From Haloarcula marismortui ATCC 43049 (GTDB lineage: Archaea > Halobacteriota > Halobacteria > Halobacteriales > Haloarculaceae): 64,000 bases of DNA. Every line of letters begins with the position of its first letter. The first letter of the stretch is position 1. The notes under the pieces are model-generated. The model was not told the origin of the DNA. It saw nothing but the letters and a program-made list of their open reading frames with translations, and ran no database searches. The position numbers were made by a program, and so were the translations under genes. Shown piece by piece: positions 1 to 64,000 of the stretch. The stretch lies in contig NC_006396.1 in NCBI RefSeq assembly GCF_000011085.1, positions 1,302,001 to 1,366,000 of the forward strand, given 5' to 3'.

Positions 1-130
1 GTGGCGCAAAACAGTTCGTACCCGTGCGACACGTTTACCATCGTGGGCGCTCGTCGTCCCTCGGTTACCCGTAGTTCCTCATTGTTTTCCGGGCACAAAA
101 GATATATTCGTCCTTCTCGTAGGGTCAGAT

Positions 131-400
131 ATGAACAAACACTTCGAAGACGCACGATACTACCTGAAGCGCGCCGGCAAAACCGCAACCAAGGGCGTCA
201 AAGAGGAACTCGAACCGGTCGAGGAACGGTTCCGAGAACTCACTGGGAAGGAAGTAGAGCCGGAACCCAGCCGACTGGAGGCCGTCAAGGCCGACCTGAA
301 GAAACTGCAGGGAAAAGCAGAGGGGGAAGCCGAGGAAGCGATCGCTGACGCCCGCGAAAAGATCAGCGAGTACCGCGGTACGGAAGAGCAGGAAGCGTAG
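131..400 (+). CDS. Small acidic helical protein, conserved hypothetical
   Basis: Encodes 89 residues rich in Glu, Lys and Ala with no cysteine and no membrane segment; the charge pattern suggests long helices and a soluble protein. The ATG at 131 is chosen because a TATA-like AGATATATT (100-108) lies about 27 bases upstream, which gives the leaderless layout usual in haloarchaea. It is the last backbone gene before tRNA-Val and the integrated element. The function is not recognised; its composition resembles small charged helical proteins seen widely in halophilic archaea, but I cannot assign a role. Confidence 0.75.
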   Translation: MNKHFEDARYYLKRAGKTATKGVKEELEPVEERFRELTGKEVEPEPSRLEAVKADLKKLQGKAEGEAEEAIADAREKISEYRGTEEQEA

Positions 401-448
401 TCGGAAAGCAATTCTTAAGGGATGCGCTCGAATAGAGTTGAGTGCACT

Positions 449-523
449 GGGTTGGTGATCTAGTTCGGTTATGATACCTCCTTCACACGGAGGAAGTCGG
501 CGGTTCGAATCCGCCCCAACCCA
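449..523 (+). tRNA. tRNA-Val (anticodon CAC)
   Basis: A full cloverleaf can be drawn: acceptor GGGTTGG (449-455) pairs with CCAACCC (516-522) with discriminator A at 523, anticodon stem CCTCC/GGAGG encloses loop TTCACAC (anticodon CAC), and T-stem GGCGG/CCGCC encloses TTCGAAT. No CCA is encoded. The 3' part (503-523) is the attachment site of the element that follows, and the gene stays intact after integration. Confidence 0.97.
503..523 (+). other. attL: tRNA-proximal attachment core
   Basis: These 21 bases (T-arm to discriminator base of tRNA-Val) are repeated exactly at 7518-7538, just outside a tyrosine integrase gene. Integration into a tRNA 3' end with regeneration of the gene is the standard pattern for archaeal and bacterial integrative elements. 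Confidence 0.9.
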
Positions 524-956
524 CTCAGTCGCTTAACGCTCCTGAGTGACAGCTTCCCGCTGTCTCAGGCCTTGATTCAGTAATTCCCGTAGGGGAACCC
601 GTCTTCAGGCAGGGGAGAAGAAGTCAAGCGAGTTGTTGGCTCCTTCTCACCGTACCGACGTGTGGCGATTGTACCAAAAGGAAATAGTCGTGTAAGGCTA
701 GTAAGTGTTACGGCTTAACCAACAACACAGCTCGAAGCAGGCAGATGTTGGTTAATCTCTAACCTTGTGGAAAGCGCATCGCTCGTGGGGTGATTCGAGA
801 CAAAAGAACAGCCTTCGTGAAAGACGTGCCAGAACCATTATTTTTATACAGAATAAGGTAGGGTGAAATAATATATCGGGCTACCGCCGATAAAAGATAT
901 GCCCTGAAATTGCGCAGGCATTATGATTTATAACAGTTCCTAATGTATGTGTGGAT
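524..956. other. Gene-free left end of the element
   Basis: No credible gene is seen in this 433-base stretch. Close to the attachment core there is a stem-loop with a small bulge (541-569, CCTGAG..ACAGC paired with GCTGTCTCAGG) and a short TTCCC/GGGGAA hairpin (582-595). The remainder becomes strongly AT-rich towards 840-950. The hairpins may serve as integrase or excisionase arm sites or as the tRNA transcript terminator; this is inference. Confidence 0.4.
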
Positions 957-1829
957 TCATTTCAACGAGTGTAGGTCATATGAGAAATTGTCTCCGTCTA
1001 ATTCATCAATCCAGTCGGTAATGTAATCCTGTACCATTGATAAATACACCTGACAAATTGATGCGGCTGGAACGATGCGGGCGAAGGGAGAATCCCTCAT
1101 TGATTTCGATTTATCTGCAATCTCGATTCGTTCATTTTCAGGGACAAATTCATTGATGACCGAAATTGGAACATCATCGAAAAAGTAGGTGCGATTTATT
1201 TTCGAATCTTCGGCAGAATCTCCAAAGTCATACGCTAATGAATGGCCCAATGGTGGTTTCAAAGAACCACGGGCCGGACTTCCCAAGTGAACACTCTGAT
1301 GACGTGAGTTAATCAGCATTTCGTGCAGGTCAATTTTCCCTTGGGTATCTGCCCAATCACTCCACTCCGTTTCAGACATATTCCGCAACATATCGTCAAT
1401 TGAATAAGCTGCATTGAGGAATCCACCCAAATAATATCTGAAACCCTCTGATTCTCCCGTCTTCATTTTACACAAAAAGAAATCCATCTCGCTAAACTTA
1501 TGTACGACAGCTTTTGGGTCAACTTCATTAGATTCTGGTGGCCCAGATACGATGATTTGGAATCTTGAGATTCCCGGTGGTTGTGGATTATCTCTCGTCG
1601 GACTCAAATTGGGGCCATCTGGGTCTCTACCCAAAGTTAAGGAATGGTTCCAAGTATTATCGCGGTCGCCCTGAAATCCATCTAACTCGTAAATATATTT
1701 TCCATCTTTGAGTACCTGTGTGGCCTCATTTTCAAATTTATTGTCATTATCAATATCCTCTTTAATTGTAATTTTGGCTAACATCCCTTTCGGAACCGTA
1801 GCGTCACAAATGAGGCCAATTTTGCTCAT
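957..1829 (-). CDS. Element cargo protein with HEPN-like motif
   Basis: Encodes 290 residues. The N-terminal 110 residues are rich in Asp, Asn and Gly and not recognised. Residues about 125-182 resemble a HEPN domain: a helix FLNAAYSIDDML (137-148), a Trp-containing helix (156-165), then SRHQSVH with R176 and H181 in the Rx4H arrangement that forms the RNase site in HEPN toxins. No membrane segment is seen. The gene lies 83 bases downstream of a small acidic-protein gene, which itself overlaps an RHH-like gene, so the three are probably one leftward transcript. The AT-rich composition fits cargo acquired by transfer. The HEPN call rests on motif reading alone; toxin or antiviral activity is inference. 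Confidence 0.55.
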   Translation of the reverse strand: MSKIGLICDATVPKGMLAKITIKEDIDNDNKFENEATQVLKDGKYIYELDGFQGDRDNTWNHSLTLGRDPDGPNLSPTRDNPQPPGISRFQIIVSGPPESNEVDPKAVVHKFSEMDFFLCKMKTGESEGFRYYLGGFLNAAYSIDDMLRNMSETEWSDWADTQGKIDLHEMLINSRHQSVHLGSPARGSLKPPLGHSLAYDFGDSAEDSKINRTYFFDDVPISVINEFVPENERIEIADKSKSMRDSPFARIVPAASICQVYLSMVQDYITDWIDELDGDNFSYDLHSLK

Positions 1830-1912
1830 AAGCCAGAATGTTCACGTAAGTGAATAATCGTTTTCCTCGGGACTACCAGAAACATAACCAAATTAAATCA
1901 GACGAAAATCAT

Positions 1913-2155
1913 TTACTGCTTATTGAAACCGGTACGACGCTGTGCCTTCAGTTCGAGACGCTTCCGCTCTGCCGCATCGAGGGAGTCATCGGCTCGAAGT
2001 TCGGAGATGGAATCCCATTCAGCTAACTCGTCATCAGCTTGGTCTTGCCGTTCCCTCACTTCATCAATCAGTAACTCCCGCATCTCCTCGATGGAGAGGA
2101 AATCGTTAATCTGCGAAGCATCACCGTCTGCAACAGGGATGACAATTTCATCCAT
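1913..2155 (-). CDS. Small acidic protein in HEPN/RHH cassette
   Basis: Encodes 80 residues with many Asp and Glu and a charged helical C-terminal half (roughly residues 22-72). Its start overlaps the stop of the upstream RHH-like gene in the pattern TGATG, which indicates translational coupling, and it precedes the HEPN-like gene on the same strand. No known domain is recognised. The size and position would suit an antitoxin or accessory subunit; that is inference from context only. Confidence 0.6.
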   Translation of the reverse strand: MDEIVIPVADGDASQINDFLSIEEMRELLIDEVRERQDQADDELAEWDSISELRADDSLDAAERKRLELKAQRRTGFNKQ

Positions 2156-2289
2156 CAGTTTGCTTCCTCGACAGATTCCTTCAGTTCAAGAAGGCGTGTC
2201 AGCGTTGCTTCGACCGAGCGACCATCCTGATGTTCACGCAATCGTTCACGAGTATCAGGGCGAACAGAAAGTGTAGTGAAATAAGACAT
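2155..2289 (-). CDS. RHH-like DNA-binding protein (candidate antitoxin/repressor)
   Basis: A 44-residue protein beginning MSYFTTLSVRPDTRERL. The short N-terminal strand followed by two amphipathic helices, the second containing SVEATLTRLLELK, matches ribbon-helix-helix regulators of the CopG/VapB kind, which bind DNA as dimers. A promoter element lies just upstream on the same strand (TTTAAG near 2315-2321, about 29 bases before the ATG), implying a leaderless message. The stop codon overlaps the next start codon. By analogy with RHH antitoxins it may repress its own cassette; the flanking dyads at 2382-2406 and 2478-2506 are candidate targets. The gene is very short, so the assignment is moderate. 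Confidence 0.62.
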   Translation of the reverse strand: MSYFTTLSVRPDTRERLREHQDGRSVEATLTRLLELKESVEEAN

Positions 2290-2381
2290 ACAGTAATTAT
2301 TACGTATTGGCGCTACTTAAAGTTTTCGGTGATTTGTTTGGATGGATTAAGTTATCATCTAACTCTACAAAGAACAGAACC

Positions 2382-2406
2382 GCAGGAGTGCTACCTGTTG
2401 TGTGTG
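2382..2406 (-). repeat. Element dyad repeat, copy B
   Basis: Read on the minus strand, this 25-base copy matches 6381-6405 with one mismatch. The full unit contains an imperfect palindrome, ACAaCAGG-N7-CCTGcTGT, typical of a protein-binding site. Confidence 0.6.
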
Positions 2407-2477
2407 ATGTTGATTGACCATCTTTTTCCAGAGGTGCTTACTACAAGCCTACCCCATATCAGGAATACTAGTACTCG

Positions 2478-2506
2478 GACACACAACAAGTCGTACTCCT
2501 GCTGTC
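2478..2506 (+). repeat. Element dyad repeat, copy C
   Basis: Twenty-nine bases match 6381-6409 with three mismatches. Copies B and C face each other about 70 bases apart between the two divergent cargo units. Confidence 0.6.
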
Positions 2507-2716
2507 CCTCTACTCAGGTATATTAGCAACGCCCCTACTTAAGCAAATACTGCATATGAATCAGAACTACCACCATACTTGGTATATGGAATTAACCCCT
2601 TGGAGGTTACTGAATTTACAAATCATAACTTCTAGATGGTTGCAGTACAGCGGTTATACTTTCACTCCGGCTAGAAAGAGTTTATAAACCTACACCTCGT
2701 CAGTCAGGAGTACGAT

Positions 2717-3553
2717 ATGTCAGAATCAGAGCGCTACAAGATTGGGAAGATTGACCTCCCTGACAGCGAGGTTCCCTCGGTTGAAGAAGTGAAAGATGAG
2801 ATTGACTCGCTTGATGACGAGTTCGAGATGGTTCGCCGTGTTGAGGATGACCCAGTTTCAGGTGGTGAGTTGGAGTACCGCGAGAAGGGTAGAACAACCT
2901 ACCTTGGAGACAGCCACGAAGAACTTTCTTTCTGCCACTTTATATATTCGGCAGACACAGAGAACAGTATCGTCGTGAGGAATGAAGAAGGTGAGGAAGA
3001 AGAGCGTAATCAGCCTGAGTTGGTTCGCCCTCGTGTGTTCTACTTCGAAAACGGAATGTTCGCCTTCGAATCTAAACAGGGCTTGGTGGACCAATGGATA
3101 CCCGATTTTATCGGAAAACTGACTGACACGAATGCCCTCGAAAATTCCCGAATCCTTTCATTTAGTCAAGAGATGATGAAAGACTTCTACGACGGTAGAG
3201 ACGAGATTACGGTCTTCAAATTCTCATCATCGGAGGATGAAGGTTTCGAGCCCGATACACCTCTGGCTGAAGCATTGAATGAACTGACAGAAACAGTGGA
3301 AAGTCAGCAATTCAGCGGTGGAAATGAAGGCAAGAATCTCAAAGAGACTGCCATTGTAGATGAAGCCGCTGAAAAGATGTTTATTGAGAAACTTCACGGT
3401 TCACACGAAGACAGTCTAACGATGAACATCCTGCAATCAGGAATATATGTTGTGGCTTGGAGTGAATCTGACTGGAGCGAACCAATCGAGACAGGAACTC
3501 GTGCTGAAGCCATATTCAATCGGCTCGCGCCACAGGTTCGCAGGCTGTCATAA
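2717..3553 (+). CDS. Element cargo protein of unknown function
   Basis: Encodes 278 residues, acidic, with no membrane segment, signal peptide or cysteine pair. An N-terminal charged helix (about 20-45) is followed by an alternating strand-rich region (45-180), an acidic linker (180-210), and a C-terminal domain (about 215-278) ending LAPQVRRLS. No family is recognised. The ATG is supported by a TATA box at 2681-2687. It is transcribed away from the HEPN/RHH cassette, and the two units share an intergenic region with inverted repeats. Its position in the cargo part of an integrative element makes a host-interaction or defence role possible, but nothing in the sequence shows it. Confidence 0.75.
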   Translation: MSESERYKIGKIDLPDSEVPSVEEVKDEIDSLDDEFEMVRRVEDDPVSGGELEYREKGRTTYLGDSHEELSFCHFIYSADTENSIVVRNEEGEEEERNQPELVRPRVFYFENGMFAFESKQGLVDQWIPDFIGKLTDTNALENSRILSFSQEMMKDFYDGRDEITVFKFSSSEDEGFEPDTPLAEALNELTETVESQQFSGGNEGKNLKETAIVDEAAEKMFIEKLHGSHEDSLTMNILQSGIYVVAWSESDWSEPIETGTRAEAIFNRLAPQVRRLS

Positions 3554-3660
3554 TTTCATCTGAAAGCCCGCAGGAGGTCTACTTGTGTCGTCATCGTATG
3601 GCGTGTAGTATATTTATTAACGGCGAAACTTTTATGTAGAAAAAACCAGAATATGTGTAT

Positions 3661-3774
3661 ATGGAGATATATTCTGACGTAGATGACTTACCGTATGCTG
3701 ATGAAGAATGGTACGAATCCGTACCAGTCTCTCCTGCCGAGTTAGAACACGAGTCGTTCGAGCGTATCGTCTAA
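3661..3774 (+). CDS. Micro-protein of 37 residues
   Basis: Encodes a very acidic 37-residue peptide beginning MEIYSDVDDLPYADEEW. A TATA-like CTTTTATGTA (about 3629-3638) sits close to 26 bases upstream, and the stop codon overlaps by four bases the stop of the convergent gene ending at 3771, a compact arrangement typical of real genes in small elements. No function is recognised; small acidic proteins of this sort can be DNA mimics or antitoxins, but that is speculation. Confidence 0.45.
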   Translation: MEIYSDVDDLPYADEEWYESVPVSPAELEHESFERIV

Positions 3775-4244
3775 ACGTCTAACCGCATCGACACATCTTC
3801 CTGAACTGAGCGGATGAAATGCTCCTGTCCATCGTTCAGTTCATAGTAGACTCCCCTTGCTCGATTGAGGGGAACCGTGTGCTGTTCGTTGGTGATGCTC
3901 CCTACATCGTCACGAGGTGGCAACACCGCACATCGAGACTCGGCGAAGTCTCCCAACTGGAACTGGTAGACTTCCGGTGAGCGTCTGTCCTTGCGACACA
4001 CGTAGAGACTGGTGGAATCGTCTCCGTATCTTGTCAGTTTTTTGTAAACGTGGCTCTGTATGGAGACACACCGCTCGTTCGAGGGTGCCCACGTTCCTGT
4101 CACGAGGAACAGATATTCCCGTGAACCGGTGTCGAACAGCGCACAGGTTCCCGCCGTGACTGCATCAAGTGTCTGCCAACCTCCATCAGGCAGACCGCCT
4201 TTGTCGCCAAAGGCTCCGAGCCGCTGTTGATGCGAGTCACTCAT
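3771..4244 (-). CDS. Unknown protein, last gene of the primase operon
   Basis: Encodes 157 residues, probably a compact soluble beta-rich protein (several short hydrophobic strands, for example YLFLVTGTW). Three cysteines are present but not in a CxxC arrangement. The start overlaps the primase stop in an ATGA pattern, so the two are co-translated, and the stop overlaps a convergent micro-gene. The family is not recognised. A role in replication or control of the element is suggested only by its operon. Confidence 0.68.
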   Translation of the reverse strand: MSDSHQQRLGAFGDKGGLPDGGWQTLDAVTAGTCALFDTGSREYLFLVTGTWAPSNERCVSIQSHVYKKLTRYGDDSTSLYVCRKDRRSPEVYQFQLGDFAESRCAVLPPRDDVGSITNEQHTVPLNRARGVYYELNDGQEHFIRSVQEDVSMRLDV

Positions 4245-5290
4245 TCTGTCACCTCCATAATATTCTGGCGTGAGATACGGGTTGTACTCGCTCGAACAGA
4301 GTTCTCGATGGTTTTGTGGTAGTAGGTAGCCGACTTCTTCTTGTCAGGTCGTGACCACCTACTCGAATTCTGCCAACAGTTCCGTATCAACGCTTTGTCG
4401 TGTCGGCAGTAGTAGGCCAGTCCGGTGACGAAATCGTAGTCTGCCTCACTCGGTGAGTTGTAGCGTACTCCTGCAACCGCATCACTCCGCGTAGGCCCGT
4501 CCCGTGGATTCGGTGAGGGTGAAGAATCCCACAGGGACAGAATCTTCTCAGCACGGCTCTGTGCCGCTCCTGAACCGTACTCGGCATACTGCTCGATGGT
4601 AGCCCGAATGTCGGCAACATCGTAGCCCTCCTGCGGTTCGAAGTCGAGTGCATCCCTGTCGATGGTGTGATGTACCTGCTCCGAAGATGTCGCCCTCTGG
4701 CGCTCGGGGAACTGGCTGTGAAGTTCTCGAACGAAGGTCGGTGATTCTCGAATGTAGTGAGTGTTCCCAACAACGTCACCTGTCAGCACAACATTACGTG
4801 CCTCCTGTGAGCCGAACACGTCGATGTGTGGAACTTCATCACAGGCCCATTCCTGCTCGTAGGTGTCACACTTCATCGAGCGGTCTTCGAGCAGGCCAGA
4901 TACACCGAAGACGAGGGTGTGGATTCCTGTGCCTGAAGTGCTGTACTCCGAGTAGGTGTTGGCCGCATCGAGAATATCCTGATACGGACCGAACACTTCA
5001 CCTGCATCATTCACCACTTTATCACCGTCGATGACAACCAGATTCAGGGACGGCTCAAGGATGATGCCGAGACCGTCACCAGCACGAGGACTACCCTGTC
5101 GTCGTTCAAGTTCTGCCTTCGCGTTCTCGAACGACGTAGTGGGTTCGTCGGAGTTGCGCCACTCCCACGAGGGGTAGCAGGGCTGTTTCCCATCCTCCAC
5201 CACCCACACGTCTAACTCCTTCAACTCTACTGGTAGGTTTGATACATCTGTAAAACCCCGTCCAGTAGTGAAGTTGAAGGTAGCACTCAT
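4241..5290 (-). CDS. Archaeo-eukaryotic primase-type replication protein
   Basis: Encodes 349 residues. The N-terminal half carries the three motifs of the archaeo-eukaryotic primase fold: hhhDhD as VVIDGD (D88, D90), SxH as SGTGIH (H124), and hhD as HIDVF (D157). This is the arrangement of the prim-pol-like replication proteins of haloarchaeal plasmids and viruses. The C-terminal region (about 275-345), with paired Trp and basic residues, resembles the helical PriCT-like module that follows such domains. It likely primes element replication in the cytoplasm. Overlaps of four bases with both neighbours show a tight operon. No helicase domain is visible, so a host helicase would be required. 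Confidence 0.78.
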   Translation of the reverse strand: MSATFNFTTGRGFTDVSNLPVELKELDVWVVEDGKQPCYPSWEWRNSDEPTTSFENAKAELERRQGSPRAGDGLGIILEPSLNLVVIDGDKVVNDAGEVFGPYQDILDAANTYSEYSTSGTGIHTLVFGVSGLLEDRSMKCDTYEQEWACDEVPHIDVFGSQEARNVVLTGDVVGNTHYIRESPTFVRELHSQFPERQRATSSEQVHHTIDRDALDFEPQEGYDVADIRATIEQYAEYGSGAAQSRAEKILSLWDSSPSPNPRDGPTRSDAVAGVRYNSPSEADYDFVTGLAYYCRHDKALIRNCWQNSSRWSRPDKKKSATYYHKTIENSVRASTTRISRQNIMEVTE

Positions 5291-5874
5291 TCGGAATCAC
5301 CTCGAAGTTTGAACAGTTTCCGAAGTGCTTTCGAGGGGGAAACCTGTGCAGGTTCTCCCACCTCTTGCCGAAACTCTTGACGGAACTGTTCATCACCCCA
5401 CAGCATCTCGTCGCTCACACCCCACACGAGAGTCAGAGCGGCCGCTGTGACAATTCGAAGGCCACCATAAGGGGAAAGCTCCGGCCCACACTCGAACCGA
5501 CTGGCGCACCGCTCAACGGCTTTTAGCGAGACGTGGGGCGGAGTCGTGAAAGCGCGGTACGTGAAAGCTACACCTTCTCTCCATCGACGGCAAGACTGTC
5601 GTTCGATGCTCGCAGGTGTAGAGAAATGGTACCGGCTCGATGCAGGGTGGTGCGTATCTGTGTGAAGGGCGAAAGCCCGCTTCGAGGAACCGTCATCTGC
5701 CAGCGGGGAACCGTCTGCCTCTCGCCAGCCGGTCGCACAGGGATGATGCGAGATGCCGAGTCCGTCGAAGGCACCGGCGTCGGCTTGTGCGAGAGTTGCC
5801 CTGCTTGCGTTTGGGACAAACGTATCTGTTTTGTTATACGATGCTTGTGCTCTTGTTTGGTCTAACTGTATCAT
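5287..5874 (-). CDS. Unknown protein, first gene of the primase operon
   Basis: Encodes 195 residues from the ATG at 5874; an upstream in-frame TTG at 5913 is rejected because the likely TATA/BRE region (about 5914-5931) would leave no room for a transcript start before it. The N-terminal half is low in hydrophobics and rich in Ala, Ser and His; the C-terminal half has one hydrophobic stretch (GGLRIVTAAALTLVWGV) and a basic tail. It overlaps the primase start by four bases (ATGA). No family is recognised. It could be a replication initiator accessory or regulator, by position only. Confidence 0.6.
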   Translation of the reverse strand: MIQLDQTRAQASYNKTDTFVPNASRATLAQADAGAFDGLGISHHPCATGWREADGSPLADDGSSKRAFALHTDTHHPASSRYHFSTPASIERQSCRRWREGVAFTYRAFTTPPHVSLKAVERCASRFECGPELSPYGGLRIVTAAALTLVWGVSDEMLWGDEQFRQEFRQEVGEPAQVSPSKALRKLFKLRGDSE

Positions 5875-6138
5875 TTTTGATATACGAGTATAGCCAACGT
5901 CTGCCAAGAGCAAACCGAAAACTTTAAGTAGTAGTAAGACTTACTTAAAGCTAAGGCGGAGCGCCATCAACGCTCGTCCCATCGGAGTGCCCTCGGCCTT
6001 CACTCCATCCTTCTTCATACTCCAAAAACGGAGAGCCGCAGGAATGTCGGACAGATTTAGATTAGCGGAACCTTTATTAACTCGTTACATACCTATTAGT
6101 GTTACTCGTATTTAAAGTTTTTGGTATAGTTATGTAAG

Positions 6139-6159
6139 TTGGTTACATTTAGTAACCAA
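6139..6159. promoter_or_regulatory. Perfect palindrome TTGGTTAC-N5-GTAACCAA
   Basis: Two exact 8-bp arms (6139-6146 and 6152-6159) separated by five bases, nested inside a second exact inverted repeat (6116-6125 and 6155-6164) whose left arm overlaps a promoter box. This is likely an operator or initiator-binding site of the element. Confidence 0.55.
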
Positions 6160-6380
6160 AAACTCTCTCGTTGGCTTAACGCCAGCCGTTTAAGTGGGGC
6201 GATACTAATATACCTAAGTGAAGGGATTGGATGAAACCCTGCCTGCTTCGTGGAAGTGATGAACAGCAACCTCGATGGTTGGACAACTGTTCAGCACAAC
6301 AGGTTGCCCACTTGATAGTGTGTTGATACAGGTTCACCACCCTGCTACGACACTATCTTATCAGATTCCAAAACTCTCTA

Positions 6381-6409
6381 CACACACAACAGGTAGTACT
6401 CCTGCTGTC
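6381..6409 (+). repeat. Element dyad repeat, copy A
   Basis: Third copy of the CACACACAACAGGTAG-type repeat, lying about 40 bases beyond the integrase stop codon. It includes the best form of the internal dyad (6387-6409, ACAACAGG-N7-CCTGCTGT). Confidence 0.6.
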
Positions 6410-6449
6410 TGCTACTCCAACAAGAAGTGGTGTTGAGCCGAGAGTTTCG

Positions 6450-7475
6450 TCAAAGATTCGTCAGTTCATTCTGCCGTGCCTGTCGCTTCTCCTCCCTCGA
6501 ACGGGCGTCGTAGTGTTCTTCCAAAGTGTCAACAGAGACGGCCATCCGTTCCGAAGCAATCGACTTGCTCACGTTCGAGTTAAGGTGATGATGAATGGCA
6601 CTCCGTCGAATGGGGTGCGGTGATACGGAAGATGGGCAGGCTGAGTAGTGGTTCGATTCCGTTGCTTCACACGTATCCACATCCCTGTCGTGTGGACATT
6701 CCTTCCCGTAGTAGCAGGGGCGCGTCACTCTGTAGACGATGGACTGCACGGCGTTGCCAGAGATGCGACCGTTCGACGTGGTGAACAGCGGCTCTCTCCC
6801 ATCAGGCTCGGTGTGGGGAATCCGGTTATGGGATATGTAGTCATCCACCGCTTCGGAGAGGCCAGCATCGAGTATCGACAGATTCCGCTCACCTTCCTGT
6901 TTGAGTTTCAGAGGTGTGCTGACACTCGCATCAGGCCGGTGCTGTACCTCGATATACTCGTCTTCCGAGTGCCAGTCTGCGGCGTCGAGCGAGACACAGG
7001 CCCCTCTCCGCATCCCCGTGTGGTACAGCAGAGAGAAGATGACGTGTTCCTTCGTGGCGTACTCGTACTTCCGTAGATGCTCGCGGATGGCACACGCTTC
7101 CTCGTGAGTGATTGCATCATCTCGAACTGCTTCTCCCTTCGAGACCTTCGGGACGATGAGTTTTTCCGAGATGCCTGTCTCGATTGCCTCAATGGATTCG
7201 CAGTATCGGAGAAACACCCTGAAGGTACGGAGTTGCTGTTCGAGAGTTATGTCGGCTACATCCCCTTGCGCGATACGCCAGTTTTTGTAGTTCTCACAGT
7301 CACGGCCAGACAACTCGTTGAGGTTCTCGATTGAAGCGTGTTCACACCACTTCAGGAAGTGTTTCAGCCTGTAGCGATGGTTTTGGATGGTGCTTTCCGA
7401 AGCATCTTGCCCCCTTGATTTGAGATACAGTTCTACTGCTTCCTCTGGTACGATGGCTTCGAGCGATTGTGTCAT
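6450..7475 (-). CDS. int: Tyrosine recombinase/integrase
   Basis: Encodes 341 residues from the ATG at 7475. An N-terminal SAM-like core-binding domain (about 10-110) is followed by the catalytic domain: Arg in HTGMRRG (R156), HxxR in HPIRR (H287, R290), and the nucleophile in LEEHYDA (Y322). A cysteine-rich insertion (C254, C260, C269, C280) before HxxR looks zinc-binding, as seen in many haloarchaeal integrases. The start is set at 7475 because it lies inside the element, 43 bases from the attR core; the frame stays open through attR to 7610, but that extension would be host DNA after integration. It should catalyse integration at, and excision from, tRNA-Val. Confidence 0.9.
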   Translation of the reverse strand: MTQSLEAIVPEEAVELYLKSRGQDASESTIQNHRYRLKHFLKWCEHASIENLNELSGRDCENYKNWRIAQGDVADITLEQQLRTFRVFLRYCESIEAIETGISEKLIVPKVSKGEAVRDDAITHEEACAIREHLRKYEYATKEHVIFSLLYHTGMRRGACVSLDAADWHSEDEYIEVQHRPDASVSTPLKLKQEGERNLSILDAGLSEAVDDYISHNRIPHTEPDGREPLFTTSNGRISGNAVQSIVYRVTRPCYYGKECPHDRDVDTCEATESNHYSACPSSVSPHPIRRSAIHHHLNSNVSKSIASERMAVSVDTLEEHYDARSREEKRQARQNELTNL

Positions 7476-7517
7476 TTGATGTCCTTGCTGTCTGGCACAA
7501 TCGCCATCGGGAGGCGC

Positions 7518-7538
7518 GTTCGAATCCGCCCCAACCCA
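7518..7538 (+). other. attR: distal attachment core
   Basis: Exact 21-base duplicate of the tRNA-Val 3' end (503-523), placed just upstream of the integrase start codon. Flanking bases differ from the tRNA on both sides, so the crossover segment is confined to this core. Confidence 0.9.
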
Positions 7539-7718
7539 TCCGCTCACTGCACGCTTTTGAACGAGGGCGTACGACTGTTTGGGACCATTCTCGTAATTTG
7601 GAGTTGCCACACAGAGTATCCAGAATTAGCCTCGGTGAGCGCACCGTGAATTTGTTACCACCGTCGTAGCGCCACGAGGGGTCTAGATAGCGGTCGGTTG
7701 CGCTGCAGCCACGCCGTT

Positions 7719-7734
7719 TTTACCGCTCGGTAAA
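7719..7734. promoter_or_regulatory. Palindrome TTTACC-N4-GGTAAA upstream of pirin gene
   Basis: Perfect 16-bp palindrome ending 11 bases before the pirin start codon. The same motif, extended by one base per arm, occurs at 8543-8560. A TetR-family gene lies 2 kb away and is the natural candidate to bind both; this link is inference. Confidence 0.65.
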
Positions 7735-7745
7735 CAAGGAAGTGT

Positions 7746-8495
7746 ATGACCGAAAGCGAGTCGCAGGCGTCGGCTGTCGGGCCGCTATCCGGAGAGAAAG
7801 TCCGGCATGGGACGGGCGTGAATTCGAATCGTGCGTTTCCGACGGACAGCTATCCGTACAATCTGGACCCGTTTGTCCTGTTCGAGCAGTTCTACATCGA
7901 CCCCGACAACGGGTTTCCGATGCACCCCCATCGCGGGTTCGAGATCGTCTCGTACATGATTGAGGGTGGTATGGAGCACGAAGACTCGCTGGGCGTTGCA
8001 AATACCGCATACGAGAACGACGCGATGCGTATCACGACCGGGAGCGGGATACGCCACTCCGAATTCCCCGCCGACGGGCAGGCCTGCACCGGCCTCCAGC
8101 TCTGGGTGAACCTGCCGCAGGCGGAGAAGGACGCTGACCCGGACTACGGCGATGCGACGGCCGACACGCTGCCGACGGCGGAGCAGGGCGGCGCGACGGT
8201 CACGACAGTTATCGGCGAGGGCTCACCGATCAGCCTCCATACGCCGATGGAGTATCTCGATGCCGCCGTGGCCGACACATGGACGTGGTCGGTCCCGGAA
8301 GGGTGGTCCGGATTTCTCTACGGTGTCGCCGGCGACGGAACGGTCGAGGGGCAACCGTTCACTGCGGGTGATGTGCTGCCGGTCACTGACACGCGGTCGG
8401 TGACGCTCCAGAGCGATGACTCACTCCGCGTCGTCGCCGTCTCGGGTCGCCCGCACGGCGAGCCGATTCGACAGCGCGGACCGTACGTTCTGTAA
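7746..8495 (+). CDS. Pirin-family cupin protein
   Basis: Encodes 249 residues with the two-cupin pirin layout. The N-terminal cupin has the family motif HPHRGFE (H60, H62) and IRHSE (H104, E106), giving the three-His, one-Glu metal site; the C-terminal cupin (about 150-249) is less conserved. Pirins bind Fe or Mn; some have quercetinase activity and others act as redox sensors, and the substrate cannot be read from the sequence. The start codon follows a perfect palindrome (7719-7734), so transcription is probably repressed by a dimeric regulator together with the flavoprotein gene downstream, which carries the same motif. Confidence 0.9.
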   Translation: MTESESQASAVGPLSGEKVRHGTGVNSNRAFPTDSYPYNLDPFVLFEQFYIDPDNGFPMHPHRGFEIVSYMIEGGMEHEDSLGVANTAYENDAMRITTGSGIRHSEFPADGQACTGLQLWVNLPQAEKDADPDYGDATADTLPTAEQGGATVTTVIGEGSPISLHTPMEYLDAAVADTWTWSVPEGWSGFLYGVAGDGTVEGQPFTAGDVLPVTDTRSVTLQSDDSLRVVAVSGRPHGEPIRQRGPYVL

Positions 8496-8542
8496 GTGGG
8501 GGCGTCGCGTGGGTCAGGGCCAGACGTGAGGCTTCGACTATA

Positions 8543-8560
8543 TTTTACCAGATGGTAAAA
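8543..8560. promoter_or_regulatory. Palindrome TTTTACC-N4-GGTAAAA upstream of flavoprotein gene
   Basis: Perfect 18-bp palindrome, 30 bases before the ATG at 8591, where it would overlap the promoter core. It shares sequence and spacing with 7719-7734, which argues for one regulator. Confidence 0.7.
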
Positions 8561-8590
8561 CTCTTCTGTGGGCGGTCCGTGTCCTGTAAC

Positions 8591-9151
8591 ATGGCAGATG
8601 TAGCAGTTGTCGGCGGCGGCCCCGCCGGCCTGAGTGCGGCACAGTACGCTGCGAAGAACGACCTCGAAACAATCACCTTCGATACGGACGAGTCGTGGAT
8701 GCACAAGGCGCACCTGTTCAATTACCCCGCCGTGCGCTCAATTAGCGGCGAGGAGTTCCTCACGATTGCCCGTGGGCAGGCCCGGGACCGTGGCGCAACG
8801 CTGTACGAGACAGAAGTCACGGCCATCGAACAGACTGACGACGGATTTGTCCTCACAACGGACGACGACGAGTACACCGCGGAGTACGTCGTTCTCGCGA
8901 CTGGTGGTGACCGAAGCCTCGCCGAGGATCTCGGCTGTGCGTTCACCGATGAGGATGTCGTCGACGTGACTGTCGACATGGAAACGTCAGTCGAGAACGT
9001 GTACGCGACCGGTGCGATGGGTCGAGCGGAGAAGTGGCAGGCGGTCATCGCCGCCGGTGACGGTGCTGCCGCTGTCCTCGACATTCTCTCGAAAGAGAAA
9101 GGCGAGTACTACCACGACTTCGATATGCCGTCAGACGTGCCGGAACTCTAA
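8591..9151 (+). CDS. Small FAD/NAD(P)-dependent oxidoreductase, thioredoxin reductase-like
   Basis: Encodes 186 residues from the ATG at 8591; an in-frame ATG at 8552 lies inside the palindromic operator and is rejected. An N-terminal Rossmann FAD motif VVGGGPAGLSAAQ is followed by a C-terminal FAD-contact segment VYATGAMGR. It resembles a thioredoxin reductase reduced to one dinucleotide-binding domain: the CxxC redox pair is absent and the chain is about 60 percent of normal length. It may be an FAD-binding oxidoreductase acting with an unknown partner. Co-location with pirin, a DoxX-like protein and a TetR regulator suggests a redox or electrophile stress response. Confidence 0.82.
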   Translation: MADVAVVGGGPAGLSAAQYAAKNDLETITFDTDESWMHKAHLFNYPAVRSISGEEFLTIARGQARDRGATLYETEVTAIEQTDDGFVLTTDDDEYTAEYVVLATGGDRSLAEDLGCAFTDEDVVDVTVDMETSVENVYATGAMGRAEKWQAVIAAGDGAAAVLDILSKEKGEYYHDFDMPSDVPEL

Positions 9152-9245
9152 CGATGCAGCCAGAATCGACTCCCACAATGAATTCCGCTACTATCCCGAA
9201 TCACACTGCTGGAAACGCCCGCGTGGGCTCGGTGGTGAGTTTGTG

Positions 9246-9659
9246 ATGGCACCCGAACTCAACGTCGTGTTGCTCGTCGCCGGCCGTGTCCTCTTCGGCG
9301 GCGTGCTCGCCTTTACGGGCCTGAGCCACTTTACGCAGACCGAACAGATGGCCGGCTACGCCGAGTACAAGGGCCTCCCGGCGCCGAGATTCTCCGTCCT
9401 CGCGTCCGGTGGGCTCCTCATCCTTGGCGGGCTCGGTGTGACCGTGGGTGTCTTCCCAGTCGTCGCAGCGGTCGCCCTCGCCGTGTTCCTCATCGTCTCG
9501 GCGGTTGCGATGCACGACTTCTGGGCCGTGCCGGACGAGGACCGGCAGGACGAACTGAACAGTTTCCTGAAGAACGTGACGCTTGCAGGCGGGGCGCTCG
9601 TCGTCGCGGCGTCGGCAACTGGAACATGGGCGCTCAGCGTCGGTATTAGCCCCCTCTGA
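9246..9659 (+). CDS. DoxX-family membrane protein
   Basis: Encodes 137 residues from the ATG at 9246 (a GTG one codon earlier is possible; the frame extends further upstream into non-coding DNA and the flavoprotein gene). Four hydrophobic helices are seen (about 6-25, 50-70, 72-92, 112-132). The motif GLSHFTQTEQMAGYAEYKGLP after helix 1 is typical of DoxX-like proteins. The family has been tied to quinone or thiosulfate chemistry and oxidative stress in a few organisms; the reaction here is unknown. It follows the flavoprotein by 94 bases on the same strand and probably belongs to the same response. Confidence 0.85.
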   Translation: MAPELNVVLLVAGRVLFGGVLAFTGLSHFTQTEQMAGYAEYKGLPAPRFSVLASGGLLILGGLGVTVGVFPVVAAVALAVFLIVSAVAMHDFWAVPDEDRQDELNSFLKNVTLAGGALVVAASATGTWALSVGISPL

Positions 9660-9679
9660 CGCTGCCTTTTCAGCCCAAT

Positions 9680-10294
9680 CTACTGCGGCGGGTACAGCGA
9701 GTCGAGAATAAAGTCGTTGACGGCCCGCTTGGCCTCGTCGGGTGCGTCCTCGTGGCCAAGCGCAATCCGCCGGCCACGGGCCGCGTGAATCACGTCCGTA
9801 ATGAGCTGCCCCATCAGTTCGGCGTCAACGTCCAGAAACGTGCCCTGCTCGACTCCGTCTTCGATGACTGTGGAGATGCTTTTGCGAAGTCGGTCGTAGT
9901 GCTCGTTGAACAGCGCCCGGTGCTCGTCGTCGTTTTGCGCGTAGGCGTACAGCTCGTGGTACACCTTCATCCGGTCCCAGTGTGAGAAGTCGTCGAATTC
10001 CGGACCGAACAGGCACCGGTCGATGCGGACATCGAGTTCTGTACGGGGGTCGGTTTCATCATCGACTTCGACACTGCCCTCGTACTGGTCGATAATGTAC
10101 TCCAGAAACGAAGATATCAGGTCGTACTTGCCGTCGAAATGGTAGTGGATCACCTGCCGAGACATCTCCATCTCCTCGCCGATGTCCCGGACCCGCAAGT
10201 CCTTGTAGCCGTGCTTGCTCAGCGCCCGAAAGGTGGCCTCCATAATGACCTCCCGGGTGTCCTGTGGCGTGCTCTGCCCGTCCGATTCGCTCAT
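9680..10294 (-). CDS. TetR/AcrR-family transcriptional regulator
   Basis: Encodes 204 residues from the ATG at 10294; an upstream in-frame GTG at 10318 is less likely. The N-terminal helix-turn-helix (about residues 10-50) contains LRVRDIGEEMEMSRQVIHYHF, the standard TetR recognition-helix form. The C-terminal ligand and dimer domain (about 60-204) is helical and acidic. It ends 20 bases from, and convergent with, the DoxX-like gene. The paired TTTACC-N4-GGTAAA palindromes upstream of pirin and the flavoprotein are its most plausible operators. The ligand is unknown. Confidence 0.9.
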   Translation of the reverse strand: MSESDGQSTPQDTREVIMEATFRALSKHGYKDLRVRDIGEEMEMSRQVIHYHFDGKYDLISSFLEYIIDQYEGSVEVDDETDPRTELDVRIDRCLFGPEFDDFSHWDRMKVYHELYAYAQNDDEHRALFNEHYDRLRKSISTVIEDGVEQGTFLDVDAELMGQLITDVIHAARGRRIALGHEDAPDEAKRAVNDFILDSLYPPQ

Positions 10295-10405
10295 GCCCTG
10301 TTTTATCGTGGTAGGCACATATCGGTTTCTCCATCCACATCGGGACTGGCGAGTCGGCGTCGGCCAGGCTGTGTTCGCTTCCGCTACTGCCGACGCTCAA
10401 TTCGC

Positions 10406-10753
10406 TCAGGCGCGTTCGACGAATCGAGCGTCGGCGGAGGTGTGGCCCCGGTTGAACGACAGCACCGTCGCTCGGATCACATCGCCAGCTGACACCGACG
10501 ACGGCACGTCTTCGGTGAACAGGACGAAGCCCTCGACTTTCCCAACAGCGACGCGGTCGCCGGAGTGGTGGTCACTGAATTCGGTGATGCCGAACTCGTA
10601 GGTCTCCCCGAGTTCGACCGGCGGTTCTCGCTCCTGTGCGGCCTCGTGGGCGCGTTTCGACGCACTGCTGGATGAGCGGCGGGTAATCGCAAACGCCAGC
10701 GCGAGGCCCACGGCGAGAGCGGCCCCGCCAGCGGCGAGCCAGAGTGGTTCCAT
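10406..10753 (-). CDS. TRAM-domain protein with N-terminal membrane anchor
   Basis: Encodes 115 residues. Residues 4-24 form one transmembrane helix, followed by a charged linker (25-45) and a TRAM domain (about 46-115; the segment VELGETYEFGITEF and the terminal AGDVIRATVLSFNRGHTSA are diagnostic). TRAM domains are OB-fold RNA-binding modules; lone TRAM proteins in archaea act as RNA chaperones in some species. Membrane attachment would place RNA binding at the inner face of the membrane. It stands alone between a TetR gene and an unknown gene. Confidence 0.85.
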   Translation of the reverse strand: MEPLWLAAGGAALAVGLALAFAITRRSSSSASKRAHEAAQEREPPVELGETYEFGITEFSDHHSGDRVAVGKVEGFVLFTEDVPSSVSAGDVIRATVLSFNRGHTSADARFVERA

Positions 10754-10807
10754 GACAGGGGTTGCAGGACGAACGGATTAATACCTTTCAGAGTCCGGCG
10801 ACAGCGC

Positions 10808-11185
10808 TTACAGTCCGAGGCGGTCCAGAATTCCGCCGCCGGAGTCCGGGTCCCCGCCCGTGGAGTCCCACTCTGTCGGGAGCTCGGCCGCGAGTGACGT
10901 GACCTCGTCGTCGCTGTAGCGGGGGTCCGTCGTCGCGTCGTCCAGCCAGTCCGCCCACTCTTCGGCCGTCATCTGACCCTGTGAATCGACTTCCCACTGG
11001 TCGACGAGTGCCTCCCGGTCGCGGAACGGGATGTCCATGCCGCTGTCGCCCCAGTACAGCGGGGAGAGCGCGAACTCGTGGGTATCGTCATCCAGCCAGA
11101 CGAGTCGGTAGGGGTAGTCGTTGTAGCAGAACACGTCGTCGGGCGAGACGACATCGCCGTTGGGGAGCTCCAGGGTCTGAGACAT
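10808..11185 (-). CDS. Conserved haloarchaeal hypothetical protein
   Basis: Encodes 125 residues from the ATG at 11185 (an in-frame start eight codons upstream is less likely). It is acidic, rich in Trp, Tyr and Asp, with no cysteine motif and no membrane segment. The N-terminal half looks beta-stranded (LPNGDVVSPDDVF, YRLVWLDD), and the C-terminus ends in a Gly-rich linker and a short helix ILDRLGL. The function is unknown. It is transcribed in the same direction as the PD-(D/E)XK-like gene upstream, with 75 bases between them. Confidence 0.75.
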   Translation of the reverse strand: MSQTLELPNGDVVSPDDVFCYNDYPYRLVWLDDDTHEFALSPLYWGDSGMDIPFRDREALVDQWEVDSQGQMTAEEWADWLDDATTDPRYSDDEVTSLAAELPTEWDSTGGDPDSGGGILDRLGL

Positions 11186-11260
11186 TGTATCACAGTAGGG
11201 GCTACCCACGCTTCAGCGTTATGTGTCGGTAGAGCTACTGGAGCGCCTGGATGCCCGCCG

Positions 11261-12502
11261 CTACGCGAGCGGGTCACACAGCGCCCACTCGTCCGTCTCA
11301 GGGTCGAGATTCGAGGGTTCTGCGCCCCGGTCAGTCACGATGCCGGCGTGGTAGTAGATCGCCTTCAGTTGGAACACAGTGGGGGAGTGATAGACGCTGC
11401 CGTCGGTGAGTTCCGAGCGGCGGAGTTCCCCGTCGCCGGTCAACACCCGCTGGCGGACGGTCTCGTCGCCGCGGAGGAACAGTTCGACGGTGAACTCGGG
11501 GTGCAGCGCGTGGAGGTACGCCACGAATTCGACGAGCGACGGGGAGCCGTAGCCGTCCCGGTGGCAGGCGTAGAGCCCGTCGACGAGGAGGTCCGTGGCC
11601 GGATAGTCGGAGACGACACGGCGGACGAGCTGGCCCCACTGTGGCGCGATGTCGATGAATCGCTTGCGGGACCGCTGCCAGTCCTCGAACCGGCGGAGTG
11701 CGGCGTCTATGTCGCCGACTGTCCGGAGCGCGAACCGGACAACCTCCCGACCCAGCGGCGTCAGCGTGAGCGTGCCCTGACCGGTGTCGATCAGGTTCAG
11801 AAACGCCGCCCCGGCGAGAGCACCGTCGACGGCTCTGACCACGTGAGACGCAAGCAGGTCCCGCGTGTCGCCCTCGTGGTGGACGGCCAGCGGCACCGCA
11901 ATGTAGTTCTTCGGGTGGTTGAGTCCGAAACTCTGGTCGGCGACACCCTGAGCGCTGGCCTGGAACCGGATCGCCGAAGCGGCGTCCATCGACCCGTGGC
12001 CGACCACGCGGGGCCGTTCGAGGACCGAGACTGAGCCATCGGAGTCGACGCCCAGCACGCCGACGTTTAGCTCGCGGGCCATCGTCCGCGCGGCGGTGGA
12101 GATGCCACTCCGTGGCGCGGTCAGGAAGGCCACGTTGGCCTCGTTGAGTCGGTCGTGGGCCTGCACGACCCCGCGCTCAGCGTCGACGCCACCGTTGCCG
12201 GTGTACCCCTTCGCCTCGATGGCGATCAGCGGCGGCCGGTCACCGAGTCGGTCGACGGACAGCAGGTCCGTCGAGAGCGTCTGTACGCCGACGAGGTCGG
12301 GATAGCCCGTTCCGACCCGGACGTGGTTGAACGGCGCGAGCGTCGCCTGCACGGCCGCCTCGATAGGGGTGTCGTCCAGCCAGCGTTGCTGTGCGAACTG
12401 CGTGTCCGCGACGACGTAGGCGTCCTCGCGGTCCGCAAACAGCCGGTCTTTCGTCCGGGCGAGTACCTGTGGCTCGGAGAGTCCCGACGCCGCTGTGGCC
12501 AT
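11261..12502 (-). CDS. Predicted PD-(D/E)XK nuclease-fold protein
   Basis: Encodes 413 residues. The N-terminal domain (about 40-150) has GYPDLVGV (D69) and, after a loop, PPLIAIEAKGY (E96, K98), which is the catalytic pattern of PD-(D/E)XK nucleases; a hydrophobic strand and helix follow in the expected order (FLTAP, ARTMARELNVGVLGV). Residues about 190-290 include a winged-helix-like stretch (LTLTPLGREVVRFAL). The C-terminus is unrecognised. The motif order suggests a DNA-acting enzyme, perhaps restriction-like or repair, but no methylase or helicase partner lies nearby. Backbone-like GC content argues against recent transfer. Confidence 0.72.
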   Translation of the reverse strand: MATAASGLSEPQVLARTKDRLFADREDAYVVADTQFAQQRWLDDTPIEAAVQATLAPFNHVRVGTGYPDLVGVQTLSTDLLSVDRLGDRPPLIAIEAKGYTGNGGVDAERGVVQAHDRLNEANVAFLTAPRSGISTAARTMARELNVGVLGVDSDGSVSVLERPRVVGHGSMDAASAIRFQASAQGVADQSFGLNHPKNYIAVPLAVHHEGDTRDLLASHVVRAVDGALAGAAFLNLIDTGQGTLTLTPLGREVVRFALRTVGDIDAALRRFEDWQRSRKRFIDIAPQWGQLVRRVVSDYPATDLLVDGLYACHRDGYGSPSLVEFVAYLHALHPEFTVELFLRGDETVRQRVLTGDGELRRSELTDGSVYHSPTVFQLKAIYYHAGIVTDRGAEPSNLDPETDEWALCDPLA

Positions 12503-12592
12503 AGACGGCGTTCACACAGGGCGGACATGAGTGTTCTGTCCCCGGCTTCGAGTGGCAGTAGCGTTTTCCCTCGACCACGTTGAGTTGGATAT

Positions 12593-13051
12593 ATGACAAC
12601 AGTGCGAGCGGACAGCGTGCGGGATTGGTTCTGGACCCGCCATGCGAATCCAAAGAGCGGCTGGTCGCGCGTGCCGACCGGCGCTGTCATCGTGTACGCA
12701 GTGTATCAGCGGGACTGGCGGCTCCTGACTACGGCCCTTCTGTGGACACTGGTCAATCCAGTCCTGTTTGCCCCGCCCGAGACCGAGGACGCCTGGATGA
12801 CCCGTGCTGTGCTGGCAGAGCGGTGGTGGCTCGCGGAACAGGCCAACGGGACCATGGGCCTCAGGTACCCGAACATCTGTAACACCGGCGGCGCGCTAGC
12901 GTCGGTCGTTGCTCTGTACGCTGCCTGGCGTCGTCGGCCGGTCAGCGCCACAGTCGCAACGCTTGCGATGGGCGGATTGAAGCTCTGGTGGCTCCGCGAA
13001 CTCGTTCAGAAGTACGACGCACGCGAGGCGGAGACCAGCAGTCACCGATAG
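12593..13051 (+). CDS. Integral membrane protein, conserved haloarchaeal
   Basis: Encodes 152 residues with about four membrane helices (approximately 28-40, 43-58, 98-112, 118-135). It is Trp-rich near the N-terminus (DWFWTRHANPKSGWSR), a feature of a small family of unknown archaeal and bacterial membrane proteins. A TATA-like GATATATGAC overlaps the start region. It is divergent from the nuclease-like gene. No function can be assigned. Confidence 0.8.
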   Translation: MTTVRADSVRDWFWTRHANPKSGWSRVPTGAVIVYAVYQRDWRLLTTALLWTLVNPVLFAPPETEDAWMTRAVLAERWWLAEQANGTMGLRYPNICNTGGALASVVALYAAWRRRPVSATVATLAMGGLKLWWLRELVQKYDAREAETSSHR

Positions 13052-13131
13052 GGCGGGGCGCTGTCCGTGTGTATGTGCAACGATGGCCGGGCCACGGACG
13101 CGACTGCAAAAGGGAATGTCTCTGGTGGTCG

Positions 13132-14178
13132 TCAGTACTGGTGGAGCGGCTGTTGGCGGATTTTGGCCCGCAGTTCCCCGATAGAGGGGTCGTTGTCGCC
13201 GCCGAACTGCTGTGTCACGGAGTGGACCTCCTCGCGAGAAATTTTGACGTTGCCCTGCTCGATGACGTCGGCGGGTCGTTCGCGGAGTTCACGGATCGTC
13301 CCGACCGCGAGCAGGAACGGAATGGCCCACGCTGAGAGGGTGTTACCGCGGGTTTCGGGCATGGCTTCGAGCCACGCCTGTGCGTCGTCGAGATAGCCCT
13401 CTGCTCGCTCGGTGACCTGCTCGATGACGGGCACCAGCGAATCGACGTTGCCGGTGTCGCTCACGTCGCTGTGATCAAGCCCCTGTTCGTGGAGTAGTTC
13501 CAGCGGGAGGTAGACGTTGTTCTCCTCTTCCATGTCCGTTGCGGCGTCCTTGGCGACGTTGACGAGCTGGAGCAGCAGGGCAAAGGAGCGGGCGTTTTCC
13601 TCCATCTGGGCGATCTGCTCGTCGGTGGCTTCATGTGAAACCAGCCCGGTCACCAGCGTGCCCACAGTGCCTGCGGCGTACCAGCAGTACTCTTCGAGTT
13701 CGTCGAGCGTTTTGATTCGAAGCCCACCGGCGTCGGCGTAGCGGTCGACGAACATCGCCATCCCATCAACGAGCTCCCGGACCGGCCCGCGGATGGTCTG
13801 CGTGGAGTGGTCGTCAAGCGTGTGAAACACGTCGACGATACGGCCCGCGTTCTCGACGACTTCCCAGTCAGCGTTCGTCGTCGTGGGAATCCACTCCTCG
13901 ACGGCGTCGTGGAACGATGACACGGTCGTCCCGCTCGATGGTTCGAGCGAGCGACTATACGTCTGCAAGAGTTCGGTCTGTACCGCTGGAGGGAGATGGC
14001 CGGCGTCCTCAATCGTGTCAGCCACACGACAAAGAAGATAGCCCAGACAGATGTCCCGGGCCATCGGTTCGTTGAGTTCCGAAATTGTGAGACTAAACGT
14101 CCGCGACACACGATGGACAGCATCGTAGCACCACTCGATGTCTTCCGAAGACGACCGGTCTGTGTGGTTCTGAGACAT
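13132..14178 (-). CDS. Squalene/phytoene synthase family, probably squalene synthase
   Basis: Encodes 348 residues from the ATG at 14178; a TATA-like TTTTTATC near 14203-14211 places transcription start at this codon, excluding the longer in-frame options. Two Asp-rich motifs bind the prenyl diphosphates through Mg: DTIED (54-58) and KDAATD (D211, D215). The enzyme condenses two farnesyl or geranylgeranyl diphosphates head to head. The first motif in the form CRVADTIED resembles squalene synthases more than the DDIVD form of phytoene synthases, so squalene for the halophile membrane is favoured; carotenoid synthesis is the alternative. No desaturase or other carotenoid gene lies beside it. 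Confidence 0.85.
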   Translation of the reverse strand: MSQNHTDRSSSEDIEWCYDAVHRVSRTFSLTISELNEPMARDICLGYLLCRVADTIEDAGHLPPAVQTELLQTYSRSLEPSSGTTVSSFHDAVEEWIPTTTNADWEVVENAGRIVDVFHTLDDHSTQTIRGPVRELVDGMAMFVDRYADAGGLRIKTLDELEEYCWYAAGTVGTLVTGLVSHEATDEQIAQMEENARSFALLLQLVNVAKDAATDMEEENNVYLPLELLHEQGLDHSDVSDTGNVDSLVPVIEQVTERAEGYLDDAQAWLEAMPETRGNTLSAWAIPFLLAVGTIRELRERPADVIEQGNVKISREEVHSVTQQFGGDNDPSIGELRAKIRQQPLHQY

Positions 14179-14329
14179 TCCCGACATCCGGGGTAGGGCA
14201 TACGATGATAAAAATGGGACGGCTACGGCGTCAGTTCCATCCCGGTCACGGTTCGGTGTTCCGACAGACTCACGAGTGTCCGAGCCTATCTTGAGGTATG
14301 AACGGCACAGCGATTGGGAGGACGCAACT

Positions 14330-14557
14330 GTGAATACCCGAGACACAGCGATATTAGTGCTGACGGTTCTCGCTGCTATCATCCTCCCGGGCCTCGCAAA
14401 CTGGGGATTCAGCACGCTTGGCTACCCCTGGGTCGGGAGCGCTGTCTGGGCACTGGGATACGGCCTCGGCGTCGTTTTCATCTGGTATGAGTGGGTTCGA
14501 CCGCTCGATATCACCGGTCCAGAGGGTGTCAGCGGAAGTGAGGACTCAAGCGAGTAA
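14330..14557 (+). CDS. Small two-helix membrane protein
   Basis: Encodes 75 residues from a GTG at 14330, preferred because GGGAGG lies eight bases before it; the frame is open upstream to about 14276. Two transmembrane helices (about 6-25 and 33-52) are followed by an acidic tail. No family is recognised. It is divergent from the squalene/phytoene synthase gene. Confidence 0.62.
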   Translation: MNTRDTAILVLTVLAAIILPGLANWGFSTLGYPWVGSAVWALGYGLGVVFIWYEWVRPLDITGPEGVSGSEDSSE

Positions 14558-14589
14558 CGCACTGCTTGCCGGTTCTGAACTACTAACTG

Positions 14590-14600
14590 TCTGTTTTTTC
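14590..14600 (+). terminator. Oligo-T terminator after small membrane protein
   Basis: A run of six T (14594-14599) lies 37 bases beyond the stop codon on the same strand; T-runs without a hairpin are enough for archaeal termination. Confidence 0.4.
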
Positions 14601-14702
14601 AGCCAGCTCTCCCCCGAGAACACACGTATTAGAAAATCTTCATACAACACCCGTGGTACCTTCCCGGCAACATTTATAGCCGTGGTCGGCCCAACGTGAG
14701 GT

Positions 14703-16040
14703 ATGACAAACGAGGCGCTCGGCGAGGGTCGTTCCGGAACGAAGGGACGCGCCGGGTGGACACGCGAGCAGGCGAGTCGGATCGAGCGGACTGACGACAC
14801 CGTCGCCCCCATCGTCTACCCGCCCCAAACCGAACAGATTCCCGAGGTCCATATCTGGGATACCTGGTTCCTCCGTAACCGCGACGGCACGCTGGCGACA
14901 GTCGATGGCTACCGGGTCTGTTTCTCGCTGACCGCCCCATCGGACCTGTTGCCCGGTAAGCGCCACGATGTGGCGACCATCCGCTGTTTCTACTCCGACG
15001 ACGGTCGCAACTGGCACAACGCCGGCCCGGTGTTCGAGGAGCCGCTGGGCCAGCGCCAGTGGGCCGGGTCGGCACTGTATGACGACGACGGCAGCGTTTA
15101 TTTGTTCTACACTGCGGCCGGCGAGGAAGGGGCCGAAGACCTGACCTACACACAACGCATCGTCGGCGCGGGCGGCGGCAGTATCGACACGGCTGACGGC
15201 TTCGCGCTCTCGGGCCCGTGGACCCACCACGAACTGCTCCAGCCCGACGGCGACCGCTACGAGCGCGAAGACCAGTCCCGCAGGATGATATACACCTTCC
15301 GCGACCCGTGGTTCTTCGAAGACCCCGAAACGGGCGAGACGTGGCTCCTGTTCGAGGCGAACACGCCAGTACCGGAGGGCAGCGACGTCTGTGGTGGCGA
15401 CGACGCGCTACAGGAATTTAACGGGAGCGTTGGCATCGCTCGCTCGCCGACGGGCGACCCGCTGGCGTGGGAGCTCGAAGACCCACTGCTGGACGCTGTG
15501 GGCGTCAATCAGGAACTCGAACGACCCCACGTCGTGTATCGGGACGGCCTCTACTACCTCTTTATCTCCAGCCACCTCCACACGTTCGCGCCGGGCCTTG
15601 AGGGGTTCGACGCGCTGTATGGCTTTGTCGCCGAGGACCTCCGCGGCGATTACGTCCCGCTAAACGAGTCGGGCCTCGTCGCTACGAACCCCGAAAACGC
15701 GCCGTTCCAGTCCTACTCGTGGATGGCGTTTCCCCACAGCGACGAGGTGCTGGTCCAGAGCTTCTTCAACTACTACGACTTCGACGGCGAGACGCTGGAC
15801 GAAATCGCCCATCTGTCCGAGTCTGAGCAGATGCGCCGGTTCGGCGGCTCACTCGGCCCGGCGCTCCGGCTTGAGGTGGAGGGGAGCCGGACACGCATTA
15901 TCGGGTCGCTTGGGCACTGGCACATCCCACTGGCGGGCGAGACGCTCCCACTGACGGACCGAGAGCTGATTCGGCGCGGGAAACACAACGATACCAGTAC
16001 CGGTGGCTACGCCGCGCGAACCGAGGCTGAGCGGAAGTAA
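14703..16040 (+). CDS. Glycoside hydrolase family 68 (levansucrase/inulosucrase-type)
   Basis: Encodes 445 residues forming a five-bladed propeller enzyme. The catalytic triad is visible: nucleophile D53 in IWDTW, transition-state stabiliser in FRDP (R200, D201), and acid/base E273 in QELERP. GH68 enzymes transfer fructose from sucrose to build levan or inulin, or hydrolyse sucrose. No signal peptide or twin-arginine motif is seen at the N-terminus, although most bacterial GH68 proteins are secreted, so it may act on sucrose in the cytoplasm. It converges with a GH32 gene 45 bases away; together they can make and degrade fructans or split sucrose. Confidence 0.93.
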   Translation: MTNEALGEGRSGTKGRAGWTREQASRIERTDDTVAPIVYPPQTEQIPEVHIWDTWFLRNRDGTLATVDGYRVCFSLTAPSDLLPGKRHDVATIRCFYSDDGRNWHNAGPVFEEPLGQRQWAGSALYDDDGSVYLFYTAAGEEGAEDLTYTQRIVGAGGGSIDTADGFALSGPWTHHELLQPDGDRYEREDQSRRMIYTFRDPWFFEDPETGETWLLFEANTPVPEGSDVCGGDDALQEFNGSVGIARSPTGDPLAWELEDPLLDAVGVNQELERPHVVYRDGLYYLFISSHLHTFAPGLEGFDALYGFVAEDLRGDYVPLNESGLVATNPENAPFQSYSWMAFPHSDEVLVQSFFNYYDFDGETLDEIAHLSESEQMRRFGGSLGPALRLEVEGSRTRIIGSLGHWHIPLAGETLPLTDRELIRRGKHNDTSTGGYAARTEAERK

Positions 16041-16084
16041 AGCGTCTCAAAGCGGTCTTTTCACAGGAATTCGGCCGGGACTGT

Positions 16085-18570
<2,486 letters not shown>

Positions 18571-19017
18571 TATAATTGTATATATTCTACTGAAGGATAT
18601 AAATTTTCTCCTGACCATAGTCGGTCTGGGCGGTAGACAGGCTGTAACAGCCGCTTAGTGGCAGTACATCACATGAGGGGTGGTAAACAGCCACAATTAA
18701 TAACGAGAGTTGACGGTTCTCCGAAGCGGCTAGCGAGAACAGGGATGGGGAAAGACACAGTCGCTGGGCCCGTTCCGCGTCCGTCAGCCGGTTGTCTGAC
18801 TTGGCTTTAGGTGTCAGGCTCCTGTAGCCGAGTGTATGCCACGTACCCAACTCGGTGGGGGGTCGTCGCAGGAGCGGCAGGGTGGTGGTCTCTCGACCGG
18901 CGCGACCAGCCTCGGAATCGACACTGACGTATTCGAACTGCTCTCGGCCGATCGCGGTCACAAGATGGGACAGTCCGAGCCCAGAATCGAGCGGTGGCTG
19001 GACTGCTGGCGGAATCC
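18571..19017. other. Intergenic region with one doubtful small frame
   Basis: No confident gene is present. A rightward frame at 18836-19021 would encode 61 residues, polar with no recognisable domain, and its stop overlaps the convergent actin-like gene. CTTTAGG (18804-18810) is placed like a TATA box for it. I regard coding as possible but unproven. The left part carries the AT-rich promoter of the zinc-ribbon gene. Confidence 0.35.
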
Positions 19018-20112
19018 CTAGTTGGTCTCGACGAGACGCGCCGCGATCCGCTGTGCGCCGATGGTCGGCGCGATGTCCGGTTCGTCGGCAGCGATGACAT
19101 CAATGTCGCGGTTCAGCTCCGCACTGAGTCGTTCTTCGAACTCGTCGACGATGCCGGGGATGCAGGCCATACCGCCGGTGATGGCGATCGGGCGGTCCAG
19201 CGCGAGCTGGTACACTTTCATGTAGTCGTTTGCCAGCTCCGGCAGGAACGTGTTCGCCAGTTCGTCGACGGCGTCGTCGAGGTACTCGTTGACCGCGTCC
19301 ATCACCGAGCGCTCGATAGTGAACTCGTGTGAGCCGCCGCCGGGCTGCTGGATGATATCGGTGAACGGTTCGAAATCGACGAAGTCGGCGTGTTCTTCCT
19401 TGTATTCTCGGGCAGTCTGGTTGTCGATGTTGACACGGCCCTGCGTTTCTTCCTCAACGTAGTTGGCGATCATCCGGTCGACTTCGTTCCCGGTCACCGC
19501 GCCCGTCGTGAAAGGGGAGAGCTGCTCGCCGCGACGGTACGCGGAGGCTTCGAGGTTCGTCGACCCCATGTTGACAGCGACGAATATCTCGTCGATAGCT
19601 TCAAGATCGTCGCCAAAGGCCGGGATAGAGCCACACAGCGACTCCGGATAGCTCTCGACGAGGTCCAGCCCGATAGAGGAGTTCTCGATGACGTTCTGCA
19701 GGTTCTCCAGTCCGGTCGGATTGTCGATAGTCGGGATGGCGTACACGACGCCGCTGTTTGCCGGGATGTCGTGTTCCTCGATGATGGCCTCGAAGAACGT
19801 TTTGGTCATCTCGGCCCGGTCAGCGTCCTCGGGGAGCCCCGACCGAAGCATGTACTCGACGCGGTCCGGATACTCGCGGGCTGCTTCTTCGCCGTAGAGG
19901 ATCTTCTCCTCGCCGGTCAGGGCGTCCTCGTACGTCGCCATGCACGTCAGTGTCTTGATAATCTGGTTCTCCGTGCCGTGTTCGCCCGGCAGGGCAATGA
20001 CGGTCCGGGTGCTCCCGAGCTTGACCCCGACCGGAACAGCGGCAGCGCCGTCTGACGACACACCGGCGTCCGATTCGGACCCGGTGTCGTCGTCCGCATC
20101 CTCGTCACTCAT
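19018..20112 (-). CDS. Actin/MreB/Hsp70-superfamily ATPase, salactin-like
   Basis: Encodes 364 residues. After an acidic, disordered N-terminus (1-25) the actin-fold signature segments are visible: phosphate-1 (GVKLGSTRTVIAL), connect-1 and phosphate-2 (FVAVNMGSTNLEASAYRRGE), and the adenosine loop (ITGGMACIPGIVDEFEERL). This matches the halophile-specific actin homologues such as salactin of Halobacterium, which forms dynamic filaments at the cell pole; the assignment to that subgroup is my inference from length and sequence style. It is transcribed after the FlaD/E-domain gene on the same strand, with the ParA-CheW pair divergent beyond, which supports a role in polar organisation. Confidence 0.82.
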   Translation of the reverse strand: MSDEDADDDTGSESDAGVSSDGAAAVPVGVKLGSTRTVIALPGEHGTENQIIKTLTCMATYEDALTGEEKILYGEEAAREYPDRVEYMLRSGLPEDADRAEMTKTFFEAIIEEHDIPANSGVVYAIPTIDNPTGLENLQNVIENSSIGLDLVESYPESLCGSIPAFGDDLEAIDEIFVAVNMGSTNLEASAYRRGEQLSPFTTGAVTGNEVDRMIANYVEEETQGRVNIDNQTAREYKEEHADFVDFEPFTDIIQQPGGGSHEFTIERSVMDAVNEYLDDAVDELANTFLPELANDYMKVYQLALDRPIAITGGMACIPGIVDEFEERLSAELNRDIDVIAADEPDIAPTIGAQRIAARLVETN

Positions 20113-20252
20113 ATACGGTCGTCCTTGTCGACCGCCCGATATATATCCTCTCCCTAGTATTCAGGACTGATAGCTGTCCCCTCGGGGAGCTGATACCGAA
20201 TCCCGCTCAATAACAGGAATTCGGTGGAAAGAATTGGTCCTGAAAACGGACG

Positions 20253-20738
20253 TTACGTCATCGCAGTGAGCTTCGCAATATAGACGAGACTTAGCATATG
20301 GTCGTCAACGCTCAGTTCGTTGTCGTCGTTGGTCGCGGACTCGTCGATACCAAGCAGGTAATCCGAGAGGTCGTCCTGTACGTCCTCGGTTAGCCAGTCG
20401 ATCGAGCGATAGTAATCGAGCGCTTCGTCGGCTCCCTTATACCCGGAGTGCATCAGGAGGAACTCAAGCCACTCGAAGACCACGAACTCCGCGGCGTAGG
20501 TCTCGGGCAGTGCTTCGAGATAGGGCTTCTCCTGTGCGTCACCACTGAGGAACGGCAGCAGTTCACGGTACAGCCCGGAGCGGAACGAACTCCCTGCAAG
20601 CACCTCTTCATCGGCGTCGTCAAGCCCCATGTCAAGGTCCGTCGGGTCCGGGACGTCCTCGTCGCCCATCCCGTTGCCCCGCTGACGAGCCATCTTCCGT
20701 AACTCGTCGAGGTCGTAATCGCGCGGGTTGATGGTCAT
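20253..20738 (-). CDS. FlaD/E-domain (archaellum accessory-like) protein
   Basis: Encodes 161 residues. The N-terminal 55 are acidic and linker-like; residues about 68-140 match the FlaD/FlaE domain: KPYLEALPETYAAEFVVFEW, then EALDYYRSIDWL and a terminal LSDYLLGI. In archaella, FlaD/E proteins form a cytoplasmic platform connecting the chemotaxis system to the motor. This copy is not beside other archaellum genes but sits next to an actin-like ATPase and ParA-CheW, so it may be a paralogue linking chemosensory arrays to cell poles. That role is inference. Confidence 0.82.
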   Translation of the reverse strand: MTINPRDYDLDELRKMARQRGNGMGDEDVPDPTDLDMGLDDADEEVLAGSSFRSGLYRELLPFLSGDAQEKPYLEALPETYAAEFVVFEWLEFLLMHSGYKGADEALDYYRSIDWLTEDVQDDLSDYLLGIDESATNDDNELSVDDHMLSLVYIAKLTAMT

Positions 20739-20908
20739 GATACTGACCCTTCAATCTACACAATCATAAATCTTGCACACCGTCAGACGGCCGTCATGCA
20801 CACGCTCGCGGGTGTTTCCGTCTCGTCCGCGTTCCGTCCCCCAGTTGCGACGTTGATAATCGGGACCACATTTTTATAGTGGCTCGGAGTCGACCTGTGG
20901 ATACTTGG

Positions 20909-21814
20909 ATGATGAACCGGCAATCAGAAACCGGTCCAGCCCGCTTCTGTGTGACCAACGCGAAAGGCGGGACCGGAAAGACGACAGTTGCTATCAACGT
21001 AGCCGGTGCACTGAACGACCGCGGCCGGGACGTCCTCTTTATCGACCTCGACCCGCAGGGCAACGCCACGGAAGGCGTCGGCCTCGTCGAGGCGTACGAC
21101 GCCGACCCGCCGACGCTGTTCGACGCACTGACCGGCGACCCATCGGCGCTGGGTGAGCTAATCTGCGAGGGCGAGGAAATGGACGTGATCCCCTCTAGCA
21201 TCGATATGCTCCAGGCCGAACACGAACTGACCATCGCCGACCTCATCGCCCGGGTCAACACCCAGGGCGGGGATATCGACCAGGCCGCGCTGGCTTCGTT
21301 CGCTATCAACATCACGCCGGAGATGGTCACAGGGTCACACGCGCTCGATACGCTCGACCGGGCGCTGTCGACACTCGATGCCGACTACGACTACGTTATC
21401 ATCGACTGCCCGCCGTTCTACGGGAAGCTGACCGACACCGGCATGTACGCCGCACAGAACGTCCTCATTCCGGCACTGACTGAGGCCACCTCCGAGCGAG
21501 CCATCGAACTGTTGATGGACCAGATGGCCGCAATGGAGCGCCAGACCGACGCGTCGATCAACACGCTCGGCGTCGTCGCCAACCGGGTCGAAACGACATC
21601 CGAAGACGAGACGATGCTCGAATGGTTCAACATGGCGTTCCCGGACAGCCCCGTCTGGGAGGTCCGCAAACGGGTAGCGCTGCAGCGCGCGTTCAGCGCC
21701 GGCCAGTCTATCTTCGCGACCGAGGAATCGTGCGACATGGCGGCTGTCTTTGAGGACATCGCCGAAGAACTCGACGAGCAGTTCGGCTTTACCGACACAG
21801 AGGTACCAGCATGA
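20909..21814 (+). CDS. ParA/MinD-family ATPase
   Basis: Encodes 301 residues from the ATG at 20909 (a second ATG follows at once). The deviant Walker A AKGGTGKTT (K19 and K24) is followed by switch I FIDLDPQGNAT and switch II YVIIDCPPFYG, the full ParA ATPase signature. A TATA box (TTTTTATAG, about 20871-20879) lies about 30 bases upstream. The gene overlaps the following CheW gene in ATGA, so the two are translated together. In bacteria, ParA-like ATPases paired with chemotaxis scaffolds (ParC, PpfA) position chemoreceptor arrays; no ParB or centromere-like repeats are seen here, which favours that role over DNA segregation. Confidence 0.88.
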   Translation: MMNRQSETGPARFCVTNAKGGTGKTTVAINVAGALNDRGRDVLFIDLDPQGNATEGVGLVEAYDADPPTLFDALTGDPSALGELICEGEEMDVIPSSIDMLQAEHELTIADLIARVNTQGGDIDQAALASFAINITPEMVTGSHALDTLDRALSTLDADYDYVIIDCPPFYGKLTDTGMYAAQNVLIPALTEATSERAIELLMDQMAAMERQTDASINTLGVVANRVETTSEDETMLEWFNMAFPDSPVWEVRKRVALQRAFSAGQSIFATEESCDMAAVFEDIAEELDEQFGFTDTEVPA

Positions 21815-22797
21815 GTGACGACGAACGCATGGACAGAGCGGAGCGCATCCGACAGATGCGCGAGGGGAACAAGGCAGAAACTACCGACGACACCGCGGAG
21901 TCGGACGAGGCCTCCGCGGACGGGTCCGGCAAACAGCCCGACGATGAGGGCGAAACCGAGGCGACGGCGGGCGAGGCCGCCGACGCGGAACCGGCGACCG
22001 CCGCCAGCGATGACGCATCTAACGAAGCGGCTGCGGCCGATGGACAGGTTGCCAATGACGGCGACACCGACACTGACTCCGACAGCGCCGCCACTGACCA
22101 GAGCGACACCGACGCGATGGCCGCCGCACAGCGAGCGGCAGAGGCCTCCGCACAGATGACCCCTGAGAACGTCGACGCCGGTGTTGCCGACCAGCCGACG
22201 GATGACCTGTCGGCGTCGGCCAGCCCGATGCAGGGGCCGACTGGCGTCGAGTTGCCGGACCAGGAACTCATTGAGGAGGCGATGGCGTCGGACAACACCG
22301 CCACAACCGAGGGTGGTGCTCGCGCCGCGGCTATCGACGACGACGCGACCCAGACAGAAGAACTGGTCCGGGTACTCGAATTCGCGCTCGGCGACGAGTA
22401 CTACTGTCTCGACATCGACTACGTTGAGGAGATTGTCAAACGCGAGTCGGTCACCCGCGTTCCCAACACCGACGACTACGTCGAGGGCGTCGTTGACCTC
22501 CGGGGGCAGATTACGACGATCCTCAACCCCAAGGAGATGATGGATATCGAAAGCGACGGGTCGGAGAACCTCATCGTCGTCTTTGATGCAGGTGTGTTCG
22601 AGGAACAGGGCGCGATGGGCTGGATCGTCGACGAGGTCCGGCAGGTCGTGCCTGTCGCTGAATCCGAAGTGAACACCGCCCCAGTCGACGGCGATTACAT
22701 CAACGGTGTCGTCGACCGCGACGGCGAAGACGAATTCGTCATCTGGATCGAACCCGACGACGTGCTCGGGAACGCAACCGCGGACGGCGAGGACTGA
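21811..22797 (+). CDS. cheW: CheW-domain protein with long acidic N-terminal extension
   Basis: Encodes 328 residues. Residues 1-185 are low-complexity, very rich in Asp, Glu, Ala and Thr, and probably disordered. Residues about 186-320 are a CheW scaffold domain (FALGDEYYCLDIDYVEEIV; VVDLRGQITTILNP; VDEVRQVV), which couples CheA to chemoreceptors. Typical CheW proteins have only the second part, so the extension is unusual and may bind the ParA ATPase encoded immediately upstream (ATGA overlap). No cheA, cheY or receptor gene is in the window. Confidence 0.9.
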   Translation: MSDDERMDRAERIRQMREGNKAETTDDTAESDEASADGSGKQPDDEGETEATAGEAADAEPATAASDDASNEAAAADGQVANDGDTDTDSDSAATDQSDTDAMAAAQRAAEASAQMTPENVDAGVADQPTDDLSASASPMQGPTGVELPDQELIEEAMASDNTATTEGGARAAAIDDDATQTEELVRVLEFALGDEYYCLDIDYVEEIVKRESVTRVPNTDDYVEGVVDLRGQITTILNPKEMMDIESDGSENLIVVFDAGVFEEQGAMGWIVDEVRQVVPVAESEVNTAPVDGDYINGVVDRDGEDEFVIWIEPDDVLGNATADGED

Positions 22798-22826
22798 CGC
22801 GCCGGTCGACAGTTGTCGCAGTATTT

Positions 22827-23969
22827 CTACTCGTTCTCTACCTCGCCGGTAAGATCCAATTCCTCGCTGACGAGGTCGACGGCATTCTGGACGGCACCCA
22901 CCGTTCCAAGATAGCCCGCGCCGACAGTTGTCTTGAGCGCCAGCGCGGCCCGCCCGGTGAGAACAGAGGGACCGACCTTCGCCACGGCGTCGTCGCCGAC
23001 CGAGACGAGCCACCCTGGCACGTTGAACTGGTACTGTGTCAGTCGGGGCTGGAACTCGCCGGAGCTACCCTGTAACCGCTCGACGAGTGTTCCAATGTTG
23101 TCGGCGGCGACGCGGGCCTCGCGGATGGCCGCCGCTGCGCTTGCTGGCACAGCCTCGCCGTCGCTGTCGACGACCCGAGCGGCGTCGCCGACGGCGAACG
23201 TCGACTCGCCGAGTCGGAGGTCCGCCCGGACGACGGGTCGGTCGGCGTCAAGCGCCGGCGACCCCTCGATACCGCCGGTCCAGACGAACTGGTCCATCGT
23301 CAGGTCCGAGCCGTCCGTGAGCGTAATGACATCGGCATCGGCCTCGGCCACACCGGTGCCGGTCCTGACTGTCACGCCGGCGTCGACCAGCGCGTCGTGG
23401 ACGGCCGACTGGAACGACGCCGGGAACGCCGGCGCGACGGCGTCTTCCTGTTCGAGCAGGAGGACCTCGATATCGCTGTCCTCGCGCATCTCGGCCAGTT
23501 CGCCGGCCACCTGCACGCCAGACAGGCCAGCCCCGCCGACAACCACACGGTCGCCGTCACTGAGTCCGTGGAACTGCTCGCGGATCACGTGGGCGTCGTC
23601 GAGGCGCTTCAGTGGCGTCGCGTGCTCGCGCACACCCGGGAGCCCATAGAATGCCGTCCGAGCGCCGAGACACACCGCGCCCACGTCGTAGGACAGCGTC
23701 TCCGACCCGTCCAGCGTCGCCACGCCGGCATCCGGGTCGACATCGGTGACCGTCGCCTGTCGAATCTCACAGTCGAGGACGTCATCGAGGTCGACGGTAA
23801 TTTCCTCGGCCAGTGACGGCCGTCTGACGACCCGGTGGAGTTCGTGCTGGACGAGGTGCTCCGTCTGTTCGTCGACGACGACCAGTGAGACGCTGTCGGG
23901 GAGAGTCTGTTCGAGCTTTCTGGCGAGCGTGAGTCCGGCGTATCCAGCTCCAAGGACGGCGACGCGCAT
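22827..23969 (-). CDS. NDH-2-like FAD-dependent NAD(P)H dehydrogenase
   Basis: Encodes 380 residues. FAD motif VLGAGYAGLTLARKL is at the N-terminus (GxGxxG at 7-12), the NAD-binding motif VVVGGAGLSGVQVAGELAE is near 150, and the third FAD contact TFAVGDAARV is near 263. The C-terminal region is amphipathic (about 315-375, ALALKTTVGAGYLGTVGAV), as in type II NADH dehydrogenases, which associate peripherally with the membrane and pass electrons to menaquinone without pumping protons. It is convergent with cheW and separated by about 180 bases, including an iron-box-like site, from the kinase gene on the other strand. Confidence 0.87.
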   Translation of the reverse strand: MRVAVLGAGYAGLTLARKLEQTLPDSVSLVVVDEQTEHLVQHELHRVVRRPSLAEEITVDLDDVLDCEIRQATVTDVDPDAGVATLDGSETLSYDVGAVCLGARTAFYGLPGVREHATPLKRLDDAHVIREQFHGLSDGDRVVVGGAGLSGVQVAGELAEMREDSDIEVLLLEQEDAVAPAFPASFQSAVHDALVDAGVTVRTGTGVAEADADVITLTDGSDLTMDQFVWTGGIEGSPALDADRPVVRADLRLGESTFAVGDAARVVDSDGEAVPASAAAAIREARVAADNIGTLVERLQGSSGEFQPRLTQYQFNVPGWLVSVGDDAVAKVGPSVLTGRAALALKTTVGAGYLGTVGAVQNAVDLVSEELDLTGEVENE

Positions 23970-24062
23970 ACTGCCCGGTTGGAACTAGACGCTGATAGAC
24001 CTATCTCCGCAGAGAGTCGAATCGGCGACCATCGCTCCATTTATATTCATGTACTCCCCCGA

Positions 24063-24076
24063 TTAGGCTAGCCTAA
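24063..24076. promoter_or_regulatory. Perfect palindrome TTAGGCTAGCCTAA, DtxR/IdeR-like box
   Basis: Fourteen-base perfect palindrome ending one base before the kinase ATG. A TATA-like TTTATATT (about 24037-24044) places the transcript start inside it. The sequence closely resembles the TTAGGTTAGCCTAA core bound by iron-dependent DtxR/IdeR-type repressors. Repression of the kinase gene when metal is plentiful is therefore predicted. Confidence 0.7.
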
Positions 24077-24077
24077 A

Positions 24078-25298
24078 ATGGACGACGGCGCTGAGTTACT
24101 CGTTGGTGAGCTGTTTCAATCGCTAGCTGAAGAAGGGCGCACAGAAACGCGCGAAGCGCTGTTGGACGTGTATCAGAACAGCGCCGTCCGTGAGCGAGAG
24201 GCGCTGTCTCGGACGCTGCTGTCTGAGCTACTGGCGCTGCTGGACGCTCGGCTCGACCGCGAGACGGAGGTCGAAATACTGGCGAATTCGGTCGGGTCGC
24301 TAACGGAGCGCTTCTCAGCCATGGTCCAGTCAATACCTGCCGCAGTGGTGGTGCTGGACGCTGAAAGGTCGATTCAGTTCTGGAACGACGGTGCCGAGCG
24401 GCTGTTTGGCTGGGACGAGAGTCAGGTAGTCGGCCGCCCGTATGCCGACACGCTGGCCGAATCACCGGAGACGCTCGATAGGCTGCTGGCGTCACTTGTC
24501 GACGGTGAATCGCTCACCGGCGTCGAATCCTGTCACCGGCACGCCAACGGGTCATCGCTCGACGTGCGGCTGTGGGGTGCGCCACTCACCGGCGAGAGCA
24601 CGGACGGTGCATCGCTGTTCGTCCACGACATCTCGGAGCAAAAACAACGCGAGCAGCGACTCACGGTCCTCAACCGCCTGTTTCGGCATAACATCCGCAA
24701 CGACGTGACCGTCATCCGCGGGCATCTGGAGCTACTCAGCGACGAACGGGAGAGCGAGCATATCGACATTATTGCGGACCGTATCGAGGATATCCGTGGT
24801 TTGAGTGAGGCTGCCCACCAGATTGAGAAACTACAAAACAGCGACGAGACAGAACAGACAACCTTCGACCCGCGTGTATTGCTCTGTGACCGGGCCGGCC
24901 GCCTGCAAGCCGAGCACACGACCATCGAACTCCGACAAGACTTGCAGGTCGAGGGCCACGTCGTCGGTCACGAACTCCTGCCGTACGCGTTTGATAACGT
25001 CCTCGACAACGCAGTGGAACACAATGATGCCGACACGCCTCAGGTCGACGTGGTAGTCGAACCGGCGGTCGAAGGTGACCGCGTCGTGCTCCGAGTAGCT
25101 GACAACGGGCCGGGGCTCCCTGAGACGGAGCAGGCGGTTCTCACAACTGGAACGGAGACACCGCTCACGCACAGCACGGGCACGGGGCTGTGGCTCACGC
25201 AGTGGATCGTCCGCGAGTCGGATGGGTCGATCTCGGTGTCGGAGAGCCGGTTCGGAGGAACCGAAGTCGAGATCCGCCTCCGGCGGCCAGTCGACTAG
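24078..25298 (+). CDS. PAS-domain sensor histidine kinase
   Basis: Encodes 406 residues, cytoplasmic. The N-terminal helical region (1-75, unassigned) is followed by a PAS domain (about 80-200; VVVLDAERSIQFWNDGAERLFGW), a HisKA-type helix with phospho-acceptor His in FRHNIRND (near residue 210), and a HATPase domain with N-box DNVLDNAVEHND, G1 ADNGPGLP and G2 STGTGLWL. All ATP-site motifs look intact. The gene is preceded by an iron-box-like palindrome, suggesting a link to metal status. No response regulator is adjacent. Confidence 0.9.
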   Translation: MDDGAELLVGELFQSLAEEGRTETREALLDVYQNSAVREREALSRTLLSELLALLDARLDRETEVEILANSVGSLTERFSAMVQSIPAAVVVLDAERSIQFWNDGAERLFGWDESQVVGRPYADTLAESPETLDRLLASLVDGESLTGVESCHRHANGSSLDVRLWGAPLTGESTDGASLFVHDISEQKQREQRLTVLNRLFRHNIRNDVTVIRGHLELLSDERESEHIDIIADRIEDIRGLSEAAHQIEKLQNSDETEQTTFDPRVLLCDRAGRLQAEHTTIELRQDLQVEGHVVGHELLPYAFDNVLDNAVEHNDADTPQVDVVVEPAVEGDRVVLRVADNGPGLPETEQAVLTTGTETPLTHSTGTGLWLTQWIVRESDGSISVSESRFGGTEVEIRLRRPVD

Positions 25299-25299
25299 T

Positions 25300-26274
25300 T
25301 CAGAACAGCGCCTTGTCCTCGTCGAGAATCTGTGCGGGGCCGCCAACATCCCAGACGCGGGTGTCGACGCCGCAGTCGGCGACCGTCTCTTCGACGCGGC
25401 CGACGTACTCCTCAGTCGTATTGATGTAGACGCTCGCGCCGGTGTCGACGGAGAAGTACACCGGCACGTCCTCGGTGTTCCGGAGTTCTCTGACGGCGTT
25501 GAATATCTCGATGGTGCGGGGCTGCCAGTACACCCAGCCGGCGGGGCCGGTCATTGTTGCGGCGGCCAGCGACAGGGAGTCTTTCTCGGCGAGGTCGAAG
25601 ACAGCGTCGAAGTCGCCGTCGTACAGCGCGTCGCGCATGTCCGAAATCTGGCTGTGAATGTGGGCCATCCGGGATTCGAACATGTGGCTCTCGGCGGCCT
25701 CCTTGTGGGCTTCCTCGGTTTCCTTGTAGGATGGGACCATCCCGGCGACAATTCGCAGGTCGTCTTCGAGGTCCGTCTCGATGCGCTCGCTCCGGCAGTC
25801 CCTGTCGTTCATGCCGGTCCGGAGGTGAGAGAACGCACCCGTCACTGCGCGGGCGGCCGAGGAAGAGCCGCGGCGTGCGACGGTCGAGATTTCCGGTCGC
25901 GTCATGTCGAGACCGGCCGCCTCGACAAGGGCCATCGCCGCGGCGGCAAAGCCGGATGAGGACGAGCCAAAGCCGATGTTCGTCGGGAAGTTGTTCGCTG
26001 ACTCGAAGCGGACGCCGTGGTCGATGCCGGCGAGGTCGCGGACGTGGTCCACGACGGCGTCGATACGCTCGGCCCCGCGGCCGGTGACCGTTTCGCCGTC
26101 GATGACGTACACGTCCACCTCGCGGTTCGGGTCGAAGGCGGCCGTCGTCTTCGAGTGGCTCGGCGCGGTACAGACGGAGATGCTGTCGTGGTACGGCAGT
26201 CGCAGTTCCTCGTCGCGCATCCCGTGGTACTTGACCAGCCCCTGAATCGGATGTGCCTTCGCGGTCGCTTTCAT
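25300..26274 (-). CDS. mvaD: Mevalonate-pathway decarboxylase (phospho- or diphosphomevalonate)
   Basis: Encodes 324 residues of the GHMP kinase superfamily. The ATP-binding segment NFPTNIGFGSSSSGFAAAA is clear, as is the N-terminal AKAHPIQGLVKYHGM. The family decarboxylates (di)phosphomevalonate in isoprenoid synthesis; in Haloferax volcanii the homologue has been shown to use phosphomevalonate, so the alternative archaeal mevalonate route is likely here. The product chain feeds lipids, squalene and carotenoids. It is convergent with the kinase gene and stands alone. Confidence 0.9.
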   Translation of the reverse strand: MKATAKAHPIQGLVKYHGMRDEELRLPYHDSISVCTAPSHSKTTAAFDPNREVDVYVIDGETVTGRGAERIDAVVDHVRDLAGIDHGVRFESANNFPTNIGFGSSSSGFAAAAMALVEAAGLDMTRPEISTVARRGSSSAARAVTGAFSHLRTGMNDRDCRSERIETDLEDDLRIVAGMVPSYKETEEAHKEAAESHMFESRMAHIHSQISDMRDALYDGDFDAVFDLAEKDSLSLAAATMTGPAGWVYWQPRTIEIFNAVRELRNTEDVPVYFSVDTGASVYINTTEEYVGRVEETVADCGVDTRVWDVGGPAQILDEDKALF

Positions 26275-26376
26275 ACCTCACCCTTCCGGGCCGGTCACTT
26301 TGCTATTGCGAACCGCCGGCGCTGGCGTGGCATCGAGTCACCGATACCTACCTGCCGGACAAAAGTGGTGTAATCG

Positions 26377-26913
26377 TCAGTACTCGGGGTTCTCCTCGCG
26401 GATGCCTTCACGCTTGTTGACGAGGCGGGCAAGCGTAAACAGGGCGTCAGAGAGCCGGTTCAGGTAGATGATAGCCGTCTCATTGACGCCAGCCTCCTCG
26501 GCGGCGAAGGAGACACAGCGGCGCTCTGCGCGGCGACAGACCGCGCGGGCGTGGTGGAGCTTCGCCCCGGGTTCCGACCCGGATGGGAGGATGAACGATT
26601 CGAGCGGGTCCAGCTCTGAGTCGGCCTCGTCGATGAGTTCTTCCAGCGTCTCGACGTGGGACTCCTGTATCCGCGGGTCGCCCTCCTCTGGGCTTGGGTT
26701 GGCGAAGTCGGCCTGCACGATGTGGAGATGGTTCTGGACGACGCGGAGCTTCTCGTCGATGTCGTCGTGACCGGTCGGTCTGACGACGCCGACCAGCGCG
26801 TTCACTTCGTCGACGGTGCCGTACGCCTCGATGCGGCGGCTGTCCTTCGAGACCCGCTCCATGTTCCGGAGGTCTGTCTGGCCCTGATCGCCGCGGCCGG
26901 TATAGATAGTCAT
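26377..26913 (-). CDS. pduO: ATP:cob(I)alamin adenosyltransferase, PduO type
   Basis: Encodes 178 residues from the ATG at 26913 (MTIYTGRGDQGQT). The N-terminal TGRGDQGQTDL forms the ATP-binding turn, and RRAERRCVSF and IIYLNRLSDALFTLARL are the conserved C-terminal signatures of PduO/MMAB trimers. It makes adenosylcobalamin, the cofactor for methylmalonyl-CoA mutase and class II ribonucleotide reductase. Longer in-frame starts extend into the intergenic region and are rejected. No other cobalamin gene is adjacent. Confidence 0.92.
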   Translation of the reverse strand: MTIYTGRGDQGQTDLRNMERVSKDSRRIEAYGTVDEVNALVGVVRPTGHDDIDEKLRVVQNHLHIVQADFANPSPEEGDPRIQESHVETLEELIDEADSELDPLESFILPSGSEPGAKLHHARAVCRRAERRCVSFAAEEAGVNETAIIYLNRLSDALFTLARLVNKREGIREENPEY

Positions 26914-27039
26914 AACTAAATCTGGCACTGCCAGCGTCTTATAGCCGTGGGCGAATCCTTTGGGAGCGTGGGCGGCCGAGTCCCGTGGCAAGCATAGGCG
27001 ACCGAGCCTCGTGGCGACTGTGGACCGCCGGCACCGCGT

Positions 27040-27708
27040 TCAGAGTCGGCGGCGGACCTCCGAAAGCGCAGCCGGTGAAATATCCAGTTCGGCAAACAGC
27101 GCCTCGCGTTCGTCGTCCTCGCCGTGGCCGGCGACGAAGCCGTTGAGCCGGGCGGCGACCGTCGAATCGACGAACGCGTCGCCGTAGGTGTCTTCGAGTT
27201 CGTCGGCGACTACTGGCGTCGAGCGGAGTTCGTACTTCTGATGGTAGTCTTCCGCCAGATAGAACTGGTCGAGTGTTTCGATGGCCGTCTCGACGGACTT
27301 CCCGGTCCGCGATTCGAGGTCGTCTCGTGTCCGCTTGGCGGCCTCGCACTGCTGGTCGTCGTGTGCCAACACCACGCCGCGGTACTGGCGCTTCAGGGGT
27401 GCAGAGAACGGTGCATGATTCGCCCAGAACACGTCCAGCAGCGCTTCGTAGCTCACCGTGTCAGGGTTGTACTCGACCTGCACAACCTCGGTGTGGTCGC
27501 CCAGCGAATAGTAGCTCGGGTCCGGTTCCGTTCCGCCAGCGTAGCCGACCCGGGTCCTGACCACACCTGGTGTCGCGCCGAACCGCGCGTCCGGGCCCCA
27601 GAAACAGCCCATGCCGAACGTCGCCGTTGCAGTCGCCGACGGCGGCGGTGCCTCCGCATCGGCAGCCAGTGCTGTTGGATGGGTCGGCTCGTACGCACTC
27701 GGAGTCAT
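27040..27708 (-). CDS. msrA: Peptide-methionine (S)-S-oxide reductase MsrA
   Basis: Encodes 222 residues. The catalytic motif GCFWG (C35) is followed by GVVRTRVGYAGG and YHQKYELRS, all standard for MsrA. It repairs oxidised methionine with thioredoxin-like donors. The N-terminal 28 residues are a variable Ala/Pro-rich extension. It is divergent from the small zinc-ribbon gene. Confidence 0.95.
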   Translation of the reverse strand: MTPSAYEPTHPTALAADAEAPPPSATATATFGMGCFWGPDARFGATPGVVRTRVGYAGGTEPDPSYYSLGDHTEVVQVEYNPDTVSYEALLDVFWANHAPFSAPLKRQYRGVVLAHDDQQCEAAKRTRDDLESRTGKSVETAIETLDQFYLAEDYHQKYELRSTPVVADELEDTYGDAFVDSTVAARLNGFVAGHGEDDEREALFAELDISPAALSEVRRRL

Positions 27709-27799
27709 ACTGAAAGACAGGGGTTCGAGTGGTTTGCCTGCTTCGCCGTCCCAAGTGGAACCGGGAAATTCAACTGTACCCCCGCGGAAACTACTCGAT

Positions 27800-27970
27800 A
27801 TGAGCCTCGAACTCGAACACTACTGCCCTGAATGCGAAGAGTACCGCGATTTCTGGAAGGTCGCGAGCACGACGATGCATCTGGGAACCAAAGTCAAGTG
27901 GCACTGCCCGGAGTGTGACTACGGGTTCGTTCGTATCAACGGCGAAGTCGACACCGGGCAGGCGGCATAG
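27800..27970 (+). CDS. Small zinc-ribbon protein
   Basis: Encodes 56 residues from the ATG at 27800. Two CPEC knuckles (residues 9-12 and 36-39) define a rubredoxin-like zinc ribbon. It is compact and soluble, a member of a widespread haloarchaeal group without assigned function. It could bind nucleic acid or act as a protein cofactor. Confidence 0.8.
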   Translation: MSLELEHYCPECEEYRDFWKVASTTMHLGTKVKWHCPECDYGFVRINGEVDTGQAA

Positions 27971-28038
27971 CTCTCCGGAGCGGTATAGAGACCTCTTAGC
28001 AGCCGTTTTACACTCTCCCCGAGAGATATCTACTACCG

Positions 28039-28242
28039 ATGAATCTCGACCCGGATGGTGCAGGGAGCGCGACCACCGAACAGGCGCAGGCCCCGCACGA
28101 GCTGTCGATGACCGTGGTTGAGTACACCGGTGAACCGGACCGCTGTACCGTGTCACCGCGGGGGCTTTCCGGCATTGCCAAGCTATCGACGTGGATTACC
28201 GTGGACAAGCGAGTCGTGGTCGACCTAGATGCGATGCGGTGA
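28039..28242 (+). CDS. Conserved haloarchaeal hypothetical protein, 67 residues
   Basis: Encodes 67 residues; the C-terminal half (TVVEYTGEPDRCTVSPRG and WITVDKRVVVDLDAM) looks like a small beta-rich module. The start is supported by a TATA-like TTTTACAC near 28007-28014. Function is unknown. It precedes a receiver-domain gene on the same strand by 38 bases. Confidence 0.75.
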   Translation: MNLDPDGAGSATTEQAQAPHELSMTVVEYTGEPDRCTVSPRGLSGIAKLSTWITVDKRVVVDLDAMR

Positions 28243-28280
28243 CCGAGAGTTTTTATCGGGGAACCACAGACATAGAATCG

Positions 28281-28649
28281 ATGAGTATCGAGGTCCTACT
28301 GGTAGACGAGGACGTAGACGTTCTAGAAATCGTCGGGACGTTTCTGGGACAGGAAGACGGATTCGAAATAACGACGGAGGCCGACCCAGAGGCGGCACTG
28401 GACCTGGCCACTGACGGCGATTTCGACGCAGTCGTCAGTGACTACAAGATGCCCCGGCTCGACGGGATGGAGCTGTGTGCCGCGCTTCGGGAGAACGGCG
28501 TTGACATCCCGTTCCTGCTGTTTACGGCCCGTGAGCACGACGATGTCGCAGATGCCGCCACAGAGCACGGCGTCACTGCCGTGGTCCAGAAAGGGACGGG
28601 CACGGAGCAGTACAGCGTGCTCGCCGACCGGATCCGCGACACTATCTAG
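28281..28649 (+). CDS. Single-domain response regulator (receiver)
   Basis: Encodes 122 residues from the ATG at 28281, with TTTTTATC about 28 bases upstream as TATA box. It is a complete CheY-like receiver: acidic pocket near residues 9-11, phospho-acceptor D54 in VVSDYKMP, and conserved Lys in VVQKGTG. There is no output domain, so it acts through protein contacts. It ends tail to tail, with a four-base overlap, against a very large multi-sensor kinase, a possible partner. Confidence 0.9.
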   Translation: MSIEVLLVDEDVDVLEIVGTFLGQEDGFEITTEADPEAALDLATDGDFDAVVSDYKMPRLDGMELCAALRENGVDIPFLLFTAREHDDVADAATEHGVTAVVQKGTGTEQYSVLADRIRDTI

Positions 28650-31600
28650 ACGTCTATCCGGGGCAGTTTCAGCGTGACGACTGCCCCACCGTCCGAACCG
28701 CTACCGAAGTCCACCGTGCCGCCGTAGGTTTCGGCCACCCAGACGACCAGCCACAGGCCGAGTCCGGTTCCGTGGCGCAGTTGCGTTATTGGTTCGTCGC
28801 CCGTCACAACATCGAGTTCGTGCTGTGGAATCCCCGGCCCGTCGTCAGCGACCGTGATAGAGACGGTTTGTCGGTCCACCTGGACGTCGACGCGGACCGA
28901 AGGGTCATCGCCGCCGTGTTCGAGGCTGTTTTCGACGAGTTCGCCCAGAATTCGATGTAGCCGCCCGTCACCCGCCGTAACCGGCGTCTCCGGGAGGTGT
29001 GTTTCAATTTTGCCGGCGTGCTTATCACGATGCGATGACACGATATCCGTGATAGTCGCTGACACCTCGACCGGGCCCGTGCCAAACTGGTCGCGGCGCA
29101 CGGACCGCTCCATGTCGCGTGCGCGCTCGCTCAGCGACGCCATCTCTTCGGCCTTTCGCTGGAGCCTGTGGAGAATGGAGCGATGATTCTCGTCGTCGAT
29201 TCGCTCGTCCAGCGCGTCAGCCATGCCAAGGACGACGGTCAGGTCGTTTCTGAGATTGTGCCGCAGGACCCGGTTGAGCAGTTTCAGCCGGCGCTCACGC
29301 TCGCGCTGTTCGGTTATGTCCGTGTAGATACCGAACCCGCGGACGCTGTCGCCGTCCCGGCTGTATGGCACGCCCCGGAAGAGGAAGTCACGGAACCCTG
29401 TCTCGGTCATCAGTCGGAGTTCAGTCTGGAAAGGGTCGCCGTCTGCCTGTCCATCGTCAAACTGGGGTAGTTCGTCGTTCGTAGCGTCCGGCAGCCGGAG
29501 GAGGTCGGATAGGGGACTGTCGACGGCCGTGTCCTGACCGTACCCGAACACGTCGGAAAACGCGGGGTTGACTGATCTGACGACCGACTCATCCGCAACT
29601 GTCTCCGTCTCGATGACGGCGTCTGGAAGCGTATTAAACAGGTACGAGAACCGGTCGCGTTCGTCTTCCAGCTCTGCCCGCGCCTGCTTGAGTTCAGTCA
29701 GGTCCCGGACGACGCCGACGGTACCACGAAACTGGTCCGCGTCGATCAGCGACACCTCGATCTCTGCCGGGCGCTGCTCTCCGTGTGCCGTTTCCAGCGC
29801 CGTTTCGAGCTGGACCGCCCCGGTTCCGCCCTGCTGACAGAGGTCACCGATGCGACATGTAAACTCATCAATCGCGTCCTGATCGAGAACAATGCGCGGG
29901 TGCTGGCCCAGAAGCGTCGCCCGCTCGTAGCCGAGCCATTCCGCGAGCGGTTCGGTGACCAACTGGAACCGGCCTTCGTCGTCGAGGACGTACATCATAT
30001 CACGGACATTTTCGACCACTGATTCGTACCGCAACAGGCTCCGCTCGCGCTCGACGCGGTCGAACGCGGCGGCTGCATTGGACGCGAGAATCTTCCCGAC
30101 GGAGACATCCGATTCGGTGAACTCGTGTCCCTGTTGCGCACCGACACTCACGACACCGTGGTCACCCATCGGGAGGTACATCGTCGCCGACAGAACGTCG
30201 GAGTCGTAGTTGTCGACCCGGTCGAACTCGTCGATGACCAGCGGGTCGCCGCGCTCGAACGCTTCTCCGGGAAACCCCTCGTCGGCGTTGTATACCGGCC
30301 GGTCCGGGACTTTGTCGCTGGCAGCGGCTGGCCGGAGCGTGTCCGTCTCCTCGTCGTACAGCCGCACGAGCGAGTGGTCGAACCCGAGGTCCGACCGGGT
30401 CGCCTCGATGACCGTTTCGGCGACTTCCTGGGGCGTCTGTGCCTGCATGAGCGACCGGGTCGTGTCCAGTAGTCCGGACAACGCCTCGTCACGCCGTTTC
30501 TGCTCCGTGATATCCCGAATAACGCCTGCGGTCCCGGCGAATCGCTCGTCGTCGTCGTACAGTAGCGTCATGTGGTCTTGCGCAGGGAACGACCCTCCCG
30601 ACGCCTGCTGGATCGACAGTTCGAACGTCTCCTCGTCGTCGCGGTCCTCGAATATCATCTCCTGAACGATAGATTCGGCGCGCTCGACGACGCCGTCGTT
30701 CTTGATGAAGCCGGTGTACGAGCCAAGCAGCTCTTCCTCGGAGTAGCCCGTCAGGTCGGTCATCGCCTGATTGACGAACTCGAAGTACCCTTCGGAGTCG
30801 AGGGCGTACACGCCGTCGTCGACCGCCTCGATGATGTTCTCGTACCGTTCGAGTTCGTCCTCACGGTGGCGGCGTTCGAGTTCGTGGTTGACCCACTCAA
30901 CGAGCAGTTTCATGAACGCCTCCTCGCTATCGGAGAACGACTCCGACCGGGCCTGTTCGTCCCCGAAACAGAGCGTTCCGTATGGCTCGCCGGCGACCGT
31001 GATGAGGCCACCGGCGTAGCACGCGACGCCGCTTTGCTGGTACACGTCCGCCGCGTGTCCCCCCTCGGTGGTGGCATCGGCAATCGCATAGAGGTCACCG
31101 GAGTCGAGCACTCGCTGGCAGTAGGTATCCGCAAGCGGCGTCTCTGTCCCGGATTCGAGAGGGGTGTTCCCGGTGACCGTCTGGATTTCGTGGACTCCGT
31201 CCTCGATACGGCTCAGGTAGCCAAACGCCATGTCGAGTCGGTCCAGCCCGATTTCGATGACTCGACCGACGGTCTCGGCCTCGCTGAGTCCGTTTCCGGT
31301 AGCAAGCTGTGTCAGCTCCTGTAGCGAGTCGTTGTTGGCACGCAGCGTCCGTTCGCGCTCCTTGCGTGCTGTGATATCCGTGGCGATGGCGACGAGACGC
31401 GGAGCCTGTGCGTCGCGTTCCTCGATGACTCCGCGCGTCCGGAGCCACCGCGTCTCCCCGTCGACGTCGGTACGGAACTCGGCGTCGACCCGTTCATCTT
31501 TTTCAGACACCCGCTCGAACGCCGCTTCGAGCGACTGGCGGTCGTCGGGGTGGATATACTCGTAGAACGCCGAGGCGGTGCCTTCGAAGGCCGTCGGTGT

Positions 31601-32533
31601 CGTCCCGAAGAGTTCCGCGGTCGCCTCGTCCCAGACCATCTCGTCAGTTTCTAGATTCCACTCGTAGACGCCGGTGTCCGTTCCGTCCAGCGCCAGGTCG
31701 AGTCGCCGGTTCGTCTCTTCGAGGGCCCGTTCGCGCTCCTTTCGGTCGGAGATGTCCCTGAGAACGCCCGTACAGAACCACTGCCCGTTTCGCTCGAAAT
31801 CGCCGAACGACACCGCGACGGTCAGCTGGTCTCCGGCGGCGGTCACGAGCGGCAGTTCGAGGTAGTCCCAGTCGACGTTCCGGTTGCCAGTCCGAAGGTA
31901 TCGATCCAATCCCTCGAAGTGAGCGCTTCGCAGATGTTCGGGAATGACTTTCGCGAAGTCGTCGCCGACTAGTTCCTTGCGGTCGTAGCCCGTCAGTTCG
32001 ACAGCCTCGTCGTTTGCGTATACGACCTCGCTGTCGGCGTCGATGGTGACGACGGCGTCGGAGATACTGCCGGCGATGGCATCAAAAGAGTCTGCAAGTT
32101 CCGGCGGGAGCCGCGTCGGCCGGTCATCGGGAGCCGCCGGTGGGTCGCTCCCGTCGTCTCGGCCTGTCGGTTCGCGTCCCTGCGTCACGATGTCGTACAC
32201 CCGATCTGTCAGCGACACTTCGCTGCGAGGGACGTACTCGGTTACATCAAGCCGTGTCGCGCGAGCGGCGACCGTCCCGTCTGGCTCGGCCGTACAGAGA
32301 ACGACCGGGAGCGCGTCGTACTGCTCACGTATCGCCGCTAACACATCTAGCCCGGTTTCTGACCCTGACAGGTGCTGTTCACAGACGACGACATCGTAGC
32401 CGTGCTCGGCCAGTTCCGACAGCGCGTCCGTCACGGTGGCGACTGCCGTGACTGAGACCGGTGCGTCAGGTATGGCTGTGTCCGCGTCTTCGCCGGCAGG
32501 GCATACGTACAACAAATTCGGCATATCGGACAT
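28646..32533 (-). CDS. Multi-sensor histidine kinase: pseudo-receiver, 5 PAS, 2 GAF
   Basis: Encodes 1295 residues, no membrane segments. Order of domains: receiver-like (5-115), PAS (about 148-265), PAS (275-395), GAF (400-555), PAS (560-685), GAF (690-840), PAS (845-965), PAS (970-1085), HisKA helix with phospho-acceptor His in LRHNLRND, and HATPase (to the end) with N-box GELVENSLEHGG, G1 ADDGPGIP and G2 GTGLGLWL. The receiver has Glu (E52) where the phosphorylated Asp should be, and Arg in place of the conserved Lys (YVPRSE), so it is probably not a phosphate acceptor. A cytoplasmic kinase integrating redox, light or ligand cues is likely; ligands are unknown. Confidence 0.9.
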   Translation of the reverse strand: MSDMPNLLYVCPAGEDADTAIPDAPVSVTAVATVTDALSELAEHGYDVVVCEQHLSGSETGLDVLAAIREQYDALPVVLCTAEPDGTVAARATRLDVTEYVPRSEVSLTDRVYDIVTQGREPTGRDDGSDPPAAPDDRPTRLPPELADSFDAIAGSISDAVVTIDADSEVVYANDEAVELTGYDRKELVGDDFAKVIPEHLRSAHFEGLDRYLRTGNRNVDWDYLELPLVTAAGDQLTVAVSFGDFERNGQWFCTGVLRDISDRKERERALEETNRRLDLALDGTDTGVYEWNLETDEMVWDEATAELFGTTPTAFEGTASAFYEYIHPDDRQSLEAAFERVSEKDERVDAEFRTDVDGETRWLRTRGVIEERDAQAPRLVAIATDITARKERERTLRANNDSLQELTQLATGNGLSEAETVGRVIEIGLDRLDMAFGYLSRIEDGVHEIQTVTGNTPLESGTETPLADTYCQRVLDSGDLYAIADATTEGGHAADVYQQSGVACYAGGLITVAGEPYGTLCFGDEQARSESFSDSEEAFMKLLVEWVNHELERRHREDELERYENIIEAVDDGVYALDSEGYFEFVNQAMTDLTGYSEEELLGSYTGFIKNDGVVERAESIVQEMIFEDRDDEETFELSIQQASGGSFPAQDHMTLLYDDDERFAGTAGVIRDITEQKRRDEALSGLLDTTRSLMQAQTPQEVAETVIEATRSDLGFDHSLVRLYDEETDTLRPAAASDKVPDRPVYNADEGFPGEAFERGDPLVIDEFDRVDNYDSDVLSATMYLPMGDHGVVSVGAQQGHEFTESDVSVGKILASNAAAAFDRVERERSLLRYESVVENVRDMMYVLDDEGRFQLVTEPLAEWLGYERATLLGQHPRIVLDQDAIDEFTCRIGDLCQQGGTGAVQLETALETAHGEQRPAEIEVSLIDADQFRGTVGVVRDLTELKQARAELEDERDRFSYLFNTLPDAVIETETVADESVVRSVNPAFSDVFGYGQDTAVDSPLSDLLRLPDATNDELPQFDDGQADGDPFQTELRLMTETGFRDFLFRGVPYSRDGDSVRGFGIYTDITEQRERERRLKLLNRVLRHNLRNDLTVVLGMADALDERIDDENHRSILHRLQRKAEEMASLSERARDMERSVRRDQFGTGPVEVSATITDIVSSHRDKHAGKIETHLPETPVTAGDGRLHRILGELVENSLEHGGDDPSVRVDVQVDRQTVSITVADDGPGIPQHELDVVTGDEPITQLRHGTGLGLWLVVWVAETYGGTVDFGSGSDGGAVVTLKLPRIDV

Positions 32534-32609
32534 AGCGTTCCGTTGTAACTGCTATACGATGGGGTGGCATATACGCTCTGGCGAGAGTATCAAATGTCGA
32601 AACGAGCGG

Positions 32610-34031
32610 CTACATGTCGTCAAGCGCCTGCCAGGAGAGCTGTGGGTTCCGGGCCGCGGTCACCTGATCGATGCGTTTCGCCGCCGGACGCGACGGCGCA
32701 TCGGCCAGTTCGGCGTCCGAATCACCGGCCACAGCGTTGAATGCGGCCGCGAGCTGGTCCAGCGAGCGCTTGGTCTCTCCTTCCGTGGGCTCGGTCATCA
32801 ACGCCTCGTCGACGATTTCGGGCCACTTCGTCGTCGGCGGATGGACGCCGTAATCGAGCATCCGCTTGGCCGCGTCAGCAGCGTCCTGCTCGCCCGCGCT
32901 GGCGACGAACTCGTGATGGAACGGGCCAAATGGCACCTCGTACTCTATCTGCTCAGCGAGGTAGTTCGCGTTCAGCACGGCCTTCGCGCTGGCGTCTCGG
33001 AGGCCTTCGTCGCCCAATCTGGCGATGTACGCAAAGGTCTTGAGCAATACCGGCCAGTTGCCGTAGAAGCCATGCACCTTCCCGATCGAGTTCGCCGGCT
33101 CGTAGTGTTCGTAGTTGCCACCACGTTCCCTGACGTGTGGGTTCGGGAGGAACTGGGCCAGTTCCTCGCGGACGCCGACCGGGCCGGCACCGGGGCCACC
33201 GCCGCCGTGGGGTGTCGCGAACGTCTTGTGGACGTTGTAGTGCATCACGTCGAAGCCCATGTCGCCGGGGCGAGCGCGCCCAAGCAAGGCGTTGAGGTTC
33301 GCGCCGTCGTAGTACAGCAGGCCGCCGGCGTCGTGGACGATGTCGGCGACGTGCTCGATATCGCGCTCGAACAGCCCAAGCGTGTTGGGGTTCGTGAGCA
33401 TCAGCGCGGCAGTGTCGTCGCCGACGGCCGCCTCCAGCGCCTCGATGTCGACGCGGCCGTCGTCACCGCTCGGTAGCTCCACGACCTCGTAGCCAGCCAT
33501 CGCCGCCGTCGCGAAGTTCGTGCCGTGCGCCGAGTCCGGGATGACGACCTCCGAGCGCTCGTCGTCGTTGTGTTCGTGGTAGGCCTTCGCGATCTGGATG
33601 CCGGTGAACTCACCGGCCGCGCCGGCCGGCGGCTGCAGCGTTACGGCGTCCATGCCGCCGATGCGGCCCAGATAGTCCTGGAGCCGGTGACACAGCGCCA
33701 GCGTCCCCTGTACCGTCGAATCGGGTCGGCCAGGGTGGATGGCGGCGTCCGCCCGTGCAGCCACGTCCTCGGTGAAGGAGGGGTTGTACTTCATCGTACA
33801 CGAGCCGAGCGGGAACGGCCCGCTCTCGACGCCGTAGTTCATCTGCGAGAGGCGCGTATAGTGCCGGGCCAGTTCAGGCTCGGCCGGGTCCGGTAGTGAG
33901 AGGCTGTCCCGCGTCAGATCATCTGGCAGCGGCGAATCCTCGATGTCAACTGTCTTGCTCGTCTTCTCCGAGAGCAGCGGCTCGTACAGGTCGTCGCTGT
34001 CGTCGGTCCAGCGCGCTTGATCGTATTTCAC
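32610..34031 (-). CDS. gcvPB: Glycine dehydrogenase (decarboxylating) subunit 2
   Basis: Encodes 473 residues from a GTG at 34031 (VKYDQARWT). The P-protein beta half: PLP-binding Lys K269 in YNVHKTFATPHGGGGPG, plus GSCTMKYNP and EPANSIGKVHGFYG. With gcvPA it decarboxylates glycine and passes the aminomethyl group to lipoyl GcvH. The reading frame stays open upstream through three 78-bp repeats into gcvPA, but homology to P-proteins begins at this GTG, so the repeat is taken as leader. The last gene of the gcvT-gcvH-gcvPA-gcvPB operon. Confidence 0.93.
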   Translation of the reverse strand: MKYDQARWTDDSDDLYEPLLSEKTSKTVDIEDSPLPDDLTRDSLSLPDPAEPELARHYTRLSQMNYGVESGPFPLGSCTMKYNPSFTEDVAARADAAIHPGRPDSTVQGTLALCHRLQDYLGRIGGMDAVTLQPPAGAAGEFTGIQIAKAYHEHNDDERSEVVIPDSAHGTNFATAAMAGYEVVELPSGDDGRVDIEALEAAVGDDTAALMLTNPNTLGLFERDIEHVADIVHDAGGLLYYDGANLNALLGRARPGDMGFDVMHYNVHKTFATPHGGGGPGAGPVGVREELAQFLPNPHVRERGGNYEHYEPANSIGKVHGFYGNWPVLLKTFAYIARLGDEGLRDASAKAVLNANYLAEQIEYEVPFGPFHHEFVASAGEQDAADAAKRMLDYGVHPPTTKWPEIVDEALMTEPTEGETKRSLDQLAAAFNAVAGDSDAELADAPSRPAAKRIDQVTAARNPQLSWQALDDM

Positions 34032-34033
34032 GC

Positions 34034-34266
34034 GAGACACCCCCGTGTCGAGCGTGAAGCTCGTGGGACGTGGTTTGTCCCACGGTGTTTCGCCGAGTAG
34101 CGCGAGGCGAAGAGACACCCCCGTGTCGAGCGTGAAGCTCGTGGGACGCGGTTTGTCCCACGGTGTTTCGCCGAGTAGCGCGAGGCGAAGAGACACCCCC
34201 GTGTCGAGCGTGAAGCTCGTGGGACGTGGTTTGTCCCACGGTGTTTCGCCGAGTAGCGCGAGGCGA
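34034..34266. repeat. Three tandem 78-bp repeats between gcvPA and gcvPB
   Basis: Units start at 34034, 34112 and 34190. They are almost identical; the only internal difference seen is one base in a hairpin loop of unit 2 (34149). Each unit is nearly all dyads: GACAC/GTGTC, CGAGC/GCTCG, GTGGGAC/GTCCCAC, and TTCGCC/GGCGAA. The length is exactly 26 codons and no stop codon appears in the gcvPB frame. The array fills the 238-base gap in an otherwise tightly packed operon. No spacers separate the units, so it is not a CRISPR array. Confidence 0.9.
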
Positions 34267-34269
34267 GTG

Positions 34270-35613
34270 TCATTTCGCCACCTCCCGGAACGCCGCCACG
34301 AACTCGTCTGTGGCATCAGTAGTGGTCTCGGTCACACACACCTGCACCAGGTGGTCGTCGACCGCGTGGACCGCGAAGCCATCGGCTGCGAGGTCGGCAA
34401 CGATGGCGCTTGCGGGCTGGTCCGTGTGTGCGAGGAACTCCCGGAAGTGGTGGCGGCCGTGAATCGGGGCCGTCACCCCGACAATATCGTCGAGGCGGTC
34501 GGCCAGGTCACGAGCGCGGGTGACGCAGTCTTCAGCAAGATCGACCAGCCCGTCCGGACCGAGCCACGCGGCGTGCATCGCGGTTCGGAGCGCAACCCAC
34601 GCCTGATTCGTACAGATGTTCGAAGTGGCCCGCTCCTTGCGGATGTGTTGCTCCCGCGTCTGAAGTGTTAGCGTGTACGCGCGGCGGTCGGCGGCGTCTT
34701 CACTGGCCCCGACCAGCCGACCGGGGACCTGCCGCAGATACTCCTCGCGGGTGACGAACATCCCCAGCCCGAAGCCGTAGGCGGTGCCAGTCCCCAGCGA
34801 CGCGGCGTCGCCGACGACCACGTCGGCTCCGACATTGGCTGGGCGCTCCAGCAGGGACAGCGCGATCGGATCCGAGCCGAGACAGAACAGCGCGTCATGG
34901 TCGTGGGCAAGGTCACCGATTGCGCCGAGCCGTTCTTCGATAACGCCACGGACTGTCGGCGACTCGGCGTATACCATCGCGGTGTCGTCGCCGATCTCGT
35001 CGGCCAGCGCCGGCACGTCGGCGACGCCGTCGGTCATCGGGTAGGACTCGACCGTGAGGTCTGGTCCCTCGGCATAGTTCGACAGGACGGCGCGTTTGCC
35101 CTCCCGGAGGTGTTCAGGAACCAGAATCCGGTCGCCGGACACCGAGCGGACGCGCTGGGAGAGCGTCGCCGCCTCGCCCAGCGCCGTCGCGTCGTCGTAC
35201 ATCGAGCAGTTGGCAACGTCCAGTCCTGTGAGTTCCACCAGCATCGACTGGAACTCAAAGAGGGCCTGCAGGAATCCCTGTGCGACCTCGGGCTGGTACT
35301 GCGTGTAGGAGGTCAGGAACTCCGACCGGCTTGCGAGGTCGTCAACAACGCTCGGGACGTAATGGTCATAGTGGCCGCGGCCGAGAAACTCAGTCAGGTC
35401 GGCGTTGCGGCTCAGAAGGCCAGCGACTTCCCGGCGCGTCGCCCGCTCGCTCCGGGCGTCGATGCCGAACTCGCCGTCGAAGGCCACGGACTCGGGAACG
35501 TCGAACAGCGACTCAAGGTCGTCGGCTCCGACAACATCGAGCATCGCCGCGGTTTCTGCGGCCGTCTGCGGTGCGTACGGACTGCCTGTCGCATGTGAGT
35601 TACTGTTACTCAT
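34270..35613 (-). CDS. gcvPA: Glycine dehydrogenase (decarboxylating) subunit 1
   Basis: Encodes 447 residues from the ATG at 35613 (MSNSNSH), with GGTGGTTCTC upstream as a weak Shine-Dalgarno. The P-protein alpha half: [35 protein letters not shown] and [19 protein letters not shown] are typical. It forms a heterodimer pair with GcvPB in the split archaeal P-protein. It follows gcvH by about 108 bases and precedes gcvPB, separated by the 78-bp repeat array. Confidence 0.95.
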
Positions 35614-35721
35614 TTGAGAACCACCCAGTAGCGCCGGGGTGACATGATATCGACAGCTAGCGACCGTGTCCACATTAGGTTACTCCTTTCACCCCCTGCA
35701 AGGGACCGCTGCTACCGGGGG

Positions 35722-36105
35722 TTACTCGATCTGATCGCGGTACGCGTCGGGTGAAAGCAGGTCGTCGGTTTCGCTCTTGTCGTCAACCTCGACAGTGAGC
35801 ATCCAGCCGTCGCCGAACGGGTCCTCGTTCAGCAGTTCCGGCTCGTCGCGGAGTCGGTCGTTGACTGCTGTGACGGTGCCGGAGACGGGGGCGTACACGT
35901 CGGACACAGCCTTGATAGACTCCACCACGCCGAAGTCCTCGCCCGCAGTCAGCTCCGTGCCTTCATCGGGCAGTTCGACGAACACCACGTCGCCGAGTTC
36001 GTCCTGTGCGAACGCCGTGATGCCGACCTCGGCAGTGTCACCGGCGACGCGTACCCATTCGTGTGACTCCAGATATCGCAGGTCGTCGGGAACGTCGAAG
36101 CTCAT
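35722..36105 (-). CDS. gcvH: Glycine cleavage system H protein
   Basis: Encodes 127 residues. The lipoylated lysine is K65 in [14 protein letters not shown]. It shuttles the aminomethyl intermediate between the P and T proteins. It overlaps the end of gcvT by four bases (ATGA), showing translational coupling. Full family length. Confidence 0.97.
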
Positions 36106-37193
36106 CTATCGAGGAATGGCGTGCTCCTGGTACGTGCTTTCTTCGGTTCACCGCGGACGACGACGCGGACGGACTTGTCCGGTTCAGCGTACGCCGACGG
36201 GACGTAGGCGAGGGCAATCGGTGCTCCCAGTGTCGGACTCATCGTTCCGCTGGTGATGTGGCCGATCGGCTCCCCGTCCGGCGTTGTCACGTCGTACCCG
36301 TGGCGCGGGACGCCGCGGTCGACAAGCTCGATGCCGATGAGCTTCTCTTCGGGACCGTCCGCGGCGACGCCCTCCAGTGCGTCCCGAGCGACGAACTCCG
36401 TATCGAGCTTAACTGTCCAGCCGATACCGGCCTCGTAGGGCGTTCTGGGCTCGTCAACCGGATGGAACTCCTGGCCGGAGAGCAGGAAGCCCATTTCCAA
36501 ACGGAGGGTGTCGCGCGCGCCGAGCCCACAGGGTTGACACTCCAGTGCGTCCCAGACCACCCCGGCGTCGTCGGGCGGACAGAGGATTTCAAAGCCCGGT
36601 TCGCCAGTGTAGCCCGTCCGGGCGATTAGCGAGTCCACGCCGGCGACAGCCCCGGCAGCCACCTCGAACCGAGACAGGGCAGTGAGCGAGACATCTGTCT
36701 CGGCCGACAGCAGGTCCGGCGCGTCAGGCCCTTGGACGGCAATCATCGCGTACTCCTCTGTCCGGTTCGTCACCGTCGCGTCAAGCCCACGCTCATCTCG
36801 CTCAGAGAGCCACCGCTCGGTCATCTCTCCGTCGTGCCCGGCGTTCGGGATAAACAGGAACTCATCGGCCGCGCCTTCCGGCAGTCGGTAGACAACGGTG
36901 TCGTCCAGCATAATCCCATCCTCATCTGTGATGGCCCCGTACTGGGCCTCGCCCGGGTCCAGCACGGTCACGTCGTTGGTGGTCAGCCGCTGTGTCAGCG
37001 TCGCCGCGTCCGGCCCGGCCACGGTTATCTGTCCCATGTGCGAAACGTCGAACTTCCCGGCTTCGCTCCGAACTGCCTCGTGTTCTATGCGGATCGACTC
37101 GAACTCGACCGGCATCTCCCACCCGCCGAAATCGGTGAACGAAGCGTCTGCTCGCTCGTGAATCGCAGAGAGCGGTGGTGCCCGCAGTGTCAT
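36102..37193 (-). CDS. gcvT: Glycine cleavage system T protein (aminomethyltransferase)
   Basis: Encodes 363 residues from the ATG at 37193 (MTLRAPPLS); an upstream in-frame option is rejected as non-homologous. Signature stretches are [27 protein letters not shown] and [13 protein letters not shown]. It releases ammonia and makes methylene-tetrahydrofolate (or the haloarchaeal equivalent). First gene of the gcv operon, directly overlapping gcvH. Confidence 0.95.
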
Positions 37194-37339
37194 ACGCGGA
37201 CCTCTCGTCCCCCGTGGTCTTACCGTTTGGCCCTCCACCGCTTGCTGGCGTCTCATAAATCATATACGACGATATCAAATCGCTTACTGCGGTAGATAGG
37301 GCAACAAGACTGGGACCGAAAATACGCCGTCGGCCTTCG

Positions 37340-39136
37340 TTACTCGCTTTGCGCCAGCGGGAACACGAGCTCGACCCGTGTTTCGCCGTCGTGGTCTTCG
37401 TCGATCGTTACAGACCCGCCAAGGCGTCGGACAAGCCACGTAACCGCCCACAATCCGAGTCCACGGCTGTGTGCCACTGGCCCCTCGGTCTCCGAATCCA
37501 GGACGTCGCGTTCCATATCGGGGATAGCGGACCCATCGGTATCGACGCTGACTGTCACCTGACCCGCCGGCGTCTCTTCAGCTGTAAGCTTGACCGTCGG
37601 ATTGGGCAGATCGCTGTATTCCAGCGCGTTCTCGACAAGAATCTCAAGTATCAGGTCGATAGCCATCCTGTCGCCTGATACCTCCGCGTCAGTCGGCGCT
37701 ACCTCAATGGTTGCCCCGGAATGTTGTTCTGTGAGGTCGTCCCGGATATCAACGAGAGTCTGCTCGAGGTGGAGTGTCCCATTCCGGAGGTCGCGCTCGA
37801 TGGCCCGGTCGAACGTCCGTGCTCGCTCGGCCAGCGAATCAAGTTCTTTCGAGGCGTTTTCGATTCTGTCGATGTGTCCGCTAGCGGCGTCAACAGAGAA
37901 ATCGGACGAGCCGAGTTCTTCTTTGAGGAGTCTTGAATTACCCCGTATCACGGTCAGCTTGTTTCGGATGTTGTGCCGGAGAATCCGACTCATGACCATG
38001 AGCCGCTGCTCTCGCTCCTTGTCCTGCGTGATGTCGCGAACGATGCCTCGCAGTTTCGGCGTCCCGTCGCGAACCGTCTTTTCGGCCCGGAGTCGGAACC
38101 AGCGCTCGGTTTCGTCAGCGGTCTGACGGCGCGCCTCTAGTTCCATCGGTTCGCCGGTTTCACGACAGGTCTCGATAGCGTCGCGAACGGCCGCTCTATC
38201 GTTGGGATGGTACTGTTTGATAGCCTCTTCAAGCGTCGGATTGTACTCTGGCGTTCCGTAGAGGCGCTTCATGCCGGCAGTTCCCTCTATCAGACCCGTC
38301 TCCAGATCGAGCTCCCACCCGCCAACGTCGGCCAGGGTTTCGGTCCCGACGAGCCACTCCAGTTGTTCCTCCCGCTGTTTCAATCTCGTTGCGTCGTCCA
38401 GCCCAACGACGACGCGTTCGACAGTCCCATCGTCGCCCAGTATCGGCGCGGCATTGCTTGAAAGCCACCGCTCGCTCCCATCCTCGAGTTCTATCCAGTG
38501 CTCGAACCCAAACACCGGTTCACCCGATTCGAGTACCTGCGTAACCGGGTGTTCCGAGTCGGGGATTTCCGTCCCGTCTTTGTAGTATATGTTCCACTCC
38601 GGCTGGTCGTATCGTCTTCGAGTGATTTTCTCGCGTTCAAGACCGAGTAGCTCCTCGGCACGATCGTTAGCCAGCGAAATTCTTCCAGATCGTTCTACGA
38701 CGACGATGCCGACCGGACTGACCTCGAAGACCCGCTCAATGAGGGCCTGCTTTTCTCGCCGCCGCTTGCGCTGTGTGATATCCTCCGCCAGCCATAGTAC
38801 GCGCCCCACGTCGTCACCACCGACCGGCGTGACGCGCGCCTCGAAGTATCGCTCTCCATGATCGAGTGATAGTTGATACTCGATGTGCCGCTGTTCCCCT
38901 GTTTCCAAGACATCCTCGATAATCGTGTAGAACTGGTCAGCCTGTGCTGTAGAGAAGATATCCCAGAGGTCCGTTCCCAGCAGTGCTTCCGGGTCTTTGA
39001 AAAATAAGGCCCCGTTGTGGGCGTTGTGGATGACATCGACGAAGACGCCGTCGGCGTCTAGGACGATAGCCGGGTCTGAAATTATCTCACAAAGCCCGTT
39101 TAGCACGTCTTGATCGTGAAGAGATTCTTTACTCAT
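37340..39136 (-). CDS. PAS-domain histidine kinase with altered ATP-site motif
   Basis: Encodes 598 residues, no membrane segments. Three PAS domains (about 12-128, 132-258, 262-380) are followed by the HisKA helix with phospho-acceptor His in LRHNIRNK and a HATPase domain with N-box EILVENALEYSD. The G1 box reads DTDGSAIP; aligned with DxGxG of relatives (ADNGPGIP), the conserved Asp and the second Gly are replaced by Thr and Ala. G2 (RGLGLW) is largely intact. Reduced ATP binding is likely; it may be a weak or regulatory kinase. It stands alone, upstream of the NYN gene on the other strand. Confidence 0.87.
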   Translation of the reverse strand: MSKESLHDQDVLNGLCEIISDPAIVLDADGVFVDVIHNAHNGALFFKDPEALLGTDLWDIFSTAQADQFYTIIEDVLETGEQRHIEYQLSLDHGERYFEARVTPVGGDDVGRVLWLAEDITQRKRRREKQALIERVFEVSPVGIVVVERSGRISLANDRAEELLGLEREKITRRRYDQPEWNIYYKDGTEIPDSEHPVTQVLESGEPVFGFEHWIELEDGSERWLSSNAAPILGDDGTVERVVVGLDDATRLKQREEQLEWLVGTETLADVGGWELDLETGLIEGTAGMKRLYGTPEYNPTLEEAIKQYHPNDRAAVRDAIETCRETGEPMELEARRQTADETERWFRLRAEKTVRDGTPKLRGIVRDITQDKEREQRLMVMSRILRHNIRNKLTVIRGNSRLLKEELGSSDFSVDAASGHIDRIENASKELDSLAERARTFDRAIERDLRNGTLHLEQTLVDIRDDLTEQHSGATIEVAPTDAEVSGDRMAIDLILEILVENALEYSDLPNPTVKLTAEETPAGQVTVSVDTDGSAIPDMERDVLDSETEGPVAHSRGLGLWAVTWLVRRLGGSVTIDEDHDGETRVELVFPLAQSE

Positions 39137-39301
39137 GTGTCAATTTATACACACCTATTGCTGGCCGACTCCGCATGGAAATGTGTCCGTAGTGTGTGGG
39201 AGGAATCATCCTAAGTTTTGTGCCGTGTCATTCTATATAGCGGGAGGCGGTTTACGGATCGAAGCGGCACGCATAAGCGGGCCGGGCGGGGAAAGAGGCG
39301 C

Positions 39302-39748
39302 ATGAAGCTGCTCCGTCGGATATTCGAGGACAAAGACTCGCCCCAGCGCGTCGGACTGTTCGTCGATGGCCCAAATGTGCTCAGGTCTGAATTCGATGTC
39401 GATTTAGACGAGGTCCGAGATATCGCAGCTGAGTACGGTCCGCTGGCAGTCACCCGTCTCTACGTCGACCAGAACGCCTCGCCCGGACTCATTCAGGCCG
39501 CTGAAGCCCGCGGGTTCGAGGTTCGAACAACCAGCGGTGACGTTGATGTCCGACTCGCTGTTGACGCGACAAACGCCGCCGTTGCTGGACAGATAGACGT
39601 GCTGGCCGTCGCCTCGCGGGATACGGATTTCAAGCCGGCGCTGGAAGTGGCCGCACGGGAAGGGGTCAAGACGGTCGCCATCGCGCCGGGGGAGTACGGC
39701 CGCTCCGATGCGTTACGCAACGCGGCTGAAGACGCAGTGACGCTCTAA
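39302..39748 (+). CDS. NYN-domain (PIN-like) predicted ribonuclease
   Basis: Encodes 148 residues from the ATG at 39302. The NYN fold acidic residues are visible in VGLFVDGPNVLR (D23), DVDVRLAVD and SRDTDFKPALEVA. Archaeal members of this group are predicted RNA nucleases with unknown targets. No RNA-binding domain is fused. It precedes the TatD-like gene on the same strand by 53 bases. Confidence 0.88.
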   Translation: MKLLRRIFEDKDSPQRVGLFVDGPNVLRSEFDVDLDEVRDIAAEYGPLAVTRLYVDQNASPGLIQAAEARGFEVRTTSGDVDVRLAVDATNAAVAGQIDVLAVASRDTDFKPALEVAAREGVKTVAIAPGEYGRSDALRNAAEDAVTL

Positions 39749-39801
39749 TCTCCGACGCCCAGGACGCCAACTGTTTTTTCGGCCAGTGCTATTGAGCACG
39801 T

Positions 39802-40647
39802 ATGGACATCGACGACACGCCGGTACTGGACAACCACCTCCATCTCGACCCGGTCAACGGCCGGAACGTCGCGGCAGCCGAGGAGTTCGCGTCCCAGGGC
39901 GGAACACACCTGCTGGTGCTCAACAAGCCGTCCTGGCATCTTGTTGAGAAGGCCACTGACGAGGCGATCTTCCGGGAAGTGTTCGACCTGACTGTCGAGG
40001 CCGCCGCCACAGCGACCGAGGTGCTGGGCGGGCGCGCCTGGCCCGTCCTCGGCGTCCACCCGGCACTAATTTCGAAGCTCGTCGACGACGGCTACACGCC
40101 GCCGGAAGCGCGAGATATCATGCAGACCGGCCTCGACGTGGCGGCGGGGTACGTCGATAACGGCGATGCGCTCGCGATGAAGTCCGGCCGCCCGCACTAC
40201 GACGTGGACGACGCCGTCTGGGAGGCTTCGAACGAAGTGATGTGCCACGGGTTCGAACGCGCCGCCGACGTGGGCTGTGCGATACAGCTCCACACCGAGG
40301 GCGGCGAAGACTTCGAAGCAGTCGCTCGCTGGGCCGAAGACCGTGGCCTTGACCGCACGCAGGTCGTCAAACACTACTCCGGGGGCCGACTCCGCGGCCC
40401 GGTCAAATCGGTACTTGCAGATAAGGACGAACTGGAAATCGCGGTCGAGACCGACGACCCGTTCCTGATGGAGACCGATTACATCGACGACCCGGACCGC
40501 CCCGGCGCAGTACTTGGCCCGAAGACCGTGCCGCGGCGCGTCCGCTGGCTCCTCGAAAACGGGGACGAAGACGCGGTCAGAACAGCACACGTCGAGACAC
40601 CGAAGGCGGTGTACGGCATTGACACCGAAGCGACGCTGGAGCGGTGA
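39802..40647 (+). CDS. TatD-related metal-dependent hydrolase
   Basis: Encodes 281 residues of the amidohydrolase fold: metal-binding HLHLD near the N-terminus (H12, H14), QLHTEGG and KHYSGG in the middle, and a late ETDDPF acidic motif. TatD homologues are DNases or D-aminoacyl-type hydrolases; archaeal members in this branch are unproven. The pairing with a NYN nuclease suggests nucleic acid turnover, but this is inference. Confidence 0.85.
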   Translation: MDIDDTPVLDNHLHLDPVNGRNVAAAEEFASQGGTHLLVLNKPSWHLVEKATDEAIFREVFDLTVEAAATATEVLGGRAWPVLGVHPALISKLVDDGYTPPEARDIMQTGLDVAAGYVDNGDALAMKSGRPHYDVDDAVWEASNEVMCHGFERAADVGCAIQLHTEGGEDFEAVARWAEDRGLDRTQVVKHYSGGRLRGPVKSVLADKDELEIAVETDDPFLMETDYIDDPDRPGAVLGPKTVPRRVRWLLENGDEDAVRTAHVETPKAVYGIDTEATLER

Positions 40648-40677
40648 GTGGCGACAGCGAAGGGCGACTGATGGCGG

Positions 40678-41577
40678 TTATCCGAACTTGCCGGTGATGT
40701 AGTCCTCGACGCGCTGGCTCTCGGGGTTCTCGAAAATCTTGTCAGTATCGTCGAACTCGACGAGCTCGCCGCCAGTGAGGAAGACAGCCGTCTTGTCGGA
40801 GATGCGAGCCGCCTGCTGCATATTGTGGGTGACGATGACGACCGTGAACTCCTCTGCCAACTCCTCGATGAGGTCCTCGATCTTCGAGGTGGCGATCGGG
40901 TCAAGCGCCGACGCCGGCTCGTCCATCAGAATCACGTCTGGGTCGACGGCAATAGCGCGGGCGATGCAGAGCCGCTGTTGCTGACCACCTGAGAGGTCGA
41001 GTGCGCTCTTGTCCAGTTGGTCTTTGACTTCGTCCCACAGTGCGGCGCGCTTGAGTGCCGTCTCGACTTTCTCGTCGATGTTCTCCGTCTGGTCCTGAAT
41101 CCGGAGGCCGTAGGCGACGTTGTCGTAGATACTCTTGGGGAAGGGGTTCGGGTGCTGGAACACCATTCCAATGCGTCGCCGCAGCGCCACCGGGTCCACG
41201 TCAGCGTCGTAGACGTTTTTCCCCTCGAAGTGGAGGTCCCCTTCGACCCGTGCCGCGTCGATGAGGTCGTTCATGCGGTTGATACACCGCAGGAACGTGG
41301 ACTTGCCACAGCCGGAGGGGCCGATCATGGCGGTCACCTGTTTTTCAGGGATGGCCAGATCGATGCTCTGGAGCGCTTGCGTCTCGCCGTAGAACACGTT
41401 CAGGTCACTGGATTCGATGACTGGTTTCCCCGTCTCGGCCGCGGTCGAGTCGGTTCCCTCCACGTCGATCGACTGTTCGATGAGAGGGTCGCCGGACGGG
41501 TCGGGTGACGACGCGGCCGTTTCAGTGGTCGGTGTGGGCTCGGTACTGTCGTTGCTCGTCATCTCGTTCTCTGTCAT
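40678..41577 (-). CDS. pstB: Phosphate ABC transporter ATP-binding protein
   Basis: Encodes 299 residues. An acidic N-terminal extension (1-52) precedes the ABC domain: Walker [10 protein letters not shown] (86-94), Q-loop [14 protein letters not shown], signature LSGGQQQR, Walker B VILMDEP, and switch His in THNMQQA. It energises phosphate import with PstA and PstC at the inner membrane face. It lies three bases beyond pstA and is the last gene of the pstSCAB operon. Confidence 0.97.
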
Positions 41578-41580
41578 GAA

Positions 41581-43281
41581 TTATCCTGTTCGCTGATACC
41601 GGTTCCGGATGACAATCGCTGTCGCGTTCATCACCAGCAACACTGCAAGCAGTGTAATCACGCCGGCCGCCAGCACGCCGTGGCGGAACGCCGGGTCCAG
41701 TTCCGACGACCACGAGAAGATCTGGCGGGGCATCATACTCGCCACATCGAAGAAGCTGTTCGGCGCGAGCCGGACCGACGCCGCCGCCCCAATCATCAGC
41801 AGTGGGGCCGTCTCGCCGATAGCCCGACCCAGCGCCAGTATCGTTCCGGTCAGAATGCCCGGCAGGGCTTCGGGAAGGACGACCTGTCGGATCGTCTGCC
41901 AGCGGGTGGCACCCATTCCATAGGACGCCTGCCGGAACGAGTCGGGGACAGACCGGATCGCCTCCTGCGCGGAGATGATCACGATAGGGAGTATCAACAG
42001 GCCGACTGCGAGGCCGGCGACGATGACGGACCCCTGGGGCCACTGGAGAACCCGGATGAAAAGCGCCAGTCCGAGCAGGCCGTATACGACCGACGGGACG
42101 CCGGCGAGGTTTCCGATGTTGATCTCGATGAGCGTGACGAACTTCCCCATCAGTCCCTGCGAGGGGGCGTACTCCTCAAGATAGATCGCCGCCCCGACGC
42201 CGACCGGGAAGGTAGTGAGCACAATCACGATAATCATCATCACTGAGCCGACCATCGAAGGGTAGATACCGGCATCAGCAGCGGTCCGTGAGGTCGCGCT
42301 CGTCAGGAAGCCCCAGTCGAGCCATGGGTTCGGTCCGGCAAACCCGAGCGCACTGGTGGCGACGGCCCCAGCGGCCACACCCAGCACGGCGACGACCGGG
42401 AAGGCGAGTCCGCGGACGCCCTCGCCACGGCGAATCACGCCTTCGACGTAGACCCCAAGCGGGAGCGCGGCGAAGGTGACCAGAAGTAGCCACACCTCAG
42501 TCCCGATCCCGAGTAGCGGCCCAGCGACGGGGCCCAACACCGCGACCGCCGTCGTCATCCCGACGACGGCCAGACCGTCACGCCGCGACTCGCGTCGCTG
42601 TTCGACGAACCAGCCTGCGGCACCAGCGATTGGAAGCACGAGCGTCAGGAGCAACATGACCCAGTCTGTGGGCACGAACGGGAGCATCATGATCGCCTCC
42701 CGGAGGCTGATCACGCGGTAGTACAGCCCGAAATCGAGACCGAGCGCCGCGGCGGCGTCGGTAACGAACGAATTGAACCAGATAGGTGGCAGACCGAACA
42801 CGGTGATGACCGGAGCGAGGAACACGACACCAAGCCGTTCGAGCGCCGCCTTCGGTCGCAGTCGGCCGTGGGCGACAATCAGACCGGCGGCCACGGCCAG
42901 CGAAATGAGAAGGGCGAACCACCCAAGCACGGAGATAAGTTCGATGAACAGCACCGCAAATCCGCCGGTAAGCAGGAGTCCAACGACCGGGAGTCCGCTG
43001 GTGACATAGGCAACCTCGCCGGCCGGTTCGTCGAGTCGATAGTAGTAGACAGCCAGTGCGGCCAGCGGCACCACCACGGTGGCGGCGTAGGTCGCCAGCC
43101 AGCCCGCGTCGGCCGAAAAGGGCCGGAACGCGTCGTTGGCGACGAACAGCAGGAGAATCAGGACAGAGACGAGTCCGAACGCGGTCGCCGCGAGACAGGT
43201 CGCCTCAAAGGCACGCCCACGCAGATGGTTGACATCGCTGTTCTCCCCGTGCCAGCCTGTTTCAGGTTTTCGTGTTGCCAT
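41581..43281 (-). CDS. pstA: Phosphate ABC transporter permease, long PstA
   Basis: Encodes 566 residues, about twice the bacterial length. The C-terminal half (about 300-566) is the standard PstA permease with the EAA-loop region GRAIGETAPLLMIGA. The N-terminal half adds roughly eight hydrophobic helices without a known domain. Similar elongated PstA proteins occur in haloarchaea. With PstC it forms the channel of the high-affinity phosphate importer. It follows pstC by 19 bases and precedes pstB by three. Confidence 0.93.
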   Translation of the reverse strand: MATRKPETGWHGENSDVNHLRGRAFEATCLAATAFGLVSVLILLLFVANDAFRPFSADAGWLATYAATVVVPLAALAVYYYRLDEPAGEVAYVTSGLPVVGLLLTGGFAVLFIELISVLGWFALLISLAVAAGLIVAHGRLRPKAALERLGVVFLAPVITVFGLPPIWFNSFVTDAAAALGLDFGLYYRVISLREAIMMLPFVPTDWVMLLLTLVLPIAGAAGWFVEQRRESRRDGLAVVGMTTAVAVLGPVAGPLLGIGTEVWLLLVTFAALPLGVYVEGVIRRGEGVRGLAFPVVAVLGVAAGAVATSALGFAGPNPWLDWGFLTSATSRTAADAGIYPSMVGSVMMIIVIVLTTFPVGVGAAIYLEEYAPSQGLMGKFVTLIEINIGNLAGVPSVVYGLLGLALFIRVLQWPQGSVIVAGLAVGLLILPIVIISAQEAIRSVPDSFRQASYGMGATRWQTIRQVVLPEALPGILTGTILALGRAIGETAPLLMIGAAASVRLAPNSFFDVASMMPRQIFSWSSELDPAFRHGVLAAGVITLLAVLLVMNATAIVIRNRYQRTG

Positions 43282-43300
43282 CAGTTCAGTCCCCCAGTGT

Positions 43301-44233
43301 TCATTCGTACTCCTCCCGGTAGCGCGCCGCGATTCGGTTGCTCAACAGGTTCAACAGGAACGTGATGACGAACAGCGTCAGGCCGATAGCGAAGAGACTG
43401 GTAAAGCCCAGTTGACTGACGCTGTCGGCGCTGTTGATCTGGACCATCGCTGCCGTCATCGGCTGGTACCCCTGAAAGAGGTTTGCCAGTGGGTCCGAGA
43501 GGTTCAGCATCCGTGGCCGACTGCCGGCCGCGACAACGACAATCATCGTCTCGCCGATAGCCCGCGACAGAGCGAGAATGAACGAGGAGAAGATGCCCGA
43601 GGCCGCCGCGGGGACGACGACGCCGGTGGTCACCTCGAATTTCGTCGCGCCCATCCCGTAGCCGGCCTGTCGTAGTGAGTCCGGGACGGCGCTCATCGCG
43701 TCCTCGCTCAGACTGGAGACCATCGGGATAATCATGATGCCGACCATGATGGAGGCGCTGAGGATATTGAACGTGTTGACCGGGAGCCCGATGGTTTGGA
43801 GGAACGGCGTCACGTATACGAGCGCAAAGATACCGTAGACGACCGTCGGGATACCAGCCAAGATTTCCAGCCCCGGCTTCAGAACCGAGCGCATCTGGTC
43901 GCTGGCGTACTCGCTGAGGTAGATCGCGGCCGCGACGCCCGTCGGGAGCGCGATGACGGCAGAGATTACCGTCACCAGCAGTGTGCCGCTCAACAGCGGG
44001 AGCAACCCATAGACGTTCCGGCTGATGAGAAACTCCGTTCCGGTGAAGAAGTCGACCGGGTTCACCAGCGTAAAGAACGTGACCGCGTCGCGTGCGAGCA
44101 ACACGACGATGCTGACGGTGACGAGAATCGACGCGGCAGCACACAGGAGCAGGACGTATCGATACATCCGCTCGCGTGCTGCGCGTCCGCTCGGTCTGGA
44201 CGTAATATCCGGCCCGGGCGTCTCGGTGCTCAT
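43301..44233 (-). CDS. pstC: Phosphate ABC transporter permease PstC
   Basis: Encodes 310 residues with six membrane helices and the EAA-loop stretch SRAIGETMIVVVAAGS. The N-terminus is short and cytoplasmic (MSTETPGPD). It pairs with PstA. It sits between pstS (51 bases upstream) and pstA in the same operon. Confidence 0.95.
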   Translation of the reverse strand: MSTETPGPDITSRPSGRAARERMYRYVLLLCAAASILVTVSIVVLLARDAVTFFTLVNPVDFFTGTEFLISRNVYGLLPLLSGTLLVTVISAVIALPTGVAAAIYLSEYASDQMRSVLKPGLEILAGIPTVVYGIFALVYVTPFLQTIGLPVNTFNILSASIMVGIMIIPMVSSLSEDAMSAVPDSLRQAGYGMGATKFEVTTGVVVPAAASGIFSSFILALSRAIGETMIVVVAAGSRPRMLNLSDPLANLFQGYQPMTAAMVQINSADSVSQLGFTSLFAIGLTLFVITFLLNLLSNRIAARYREEYE

Positions 44234-44284
44234 TGTGTTGTCTCCAATAATGTGCTCATGTGAGTAAGCCGACTCTATACTGTG

Positions 44285-45298
44285 TTAGCCAGCAACCTCG
44301 TCCAGCTTTTCGAGGTTTTCATCGCGCTGCTCGGCGCTCGAAGGCACGTACCCGATCTCCTGAACGATATCGGTTTCAGCCTGTTCGAGGTAGAACCGAA
44401 TGAACTCGTAGACCGCCTCGTTCTGCAGGGATGACTCGGACGCATAGATGAACAGCGGCCGGGCCAGCGGGTACGAGCCGTCCTTGGCGTTTGCCAGGCT
44501 CGGGGCGGTGCATTCGCCGTCCTCCTCGGCCTTGACTTCGACGGCTTTCACCGCTTCGGAGTTTGAGTTGTAGTACGCGAACCCGAAGTATCCGATGCCG
44601 CCCTCGTTGTCACGAATTCCCTGAACAATAGTCTCGTCCTCCTCGGTCGGCTGGTACTCGGTCGTGTGTTCGGTGTCCTCACCGACGACGTTCTCGTTGA
44701 AGTAGTCAAACGTCCCAGAGGTCGACGCCGGACCGTAGCGTTCGATCTCCATGTCGGGCCACTCGTCACGCACGTCCGACCAGTTCGTGACATCCGATTC
44801 ATCGCTCCATATCTGGCGCAGTTCGTCGAAGGTCAGGCAGTCGACCCAGTCGGCATCGTTGTTGACCGCGACAGTCAGAGCGTCGCCCGCGATCTCGAAC
44901 TCAACTGGCTCGACATTGTTGCCAGAACACTGCTCTATCTCGGCGTCCGTGATAGGACGGGAGGCCCCGTTAATATCGGAGTCCCCGGGACAGAACCAGT
45001 TCTCGAAACCGCCGCCGCTCCCCGTGGAGTCGACGGTGACGTTGACGTTTCCATGCTCCGCCATGAACTCCTCGGCCATCGCGTCGGAGATGGGGAACAC
45101 GGTACTGCTGCCCTTGATAATGACCTGCCCCGAGAGCCCGTCGGAATCGCTACTGTCAGACCCACTGCCATCGGAGCCACTGCCGTCGCCACTGTTCGTA
45201 TTCTGGACACAGCCAGCCAGCGCCAGTGTCCCGATTGCACCAGAACTTGTCAAAAAACGACGGCGAGAGATACCACCGCTCGGTGAATCTGTCATCAT
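44285..45298 (-). CDS. pstS: Phosphate-binding lipoprotein PstS
   Basis: Encodes 337 residues. The signal combines a twin-arginine-like SRRRFLTSS (11-19) with a lipobox LALAGC (C30), so it is probably Tat-exported and lipid-anchored, as usual in haloarchaea. A Ser/Gly/Asp linker (33-55) precedes the binding domain: GSSTVFPISDAMAEEF, DSTGSGGGFENWF and ISRPITDAEIEQ bind phosphate. First gene of pstSCAB. The upstream AT-rich region is shared with divergent phoU. Confidence 0.96.
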   Translation of the reverse strand: MMTDSPSGGISRRRFLTSSGAIGTLALAGCVQNTNSGDGSGSDGSGSDSSDSDGLSGQVIIKGSSTVFPISDAMAEEFMAEHGNVNVTVDSTGSGGGFENWFCPGDSDINGASRPITDAEIEQCSGNNVEPVEFEIAGDALTVAVNNDADWVDCLTFDELRQIWSDESDVTNWSDVRDEWPDMEIERYGPASTSGTFDYFNENVVGEDTEHTTEYQPTEEDETIVQGIRDNEGGIGYFGFAYYNSNSEAVKAVEVKAEEDGECTAPSLANAKDGSYPLARPLFIYASESSLQNEAVYEFIRFYLEQAETDIVQEIGYVPSSAEQRDENLEKLDEVAG

Positions 45299-45605
45299 CA
45301 GATTGGAGATGAAGAGCGGATAAGTACCCTACTATTAGCCCTATATCCAGATATAAACACTATATATTACTATATACCATTATGTGGCGCTACCGTCTTA
45401 CACCGCAAAAACGACGTAAAAGCTGTCTAAAGCCGATTGAGCCCCGATCAAGGCAACAATTCATCGGGATGATGTTGTTAGCAGACCACTTGGCTTAGCG
45501 CCCGCATCACGTGTCGTGATTCCATGACAGCGCAAGTCAGAGTTTTGACCGTTGATATATAGTCTCAGTATATTTTATAAATCTGCAGCGCGTATTCAAA
45601 GTACT
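45299..45605. promoter_or_regulatory. Divergent promoter region of pstSCAB and phoU
   Basis: About 307 bases without a gene. TATA candidates for pstS lie at about 45340-45357 (GTTTATATC and GATATAGG on the minus strand). TTTTATAA (45573-45580) is 26-33 bases before the phoU ATG, giving a leaderless message. The stretch 45350-45400 has several TATA-type repeats (ATATATTACTATATA) which could bind a phosphate-responsive regulator. No perfect long palindrome was seen. Confidence 0.55.
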
Positions 45606-46604
45606 ATGGAGACGCGCAAAGTACAGCTGACGGGCGGGTCCACGTATACTGTCTCGTTACCGAAGGAGTGGGCAACAGAGAACGGCGTCGAAAGCGGCAG
45701 TGTCGTCGAGTTTTATGCCGAAGACGACCTGCTACTGGTCTCACCACAGCACGGCGACGACCACGTCGAGGGAACGCTGGACGTGACTGGCCTCGAAAAC
45801 AGGCACGAACTCACGCGGGCGGTGATGACGATGTACGTTAGCGGCTTCGATATCATCCGACTGGAAGCCGCCCGGATAACAGCCGAACAGCGGCGTATCA
45901 TCCGCGATGCGACACAGGGACTGGTCGGTCTAGAGATGATCGAGGAGACGGCCGACCGGGTCGTCCTGCAGGACCTGCTCGATTCGTCGGAACTGTCCGT
46001 GCTTAATGCTATTACACGTATGCGGCTAGTCTCGTTGACGATGCTCTCAGACGCCGTCGAGGCGCTCATCGAGGATGACAATGACCTTGCGGCGGACGTG
46101 ATACAGCGCGACGACGACGTGGACCGCCTCTGGTACATGGTCTCCCGAGTGTTCCGAACCGTCCTTCGCAATCCGACGGCTGCCAACGAGATCGGCTTCC
46201 CACGTGAGACAGTGTTCGATTACCAGTCCAGCGCCCGTCAGCTGGAGCGTATCGCTGACCACGCGACCAAGATTGCCAGCCTCTCTCAGGAGATCGGTGA
46301 AATCACCGGCGAGACTGCTGACCTTCTCGATCAACTGGAGACTGAGGCCATTGCTGTCCCCGAAACCGCGATGGATGCGCTGTTAGCTGACGACAACGAC
46401 GAGGCCGTCGAACTGGCAAACGAGGCTCGCTCTCGTATTCCCGAAGTCGACGAAACCGCCCGCGAGGTCGATGGAAAGGTCAGAGAGCTAGACCCACAGA
46501 GCGCACAGTTGCTTGGCCGCGTGGTCGACTCGCTGTCCCGGACCGCCGACTACGGCGGCAATATCGCCGAAAGCGCCCTCCAGAAGGCCGCCCCACGTCC
46601 ATAG
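45606..46604 (+). CDS. phoU: Phosphate uptake regulator, PhoU family with AbrB-like N-terminus
   Basis: Encodes 332 residues from the ATG at 45606, placed by a TATA box at 45573-45580. Residues 1-46 (METRKVQLTGGSTYTVSLPKEW) form a SpoVT/AbrB-like DNA-binding domain; the rest (about 90-330) is the helical PhoU double repeat with FPRETVFDYQSSARQLERIADH. This combination is known in archaea. It likely represses or tunes the divergent pst operon according to phosphate supply. Confidence 0.92.
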   Translation: METRKVQLTGGSTYTVSLPKEWATENGVESGSVVEFYAEDDLLLVSPQHGDDHVEGTLDVTGLENRHELTRAVMTMYVSGFDIIRLEAARITAEQRRIIRDATQGLVGLEMIEETADRVVLQDLLDSSELSVLNAITRMRLVSLTMLSDAVEALIEDDNDLAADVIQRDDDVDRLWYMVSRVFRTVLRNPTAANEIGFPRETVFDYQSSARQLERIADHATKIASLSQEIGEITGETADLLDQLETEAIAVPETAMDALLADDNDEAVELANEARSRIPEVDETAREVDGKVRELDPQSAQLLGRVVDSLSRTADYGGNIAESALQKAAPRP

Positions 46605-46608
46605 CCGA

Positions 46609-46640
46609 CGCTGTCGCTCCGAATTCGCGAACAGCTGAAA
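46609..46640. terminator. Hairpin between convergent phoU and eS8 genes
   Basis: CAGCT-GAAAA-AGCTG (near 46631-46645 region) lies between two convergent genes; it may help separate their transcripts. Short stem, so support is weak. Confidence 0.3.
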
Positions 46641-46659
46641 AAGCTGATTGCGTGCCGGA

Positions 46660-47031
46660 TTACTCGACCAGCACGGCGTTGACCTGACCGTGCTGTCCGG
46701 GGCGGGAGGTCACGCGGGCCTGTCCCTCGGAGGTCTCGAGGATTGCGCCTTTGGTGATGATGTTTCGCCGAGCGTAGTTCGGGTTCGACGGGTTCTCGAC
46801 GACGTTTTCGATGGTCGCTTCGATGGTCTCCGCACCGTCGGCGATGCTCGCAACGTCGGTCTTGACCGCACGGACCTTCTGCGTGTTGCCGCGTGAGTCG
46901 ACGGTCTTCAGTCGCTGCTCGCCGACCTGCGTCTCGACGGTGTCCTTACCGAGTTCGTGTTTCTTCTTCTTGTGGTTCGGTCGTCGTCGGCCGCCTGTCC
47001 GCTTGCGAGGGGAGCGTCCCTGGTCTTTCAT
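46660..47031 (-). CDS. rps8e: 30S ribosomal protein S8e
   Basis: Encodes 123 residues, full archaeal length. The basic N-terminus (GRSPRKRTGGRRRPNHKKKKHELG) and RNIITKGAILETSEGQARVTSRPGQHGQVNAVL are diagnostic. It binds the small subunit rRNA. It stands alone between phoU and the DUF2240 gene. Confidence 0.98.
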   Translation of the reverse strand: MKDQGRSPRKRTGGRRRPNHKKKKHELGKDTVETQVGEQRLKTVDSRGNTQKVRAVKTDVASIADGAETIEATIENVVENPSNPNYARRNIITKGAILETSEGQARVTSRPGQHGQVNAVLVE

Positions 47032-47118
47032 ACGGGAAGGAAGACCCAGCGGCTACTTGAACCGTTCGATGCCGACGCGCCATCGTAATCGTTACCCCCA
47101 CGCCGGCAGGTTACTCTG

Positions 47119-47562
47119 ATGATGAGTCTGAAGACGGCCGTCGCCGCGCCGTTCCGCCAGCGTGGAACCGACCGGATGGCGGAAAGTGAGTTCGTCGTTG
47201 CACTCTCGCTAGACCGGAACTGGTTCTCGCCCGACCAGGCCAAGACACTGGTCGACGTGGCCGCGAGCGAGGGCTTAGTCGAGCGGGACGACGACGACCT
47301 CGTTGTCGCCTTCGACGCGACACACACCGCGATTCCGGACGGGTTTACACCGGGCGAGGAAATCCTGCAGTCACGGTCGACGTTCGAGCGCGTACTCGAC
47401 GCTGTTATCGAGGCTGGCATCGAGAAACAGACCGCCGTCGCCGGCATCAACGCGCTTCAGTCTGATATCGGTGTGACACTGGAGGCCGCAGCCGTGGTGT
47501 ATGCGCGCAGTGAGGGCGTCGATGTCGAAGCCATCGCTGCGGACGTCCGGGAGGAGCTCTAA
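47119..47562 (+). CDS. DUF2240-family protein
   Basis: Encodes 147 residues (a second in-frame ATG follows the first). The N-terminal half is a winged-helix-like module (MAESEFVVALSLDRNWFSPDQAKTLVD), the C-terminal half a helical segment. I recognise the archaeal DUF2240 pattern; members are of unknown function. It overlaps the next start in TAATG, so both are co-translated. Confidence 0.8.
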   Translation: MMSLKTAVAAPFRQRGTDRMAESEFVVALSLDRNWFSPDQAKTLVDVAASEGLVERDDDDLVVAFDATHTAIPDGFTPGEEILQSRSTFERVLDAVIEAGIEKQTAVAGINALQSDIGVTLEAAAVVYARSEGVDVEAIAADVREEL

Positions 47563-47906
47563 TGGTCAAAGACAGCATTTCTGACGGTCGACGGATCGGG
47601 CAGTTACTTGCCTCGGAACTGACCGGCCTCCAGCGCGGGCCGCTCTCAGGTGTTTCTGTCGTCGATGCCGACAGGGACGTGGAACCGACACCGGCGGGTG
47701 CCTTTGCCTACCGCGTGACAGCCGACGGCACCGAGGTTGCGGTCGTCGAGGTAACGCCGGAGACGGCCCGACTGGTCCTAGAGCAGGCACCCGTGATTGC
47801 GCCAGAGCGTGATGATATCACTGTCGACGGGACAACCGTTGTTGTTCACAGCGGCGCGGCGGTAAAAACTGCAGTCGACATGCTGGAGCGGTCTCTCTCG
47901 GGGTAG
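47562..47906 (+). CDS. Conserved haloarchaeal hypothetical protein
   Basis: Encodes 114 residues, acidic, alpha/beta, without cysteines or membrane segments. The region after residue 40 alternates strands (GAFAYRVTADGTEVAVVEV; ITVDGTTVVVHSG) and ends with an amphipathic helix. The start overlaps the preceding DUF2240 stop. Function not recognised; it is likely a partner of the upstream protein. Confidence 0.78.
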   Translation: MVKDSISDGRRIGQLLASELTGLQRGPLSGVSVVDADRDVEPTPAGAFAYRVTADGTEVAVVEVTPETARLVLEQAPVIAPERDDITVDGTTVVVHSGAAVKTAVDMLERSLSG

Positions 47907-47909
47907 CAC

Positions 47910-47920
47910 GGCTTTTTTTG
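47910..47920 (+). terminator. Oligo-T terminator after DUF2240 operon
   Basis: Seven consecutive T (47913-47919) a few bases beyond the stop codon at 47906, on the same strand. It matches the T-run termination signal of archaea. Confidence 0.55.
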
Positions 47921-47960
47921 ATGTGAGGACACGACTGCACTCCAGCTGAACTACCTAGAA

Positions 47961-48443
47961 TCAGTGACGGCTCGGCTCAGCAATAGCCGCGGACGTCCAC
48001 GCCACGAAGCCGGTGAGGACGAGCACGGAACCGAGTATGGCCGTCGCGGCAGCGATAGCAAGCACAAGTGACGGGAGACCGAGCGGCGTTCCGACAGCGA
48101 GGACAATCGGGGTCACGGTGATACAGAGCGAGCCAAGCGCGACGGCCCGGCGCTGTGTCGTCGTCAGTTCGATACCGAGGTGGAACAGCGACCCGGGCTC
48201 CGGGTCGGGAGCAGCGAGGCCAAGACACAGCAGCGGGACACCGAGAAACACCAGCGTCGCGGCGACGGCATACGACCAGAACAGCCACTGCCCGGACGCT
48301 GGCGCAAGCGACAGAAACGCGCCAACGGCTACGAGCACGACACCACCAACGAGCCCGAACTGCCGTAGCCGTGGGTCGTTCAGGGCTTCGCTCAGGTCTG
48401 GGAGGGTCTCGGCCACGTGGCCGACATCCATGAAGCGATCCAT
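47961..48443 (-). CDS. Membrane protein with four helices
   Basis: Encodes 160 residues from the ATG at 48443. Four hydrophobic helices are seen (about 30-48, 55-75, 102-122, 128-148), with an amphipathic N-terminus. No family recognised. A TATA-like TATTTTACAC lies about 25-30 bases upstream, supporting the start. It is divergent from pyrF. Confidence 0.8.
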   Translation of the reverse strand: MDRFMDVGHVAETLPDLSEALNDPRLRQFGLVGGVVLVAVGAFLSLAPASGQWLFWSYAVAATLVFLGVPLLCLGLAAPDPEPGSLFHLGIELTTTQRRAVALGSLCITVTPIVLAVGTPLGLPSLVLAIAAATAILGSVLVLTGFVAWTSAAIAEPSRH

Positions 48444-48565
48444 ACGCGGGCTTTTGCCTACGGTGTAAAATAGACAGGGGGAGAAAATATCAAATCTGAT
48501 TCCACCAAAGCAGGCCACGATACGAGAAGGAAACGCTTGTATCGCTGCCAGCCGCTGCGGTATCT

Positions 48566-49399
48566 ATGCACTTCTTCGACCGTCTCGCGGACCGCATCGC
48601 GACCGCCGACAGCGTGGTGTCGGTCGGCCTCGACCCGGACCCTGCCCGCCTCCCCGACAGCGTGCTGGACGCCGACCTCCCGCGCTGGCAGTTCAACCGT
48701 CGGATTATCGACGCAACCCACGAACACGCCGCGTGCTACAAGCCAAACGCCGCCTTCTACGAGGACCCCGACGGCTGGCGCGCCCTCGAAGAAACAATCG
48801 CCTACGCACACGGGAAGAACGTGCCCGTCCTGCTGGACGCCAAGCGGGGTGACATCGGCAACACCGCACGGCAGTACGCCCAGATTCTCGACGAGGATGA
48901 AGGGCCTGCTGCCGACGCCATCACGGTCAACCCGTTTCTCGGCCGCGACTCATTGGAGCCGTTCCTCCAGCGCGCGGACAGGGGTGTGTTCGTCCTCGGG
49001 CGCACGTCGAACCCCGGCGGCGAAGACCTCCAGGACCTCGAACTGGCCTCCGGTGAGAAACTGTACGAGCGCGTGGTCCACCTCGCGGACCTCTGGAACG
49101 GCAACGGGAACGTCGGCCTTGTCGTCGGCGCGACCAACCCCGATGAACTCGAAGAGATCCGCGAACTGGTCCCGGACATCCCGTTTCTCGTTCCCGGCGT
49201 CGGCGCGCAGGGCGGCGACGCCGAGGCCGCTGTCGAGCACGGCCTCGCCGATGGCGTCGGTCTGGTCAACTCCTCGCGCGGTATCATCTTCGCCGGCGAG
49301 GACGCCGCCACGCGGCGCGACGATTCTGGCGACGCGTTCTTCAAAGCTGCCGGACAGTCGGCAAAACAGCTCAAACAGCGACTGAACCAGTTCCGATAG
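48566..49399 (+). CDS. pyrF: Orotidine 5'-phosphate decarboxylase, type 2
   Basis: Encodes 277 residues. The catalytic Asp-Lys-Asp triad DAKRGDIGNT (D91, K93, D96) is intact, along with SVGLDPDPARLP and VGATNPDELEEIREL. It catalyses the last step of UMP synthesis, a soluble TIM-barrel enzyme. It stands alone. Confidence 0.97.
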   Translation: MHFFDRLADRIATADSVVSVGLDPDPARLPDSVLDADLPRWQFNRRIIDATHEHAACYKPNAAFYEDPDGWRALEETIAYAHGKNVPVLLDAKRGDIGNTARQYAQILDEDEGPAADAITVNPFLGRDSLEPFLQRADRGVFVLGRTSNPGGEDLQDLELASGEKLYERVVHLADLWNGNGNVGLVVGATNPDELEEIRELVPDIPFLVPGVGAQGGDAEAAVEHGLADGVGLVNSSRGIIFAGEDAATRRDDSGDAFFKAAGQSAKQLKQRLNQFR

Positions 49400-49400
49400 C

Positions 49401-49601
49401 TTAGAACCGGTACGTGTCCACGCCGTCGGGCATGTTCTCCGGCGACTTCCGGTCGCCCGGCTGGCCGACCTCCCCACCGCACTCGACGCACATCCCGATG
49501 TCCTTGTCCCAGTGGCGGTCACAGACGAGTCGCCCGCACCTGTCGCAAGTGTGGTCCACGTCGGGGCGCTCACAGATTTCACACAGTCCGGCTACGCTCA
49601 T
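49401..49601 (-). CDS. Small zinc-finger protein, HIT-type-like
   Basis: Encodes 66 residues from the ATG at 49601. Cys pairs CEIC, CDRC and CVEC with His residues (DHTCDRCGRLVCDRHW) resemble a treble or HIT-like double zinc cluster. Soluble; unknown role. The pattern is shared by small haloarchaeal proteins next to many different genes. It converges with pyrF. Confidence 0.78.
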   Translation of the reverse strand: MSVAGLCEICERPDVDHTCDRCGRLVCDRHWDKDIGMCVECGGEVGQPGDRKSPENMPDGVDTYRF

Positions 49602-49731
49602 GGTAGTTGGTAGCATAGCTGACCGTTTGAATCTTTGGCGGTGTGACCCGGAGCGGGTCGCCAACCCCACGCCGGGACAGTCTCTCTTGCTGGCCACGAA
49701 GTATTTCCCCGTGGCCATTCCTCTCTATAGT

Positions 49732-49920
49732 ATGTTGCCACTCCTCCAGCTCGGATCGCTTCCGTCACTGCCAGCGTTACTCGTCGGCTTGCTGGCTATC
49801 GCCGTGGTACTGCTGGTCGGTCGGCTCGTGATGAAGGTGGCGTGGCGACTCGTCATCATCGCTATCATCGCCGTCGCCGTCCTCTGGATACTCGGAATAC
49901 TGGGCTTTCAAGTCATCTAG
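49732..49920 (+). CDS. Small membrane protein, 62 residues
   Basis: Encodes 62 residues from the ATG at 49732 with two tightly spaced hydrophobic helices (about 8-30 and 38-60). A TATA-like TCTATAGTATG overlaps the start region. The stop overlaps the end of trpG by four bases in convergent orientation. No family assigned. Confidence 0.68.
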   Translation: MLPLLQLGSLPSLPALLVGLLAIAVVLLVGRLVMKVAWRLVIIAIIAVAVLWILGILGFQVI

Positions 49921-50540
49921 AGCCCGGCGAGGAAGTTCCGGATCACGTCGTGACCGACTGCGGTCAGGACCGACTCCGGATGGAACTGAACGGCTTCGAT
50001 GGGGTGCTCACGATGGCGGACGCCCATCACCAGTTCCGTGCCGTCTTCGGTCTCTGTTGTCGCGCTGACGACGAACTCCTCAGGAACGTCGTCGGCGATA
50101 AGTGAGTGATAGCGTCCGCCCTGGAACCCCTGTTCCAGCCCTGCAAAAACGCCCTTTCCGTCGTGGTCGATGGGGAACGCCTTGCCGTGAATCGGCTCCG
50201 GCGCGCGACCGATGGTGCCGCCGTAGGCGTACACCGCCGATTCGAGGCCGAGACAGACACCGAGTGTCGGCACGTCAGGACTGACCTCACGGAGGACATC
50301 CAGCGTGACCCCGACATCGCGTTCGTTCTTCGGATGGCCCGGGCCCGGCGAAAGGATAATCGCGTCGGGGTCGAACGCCTCGACATCGTCGAGCGATGCC
50401 GTGTTCCGGACGACTTCAGTCTCGGCGTGCTCGGAGACGTACTCGACGAGGTTGTACGTGAACGAGTCGAAGTTATCGACGAATAGCACCCGGAGGTCGT
50501 CCCTGACGGCGTCCGCACCAGCGGGCTGTGCTGTGCTCAT
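49917..50540 (-). CDS. trpG: Anthranilate synthase glutamine amidotransferase subunit
   Basis: Encodes 207 residues. The class I GATase triad is visible: C96 in LGVCLG, H187 and E189 in QFHPES. An N-terminal variable stretch (1-16) precedes VLFVDNFDSFTYNL. It supplies ammonia to TrpE for anthranilate. Last gene of trpD-trpF-trpE-trpG, overlapping trpE by four bases. Confidence 0.95.
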   Translation of the reverse strand: MSTAQPAGADAVRDDLRVLFVDNFDSFTYNLVEYVSEHAETEVVRNTASLDDVEAFDPDAIILSPGPGHPKNERDVGVTLDVLREVSPDVPTLGVCLGLESAVYAYGGTIGRAPEPIHGKAFPIDHDGKGVFAGLEQGFQGGRYHSLIADDVPEEFVVSATTETEDGTELVMGVRHREHPIEAVQFHPESVLTAVGHDVIRNFLAGL

Positions 50541-52147
50541 CGGGTCACCTCCTCGTGGCCTGCAGCGCGCTCTGCCACGTCGACCGGTTCCCCTTCGATT
50601 TCCTCAAGCGCGGTCAACACGCCGTCCATCTTCTGCTCAGTCTCGACGTACTCGCTTTCCGGGTCCGAGTCCGCGACGATGCCGGCCCCGGCCTGCACGG
50701 TGATGCGGTCCCGGTCACCCTCGTCCTCGACCGTCGCCGAGCGGATGACGATAGCGAAGTCGGTGTCGCCGTCCCAGTCGAAGTAACCGACGCCGCCGCC
50801 GTAGGGGCCACGGGGCGAGCGTTCGAGTTCGTCGATAATCTCCATGGCGCGGATCTTCGGTGCACCGGAGAGGGTCCCCGCCGGGAACGTTGCCCGGGCG
50901 GCGTCGAAGGCGTCTTTGTCTTCGGCGAGTCGGCCCGTCACCGTGGACTCGATGTGCTGGACGTGGCTGTACTTGAGGACGTTCATGAACTCGGGGACTC
51001 GGACGCTGCCGGCCTCGGCGACGCGCCGGACATCGTTTCGTGCCAGATCGACCAGCATCGTGTGTTCGGCCCGCTCCTTCCCGTCGGCGAGCATCTCACC
51101 GGCGAGGCGGCGGTCCTCAACCGGAGAGTTCCCGCGCGGGCACGTCCCCGCGATAGGATTCGAGACGACGTGGTCGCCGGCGACGGAGACGAGCGTCTCC
51201 GGACTCGCGCCGACGATGGTCAGGTCATCGTAGCCCAGCAGGTACATATACGGCGAGGGGTTCACCGCCCGGAGGGCCTCGTAGAAGCCCAGCGGGTCGA
51301 CGTCGCCGTACAGCTCTCGGGTTCGGGAGATAACGCCCTGATAGATGTCGCCCGAGAGGACGTACTCCTTTGCGCGTTCGACGGCGTCCTCGTACTCGTC
51401 TCTGGGGCCAGCGACTTCGTCCTCGCGGCGGAAACCGCCGGTCGAAAGCGGTGACAGGTCCGAGAGCACGGCCTCGACCCGTTCAGCTTCGGCGACCAGT
51501 TCGCCGTAGCGCTCGCCGGCGTCCTCGCCTTGCCTGACAACCGGCGTGAACACGAGCGAAACAGTGTCCTCGACGTGGTCGAACCGGACCGTCGACGTGG
51601 TGAGGACGAACTGCGCGTCCGGGAACCGCGAGTCCGGGCGGTCTAGGCCCACTTCGTCGAGCCAGAGGTCGTAGACGGCGTCGTACGAGAGAAAGCCCAC
51701 GAGGCCGCCTTCGAGGTGCTGGCGGTCCATCGCCGGGAAGTTTCGCAGCGCCACGTCGGGCATCGCCGCCCGGAGGTCATCAACCACGTCGCCACCGTCA
51801 GTCGTTACGAGGTCGGCGTAGCGGTCGTCGAACGCCTCGACCTCGCTCTCGTCACCGGTCACGGTGACGACGGCGCGCGGGTCGTAGCCGACGAAGGAAA
51901 AGCGGGCGTGGCGGTCGTCCGTCTCCGGCGCGAACGCGCCGTCGGGGTCGCTGGAGGCGACCTTTTCGGCACTTTCGAGCAGGAACGTGTAGTCGTTGGC
52001 GGCCACGTCGCTCGTGCGACCAGTCAGGGCCGCGTACGCGGTCAGGGGCTCCACGTCTACGTCAAGTTCCGCAGCGGTGCGGACGACGACCGGACGGTCG
52101 GCCTTGGCGTGTTCGACGAACTCCTCGCGGGAGATATCGAGAGTCAT
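50537..52147 (-). CDS. trpE: Anthranilate synthase component I
   Basis: Encodes 536 residues with the chorismate-binding core near residues 270-510: GDIYQGVISRTRE, AGTCPRG, EHTMLVDLARNDV and GTLSGAPKIRAMEIIDELE. It forms anthranilate from chorismate and is normally feedback-inhibited by tryptophan. It overlaps trpF and trpG by four bases each. Family length normal. Confidence 0.96.
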   Translation of the reverse strand: MTLDISREEFVEHAKADRPVVVRTAAELDVDVEPLTAYAALTGRTSDVAANDYTFLLESAEKVASSDPDGAFAPETDDRHARFSFVGYDPRAVVTVTGDESEVEAFDDRYADLVTTDGGDVVDDLRAAMPDVALRNFPAMDRQHLEGGLVGFLSYDAVYDLWLDEVGLDRPDSRFPDAQFVLTTSTVRFDHVEDTVSLVFTPVVRQGEDAGERYGELVAEAERVEAVLSDLSPLSTGGFRREDEVAGPRDEYEDAVERAKEYVLSGDIYQGVISRTRELYGDVDPLGFYEALRAVNPSPYMYLLGYDDLTIVGASPETLVSVAGDHVVSNPIAGTCPRGNSPVEDRRLAGEMLADGKERAEHTMLVDLARNDVRRVAEAGSVRVPEFMNVLKYSHVQHIESTVTGRLAEDKDAFDAARATFPAGTLSGAPKIRAMEIIDELERSPRGPYGGGVGYFDWDGDTDFAIVIRSATVEDEGDRDRITVQAGAGIVADSDPESEYVETEQKMDGVLTALEEIEGEPVDVAERAAGHEEVTR

Positions 52148-52788
52148 ACTGCGCCCTCCGGCGCTTGCTTTGCGTTCCGCACGAACCGTCCAACTGCGTC
52201 GTGGTCTTTCGTGCCGCCAGCGGACTCCACGCCGCTCGCCACGTCGACGGCAAACGGCTCGACTGTCTCGACGGCCTCAGTCACGTTCTCGGGGGTCAGC
52301 CCGCCGGCCAGCACGATAGGCACGTCAAGCGAGTCAACGAGATCGCGCGTGCGCTCCCAGTCGTGTGTCTCGCCCGTGCCGCCACCGCCGTCGGCGTCGA
52401 CCGAATCGACGAGCAGGGCGTCGGCATGGGTGGCGTAGTCCTCGATGGCCGGCGCGTCTGCCTCGACCACGGCGACAATGTCCTGAGTGATTCGGTTGTT
52501 GAGGGCCCCGAGTTCCGCCGGCGAGAGGCCGTCGTGGACCTGCACCGCGTCGGGCTCGATCCTGTCGATACGTCTGACGGCCTCTTGCACCGTCGTCGGC
52601 ATCATCACCAGCACGCTCGTCACGAACGGCGGGACGCCATCAGCGATCGTTTCAGCCGTTCCCTCGTCGACCTCCCGCGGCGTATCGACCGGGACACCGT
52701 GGATGATACCGACCGCGTCAGCACCAGCTGTAACGACAGCATCGCGGTCCTCGGTGTCCGTCACGCCGCAGATCTTCACGCGCGTCAT
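52144..52788 (-). CDS. trpF: Phosphoribosylanthranilate isomerase
   Basis: Encodes 214 residues of the TIM-barrel family: catalytic Cys in VKICGVTD (C7), LLVDSVD, and terminal phosphate loop DVASGVESAGGTKDH. Performs the third tryptophan-branch step. Overlaps trpD and trpE by four bases each. Confidence 0.95.
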   Translation of the reverse strand: MTRVKICGVTDTEDRDAVVTAGADAVGIIHGVPVDTPREVDEGTAETIADGVPPFVTSVLVMMPTTVQEAVRRIDRIEPDAVQVHDGLSPAELGALNNRITQDIVAVVEADAPAIEDYATHADALLVDSVDADGGGGTGETHDWERTRDLVDSLDVPIVLAGGLTPENVTEAVETVEPFAVDVASGVESAGGTKDHDAVGRFVRNAKQAPEGAV

Positions 52789-53780
52789 GCCCCGATCAGG
52801 TCGTCGAGTTTGTCGGCTGCCGCGCCCGACTCGATGGCCTGTCGGGCCTGTTCGACTCCCGCTTCGTGCGTGTCGGCGACGCCGGCGACGTAGATGGCTG
52901 CGCCGGCGTTGGCGAGGATGATGTCCCGCTTCGCGCCGGTGACGTCACCGGTGACGATGCCGCGAAGGTCGGCCGCGTTCTCTTCCGGCGATCCTCCGGA
53001 GATAGCCTCGATGTCGCGGGTTTCCAGACCCATGTCCTCTGGGGTGATGGTGTACTCCGCGATCCGGTCGTCGGTGACCTCCGCGACAACCGTCTCGCCG
53101 TGGATGGCGATCTCGTCGAGGCCGTCACCGTGGACGACCAGCGCCCGCTCAACGTCCAGTCGGGCCAGTGCCTCAGCCATCACGGGCACGAGGTCCGGAT
53201 CGTAGACGCCCAGCACCTGTGCATCCGCGTCGGCAGGGTTCGTCAACGGGCCGAGAATATTGAACACAGTCCGCATTCCGAGTTCCTGTCGCGGGCCGAT
53301 GACGGCCTTCATCGCCGGATGGAATACGGGCGCGAGCATGAAGCCGATGCCGTCTCGTTCGATCGTCTCCTCAACGTCCGGCGGTTCGGCCTCGATGTCG
53401 ACGCCGACCTCTTCGAGCACGTCGGCGCTCCCCGAAGATGAAGAGACAGAGTAGTTGCCGTGTTTGGCGATGGGGACGCCAGCCCCGGCGGCGACAATGG
53501 CACTCGTTGTCGAGACGTTGATTGTGTTGTAGTCGTCGCCACCGGTTCCACAGGTGTCGACAAGCCCCTCGCGGTCGGGCCGGATGGTCCGTGCGGCGTC
53601 GCGCATCCCCTCGGCAAAGCCGGCGATCTCAGCCTCCGTCTCCCCCTTTGCCCGCAGTGCCGTCAGGAGCGCACCGATCTGTGCCTCAGTTGCATCCTCG
53701 AAAACAGTCGTCGCAACGGCTCGAGCTTCCGCCTGTGTCAGGTCGTCACCGTCAGTGACGCGTTCAATATACTCTTTCAT
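52785..53780 (-). CDS. trpD: Anthranilate phosphoribosyltransferase
   Basis: Encodes 331 residues from the ATG at 53780; the longer in-frame sequence upstream covers the operator and promoter and is rejected. Motifs DTCGTGGDDYNTINVST and KHGNYSVSSSSGSADVLEE bind PRPP and anthranilate. First gene of the trp operon; the TGTACA-like dyad (53812-53829) sits at its promoter. trpC, trpB and trpA are not in the window. Confidence 0.95.
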   Translation of the reverse strand: MKEYIERVTDGDDLTQAEARAVATTVFEDATEAQIGALLTALRAKGETEAEIAGFAEGMRDAARTIRPDREGLVDTCGTGGDDYNTINVSTTSAIVAAGAGVPIAKHGNYSVSSSSGSADVLEEVGVDIEAEPPDVEETIERDGIGFMLAPVFHPAMKAVIGPRQELGMRTVFNILGPLTNPADADAQVLGVYDPDLVPVMAEALARLDVERALVVHGDGLDEIAIHGETVVAEVTDDRIAEYTITPEDMGLETRDIEAISGGSPEENAADLRGIVTGDVTGAKRDIILANAGAAIYVAGVADTHEAGVEQARQAIESGAAADKLDDLIGA

Positions 53781-53811
53781 TGTATTCACCAATGGACTTT
53801 TTCGTGTTGTG

Positions 53812-53829
53812 ATGTACAAATCCGTACAT
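53812..53829. promoter_or_regulatory. Dyad ATGTAC-N6-GTACAT at the trp promoter
   Basis: Perfect 6-bp arms (53812-53817 and 53824-53829) with an exact TGTACA at 53813-53818. It lies between a TATA-like CTTAAG (about 53832-53837, minus-strand transcription) and the trpD ATG at 53780, covering the region of transcription start. TGTACA is the core bound by TrpY, the tryptophan repressor of Methanothermobacter. Confidence 0.65.
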
Positions 53830-53958
53830 TGACTTAAGCCTATCGGGACCCCTGCTCGCCGACGAGTATGTGTGGGCAATCAACAGACAACGTGGTGATA
53901 CGGAATTCGAAACCTTCAATTATACCCACCGGAAACAATGTGGTGTACCTCGCAGTGA

Positions 53959-54033
53959 GGGTTCGTGGTCTAGGTCGGTTATGACACCTCCTTGACATGG
54001 AGGAGGCCGGCGGTTCAAATCCGCCCGAACCCA
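53959..54033 (+). tRNA. tRNA-Val (anticodon GAC)
   Basis: Acceptor GGGTTCG (53959-53965) pairs with CGAACCC (54026-54032), discriminator A at 54033. Anticodon stem CCTCC/GGAGG encloses TTGACAT (anticodon GAC); T-stem GGCGG/CCGCC encloses TTCAAAT. No CCA encoded. Confidence 0.97.
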
Positions 54034-54299
54034 CTTCTGACGACGTCACCGACGAGCGGAGCGAGTCGCGGTCGTCGTCTGTAGGGTTGCCAAGGATTTG
54101 AACCCTGAAAGGCGAGCGAAGCGAGTCTTCCTTTGGTTCACAATCCGCCCGAACCCATTTCTACTGTCGCTACCTCCCGAGCGGAGCGAGTCGGCAGCGA
54201 CCTGTGGAGTAAGCAGAGTCGTGTGCAAGGGCGCATATCTCGACGCTCCGACAGGGGCATCCCATAGTTTCTTGCCCCAACCGCGTTAGAGTCATCTAT
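54034..54299. other. Intergenic scar following tRNA-Val(GAC)
   Basis: No gene. Contains GC-rich inverted motifs (CGAGCGGAGCGAG, repeated near 54053 and 54178; a related GCGAGCGAAGCGAG near 54112) and an AGGGTT/AACCCT inverted pair (about 54081-54107). At 54135-54161 there is an imperfect copy of the tRNA 3' end. Confidence 0.5.
54135..54161 (+). repeat. Degenerate duplicate of tRNA-Val(GAC) 3' end
   Basis: GGTTCA-C-AATCCGCCCGAACCCA followed by TTTCT matches the tRNA 3' end and flank with one inserted base and one change. It has the look of an old attR-like site about 120 bases from the tRNA, with no integrase between. Confidence 0.65.
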
Positions 54300-54653
54300 A
54301 TGAGAGATCAGGTCGAGTCGGCGGACGCGTTCGAACAGTTCGTGCTCCTTGCAGTTGCAGAACTCGAAACGGCCGGTGAAACGCCAGTCCACTCCTATCA
54401 TGTGACCCAGACGGCGAAAGCACATCTCGCGGATGTCGACCGACAGCCGTTCGGCGGCGTCGAGCGCCAGAAGGTCATCTCGGCGCTGGGCCAACTCGCC
54501 GACAAGGGGCTGTTGCGCACCGAACAGACGCAGTCACCGACGGGGAAAGGACGGCCGGGGTACGAACTGGCCGGAGATCCAGAAGAAGTGCTCGAAGTGC
54601 TGTCAGCGACAGATGAGTTTGAACCGTACGTCGACGCGGTCTGGTCCTCATAG
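54300..54653 (+). CDS. Winged-helix DNA-binding protein
   Basis: Encodes 117 residues. Residues about 10-85 make a winged helix with recognition region GVERQKVISALGQLADKGLLRTEQ; the layout resembles the C-terminal winged helix of Orc1/Cdc6 proteins, but without an ATPase domain. Likely a small transcriptional or replication-linked regulator. It converges with the next gene (gap 13 bases). Confidence 0.75.
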   Translation: MRDQVESADAFEQFVLLAVAELETAGETPVHSYHVTQTAKAHLADVDRQPFGGVERQKVISALGQLADKGLLRTEQTQSPTGKGRPGYELAGDPEEVLEVLSATDEFEPYVDAVWSS

Positions 54654-54666
54654 CGGGCCCCACTCG

Positions 54667-55158
54667 TTAGACGACGCTCACGCCGCCGCGCTCCTGATCG
54701 AGGGCGGGTGGCTGGCCCGCTTCGAGACGTTCGAGACGGTCCATGATCGTATGGACGACGTCGTCTTTCGTACACGGTGCGACATGGACGAGTTCGCTGC
54801 CGTCGTACTCAGCCAGCCCCATGACGGGCAGCGCCATGGCGTCGTACGCCGACTCCGCCACTTCTGAATCAACGGTCGTGTCCTGATAGAACGATTCGAG
54901 CGAGACGTTGTTGCTCAGTGCCCACTGCTTGAACTCGGCGACACGGTTCAGAATGTACTTGCCTTCTTCCGTCCGTGCGGCGGCCGACTGCGGCGCGATC
55001 TGTTTGCCCCAGACGATGACGTTGAACCCGTCGATGTGGTCGTTCTCGTCGAGTGTCTGGAGATGGTCGATGACAGCTTCCTGCCGTTCGTGTGCGCCGT
55101 CGGGCAGCATCGACCGGACATACAGCTCGATGTGAGGTGTCGGCGTAGTATCACTCAT
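54667..55158 (-). CDS. Conserved haloarchaeal hypothetical protein
   Basis: Encodes 163 residues from the ATG at 55158. Alpha/beta pattern with one cysteine and no membrane segment; segments IELYVRSMLPDGAHERQEAV and LPVMGLAEYDGSELVHVAPC resemble a ferredoxin- or thioredoxin-like core, but no active motif is present. Such proteins are widespread in halophilic archaea. Function unknown. Confidence 0.75.
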   Translation of the reverse strand: MSDTTPTPHIELYVRSMLPDGAHERQEAVIDHLQTLDENDHIDGFNVIVWGKQIAPQSAAARTEEGKYILNRVAEFKQWALSNNVSLESFYQDTTVDSEVAESAYDAMALPVMGLAEYDGSELVHVAPCTKDDVVHTIMDRLERLEAGQPPALDQERGGVSVV

Positions 55159-55339
55159 AGCTATCGGACGACACTCCCGGCTGACACATATAGATACTGT
55201 GAGAGATGTCTGCATAGTTCAGATAGTGTCATCAGGGCCTGAAGAGTGTGAAATCAGCCGCTCCAGTGCATACCTCTCCTTCCAGTCGTAACGCTGGCTC
55301 GGGAGCAGTTAACAGCTGAAACCAATATCTGATTTCTAA

Positions 55340-55660
55340 CTATTCGCTGTTCGACCCAGATGAAAGACCGTGGAGGTTCTCGTGGATGCCGAGGATGAGC
55401 GCGGGAACGACAATCATGAAGATATGCTCCTCAATGGGAATCCCGAGGAGGTCGACACCGGTTCGGAGTTTGATCGCGAAGACACCGACGGTCAGTGTGT
55501 ACCAGTCCCAGACGTACGCGATTGGATAAAGCACGACGATGGTCTTGGCCGCCATCCGGAGGGCGTTGGCACGCCAGAGCAACGCGAGCGCAACAGTCCC
55601 CCAGACTACCTCTGTGACCAGATACGTGTAGGGGCCGAAGATACCGATGTCAGGTAGCAT
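55340..55660 (-). CDS. Single lycopene cyclase-type membrane domain
   Basis: Encodes 106 residues with three predicted helices (about 11-30, 37-60, 78-95). The motif GIPIEEHIFM (E77, E78) is characteristic of the heterodimeric CrtYc/CrtYd lycopene cyclases and their archaeal fused relatives. This protein has only one of the two domains that usually form the enzyme, so it may pair with itself or an unseen partner, or do another job. No other carotenoid gene is adjacent. Confidence 0.75.
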   Translation of the reverse strand: MLPDIGIFGPYTYLVTEVVWGTVALALLWRANALRMAAKTIVVLYPIAYVWDWYTLTVGVFAIKLRTGVDLLGIPIEEHIFMIVVPALILGIHENLHGLSSGSNSE

Positions 55661-55768
55661 ACAGCCACCTTAGATCCAACGGCCTAAAGCTTAGTTCGTC
55701 TCTCGATTTCCGGGGACTAAACCAACCTTGATAACCCCACACGTCGAATCTACGAATTGTGAAGAACT

Positions 55769-56911
55769 ATGGATATTGCTGATATCGCCACCAGAGAATT
55801 TGTCGAGGTTGACGCCAACAAGCGCTTGGGGAAAGTCCGGTCTATCTTCGAACGCGAGAATCCCAAGGGTATCATCGTCACGGAAGACGATGACTACACT
55901 GGCGTGATCACGCAGAAACAGCTGGTCCAGTCCCATGTCGAGGACAACGCGAAAGCGGGGGCGATGACGCGCTCGGCACCGAAGGTCGAGCGCACCGACG
56001 ACGTGCGCGAAGTCGCGCGCGTCCTCGTCGAGGGTGGTGTCAAGCTCGCGCCGGTGTTCGAGGCGGGCGAGCTCTGGGGTATCGTCACTGAGGACGATAT
56101 CCTCGATGCGGTTCTCGACAACCTTGACGCGCTGAGCGTCGAGGACATCTACACGCGGGATGTCATCACGGTGTCCGAAGACACCAACGTCGGGCAAGTC
56201 GTCAATCTCCTCCGGAAACACGGCATCTCCCGGCTTCCGGTGCTCGGTGACGACGATGGCCTGACCGGGATGGTCACGCGCCACGACATCGTCGACGTCG
56301 TCGTCCGTGACATGAACAAGACGACGCGGGGCGACCGCTCCGGCGAGATCGAGCGCGTGCTCGACATGCCCGTCTACGACGTGATGAGCAGCCCCGTAGA
56401 GACGGCGAAGCTCGGCGACTCCGTCGAGGACGCCGTCGCGCGGATGCTCGAAAACGACTTTGCCGGGCTCGTCGTCACGCCGGAAGACGACGACACCCAC
56501 GTCGCCGGCATCCTCACGAAGACCGACGTGCTCCGCGCACTGACCTACACCGAGGAGGAACACATGGACGTTCAGATCACGAACATCAAACTGCTGGACA
56601 CCATCTCCCGTGCGGACATCCGATCCGACATCGAGACGGTCGCCGACAAGTACGGGGCGATGCAGGTCCAGCACGCCCACGTCCGGTTCCACGAGCACAA
56701 GGAGAAGCTCCGTGGCACGCCGCTCATCCAGTGCCAGATCCGCCTGCGGACCAACAAGGGTCAGGCGGCCGGCTCCGGTGAAGGCTACGGCGCTGAAACC
56801 GCATTCAACGTCGCGCTCGACAAGCTAGAGCGCAACGTGCTCGAACTGAAAGGCGTCCAGGCCGACGAGGAGTACCGCGGCCAGCTCCTCCGCAAACTCG
56901 GCGAACTGTAA
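55769..56911 (+). CDS. Four-CBS protein with HPF-like ribosome-associated C-terminus
   Basis: Encodes 380 residues. Four CBS motifs (about 1-60, 64-120, 126-190, 204-272) would form two Bateman modules binding adenine nucleotides. Residues about 278-378 resemble the hibernation factor/S30AE fold: HAHVRFHEHKEKLRGTPL, IQCQIRLRTNKGQ, and an AFNVALDKLERNV helix. The combination suggests a ribosome-binding factor controlled by AMP/ATP or a similar nucleotide. It stands alone with start 55769; no operon. Confidence 0.82.
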   Translation: MDIADIATREFVEVDANKRLGKVRSIFERENPKGIIVTEDDDYTGVITQKQLVQSHVEDNAKAGAMTRSAPKVERTDDVREVARVLVEGGVKLAPVFEAGELWGIVTEDDILDAVLDNLDALSVEDIYTRDVITVSEDTNVGQVVNLLRKHGISRLPVLGDDDGLTGMVTRHDIVDVVVRDMNKTTRGDRSGEIERVLDMPVYDVMSSPVETAKLGDSVEDAVARMLENDFAGLVVTPEDDDTHVAGILTKTDVLRALTYTEEEHMDVQITNIKLLDTISRADIRSDIETVADKYGAMQVQHAHVRFHEHKEKLRGTPLIQCQIRLRTNKGQAAGSGEGYGAETAFNVALDKLERNVLELKGVQADEEYRGQLLRKLGEL

Positions 56912-56929
56912 CCGAGGAATCGCTCTTTT

Positions 56930-57946
56930 CTACCGTTCGGCGACCTGCACGAGCTGCTTGCCGATGTTCTCACCCTCGAACAGCCCGAGGAACGCGTCGG
57001 GCGCGTTCTCGATGCCTTCGGTGACGGTCTCTCGATAGGAGATGTCGCCCGAGGCGACCCACTGACCGAGCTGCTTCGTCGCTTCCTCGAACCGCGGCTC
57101 GAAGTCGGAGACGAGGAGACCTTCGACGGTCGCACGGGACTGGATGACCTGTGTCAGCTTGCGCGGCCCCATCGGTATCTCCTCGCTGTTGTACAGCGAG
57201 ATCTGTCCGCAGACGGCGACGCGCGCGTCGGTGTTGAGCCGCGTGAACACCGCGTCGGTAATCGGTCCGCCGACGTTGTCGAAGTAGGCGTCGACGCCGT
57301 CCGGTGCGGCCTCGTCCAGTGCGGCCCGGTAGTCGTCGGTCGTCTTGTAGTTGATGCCCACGTCGAAGCCCAGATCGTCTTCGAGGAACGAGACTTTCTC
57401 GTCGGAGCCGGCGAAGCCAACGACGCGTGCGCCCTGTAGCTTGGCGAGCTGGCCCGCAACGGAGCCGACGGCCCCGGCGGCCCCGGTGACGACGAACGTG
57501 TCGCCGGCCGCAGGCTGTGCGACTTCCCGGGTACCGAAGTACGCTGTCAGGCCCGGCATCCCCAGAACGCCGAGTGCCGTCGAAATCGGTGCGAGTTCGG
57601 GGTTGACCTCTGTGAGTACCGGTCCAGGTGCTGTGGCGTACTCCGCCCACTCTAGCTCACCAGTGACGACATCGCCTTCGTCGAAGCGTGCGCCGTTGGA
57701 TTCGACGACCTCACCGACAACGGCACCCTTGAGTGCGTCGCCTACGTCCCACGGCTCTTCGTACGATTCGCTGTCACGCATTCGGTCGCGCATATACGGG
57801 TCGACAGAGAGGTACAGCGTCTTGATGAGCACCTCGCCGGGCCCCGGTTCAGGGATTTCTTCCTCGGAAAGCTCGAACGTATCGTGGTCGGGGGTCCCTT
57901 CGGGGCGCTTCGCTAGCCTGTAAACGCGGTTAGTGTTCGACATCAC
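56930..57946 (-). CDS. Medium-chain NADP-dependent oxidoreductase, curcumin reductase-like
   Basis: Encodes 338 residues of the zinc-independent MDR superfamily: SVDPYMRDRM, NADP-binding VTGAAGAVGSVAGQLAKL, and DAYFDNVGG. Relatives (leukotriene B4 dehydrogenase, CurA) reduce double bonds of enones. Convergent with the CBS gene. The substrate is unknown. Confidence 0.88.
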   Translation of the reverse strand: MMSNTNRVYRLAKRPEGTPDHDTFELSEEEIPEPGPGEVLIKTLYLSVDPYMRDRMRDSESYEEPWDVGDALKGAVVGEVVESNGARFDEGDVVTGELEWAEYATAPGPVLTEVNPELAPISTALGVLGMPGLTAYFGTREVAQPAAGDTFVVTGAAGAVGSVAGQLAKLQGARVVGFAGSDEKVSFLEDDLGFDVGINYKTTDDYRAALDEAAPDGVDAYFDNVGGPITDAVFTRLNTDARVAVCGQISLYNSEEIPMGPRKLTQVIQSRATVEGLLVSDFEPRFEEATKQLGQWVASGDISYRETVTEGIENAPDAFLGLFEGENIGKQLVQVAER

Positions 57947-58129
57947 CCCCTATACACTTGGGACCCGAAAGGGGGCTTCGAAAGGAGAAACAAACACCGG
58001 TTGTATAGTTTATCTAATAATTATACACAGATATTGTGCAACCACCGAAAACGCATCGCTGCTCAGGAGCGGTGACGTAGAAAAACGCGTTCGAATCGCA
58101 GCGAGGGACAGGAATCGAGGTCGCCGGAG

Positions 58130-60355
58130 TTACTGGAAGCCGATCCGGCCGCCGGTTCCGGCCTGGCGCTGCGGGCTGGAACCGCCTCTGAACTCCTCTT
58201 CCATCTGCTCGTAGTACTCGCGGATGTCGTCGGTAATCGTCGGGCGCACGCTGTCCATCGCCTGCCGGAAGTGACGCATCTCGACTTCCTCCGCGTTGTC
58301 GTCCTCACGGAGTGCCTCGATGGCAGCCTCCCGGGCGATAGATTCGAGGTCCGAGCCGACGAACCCATCGCTGACTTCGGCCAGTTCGCGCAGGCTCACG
58401 TCGGGCGACAGCGGCGTGTCGTCCGTGTGGATCTTCAGGATCTGCTCACGGCCCTCGATGTCGGGCTCGCCGATCATCACGAGCCGGTCGAACCGGCCCG
58501 AACGGATTAGCGCCGGGTCGATCATGTCCGGCCGGTTGGTCGCGCCAATGACCATCACGTCCTCCATCTCTTCAAGCCCGTCAAGTTCGGTCAGGAGCTG
58601 ATTGACGACGCGCTCGGAGACGTTCGACCCCATCTCGCCGCCCCGACCCGGTGCCAACGAGTCGAGTTCGTCGAAGAAGATGATGGTCGGGGCGACCTGG
58701 CGGGCCTTCCGGAACGTCTGGCGGATGGCCTTCTCGCTCTCGCCGACCCACTTCGAGAGCAGTTGCGGGCCACGGACCGAGATGAAGTTTGCGTCCGTCT
58801 CGTTGGCGACGGCTTTCGCCATGAGCGTCTTCCCGGTGCCGGGTGGGCCGTACAGCAACACCCCCGACGGCGGTGTCACGCCCATGCGCTCGAACTTCTC
58901 CGGGGAGTTCATCGGCCACTCGACGGCCTCCTGAACCTGCTCTTTAGGCCCACTGAGCCCGCCAACGTTGTCCCAGGACATCTTCGGGAGTTCGACCAGC
59001 ACCTCCCGCATCGCCGATGGACTCACCTCGTTGAGCGCCCCTTTGAAGTCGTCGCGCTTGATTATCATCCGGTCGATGAGGCTCGGCGGGATGTCCTCCT
59101 CGTCCAGATCGATCTCGGGAAGGTAGCGCCGGAGCGCCTTCATCGCGGCCTCCTTCGTGAGACTCTCGATGTCGGCTCCGACGAAGCCGTGCGTGTCAGT
59201 CGCCAACTTGGCGAGATTTACGTCGTCGGACAGCGGCATGCCGCGGGTGTGGATCTGGAGGATTTCCTCGCGACCGACCTCGTCCGGCACGCCGATCTCG
59301 ATCTCGCGGTCGAAGCGGCCCGGGCGACGGAGCGCGGGGTCGACGCTGTCGACGCGGTTCGTCGCGGCGATGACGATGACCTGCCCTCGCGATTCGAGGC
59401 CGTCCATCATCGTCAGCAGCTGGGCGACGACACGGCGCTCGACCTCGCCGGTTACGTCCTCGCGCTTGGGCGCGATGGAGTCCAGCTCGTCGATGAAGAT
59501 GATCGAGGGCGATTCCTCGCTTGCGTCCTCGAATATCTCGCGTAACTGCTGTTCGGACTCGCCGTAGTACTTCGAGATGATCTCGGGGCCGGCAATAGAG
59601 AAGAAGCTAGCGGAGGTCTCGTTGGCGACAGCCTTCGCAAGCAGCGTCTTCCCGGTGCCGGGCGGGCCGTGGAGCAGAACCCCCTGTGGCGGCTCGATGC
59701 CGAGCTTCTTGAAGATCTGGGGGTGTTTCATCGGCAACTCGACCATCTCTCGCACCCGCTGGATCTCGTTTTGCAGCCCGCCGATGTCCTCGTAGGTGAT
59801 GCCGCCGCCGGTCTTCTCGAAGCCGGAGATCGGTTCCTCGCGGAGTTCCACCTCGGTGTCTTCGGTGATGAGACAGACGCCCTCGGGCTCGGTCTCGACG
59901 GCGATGAGCGGGATGGCCTGTCCGGGCGAGCGCATGAACGGGTGGTTCGTCGAGGACATCACCGGGACGATGTCGCGCTCGACGACCGGCCGTTTCAATA
60001 TCTGCCGCTTAACCATGCCAGCGGCGTCGGAGCCGAACTGGACCGACGCTTCCTCGGGCGGCGCGAGGACGAGCTTGTCGGCCTTCTCGGCCTCGGCCTT
60101 CCGGATTGTGACGCGCTCACCAATACCCACGTCAGCGTTCTGGCGCGTGAAGCCGTCGATGCGAACAGTGTCAGTGTTCCAGTCCTGCCGGTCGGCCCGC
60201 CACACCTTGGCCGCGGTCGTGTCGCTCCCCTCTATCTCGATGATGTCTCCGGGGGAGAGCTTGAGATGCAACAACGTATCGGGGTCGAGTCTGGCGATAC
60301 CGCGTCCCGAGTCGTTCGGGTACGCCTTCGCCACTTCCAATTGAACTTCGTTCAT
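58130..60355 (-). CDS. cdc48: CDC48/VCP-family AAA ATPase
   Basis: Encodes 741 residues: N-domain (1-185, double-psi barrel plus CDC48_2), D1 with Walker A GPPGTGKT (230-237) and Walker [12 protein letters not shown]2 with Walker A GPPGTGKT (503-510) and a second Walker B. It unfolds proteins for the proteasome and other partners. The C-terminus is GRIGFQ rather than the HbYX motif, so docking to the proteasome may differ. Backbone gene, single transcript likely. Confidence 0.97.
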
Positions 60356-60555
60356 AGTAGAGCCTGCTTACAATGAACTCGGGTAGCCCCGGAGATATGC
60401 TTTATGCTACCGGCGGCCAAGACGCAGGGCGACGGGTTTATATGATACCTAATAGCACACCGCACAGTAGGGCATAATAGCCACCGGTCTGGGTTGCCGT
60501 GACACAGGCTGCCGCCATCGCCGCGTTTCATAAGGCTGGACGCGATAGCGCCGGT

Positions 60556-60972
60556 ATGGTATTTCTCGTTCCCTTCGATGGGTCACCGCTTGCAGATGCG
60601 GCACTCAACCGCGCCGTCACCTACGCTAAAGCGCTTGACGAGGACGTCGTCGCTGTCGCGTTTATTCCGACTGGCGCCGACTACGCCGAGCGCCGCCGCC
60701 GCGTCGACCCGACCGAGGACTTCGCCGCCGAGACCGCTGCGGACGACCTCCGGCGCAAGATCGAGGAGGCGACCGACGACTCTGAACTCCGCTACGACGA
60801 CGTAAGCGCTCACTCCACCAGCGAACTGTCGACGACGATCAGACAGACCGCCCGCGACGTTGACGCCAACGTCGTGTTCCTCGGCAGCGACGACACCGAG
60901 GACATCGTCGTCCCTATCGGCGAAGTCACAGACGGCGAAGACTACGACGTCCACATCGTCCGCCGGACTTGA
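60556..60972 (+). CDS. Universal stress protein (UspA-like)
   Basis: Encodes 138 residues from the ATG at 60556; TTTCATAAG (about 60526-60534) is placed as a TATA box. The Usp fold is recognised from FLVPFDGSPLADAALNRAVTYA and the terminal IGEVTDGEDYDVHIV. The ATP-binding GxxG-x9-G(S/T) signature is not intact (FLGSDDTEDIVVPIG), so it may not hold ATP. Precedes larC. Confidence 0.85.
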   Translation: MVFLVPFDGSPLADAALNRAVTYAKALDEDVVAVAFIPTGADYAERRRRVDPTEDFAAETAADDLRRKIEEATDDSELRYDDVSAHSTSELSTTIRQTARDVDANVVFLGSDDTEDIVVPIGEVTDGEDYDVHIVRRT

Positions 60973-61018
60973 GGACGTAGCAAGAGGGCTTTTACTGGCG
61001 CGGCCTGACCCTCCGGGT

Positions 61019-62335
61019 ATGCGAACACTCGCTTTCGACGGCCGGATGGGCGCGGCCGGTGATATGCTTCTGGGGGCGCTGCTGGCTGCCGGAGCCGACC
61101 GCGACGCCCTGTCGGTCGTTGAGGACACACTGGATATCGAGTACGCTGTCTCCGAGGTGGACCGCCGCGGGATTGCTGCAACGCGTGTCGACGTGCTGCT
61201 GACCAACGCTGCTAGCGACGGCGATGGGTCTCAGGACCACGCTCACGACGGTCACTCGCATTCTCACACCCATGACGAGGGGCATGGCCACACTGGGGAC
61301 GACGCACATGCTCACTCCCACGACGAGCACACCCACGCCGAGGGCCACGGCCCGAGCCGAACGTACGCTGAAGTCGTCGAACTCGTCGAAGGGATGGACC
61401 TGCCGGCGGCCGTCAGGGCGGACGCGCTGGCGATCTTCGAGATACTCGGCGAGGCCGAAGCGTCGGTTCATGGGACGGACCTTGACGACACACACTTCCA
61501 CGAGGTCGGGGCTGACGACGCCATCGCCGACATCGTCGGTACCTGCCTCCTGCTGGATGATCTCGACGTCGAACAGGTCGTGACGACGACGCCGGCGACG
61601 GGGGGCGGCACCGTGGAGATGAGCCACGGTACCTACCCGGTTCCGACTCCGGCGGTAGTCGAAATCGCGGAGCAAGCCGACTGGTCGCTGCAGGGTGGCC
61701 CCATCGACAGGGAACTCCTGACGCCGACCGGCGCGGCGATTCTCGCCCACATCGCCGAGGGAACTGAGTCGCTGCCGCCGCTCGACATCAACGCGTCGGG
61801 GTACGGCGCTGGCGGGTGGGATCTTGACGACCGCCCCAACGTCTTGCGGGCGATGGTCGGCGACAGCGCGGGGCGACTCCGCCGCGACGAAATCACGGTG
61901 CTTGAGACGAACGTCGACGACGCTCCGCCCGAGGTGCTTGGCGACCTCCAGCGCTCGCTCCCGGACATCGGTGCCCGCGATGTATCGATAGTCCCGACGA
62001 CGATGAAGAAGTCACGGCCCGGTCACATCATCAAGGTCATCTGCAGACCGGAAGACGCTGAACGGGTCGCGCGCCGTCTCGCAGAAGCGACCGGGACGCT
62101 CGGCGTGCGCGAATCCGGGGCCGGCCACCGCTGGGTCGCCGACCGGGAGTACGAGACAGTCGTACTCTCCGTTGACGGCGAGCAGTTCGAGGTCACGGTC
62201 AAGATCGCAAGTGACACCGACGGCACGGTGTTCGATGTGAGCGCGGAATACGATGACGCCGCGGCTGTCGCGGACGTGACCGGACTCCCCGTCCGCGAGG
62301 TGATGCACCGGGCCGAGCGGATGGTCCGGGAGTAA
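61019..62335 (+). CDS. larC: Nickel-pincer cofactor nickel insertase LarC
   Basis: Encodes 438 residues from the ATG at 61019. FDGRMGAAGDMLLGALLAAG begins the LarC fold; FHEVGADDAIADIVG and ETNVDDAPPEVLG are conserved. A His-rich insertion (74-110) probably binds nickel. In Lactobacillus LarC is made through a frameshift; here it is a single frame. It inserts Ni into the pyridinium dithiocarboxylate cofactor of lactate racemase-type enzymes. larB, larE and larA are not in the window. Confidence 0.92.
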   Translation: MRTLAFDGRMGAAGDMLLGALLAAGADRDALSVVEDTLDIEYAVSEVDRRGIAATRVDVLLTNAASDGDGSQDHAHDGHSHSHTHDEGHGHTGDDAHAHSHDEHTHAEGHGPSRTYAEVVELVEGMDLPAAVRADALAIFEILGEAEASVHGTDLDDTHFHEVGADDAIADIVGTCLLLDDLDVEQVVTTTPATGGGTVEMSHGTYPVPTPAVVEIAEQADWSLQGGPIDRELLTPTGAAILAHIAEGTESLPPLDINASGYGAGGWDLDDRPNVLRAMVGDSAGRLRRDEITVLETNVDDAPPEVLGDLQRSLPDIGARDVSIVPTTMKKSRPGHIIKVICRPEDAERVARRLAEATGTLGVRESGAGHRWVADREYETVVLSVDGEQFEVTVKIASDTDGTVFDVSAEYDDAAAVADVTGLPVREVMHRAERMVRE

Positions 62336-62337
62336 CG

Positions 62338-63102
62338 CTATCCACTGTCGGGTTCACCCTCCTCGGTCGGACTATCGCTGTTGTGTTTGGCCAGCGCCTC
62401 CTCGACGGTGAGTGCACCGGTCGCGACCTGCCGGGCGAGTTCCTCGCTGATCGCCCGGTTCGTATCGCTTGCCTCCCGCGAGCGGTCTTTGATCTTCTGG
62501 AGTTCGCCGGCCGTGGGTTCGATGGTCCGGCTCTCGATTTCCTCGCCGTCGAGGCGAGCGATGTTGACCGCGGCCAGCACGTCGCCCATTCCGCGTGCGC
62601 CGGAACCGAGATACGGCGTTGTCCCCGTTTCGTCGACCAGCTCCACCGGCACAGACTGGATCTCGTCGATGAGACGCGCACCGACGAGTCGCGCGCCGTC
62701 GCCGATGCGAACGACCGGGTCGACCGCGTCTTCGACTTCTTCCCGAACGATTTCGGTGATGTCCGCTGCGGGCACCTGAAACGCCGCGACGACCATATCG
62801 CCGTGGAGAATCGCGACGCCCGGCCGTTCGCCGGGGTCGATACCGATGACGGTGCGGCCGTCACCACCCCGAAGCGTCGAGATAACAGCTTCGACGGCTC
62901 GACGCGGTGTGTCCGGGTCAGCCTGCACGAGGTCGACGCCGTCGGGGATTTCGACCGATTCCCCGGCCGCGATGACCGCGACCGCCGCCTCCTCGGGCCA
63001 TTCGTCGCCCGGTTCGATGGTTGTGAACGCCACGCCACGGTCGCGTAGCTCGTTGACGACACCGTGGTACACTTCGAAGTCCGCTGTGGCGACGACAATC
63101 AC
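62338..63102 (-). CDS. RNase H/RuvC-fold protein, archaeal hypothetical
   Basis: Encodes 254 residues. After an N-terminal alpha/beta domain (1-80) the segment VIGIDPGERPGVAIL (D89) and strand VVAAFQVPA match the first strand-hairpin of the RNase H-like (RuvC/YqgF) superfamily; a further acidic pair appears in VELVDETGT and MGDVLAAVNIA. The C-terminus is charged and helical. It may be a nuclease or structural relative. Convergent with larC by two bases. Confidence 0.78.
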   Translation of the reverse strand: MIVVATADFEVYHGVVNELRDRGVAFTTIEPGDEWPEEAAVAVIAAGESVEIPDGVDLVQADPDTPRRAVEAVISTLRGGDGRTVIGIDPGERPGVAILHGDMVVAAFQVPAADITEIVREEVEDAVDPVVRIGDGARLVGARLIDEIQSVPVELVDETGTTPYLGSGARGMGDVLAAVNIARLDGEEIESRTIEPTAGELQKIKDRSREASDTNRAISEELARQVATGALTVEEALAKHNSDSPTEEGEPDSG

Positions 63103-63198
63103 GGCCGGATTTCGGTCGCCGATTACTTACAGATGTGGGAGTCCGTTGGTCCGCGTGTCTGTTGCAGATAATCGCTTGACGCGTGCTGATACATCTAT

Positions 63199-63214
63199 GT
63201 AGAGATCTCTCTAC
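63199..63214. promoter_or_regulatory. Palindrome GTAGAGA-N2-TCTCTAC
   Basis: Perfect 7-bp arms, about 20 bases before a TATA box (TTTTTATAA, 63236-63244) of the following gene. It could be a regulator site for that gene. Confidence 0.4.
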
Positions 63215-63265
63215 TTCCGATTACGTTTGACTGGGTTTTTATAACAGCTGAATGAACTGTTAGTG

Positions 63266-64000
63266 ATGCGTCCGGCGGCCAGCACTGGCGGAGCGAGTAC
63301 GGCGTCCGACCCGCTGTTCGGTGGTATCAGCGGTGCCTATCTTGGCTTGCTTCTGGCACCGCCGGTGCTACCGGTTCTGGAGCGGGTCGGCGTCACCGAA
63401 GCCTGGGCGCTATACCTCGCGCTGGTCGGGACGTTCGCTGTCGTGACCACTGTAACGGGGTGGGTGCTCTCCGGTCGACCAACAGTGGCCGTCACACTCG
63501 GCGCGACTCGCGCGCGCTGGCCTCCGGTGGCGATAGCGGCCGTGTACGCCGCCGTCGGCTTTGCGTCGCTGGGGATGAGCGGTGTCAGTGGCGTGCTGGC
63601 GTTTTTCTTCGGCCTGCTGGCCTTTTTGTTCGGAGTGGCTGTCGCAGTTATGTCACAGACGCGGTACACCGCGGCAGTCACCGCAGGGGCGGAGGAGTTG
63701 ACTCGCTGGCGGGCGAGCTGGCCCGAGTCCGCACAGCGGCGGCGGTTGTACATCGGTGGGGCCATCGCGGGCGTCGCAACTGTCGGCTTCGCCATCGGCG
63801 CAGTGTTCGATATCGCCTTGCTCCAGTACACCAGTCAGGTGCTGTTCCCGTCCGGGTTCGTCCTCCTCTCGACGGGCGGAACCCGAACCGCCGTTGCGAC
63901 CGAGAACGGCCTCGAAATCAGATTGCCGGTCGCCAGACGGTTCTATGCCTGGGAAGAACTGGAATCCTACGACCTTGACGCCGAATCGCTCGTTATCACC
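63266..64000 (+). CDS. Membrane protein, 3' end beyond the window
   Basis: At least 245 codons remain open to the end of the window. Start ATG at 63266 follows TATA box 63236-63244 by about 25 bases (leaderless). Hydrophobic helices are at about 17-35, 45-65, 85-105, 108-128, 165-185; the C-terminal part (from about 205) looks like a PH-like soluble domain (TAVATENGLEIRLPVARRFYAWEEL). Unknown function. Confidence 0.78.
   Translation, partial: MRPAASTGGASTASDPLFGGISGAYLGLLLAPPVLPVLERVGVTEAWALYLALVGTFAVVTTVTGWVLSGRPTVAVTLGATRARWPPVAIAAVYAAVGFASLGMSGVSGVLAFFFGLLAFLFGVAVAVMSQTRYTAAVTAGAEELTRWRASWPESAQRRRLYIGGAIAGVATVGFAIGAVFDIALLQYTSQVLFPSGFVLLSTGGTRTAVATENGLEIRLPVARRFYAWEELESYDLDAESLVIT

Follow-up and report, generated by a model that had tools for sequence, protein, structure and literature searches.

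A tandem hairpin array between gcvPA and gcvPB of Haloarcula marismortui is probably the body of a translated relay that keeps the two genes coupled

In the 64,000-nt stretch of the Haloarcula marismortui ATCC 43049 genome analyzed here (the window), the gap between the glycine dehydrogenase genes gcvPA and gcvPB is filled by three tandem 78-nt units. We propose that this array is the body of a relay element, whose open reading frame takes over at the stop codon of gcvPA, ends at the start codon of gcvPB, and keeps the two genes coupled. Judged from the sequence, we consider this the best explanation overall and give it a probability of about 0.78.

Results

The array in the glycine cleavage operon

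On the minus strand of the window, the order of genes as identified with NCBIfam models is gcvT, gcvH, gcvPA, the array, and gcvPB. An earlier note, made from the DNA letters of the window, had placed the array in a glycine cleavage operon, and the GcvPA and GcvPB flanks with GcvH and GcvT upstream confirm this context. The gcvPA gene (subunit 1; 34270..35673; NF001696, 511 bits) ends with the TGA at 34270-34272; the start of its ORF is uncertain and likely corresponds to an internal ATG about 20 codons in. The gcvPB gene (subunit 2; 32610..34031; NF003346, 682 bits) begins with GTG. Farther upstream, a direct 4-nt ATGA overlap also joins gcvT to gcvH (36102-36105).

The units occupy 34034-34111, 34112-34189, and 34190-34267 and are 99% identical. 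Unit 1, the first in the mRNA, extends with its junction bases over 34190..34269; it is followed by unit 2 (34112..34189) and by unit 3 (34034..34111), the 3' end of which is joined to gcvPB. Tandem Repeats Finder (TRF) reported the array at 34034-34266, with a period of 78 and 98% matches, as the top-scoring array of the window. The three near-identical copies described in the earlier note were thus borne out, as were the four dyads of each unit (GACAC/GTGTC, GAGC/GCTC, GTGGGAC/GTCCCAC, and TTCGCC/GGCGAA). The array folded better than 200 dinucleotide shuffles on both strands, with z-scores of -6.9 and -7.3. The suggested count of twelve hairpins proved too literal: the dyads compete with one another, and the third unit, adjoining gcvPB, is predicted to form a single longer hairpin in which the start codon is enclosed.

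The array is unlikely to be an assembly artefact: it is internal to a contig of 3.1 Mb, and two units with an identical unit junction are present in three further species (G006, G023, and G028). A glycine riboswitch, which the earlier note had not seen, and other Rfam families were ruled out: a search of 30000-38000 with Rfam covariance models at E up to 1 returned no riboswitch and no match there, the single sub-threshold match lying elsewhere. A plasmid-borne source was rejected after no match was found among 72,556 plasmids. In the 4.27 Mb of the window genome searched, the 78-nt unit had no copy outside gcv, which rules out a simple REP family within that genome.

An open frame with stop-start overlaps at both ends

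The end of gcvPA reads GGAGGTG-GCGAA-ATGA. Its Shine-Dalgarno (SD) motif GGAGGTG (34279..34285) lies within the final codons of gcvPA, 5 nt ahead of the ATG, and the ATGA (34270..34273) is a -4 overlap in which the gcvPA stop meets the start of an 81-codon ORF spanning all three units (34028..34273, minus strand). This relay ORF ends in GTGA (34028..34031), where its stop overlaps the start of gcvPB. In relatives whose junction is empty, GGAGGTG precedes gcvPB's own start. Each unit equals 26 codons, so added copies leave the relay frame intact; the relay measures 29 codons in Haloarcula relatives with a single unit and 55 in those with two, and its frame is open in every array-carrying genome.

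The predicted peptide is basic, rich in R, H, and S, devoid of D and E although the proteome is acidic, and without an NCBIfam match. Across the Haloarcula set with a single unit, a share of 0.27 of the changes in the relay frame was synonymous, against 0.31 for random changes; neither amino-acid conservation above random nor the purifying selection expected of a small protein was seen. Changes creating a stop were absent in the relay frame only. Thus, the open frame is kept while the peptide is not.

Within Haloarcula, 15 of the 30 gcv junctions contain an insert. The other 15 are empty, with a direct -4 or -1 overlap and, in nearly all of them, the same SD GGAGGTG at the end of gcvPA. Ten inserts are 82 nt long (one unit), those of G006, G023, and G028 are 160 nt (two units), that of the window genome is 238 nt, and G024 has a divergent insert of 115 nt, which exceeds a single unit by 33 nt and is therefore also in frame. 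The unit has been duplicated in the lineage and triplicated in the window genome, in steps of 26 codons; with one, two, or three units depending on the species, the amplification proposed in the earlier note is supported, and so is strong constraint, of a local kind. Two types of unit loop occur; G028 and G023 have both and single-unit species only one of the two, a pattern that would fit an old duplication, subsequent losses, and a recent expansion in the window genome. G040, a member of a different family, has an insert of the same architecture (82 nt, 74% identity). The body of the insert is freely replaced while the frame and the terminal hairpin persist, as in G024 or in the 28-nt form found at argB.

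Stop-start contact at gcvPA-gcvPB junctions across the order

We surveyed this junction in sampled genomes of the order and at named loci, including 11 haloarchaeal ones (L197-L207). Direct junctions (20 nt or less) numbered 71 among those resolved. Where the gap exceeded 20 nt, stop-start contact was kept in all 50 resolved haloarchaeal junctions: 33 were bridged by relay ORFs, one of them a chain of two, and 17 by extension of gcvPB to an in-frame upstream start, the relay counts not representing independent events since inserts are related within lineages. The 50 comprise 49 from the main survey (32 relay and 17 extended) and Salinarchaeum laminariae (L201), which had first been set aside for its 547-nt gap; its hairpin-rich insert contains one open frame of 184 codons, running from the ATGA of gcvPA to the ATGA of gcvPB. 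Outside the script-resolved set were 28 further records, of which 24 were short by eye, G001 and G026 had direct overlaps, and N205 and N206 were left out.

Across the 32 inserts of the main survey, relay ORFs range from 19 to 81 codons. They start in an ATGA or GTGA overlap in 31 of the 32, the exception being G051 with TGAC-ATG; beyond these 32, the relay of N201 starts in ATGA. In every gcv relay insert the relay stop is at +1 of the gcvPB start, forming an NTGA stop-start overlap. G263 (L086) has two chained relay ORFs of 38 and 20 codons before gcvPB, the product of an independent tandem duplication of the element. G207 combines a relay with an extended gcvPB, the relay stop falling at the upstream, extended start. 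For a GC-rich, stop-poor insert of the right length, the chance of an open frame is 0.4-0.9, so that each case is only moderately surprising singly. On a gcvPA tree, in which the placement of G118 is unreliable, the number of changes in relay presence was at least 10 as required by supported branches, and 17 by parsimony. The gcvPA of G118 (L085) matches in two pieces and sits on a very long branch, a possible frameshift or assembly error.

A covarying hairpin holds the gcvPB start

The last 32 nt of the relay form a hairpin, TTCACGC-TC-GACAC-GGGG-GTGTC-TC-GCGTGAA (34027..34058, minus strand; covariance-model match of 53 bits), which we call the core module. An SD-like GGGGGTG (34038..34044) lies in its loop and 3' arm, and the gcvPB start codon lies in the outer 3' arm; in G004, G006, G016, and G019 the SD reads GGAGGTG. 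Among 15 gcv variants, 22 cells showed two-sided changes compared to 8.3 in shuffles. In a set of 27, with 16 added from other operons, there were 37 against 12.5, a value reached in 0 of 500 shuffles, and 96.9% of the cells were paired. Through its outermost pair the element is linked to the host gene's base after the RTGA-A position, in the second codon; this pair was complementary in 23 of the 27 compared to 15.2 in shuffles. Opening the SD and the start would cost a mean of 14.5 kcal/mol at relay junctions and 8.5 at others (p = 7e-11, kinship ignored). The SD and start are thus paired in a conserved structure, as in RBS-sequestering hairpins, except in G110, G366, G388, and G207; in these four the hairpin is weak or absent, and it is therefore not required for a relay.

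The covariation anticipated for the stems was found in this hairpin, but the two upstream stems of the gcv unit showed no two-sided, compensatory change and vary little. Stem 2 has relatives among the dispersed hairpins of genus g21. There, long modular hairpin arrays with the conserved loop GACAAACCGCGTC and compensating stems occur in 6-67 copies per genome (for example, L089 1501-1580, L093 1501-1610, and L324 1201-1440). Some lie between convergent genes; these arrays are possibly terminators, and the gcv unit likely derived its stem 2 from them. Elsewhere in the window (54040-54190), three GAGCGNAGCGAG dyads closely follow a tRNA-Val gene (53959-54034), and the 3' end of the tRNA is partly repeated at about 54135-54160; the inner GAGCGNAGCGAG dyad resembles the loops of haloarchaeal hairpin arrays.

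The same element at other operons

A strict core motif, TCAYGCTC-NMCA-N{3,8}-GGTGKY-TCGCRTGA, had 41 matches in 392 genomes and none in a reversed control. Its last RTG is the start of hom, secD, sucD, rpoB, nuoCD, argB, ndk, a livF-type ATPase gene, leuC, or argC, some of these and the following host genes, beyond the profile-identified ones, being named by reading the sequence instead of by model matches. Frame-true relays were present at 20 of the 23 distinct loci examined among these matches. The 20 inserts, of 28-133 nt, all lead in frame to the RTGA from a start located at the upstream stop or close to it; the rpoB relay begins 3 nt past that stop. Many share a common body (RTGAGTNCNNNNAGACGTTCC...GCGGGCTGCGACT...) despite their different operons and families, and the smallest, at argB (28 nt), consists of the core hairpin alone. 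A covariance model of the core gave 76 matches in 99 genomes (E up to 0.01). Outside the set used to build it, relays were again seen at purQ, gatA, mnhB-like, metE-like, phosphate-permease-like, and rps28e genes and at copies of ndk and sucD; in both rps28e cases the upstream stop and the relay start are separated by about 10-15 nt. The earlier note had missed both overlaps, the hairpin over SD and start, and the fact that the device recurs between genes of other operons.

The argC junction is a plain RTGA overlap in 29 of 30 Haloarcula genomes and contains a 79-nt element in G027 only, where it is bounded by TGAC at both sides. This is, by sequence comparison, a recent and clean gain. The TGA/TGAC at both element ends may reflect target duplication or may have been selected. 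As expected of REP- or MITE-type mobility, there are empty sites at gcv and argC and homologous bodies at unrelated operons; the core module, with 0-6 copies per genome, does not reach the many copies typical of such repeats. The mobile or REP-like family considered in the earlier note therefore stands as kinship to a dispersed repeat family, but not as a set of further unit copies in the window genome.

We infer that these elements constitute a dispersed haloarchaeal family of translationally transparent relays that would preserve coupling. We see an even chance that they are a mobile family inserting at stop-start overlaps and bringing their own start, relay ORF, SD, start-codon hairpin, and new overlap, such that operons could be split at many junctions without loss of coupling; such a family would have no described counterpart. 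The open-access literature that we searched on repeats, coupling, and small ORFs of haloarchaea does not describe the element.

Discussion

How a relay would keep the genes coupled

In Haloferax volcanii, the commonest spacing is -4 and a 22-nt gap abolishes reinitiation (PMC10666635). Untranslated RNA is the presumed target of polarity in archaea (PMC12548453). The genes on either side of a 28-547-nt insert would hence lose their coupling if translation of the insert did not come within a few nucleotides of the next start. In our proposal, the element lies between two operon genes whose stop and start codons once overlapped directly as ATGA. On completing gcvPA in the ATGA, a ribosome would restart immediately on the relay ORF, read through the hairpins, finish in the GTGA, and restart on gcvPB, leaving no untranslated stretch between the genes and the relay peptide as a by-product. 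On free mRNA, the last hairpin would hide the gcvPB SD and start, and fresh ribosomes would initiate poorly; a ribosome terminating the relay would sit on the 3' arm and open the hairpin. Synthesis of GcvPB would in this way be tied to that of GcvPA, with which it forms one enzyme. The translational spacer or control role suggested in the earlier note gains support here, in the form of a predicted translation and coupling. GcvPA/GcvPB, SucCD, Nuo, RNA polymerase, and GatCA all form complexes, which agrees with the published finding that overlaps are enriched among genes for heteromeric complexes.

Alternative explanations

The array might act mainly as RNA, its hairpins stabilizing, processing, or attenuating the transcript and setting the gcvPA:gcvPB ratio, with the open frame incidental. 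The very stable folding on both strands would be expected then, and the kinship of stem 2 to the g21 hairpins, with their compensating stems and their arrays partly between convergent genes, points the same way. We consider this improbable, given that the body stems at gcv do not covary, that bodies are freely replaced (G024; the 28 nt at argB) while frame and terminal hairpin persist, and that the frame rule is left unexplained. Closer to our proposal, and with somewhat less than even odds, is a selfish or neutral mobile repeat tolerated only where coupling stays intact. Here the relay mechanism is the same and only the benefit to the host differs, so the likelihood that we assign to it overlaps with that of the best explanation. 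Patchy presence, the recent gain at argC, homologous bodies in unrelated operons, and tandem copy-number changes all agree with such a repeat; the match of the hairpin arm to the host's second codon and the co-change of inner pairs suggest instead upkeep after insertion.

That the relay ORF is a gene for a small protein working with glycine dehydrogenase seems very unlikely, even though the frame is open and has its own SD and ATG. Besides the random pattern of amino-acid change, other lineages encode unrelated peptides, the length varies in steps of 26 residues, and the peptide is acid-free, R/H/S-rich, and without a match in NCBIfam. Near-identical relay peptides beside unrelated enzymes reflect homology of the DNA. 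Least credible of all is that the repeats encode an N-terminal extension of GcvPB. The gcvPB frame, which the earlier note had found to be held open, is indeed open across the array in the window, but it is not the relevant frame: it contains an in-frame TGA in G009 and G012, and several other species lack a usable upstream start.

Implications

The relay, as we propose it, predicts that many apparent haloarchaeal operon gaps of 28-550 nt are translated relays and not spacers or promoters. They perhaps account for part of the class spaced by +50 to +150 nt, which has been attributed mostly to separate transcripts (PMC10666635). Filled and empty sites, arrays of one to three units, and chained relays are natural experiments that bear on coupling by reinitiation versus RNA unfolding. 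That selection keeps a frame open while its peptide is not selected also calls for caution in annotating small proteins. If the mobility is true, the relay would be an insert of a type built to be harmless to operon translation.

Comparison with known systems

A close relative is NTGA termination-reinitiation (Huber et al. 2019, PMC6728339; 2023, PMC10666635), likewise of a haloarchaeon, with which relays share the -4 NTGA overlap, the internal SD, the joining of subunits of one complex, and the need for a very short distance. Whereas those papers concern direct gene pairs, a relay chains at least two overlaps via an inserted, non-conserved ORF that spans gaps of up to 547 nt. Coupled uORFs and minigenes (PMC12548453, PMC8708949) similarly use a short ORF to bring ribosomes to the next start; the relay, in contrast, is placed between two genes of an operon, with coupling on either side, and belongs to a dispersed family with homologous copies in many operons. 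RBS-sequestering hairpins also bury a downstream RBS in a structure that the upstream ribosome opens. That of the relay is distinguished as a small, recurrent, covarying module with a fixed TC/TC internal loop, carried on an insertable element. Rickettsia palindromic elements (RPE) are short palindromic repeats that insert in frame in genes. REP/REPIN and MITEs (for REP, see PMC3733652 and PMC3116915) are likewise short palindromic repeats of patchy presence, in tandem or dispersed. Unlike RPE and all of these, the relay is sense-oriented, is situated at stop-start overlaps, and carries an SD, an ORF, and a start.
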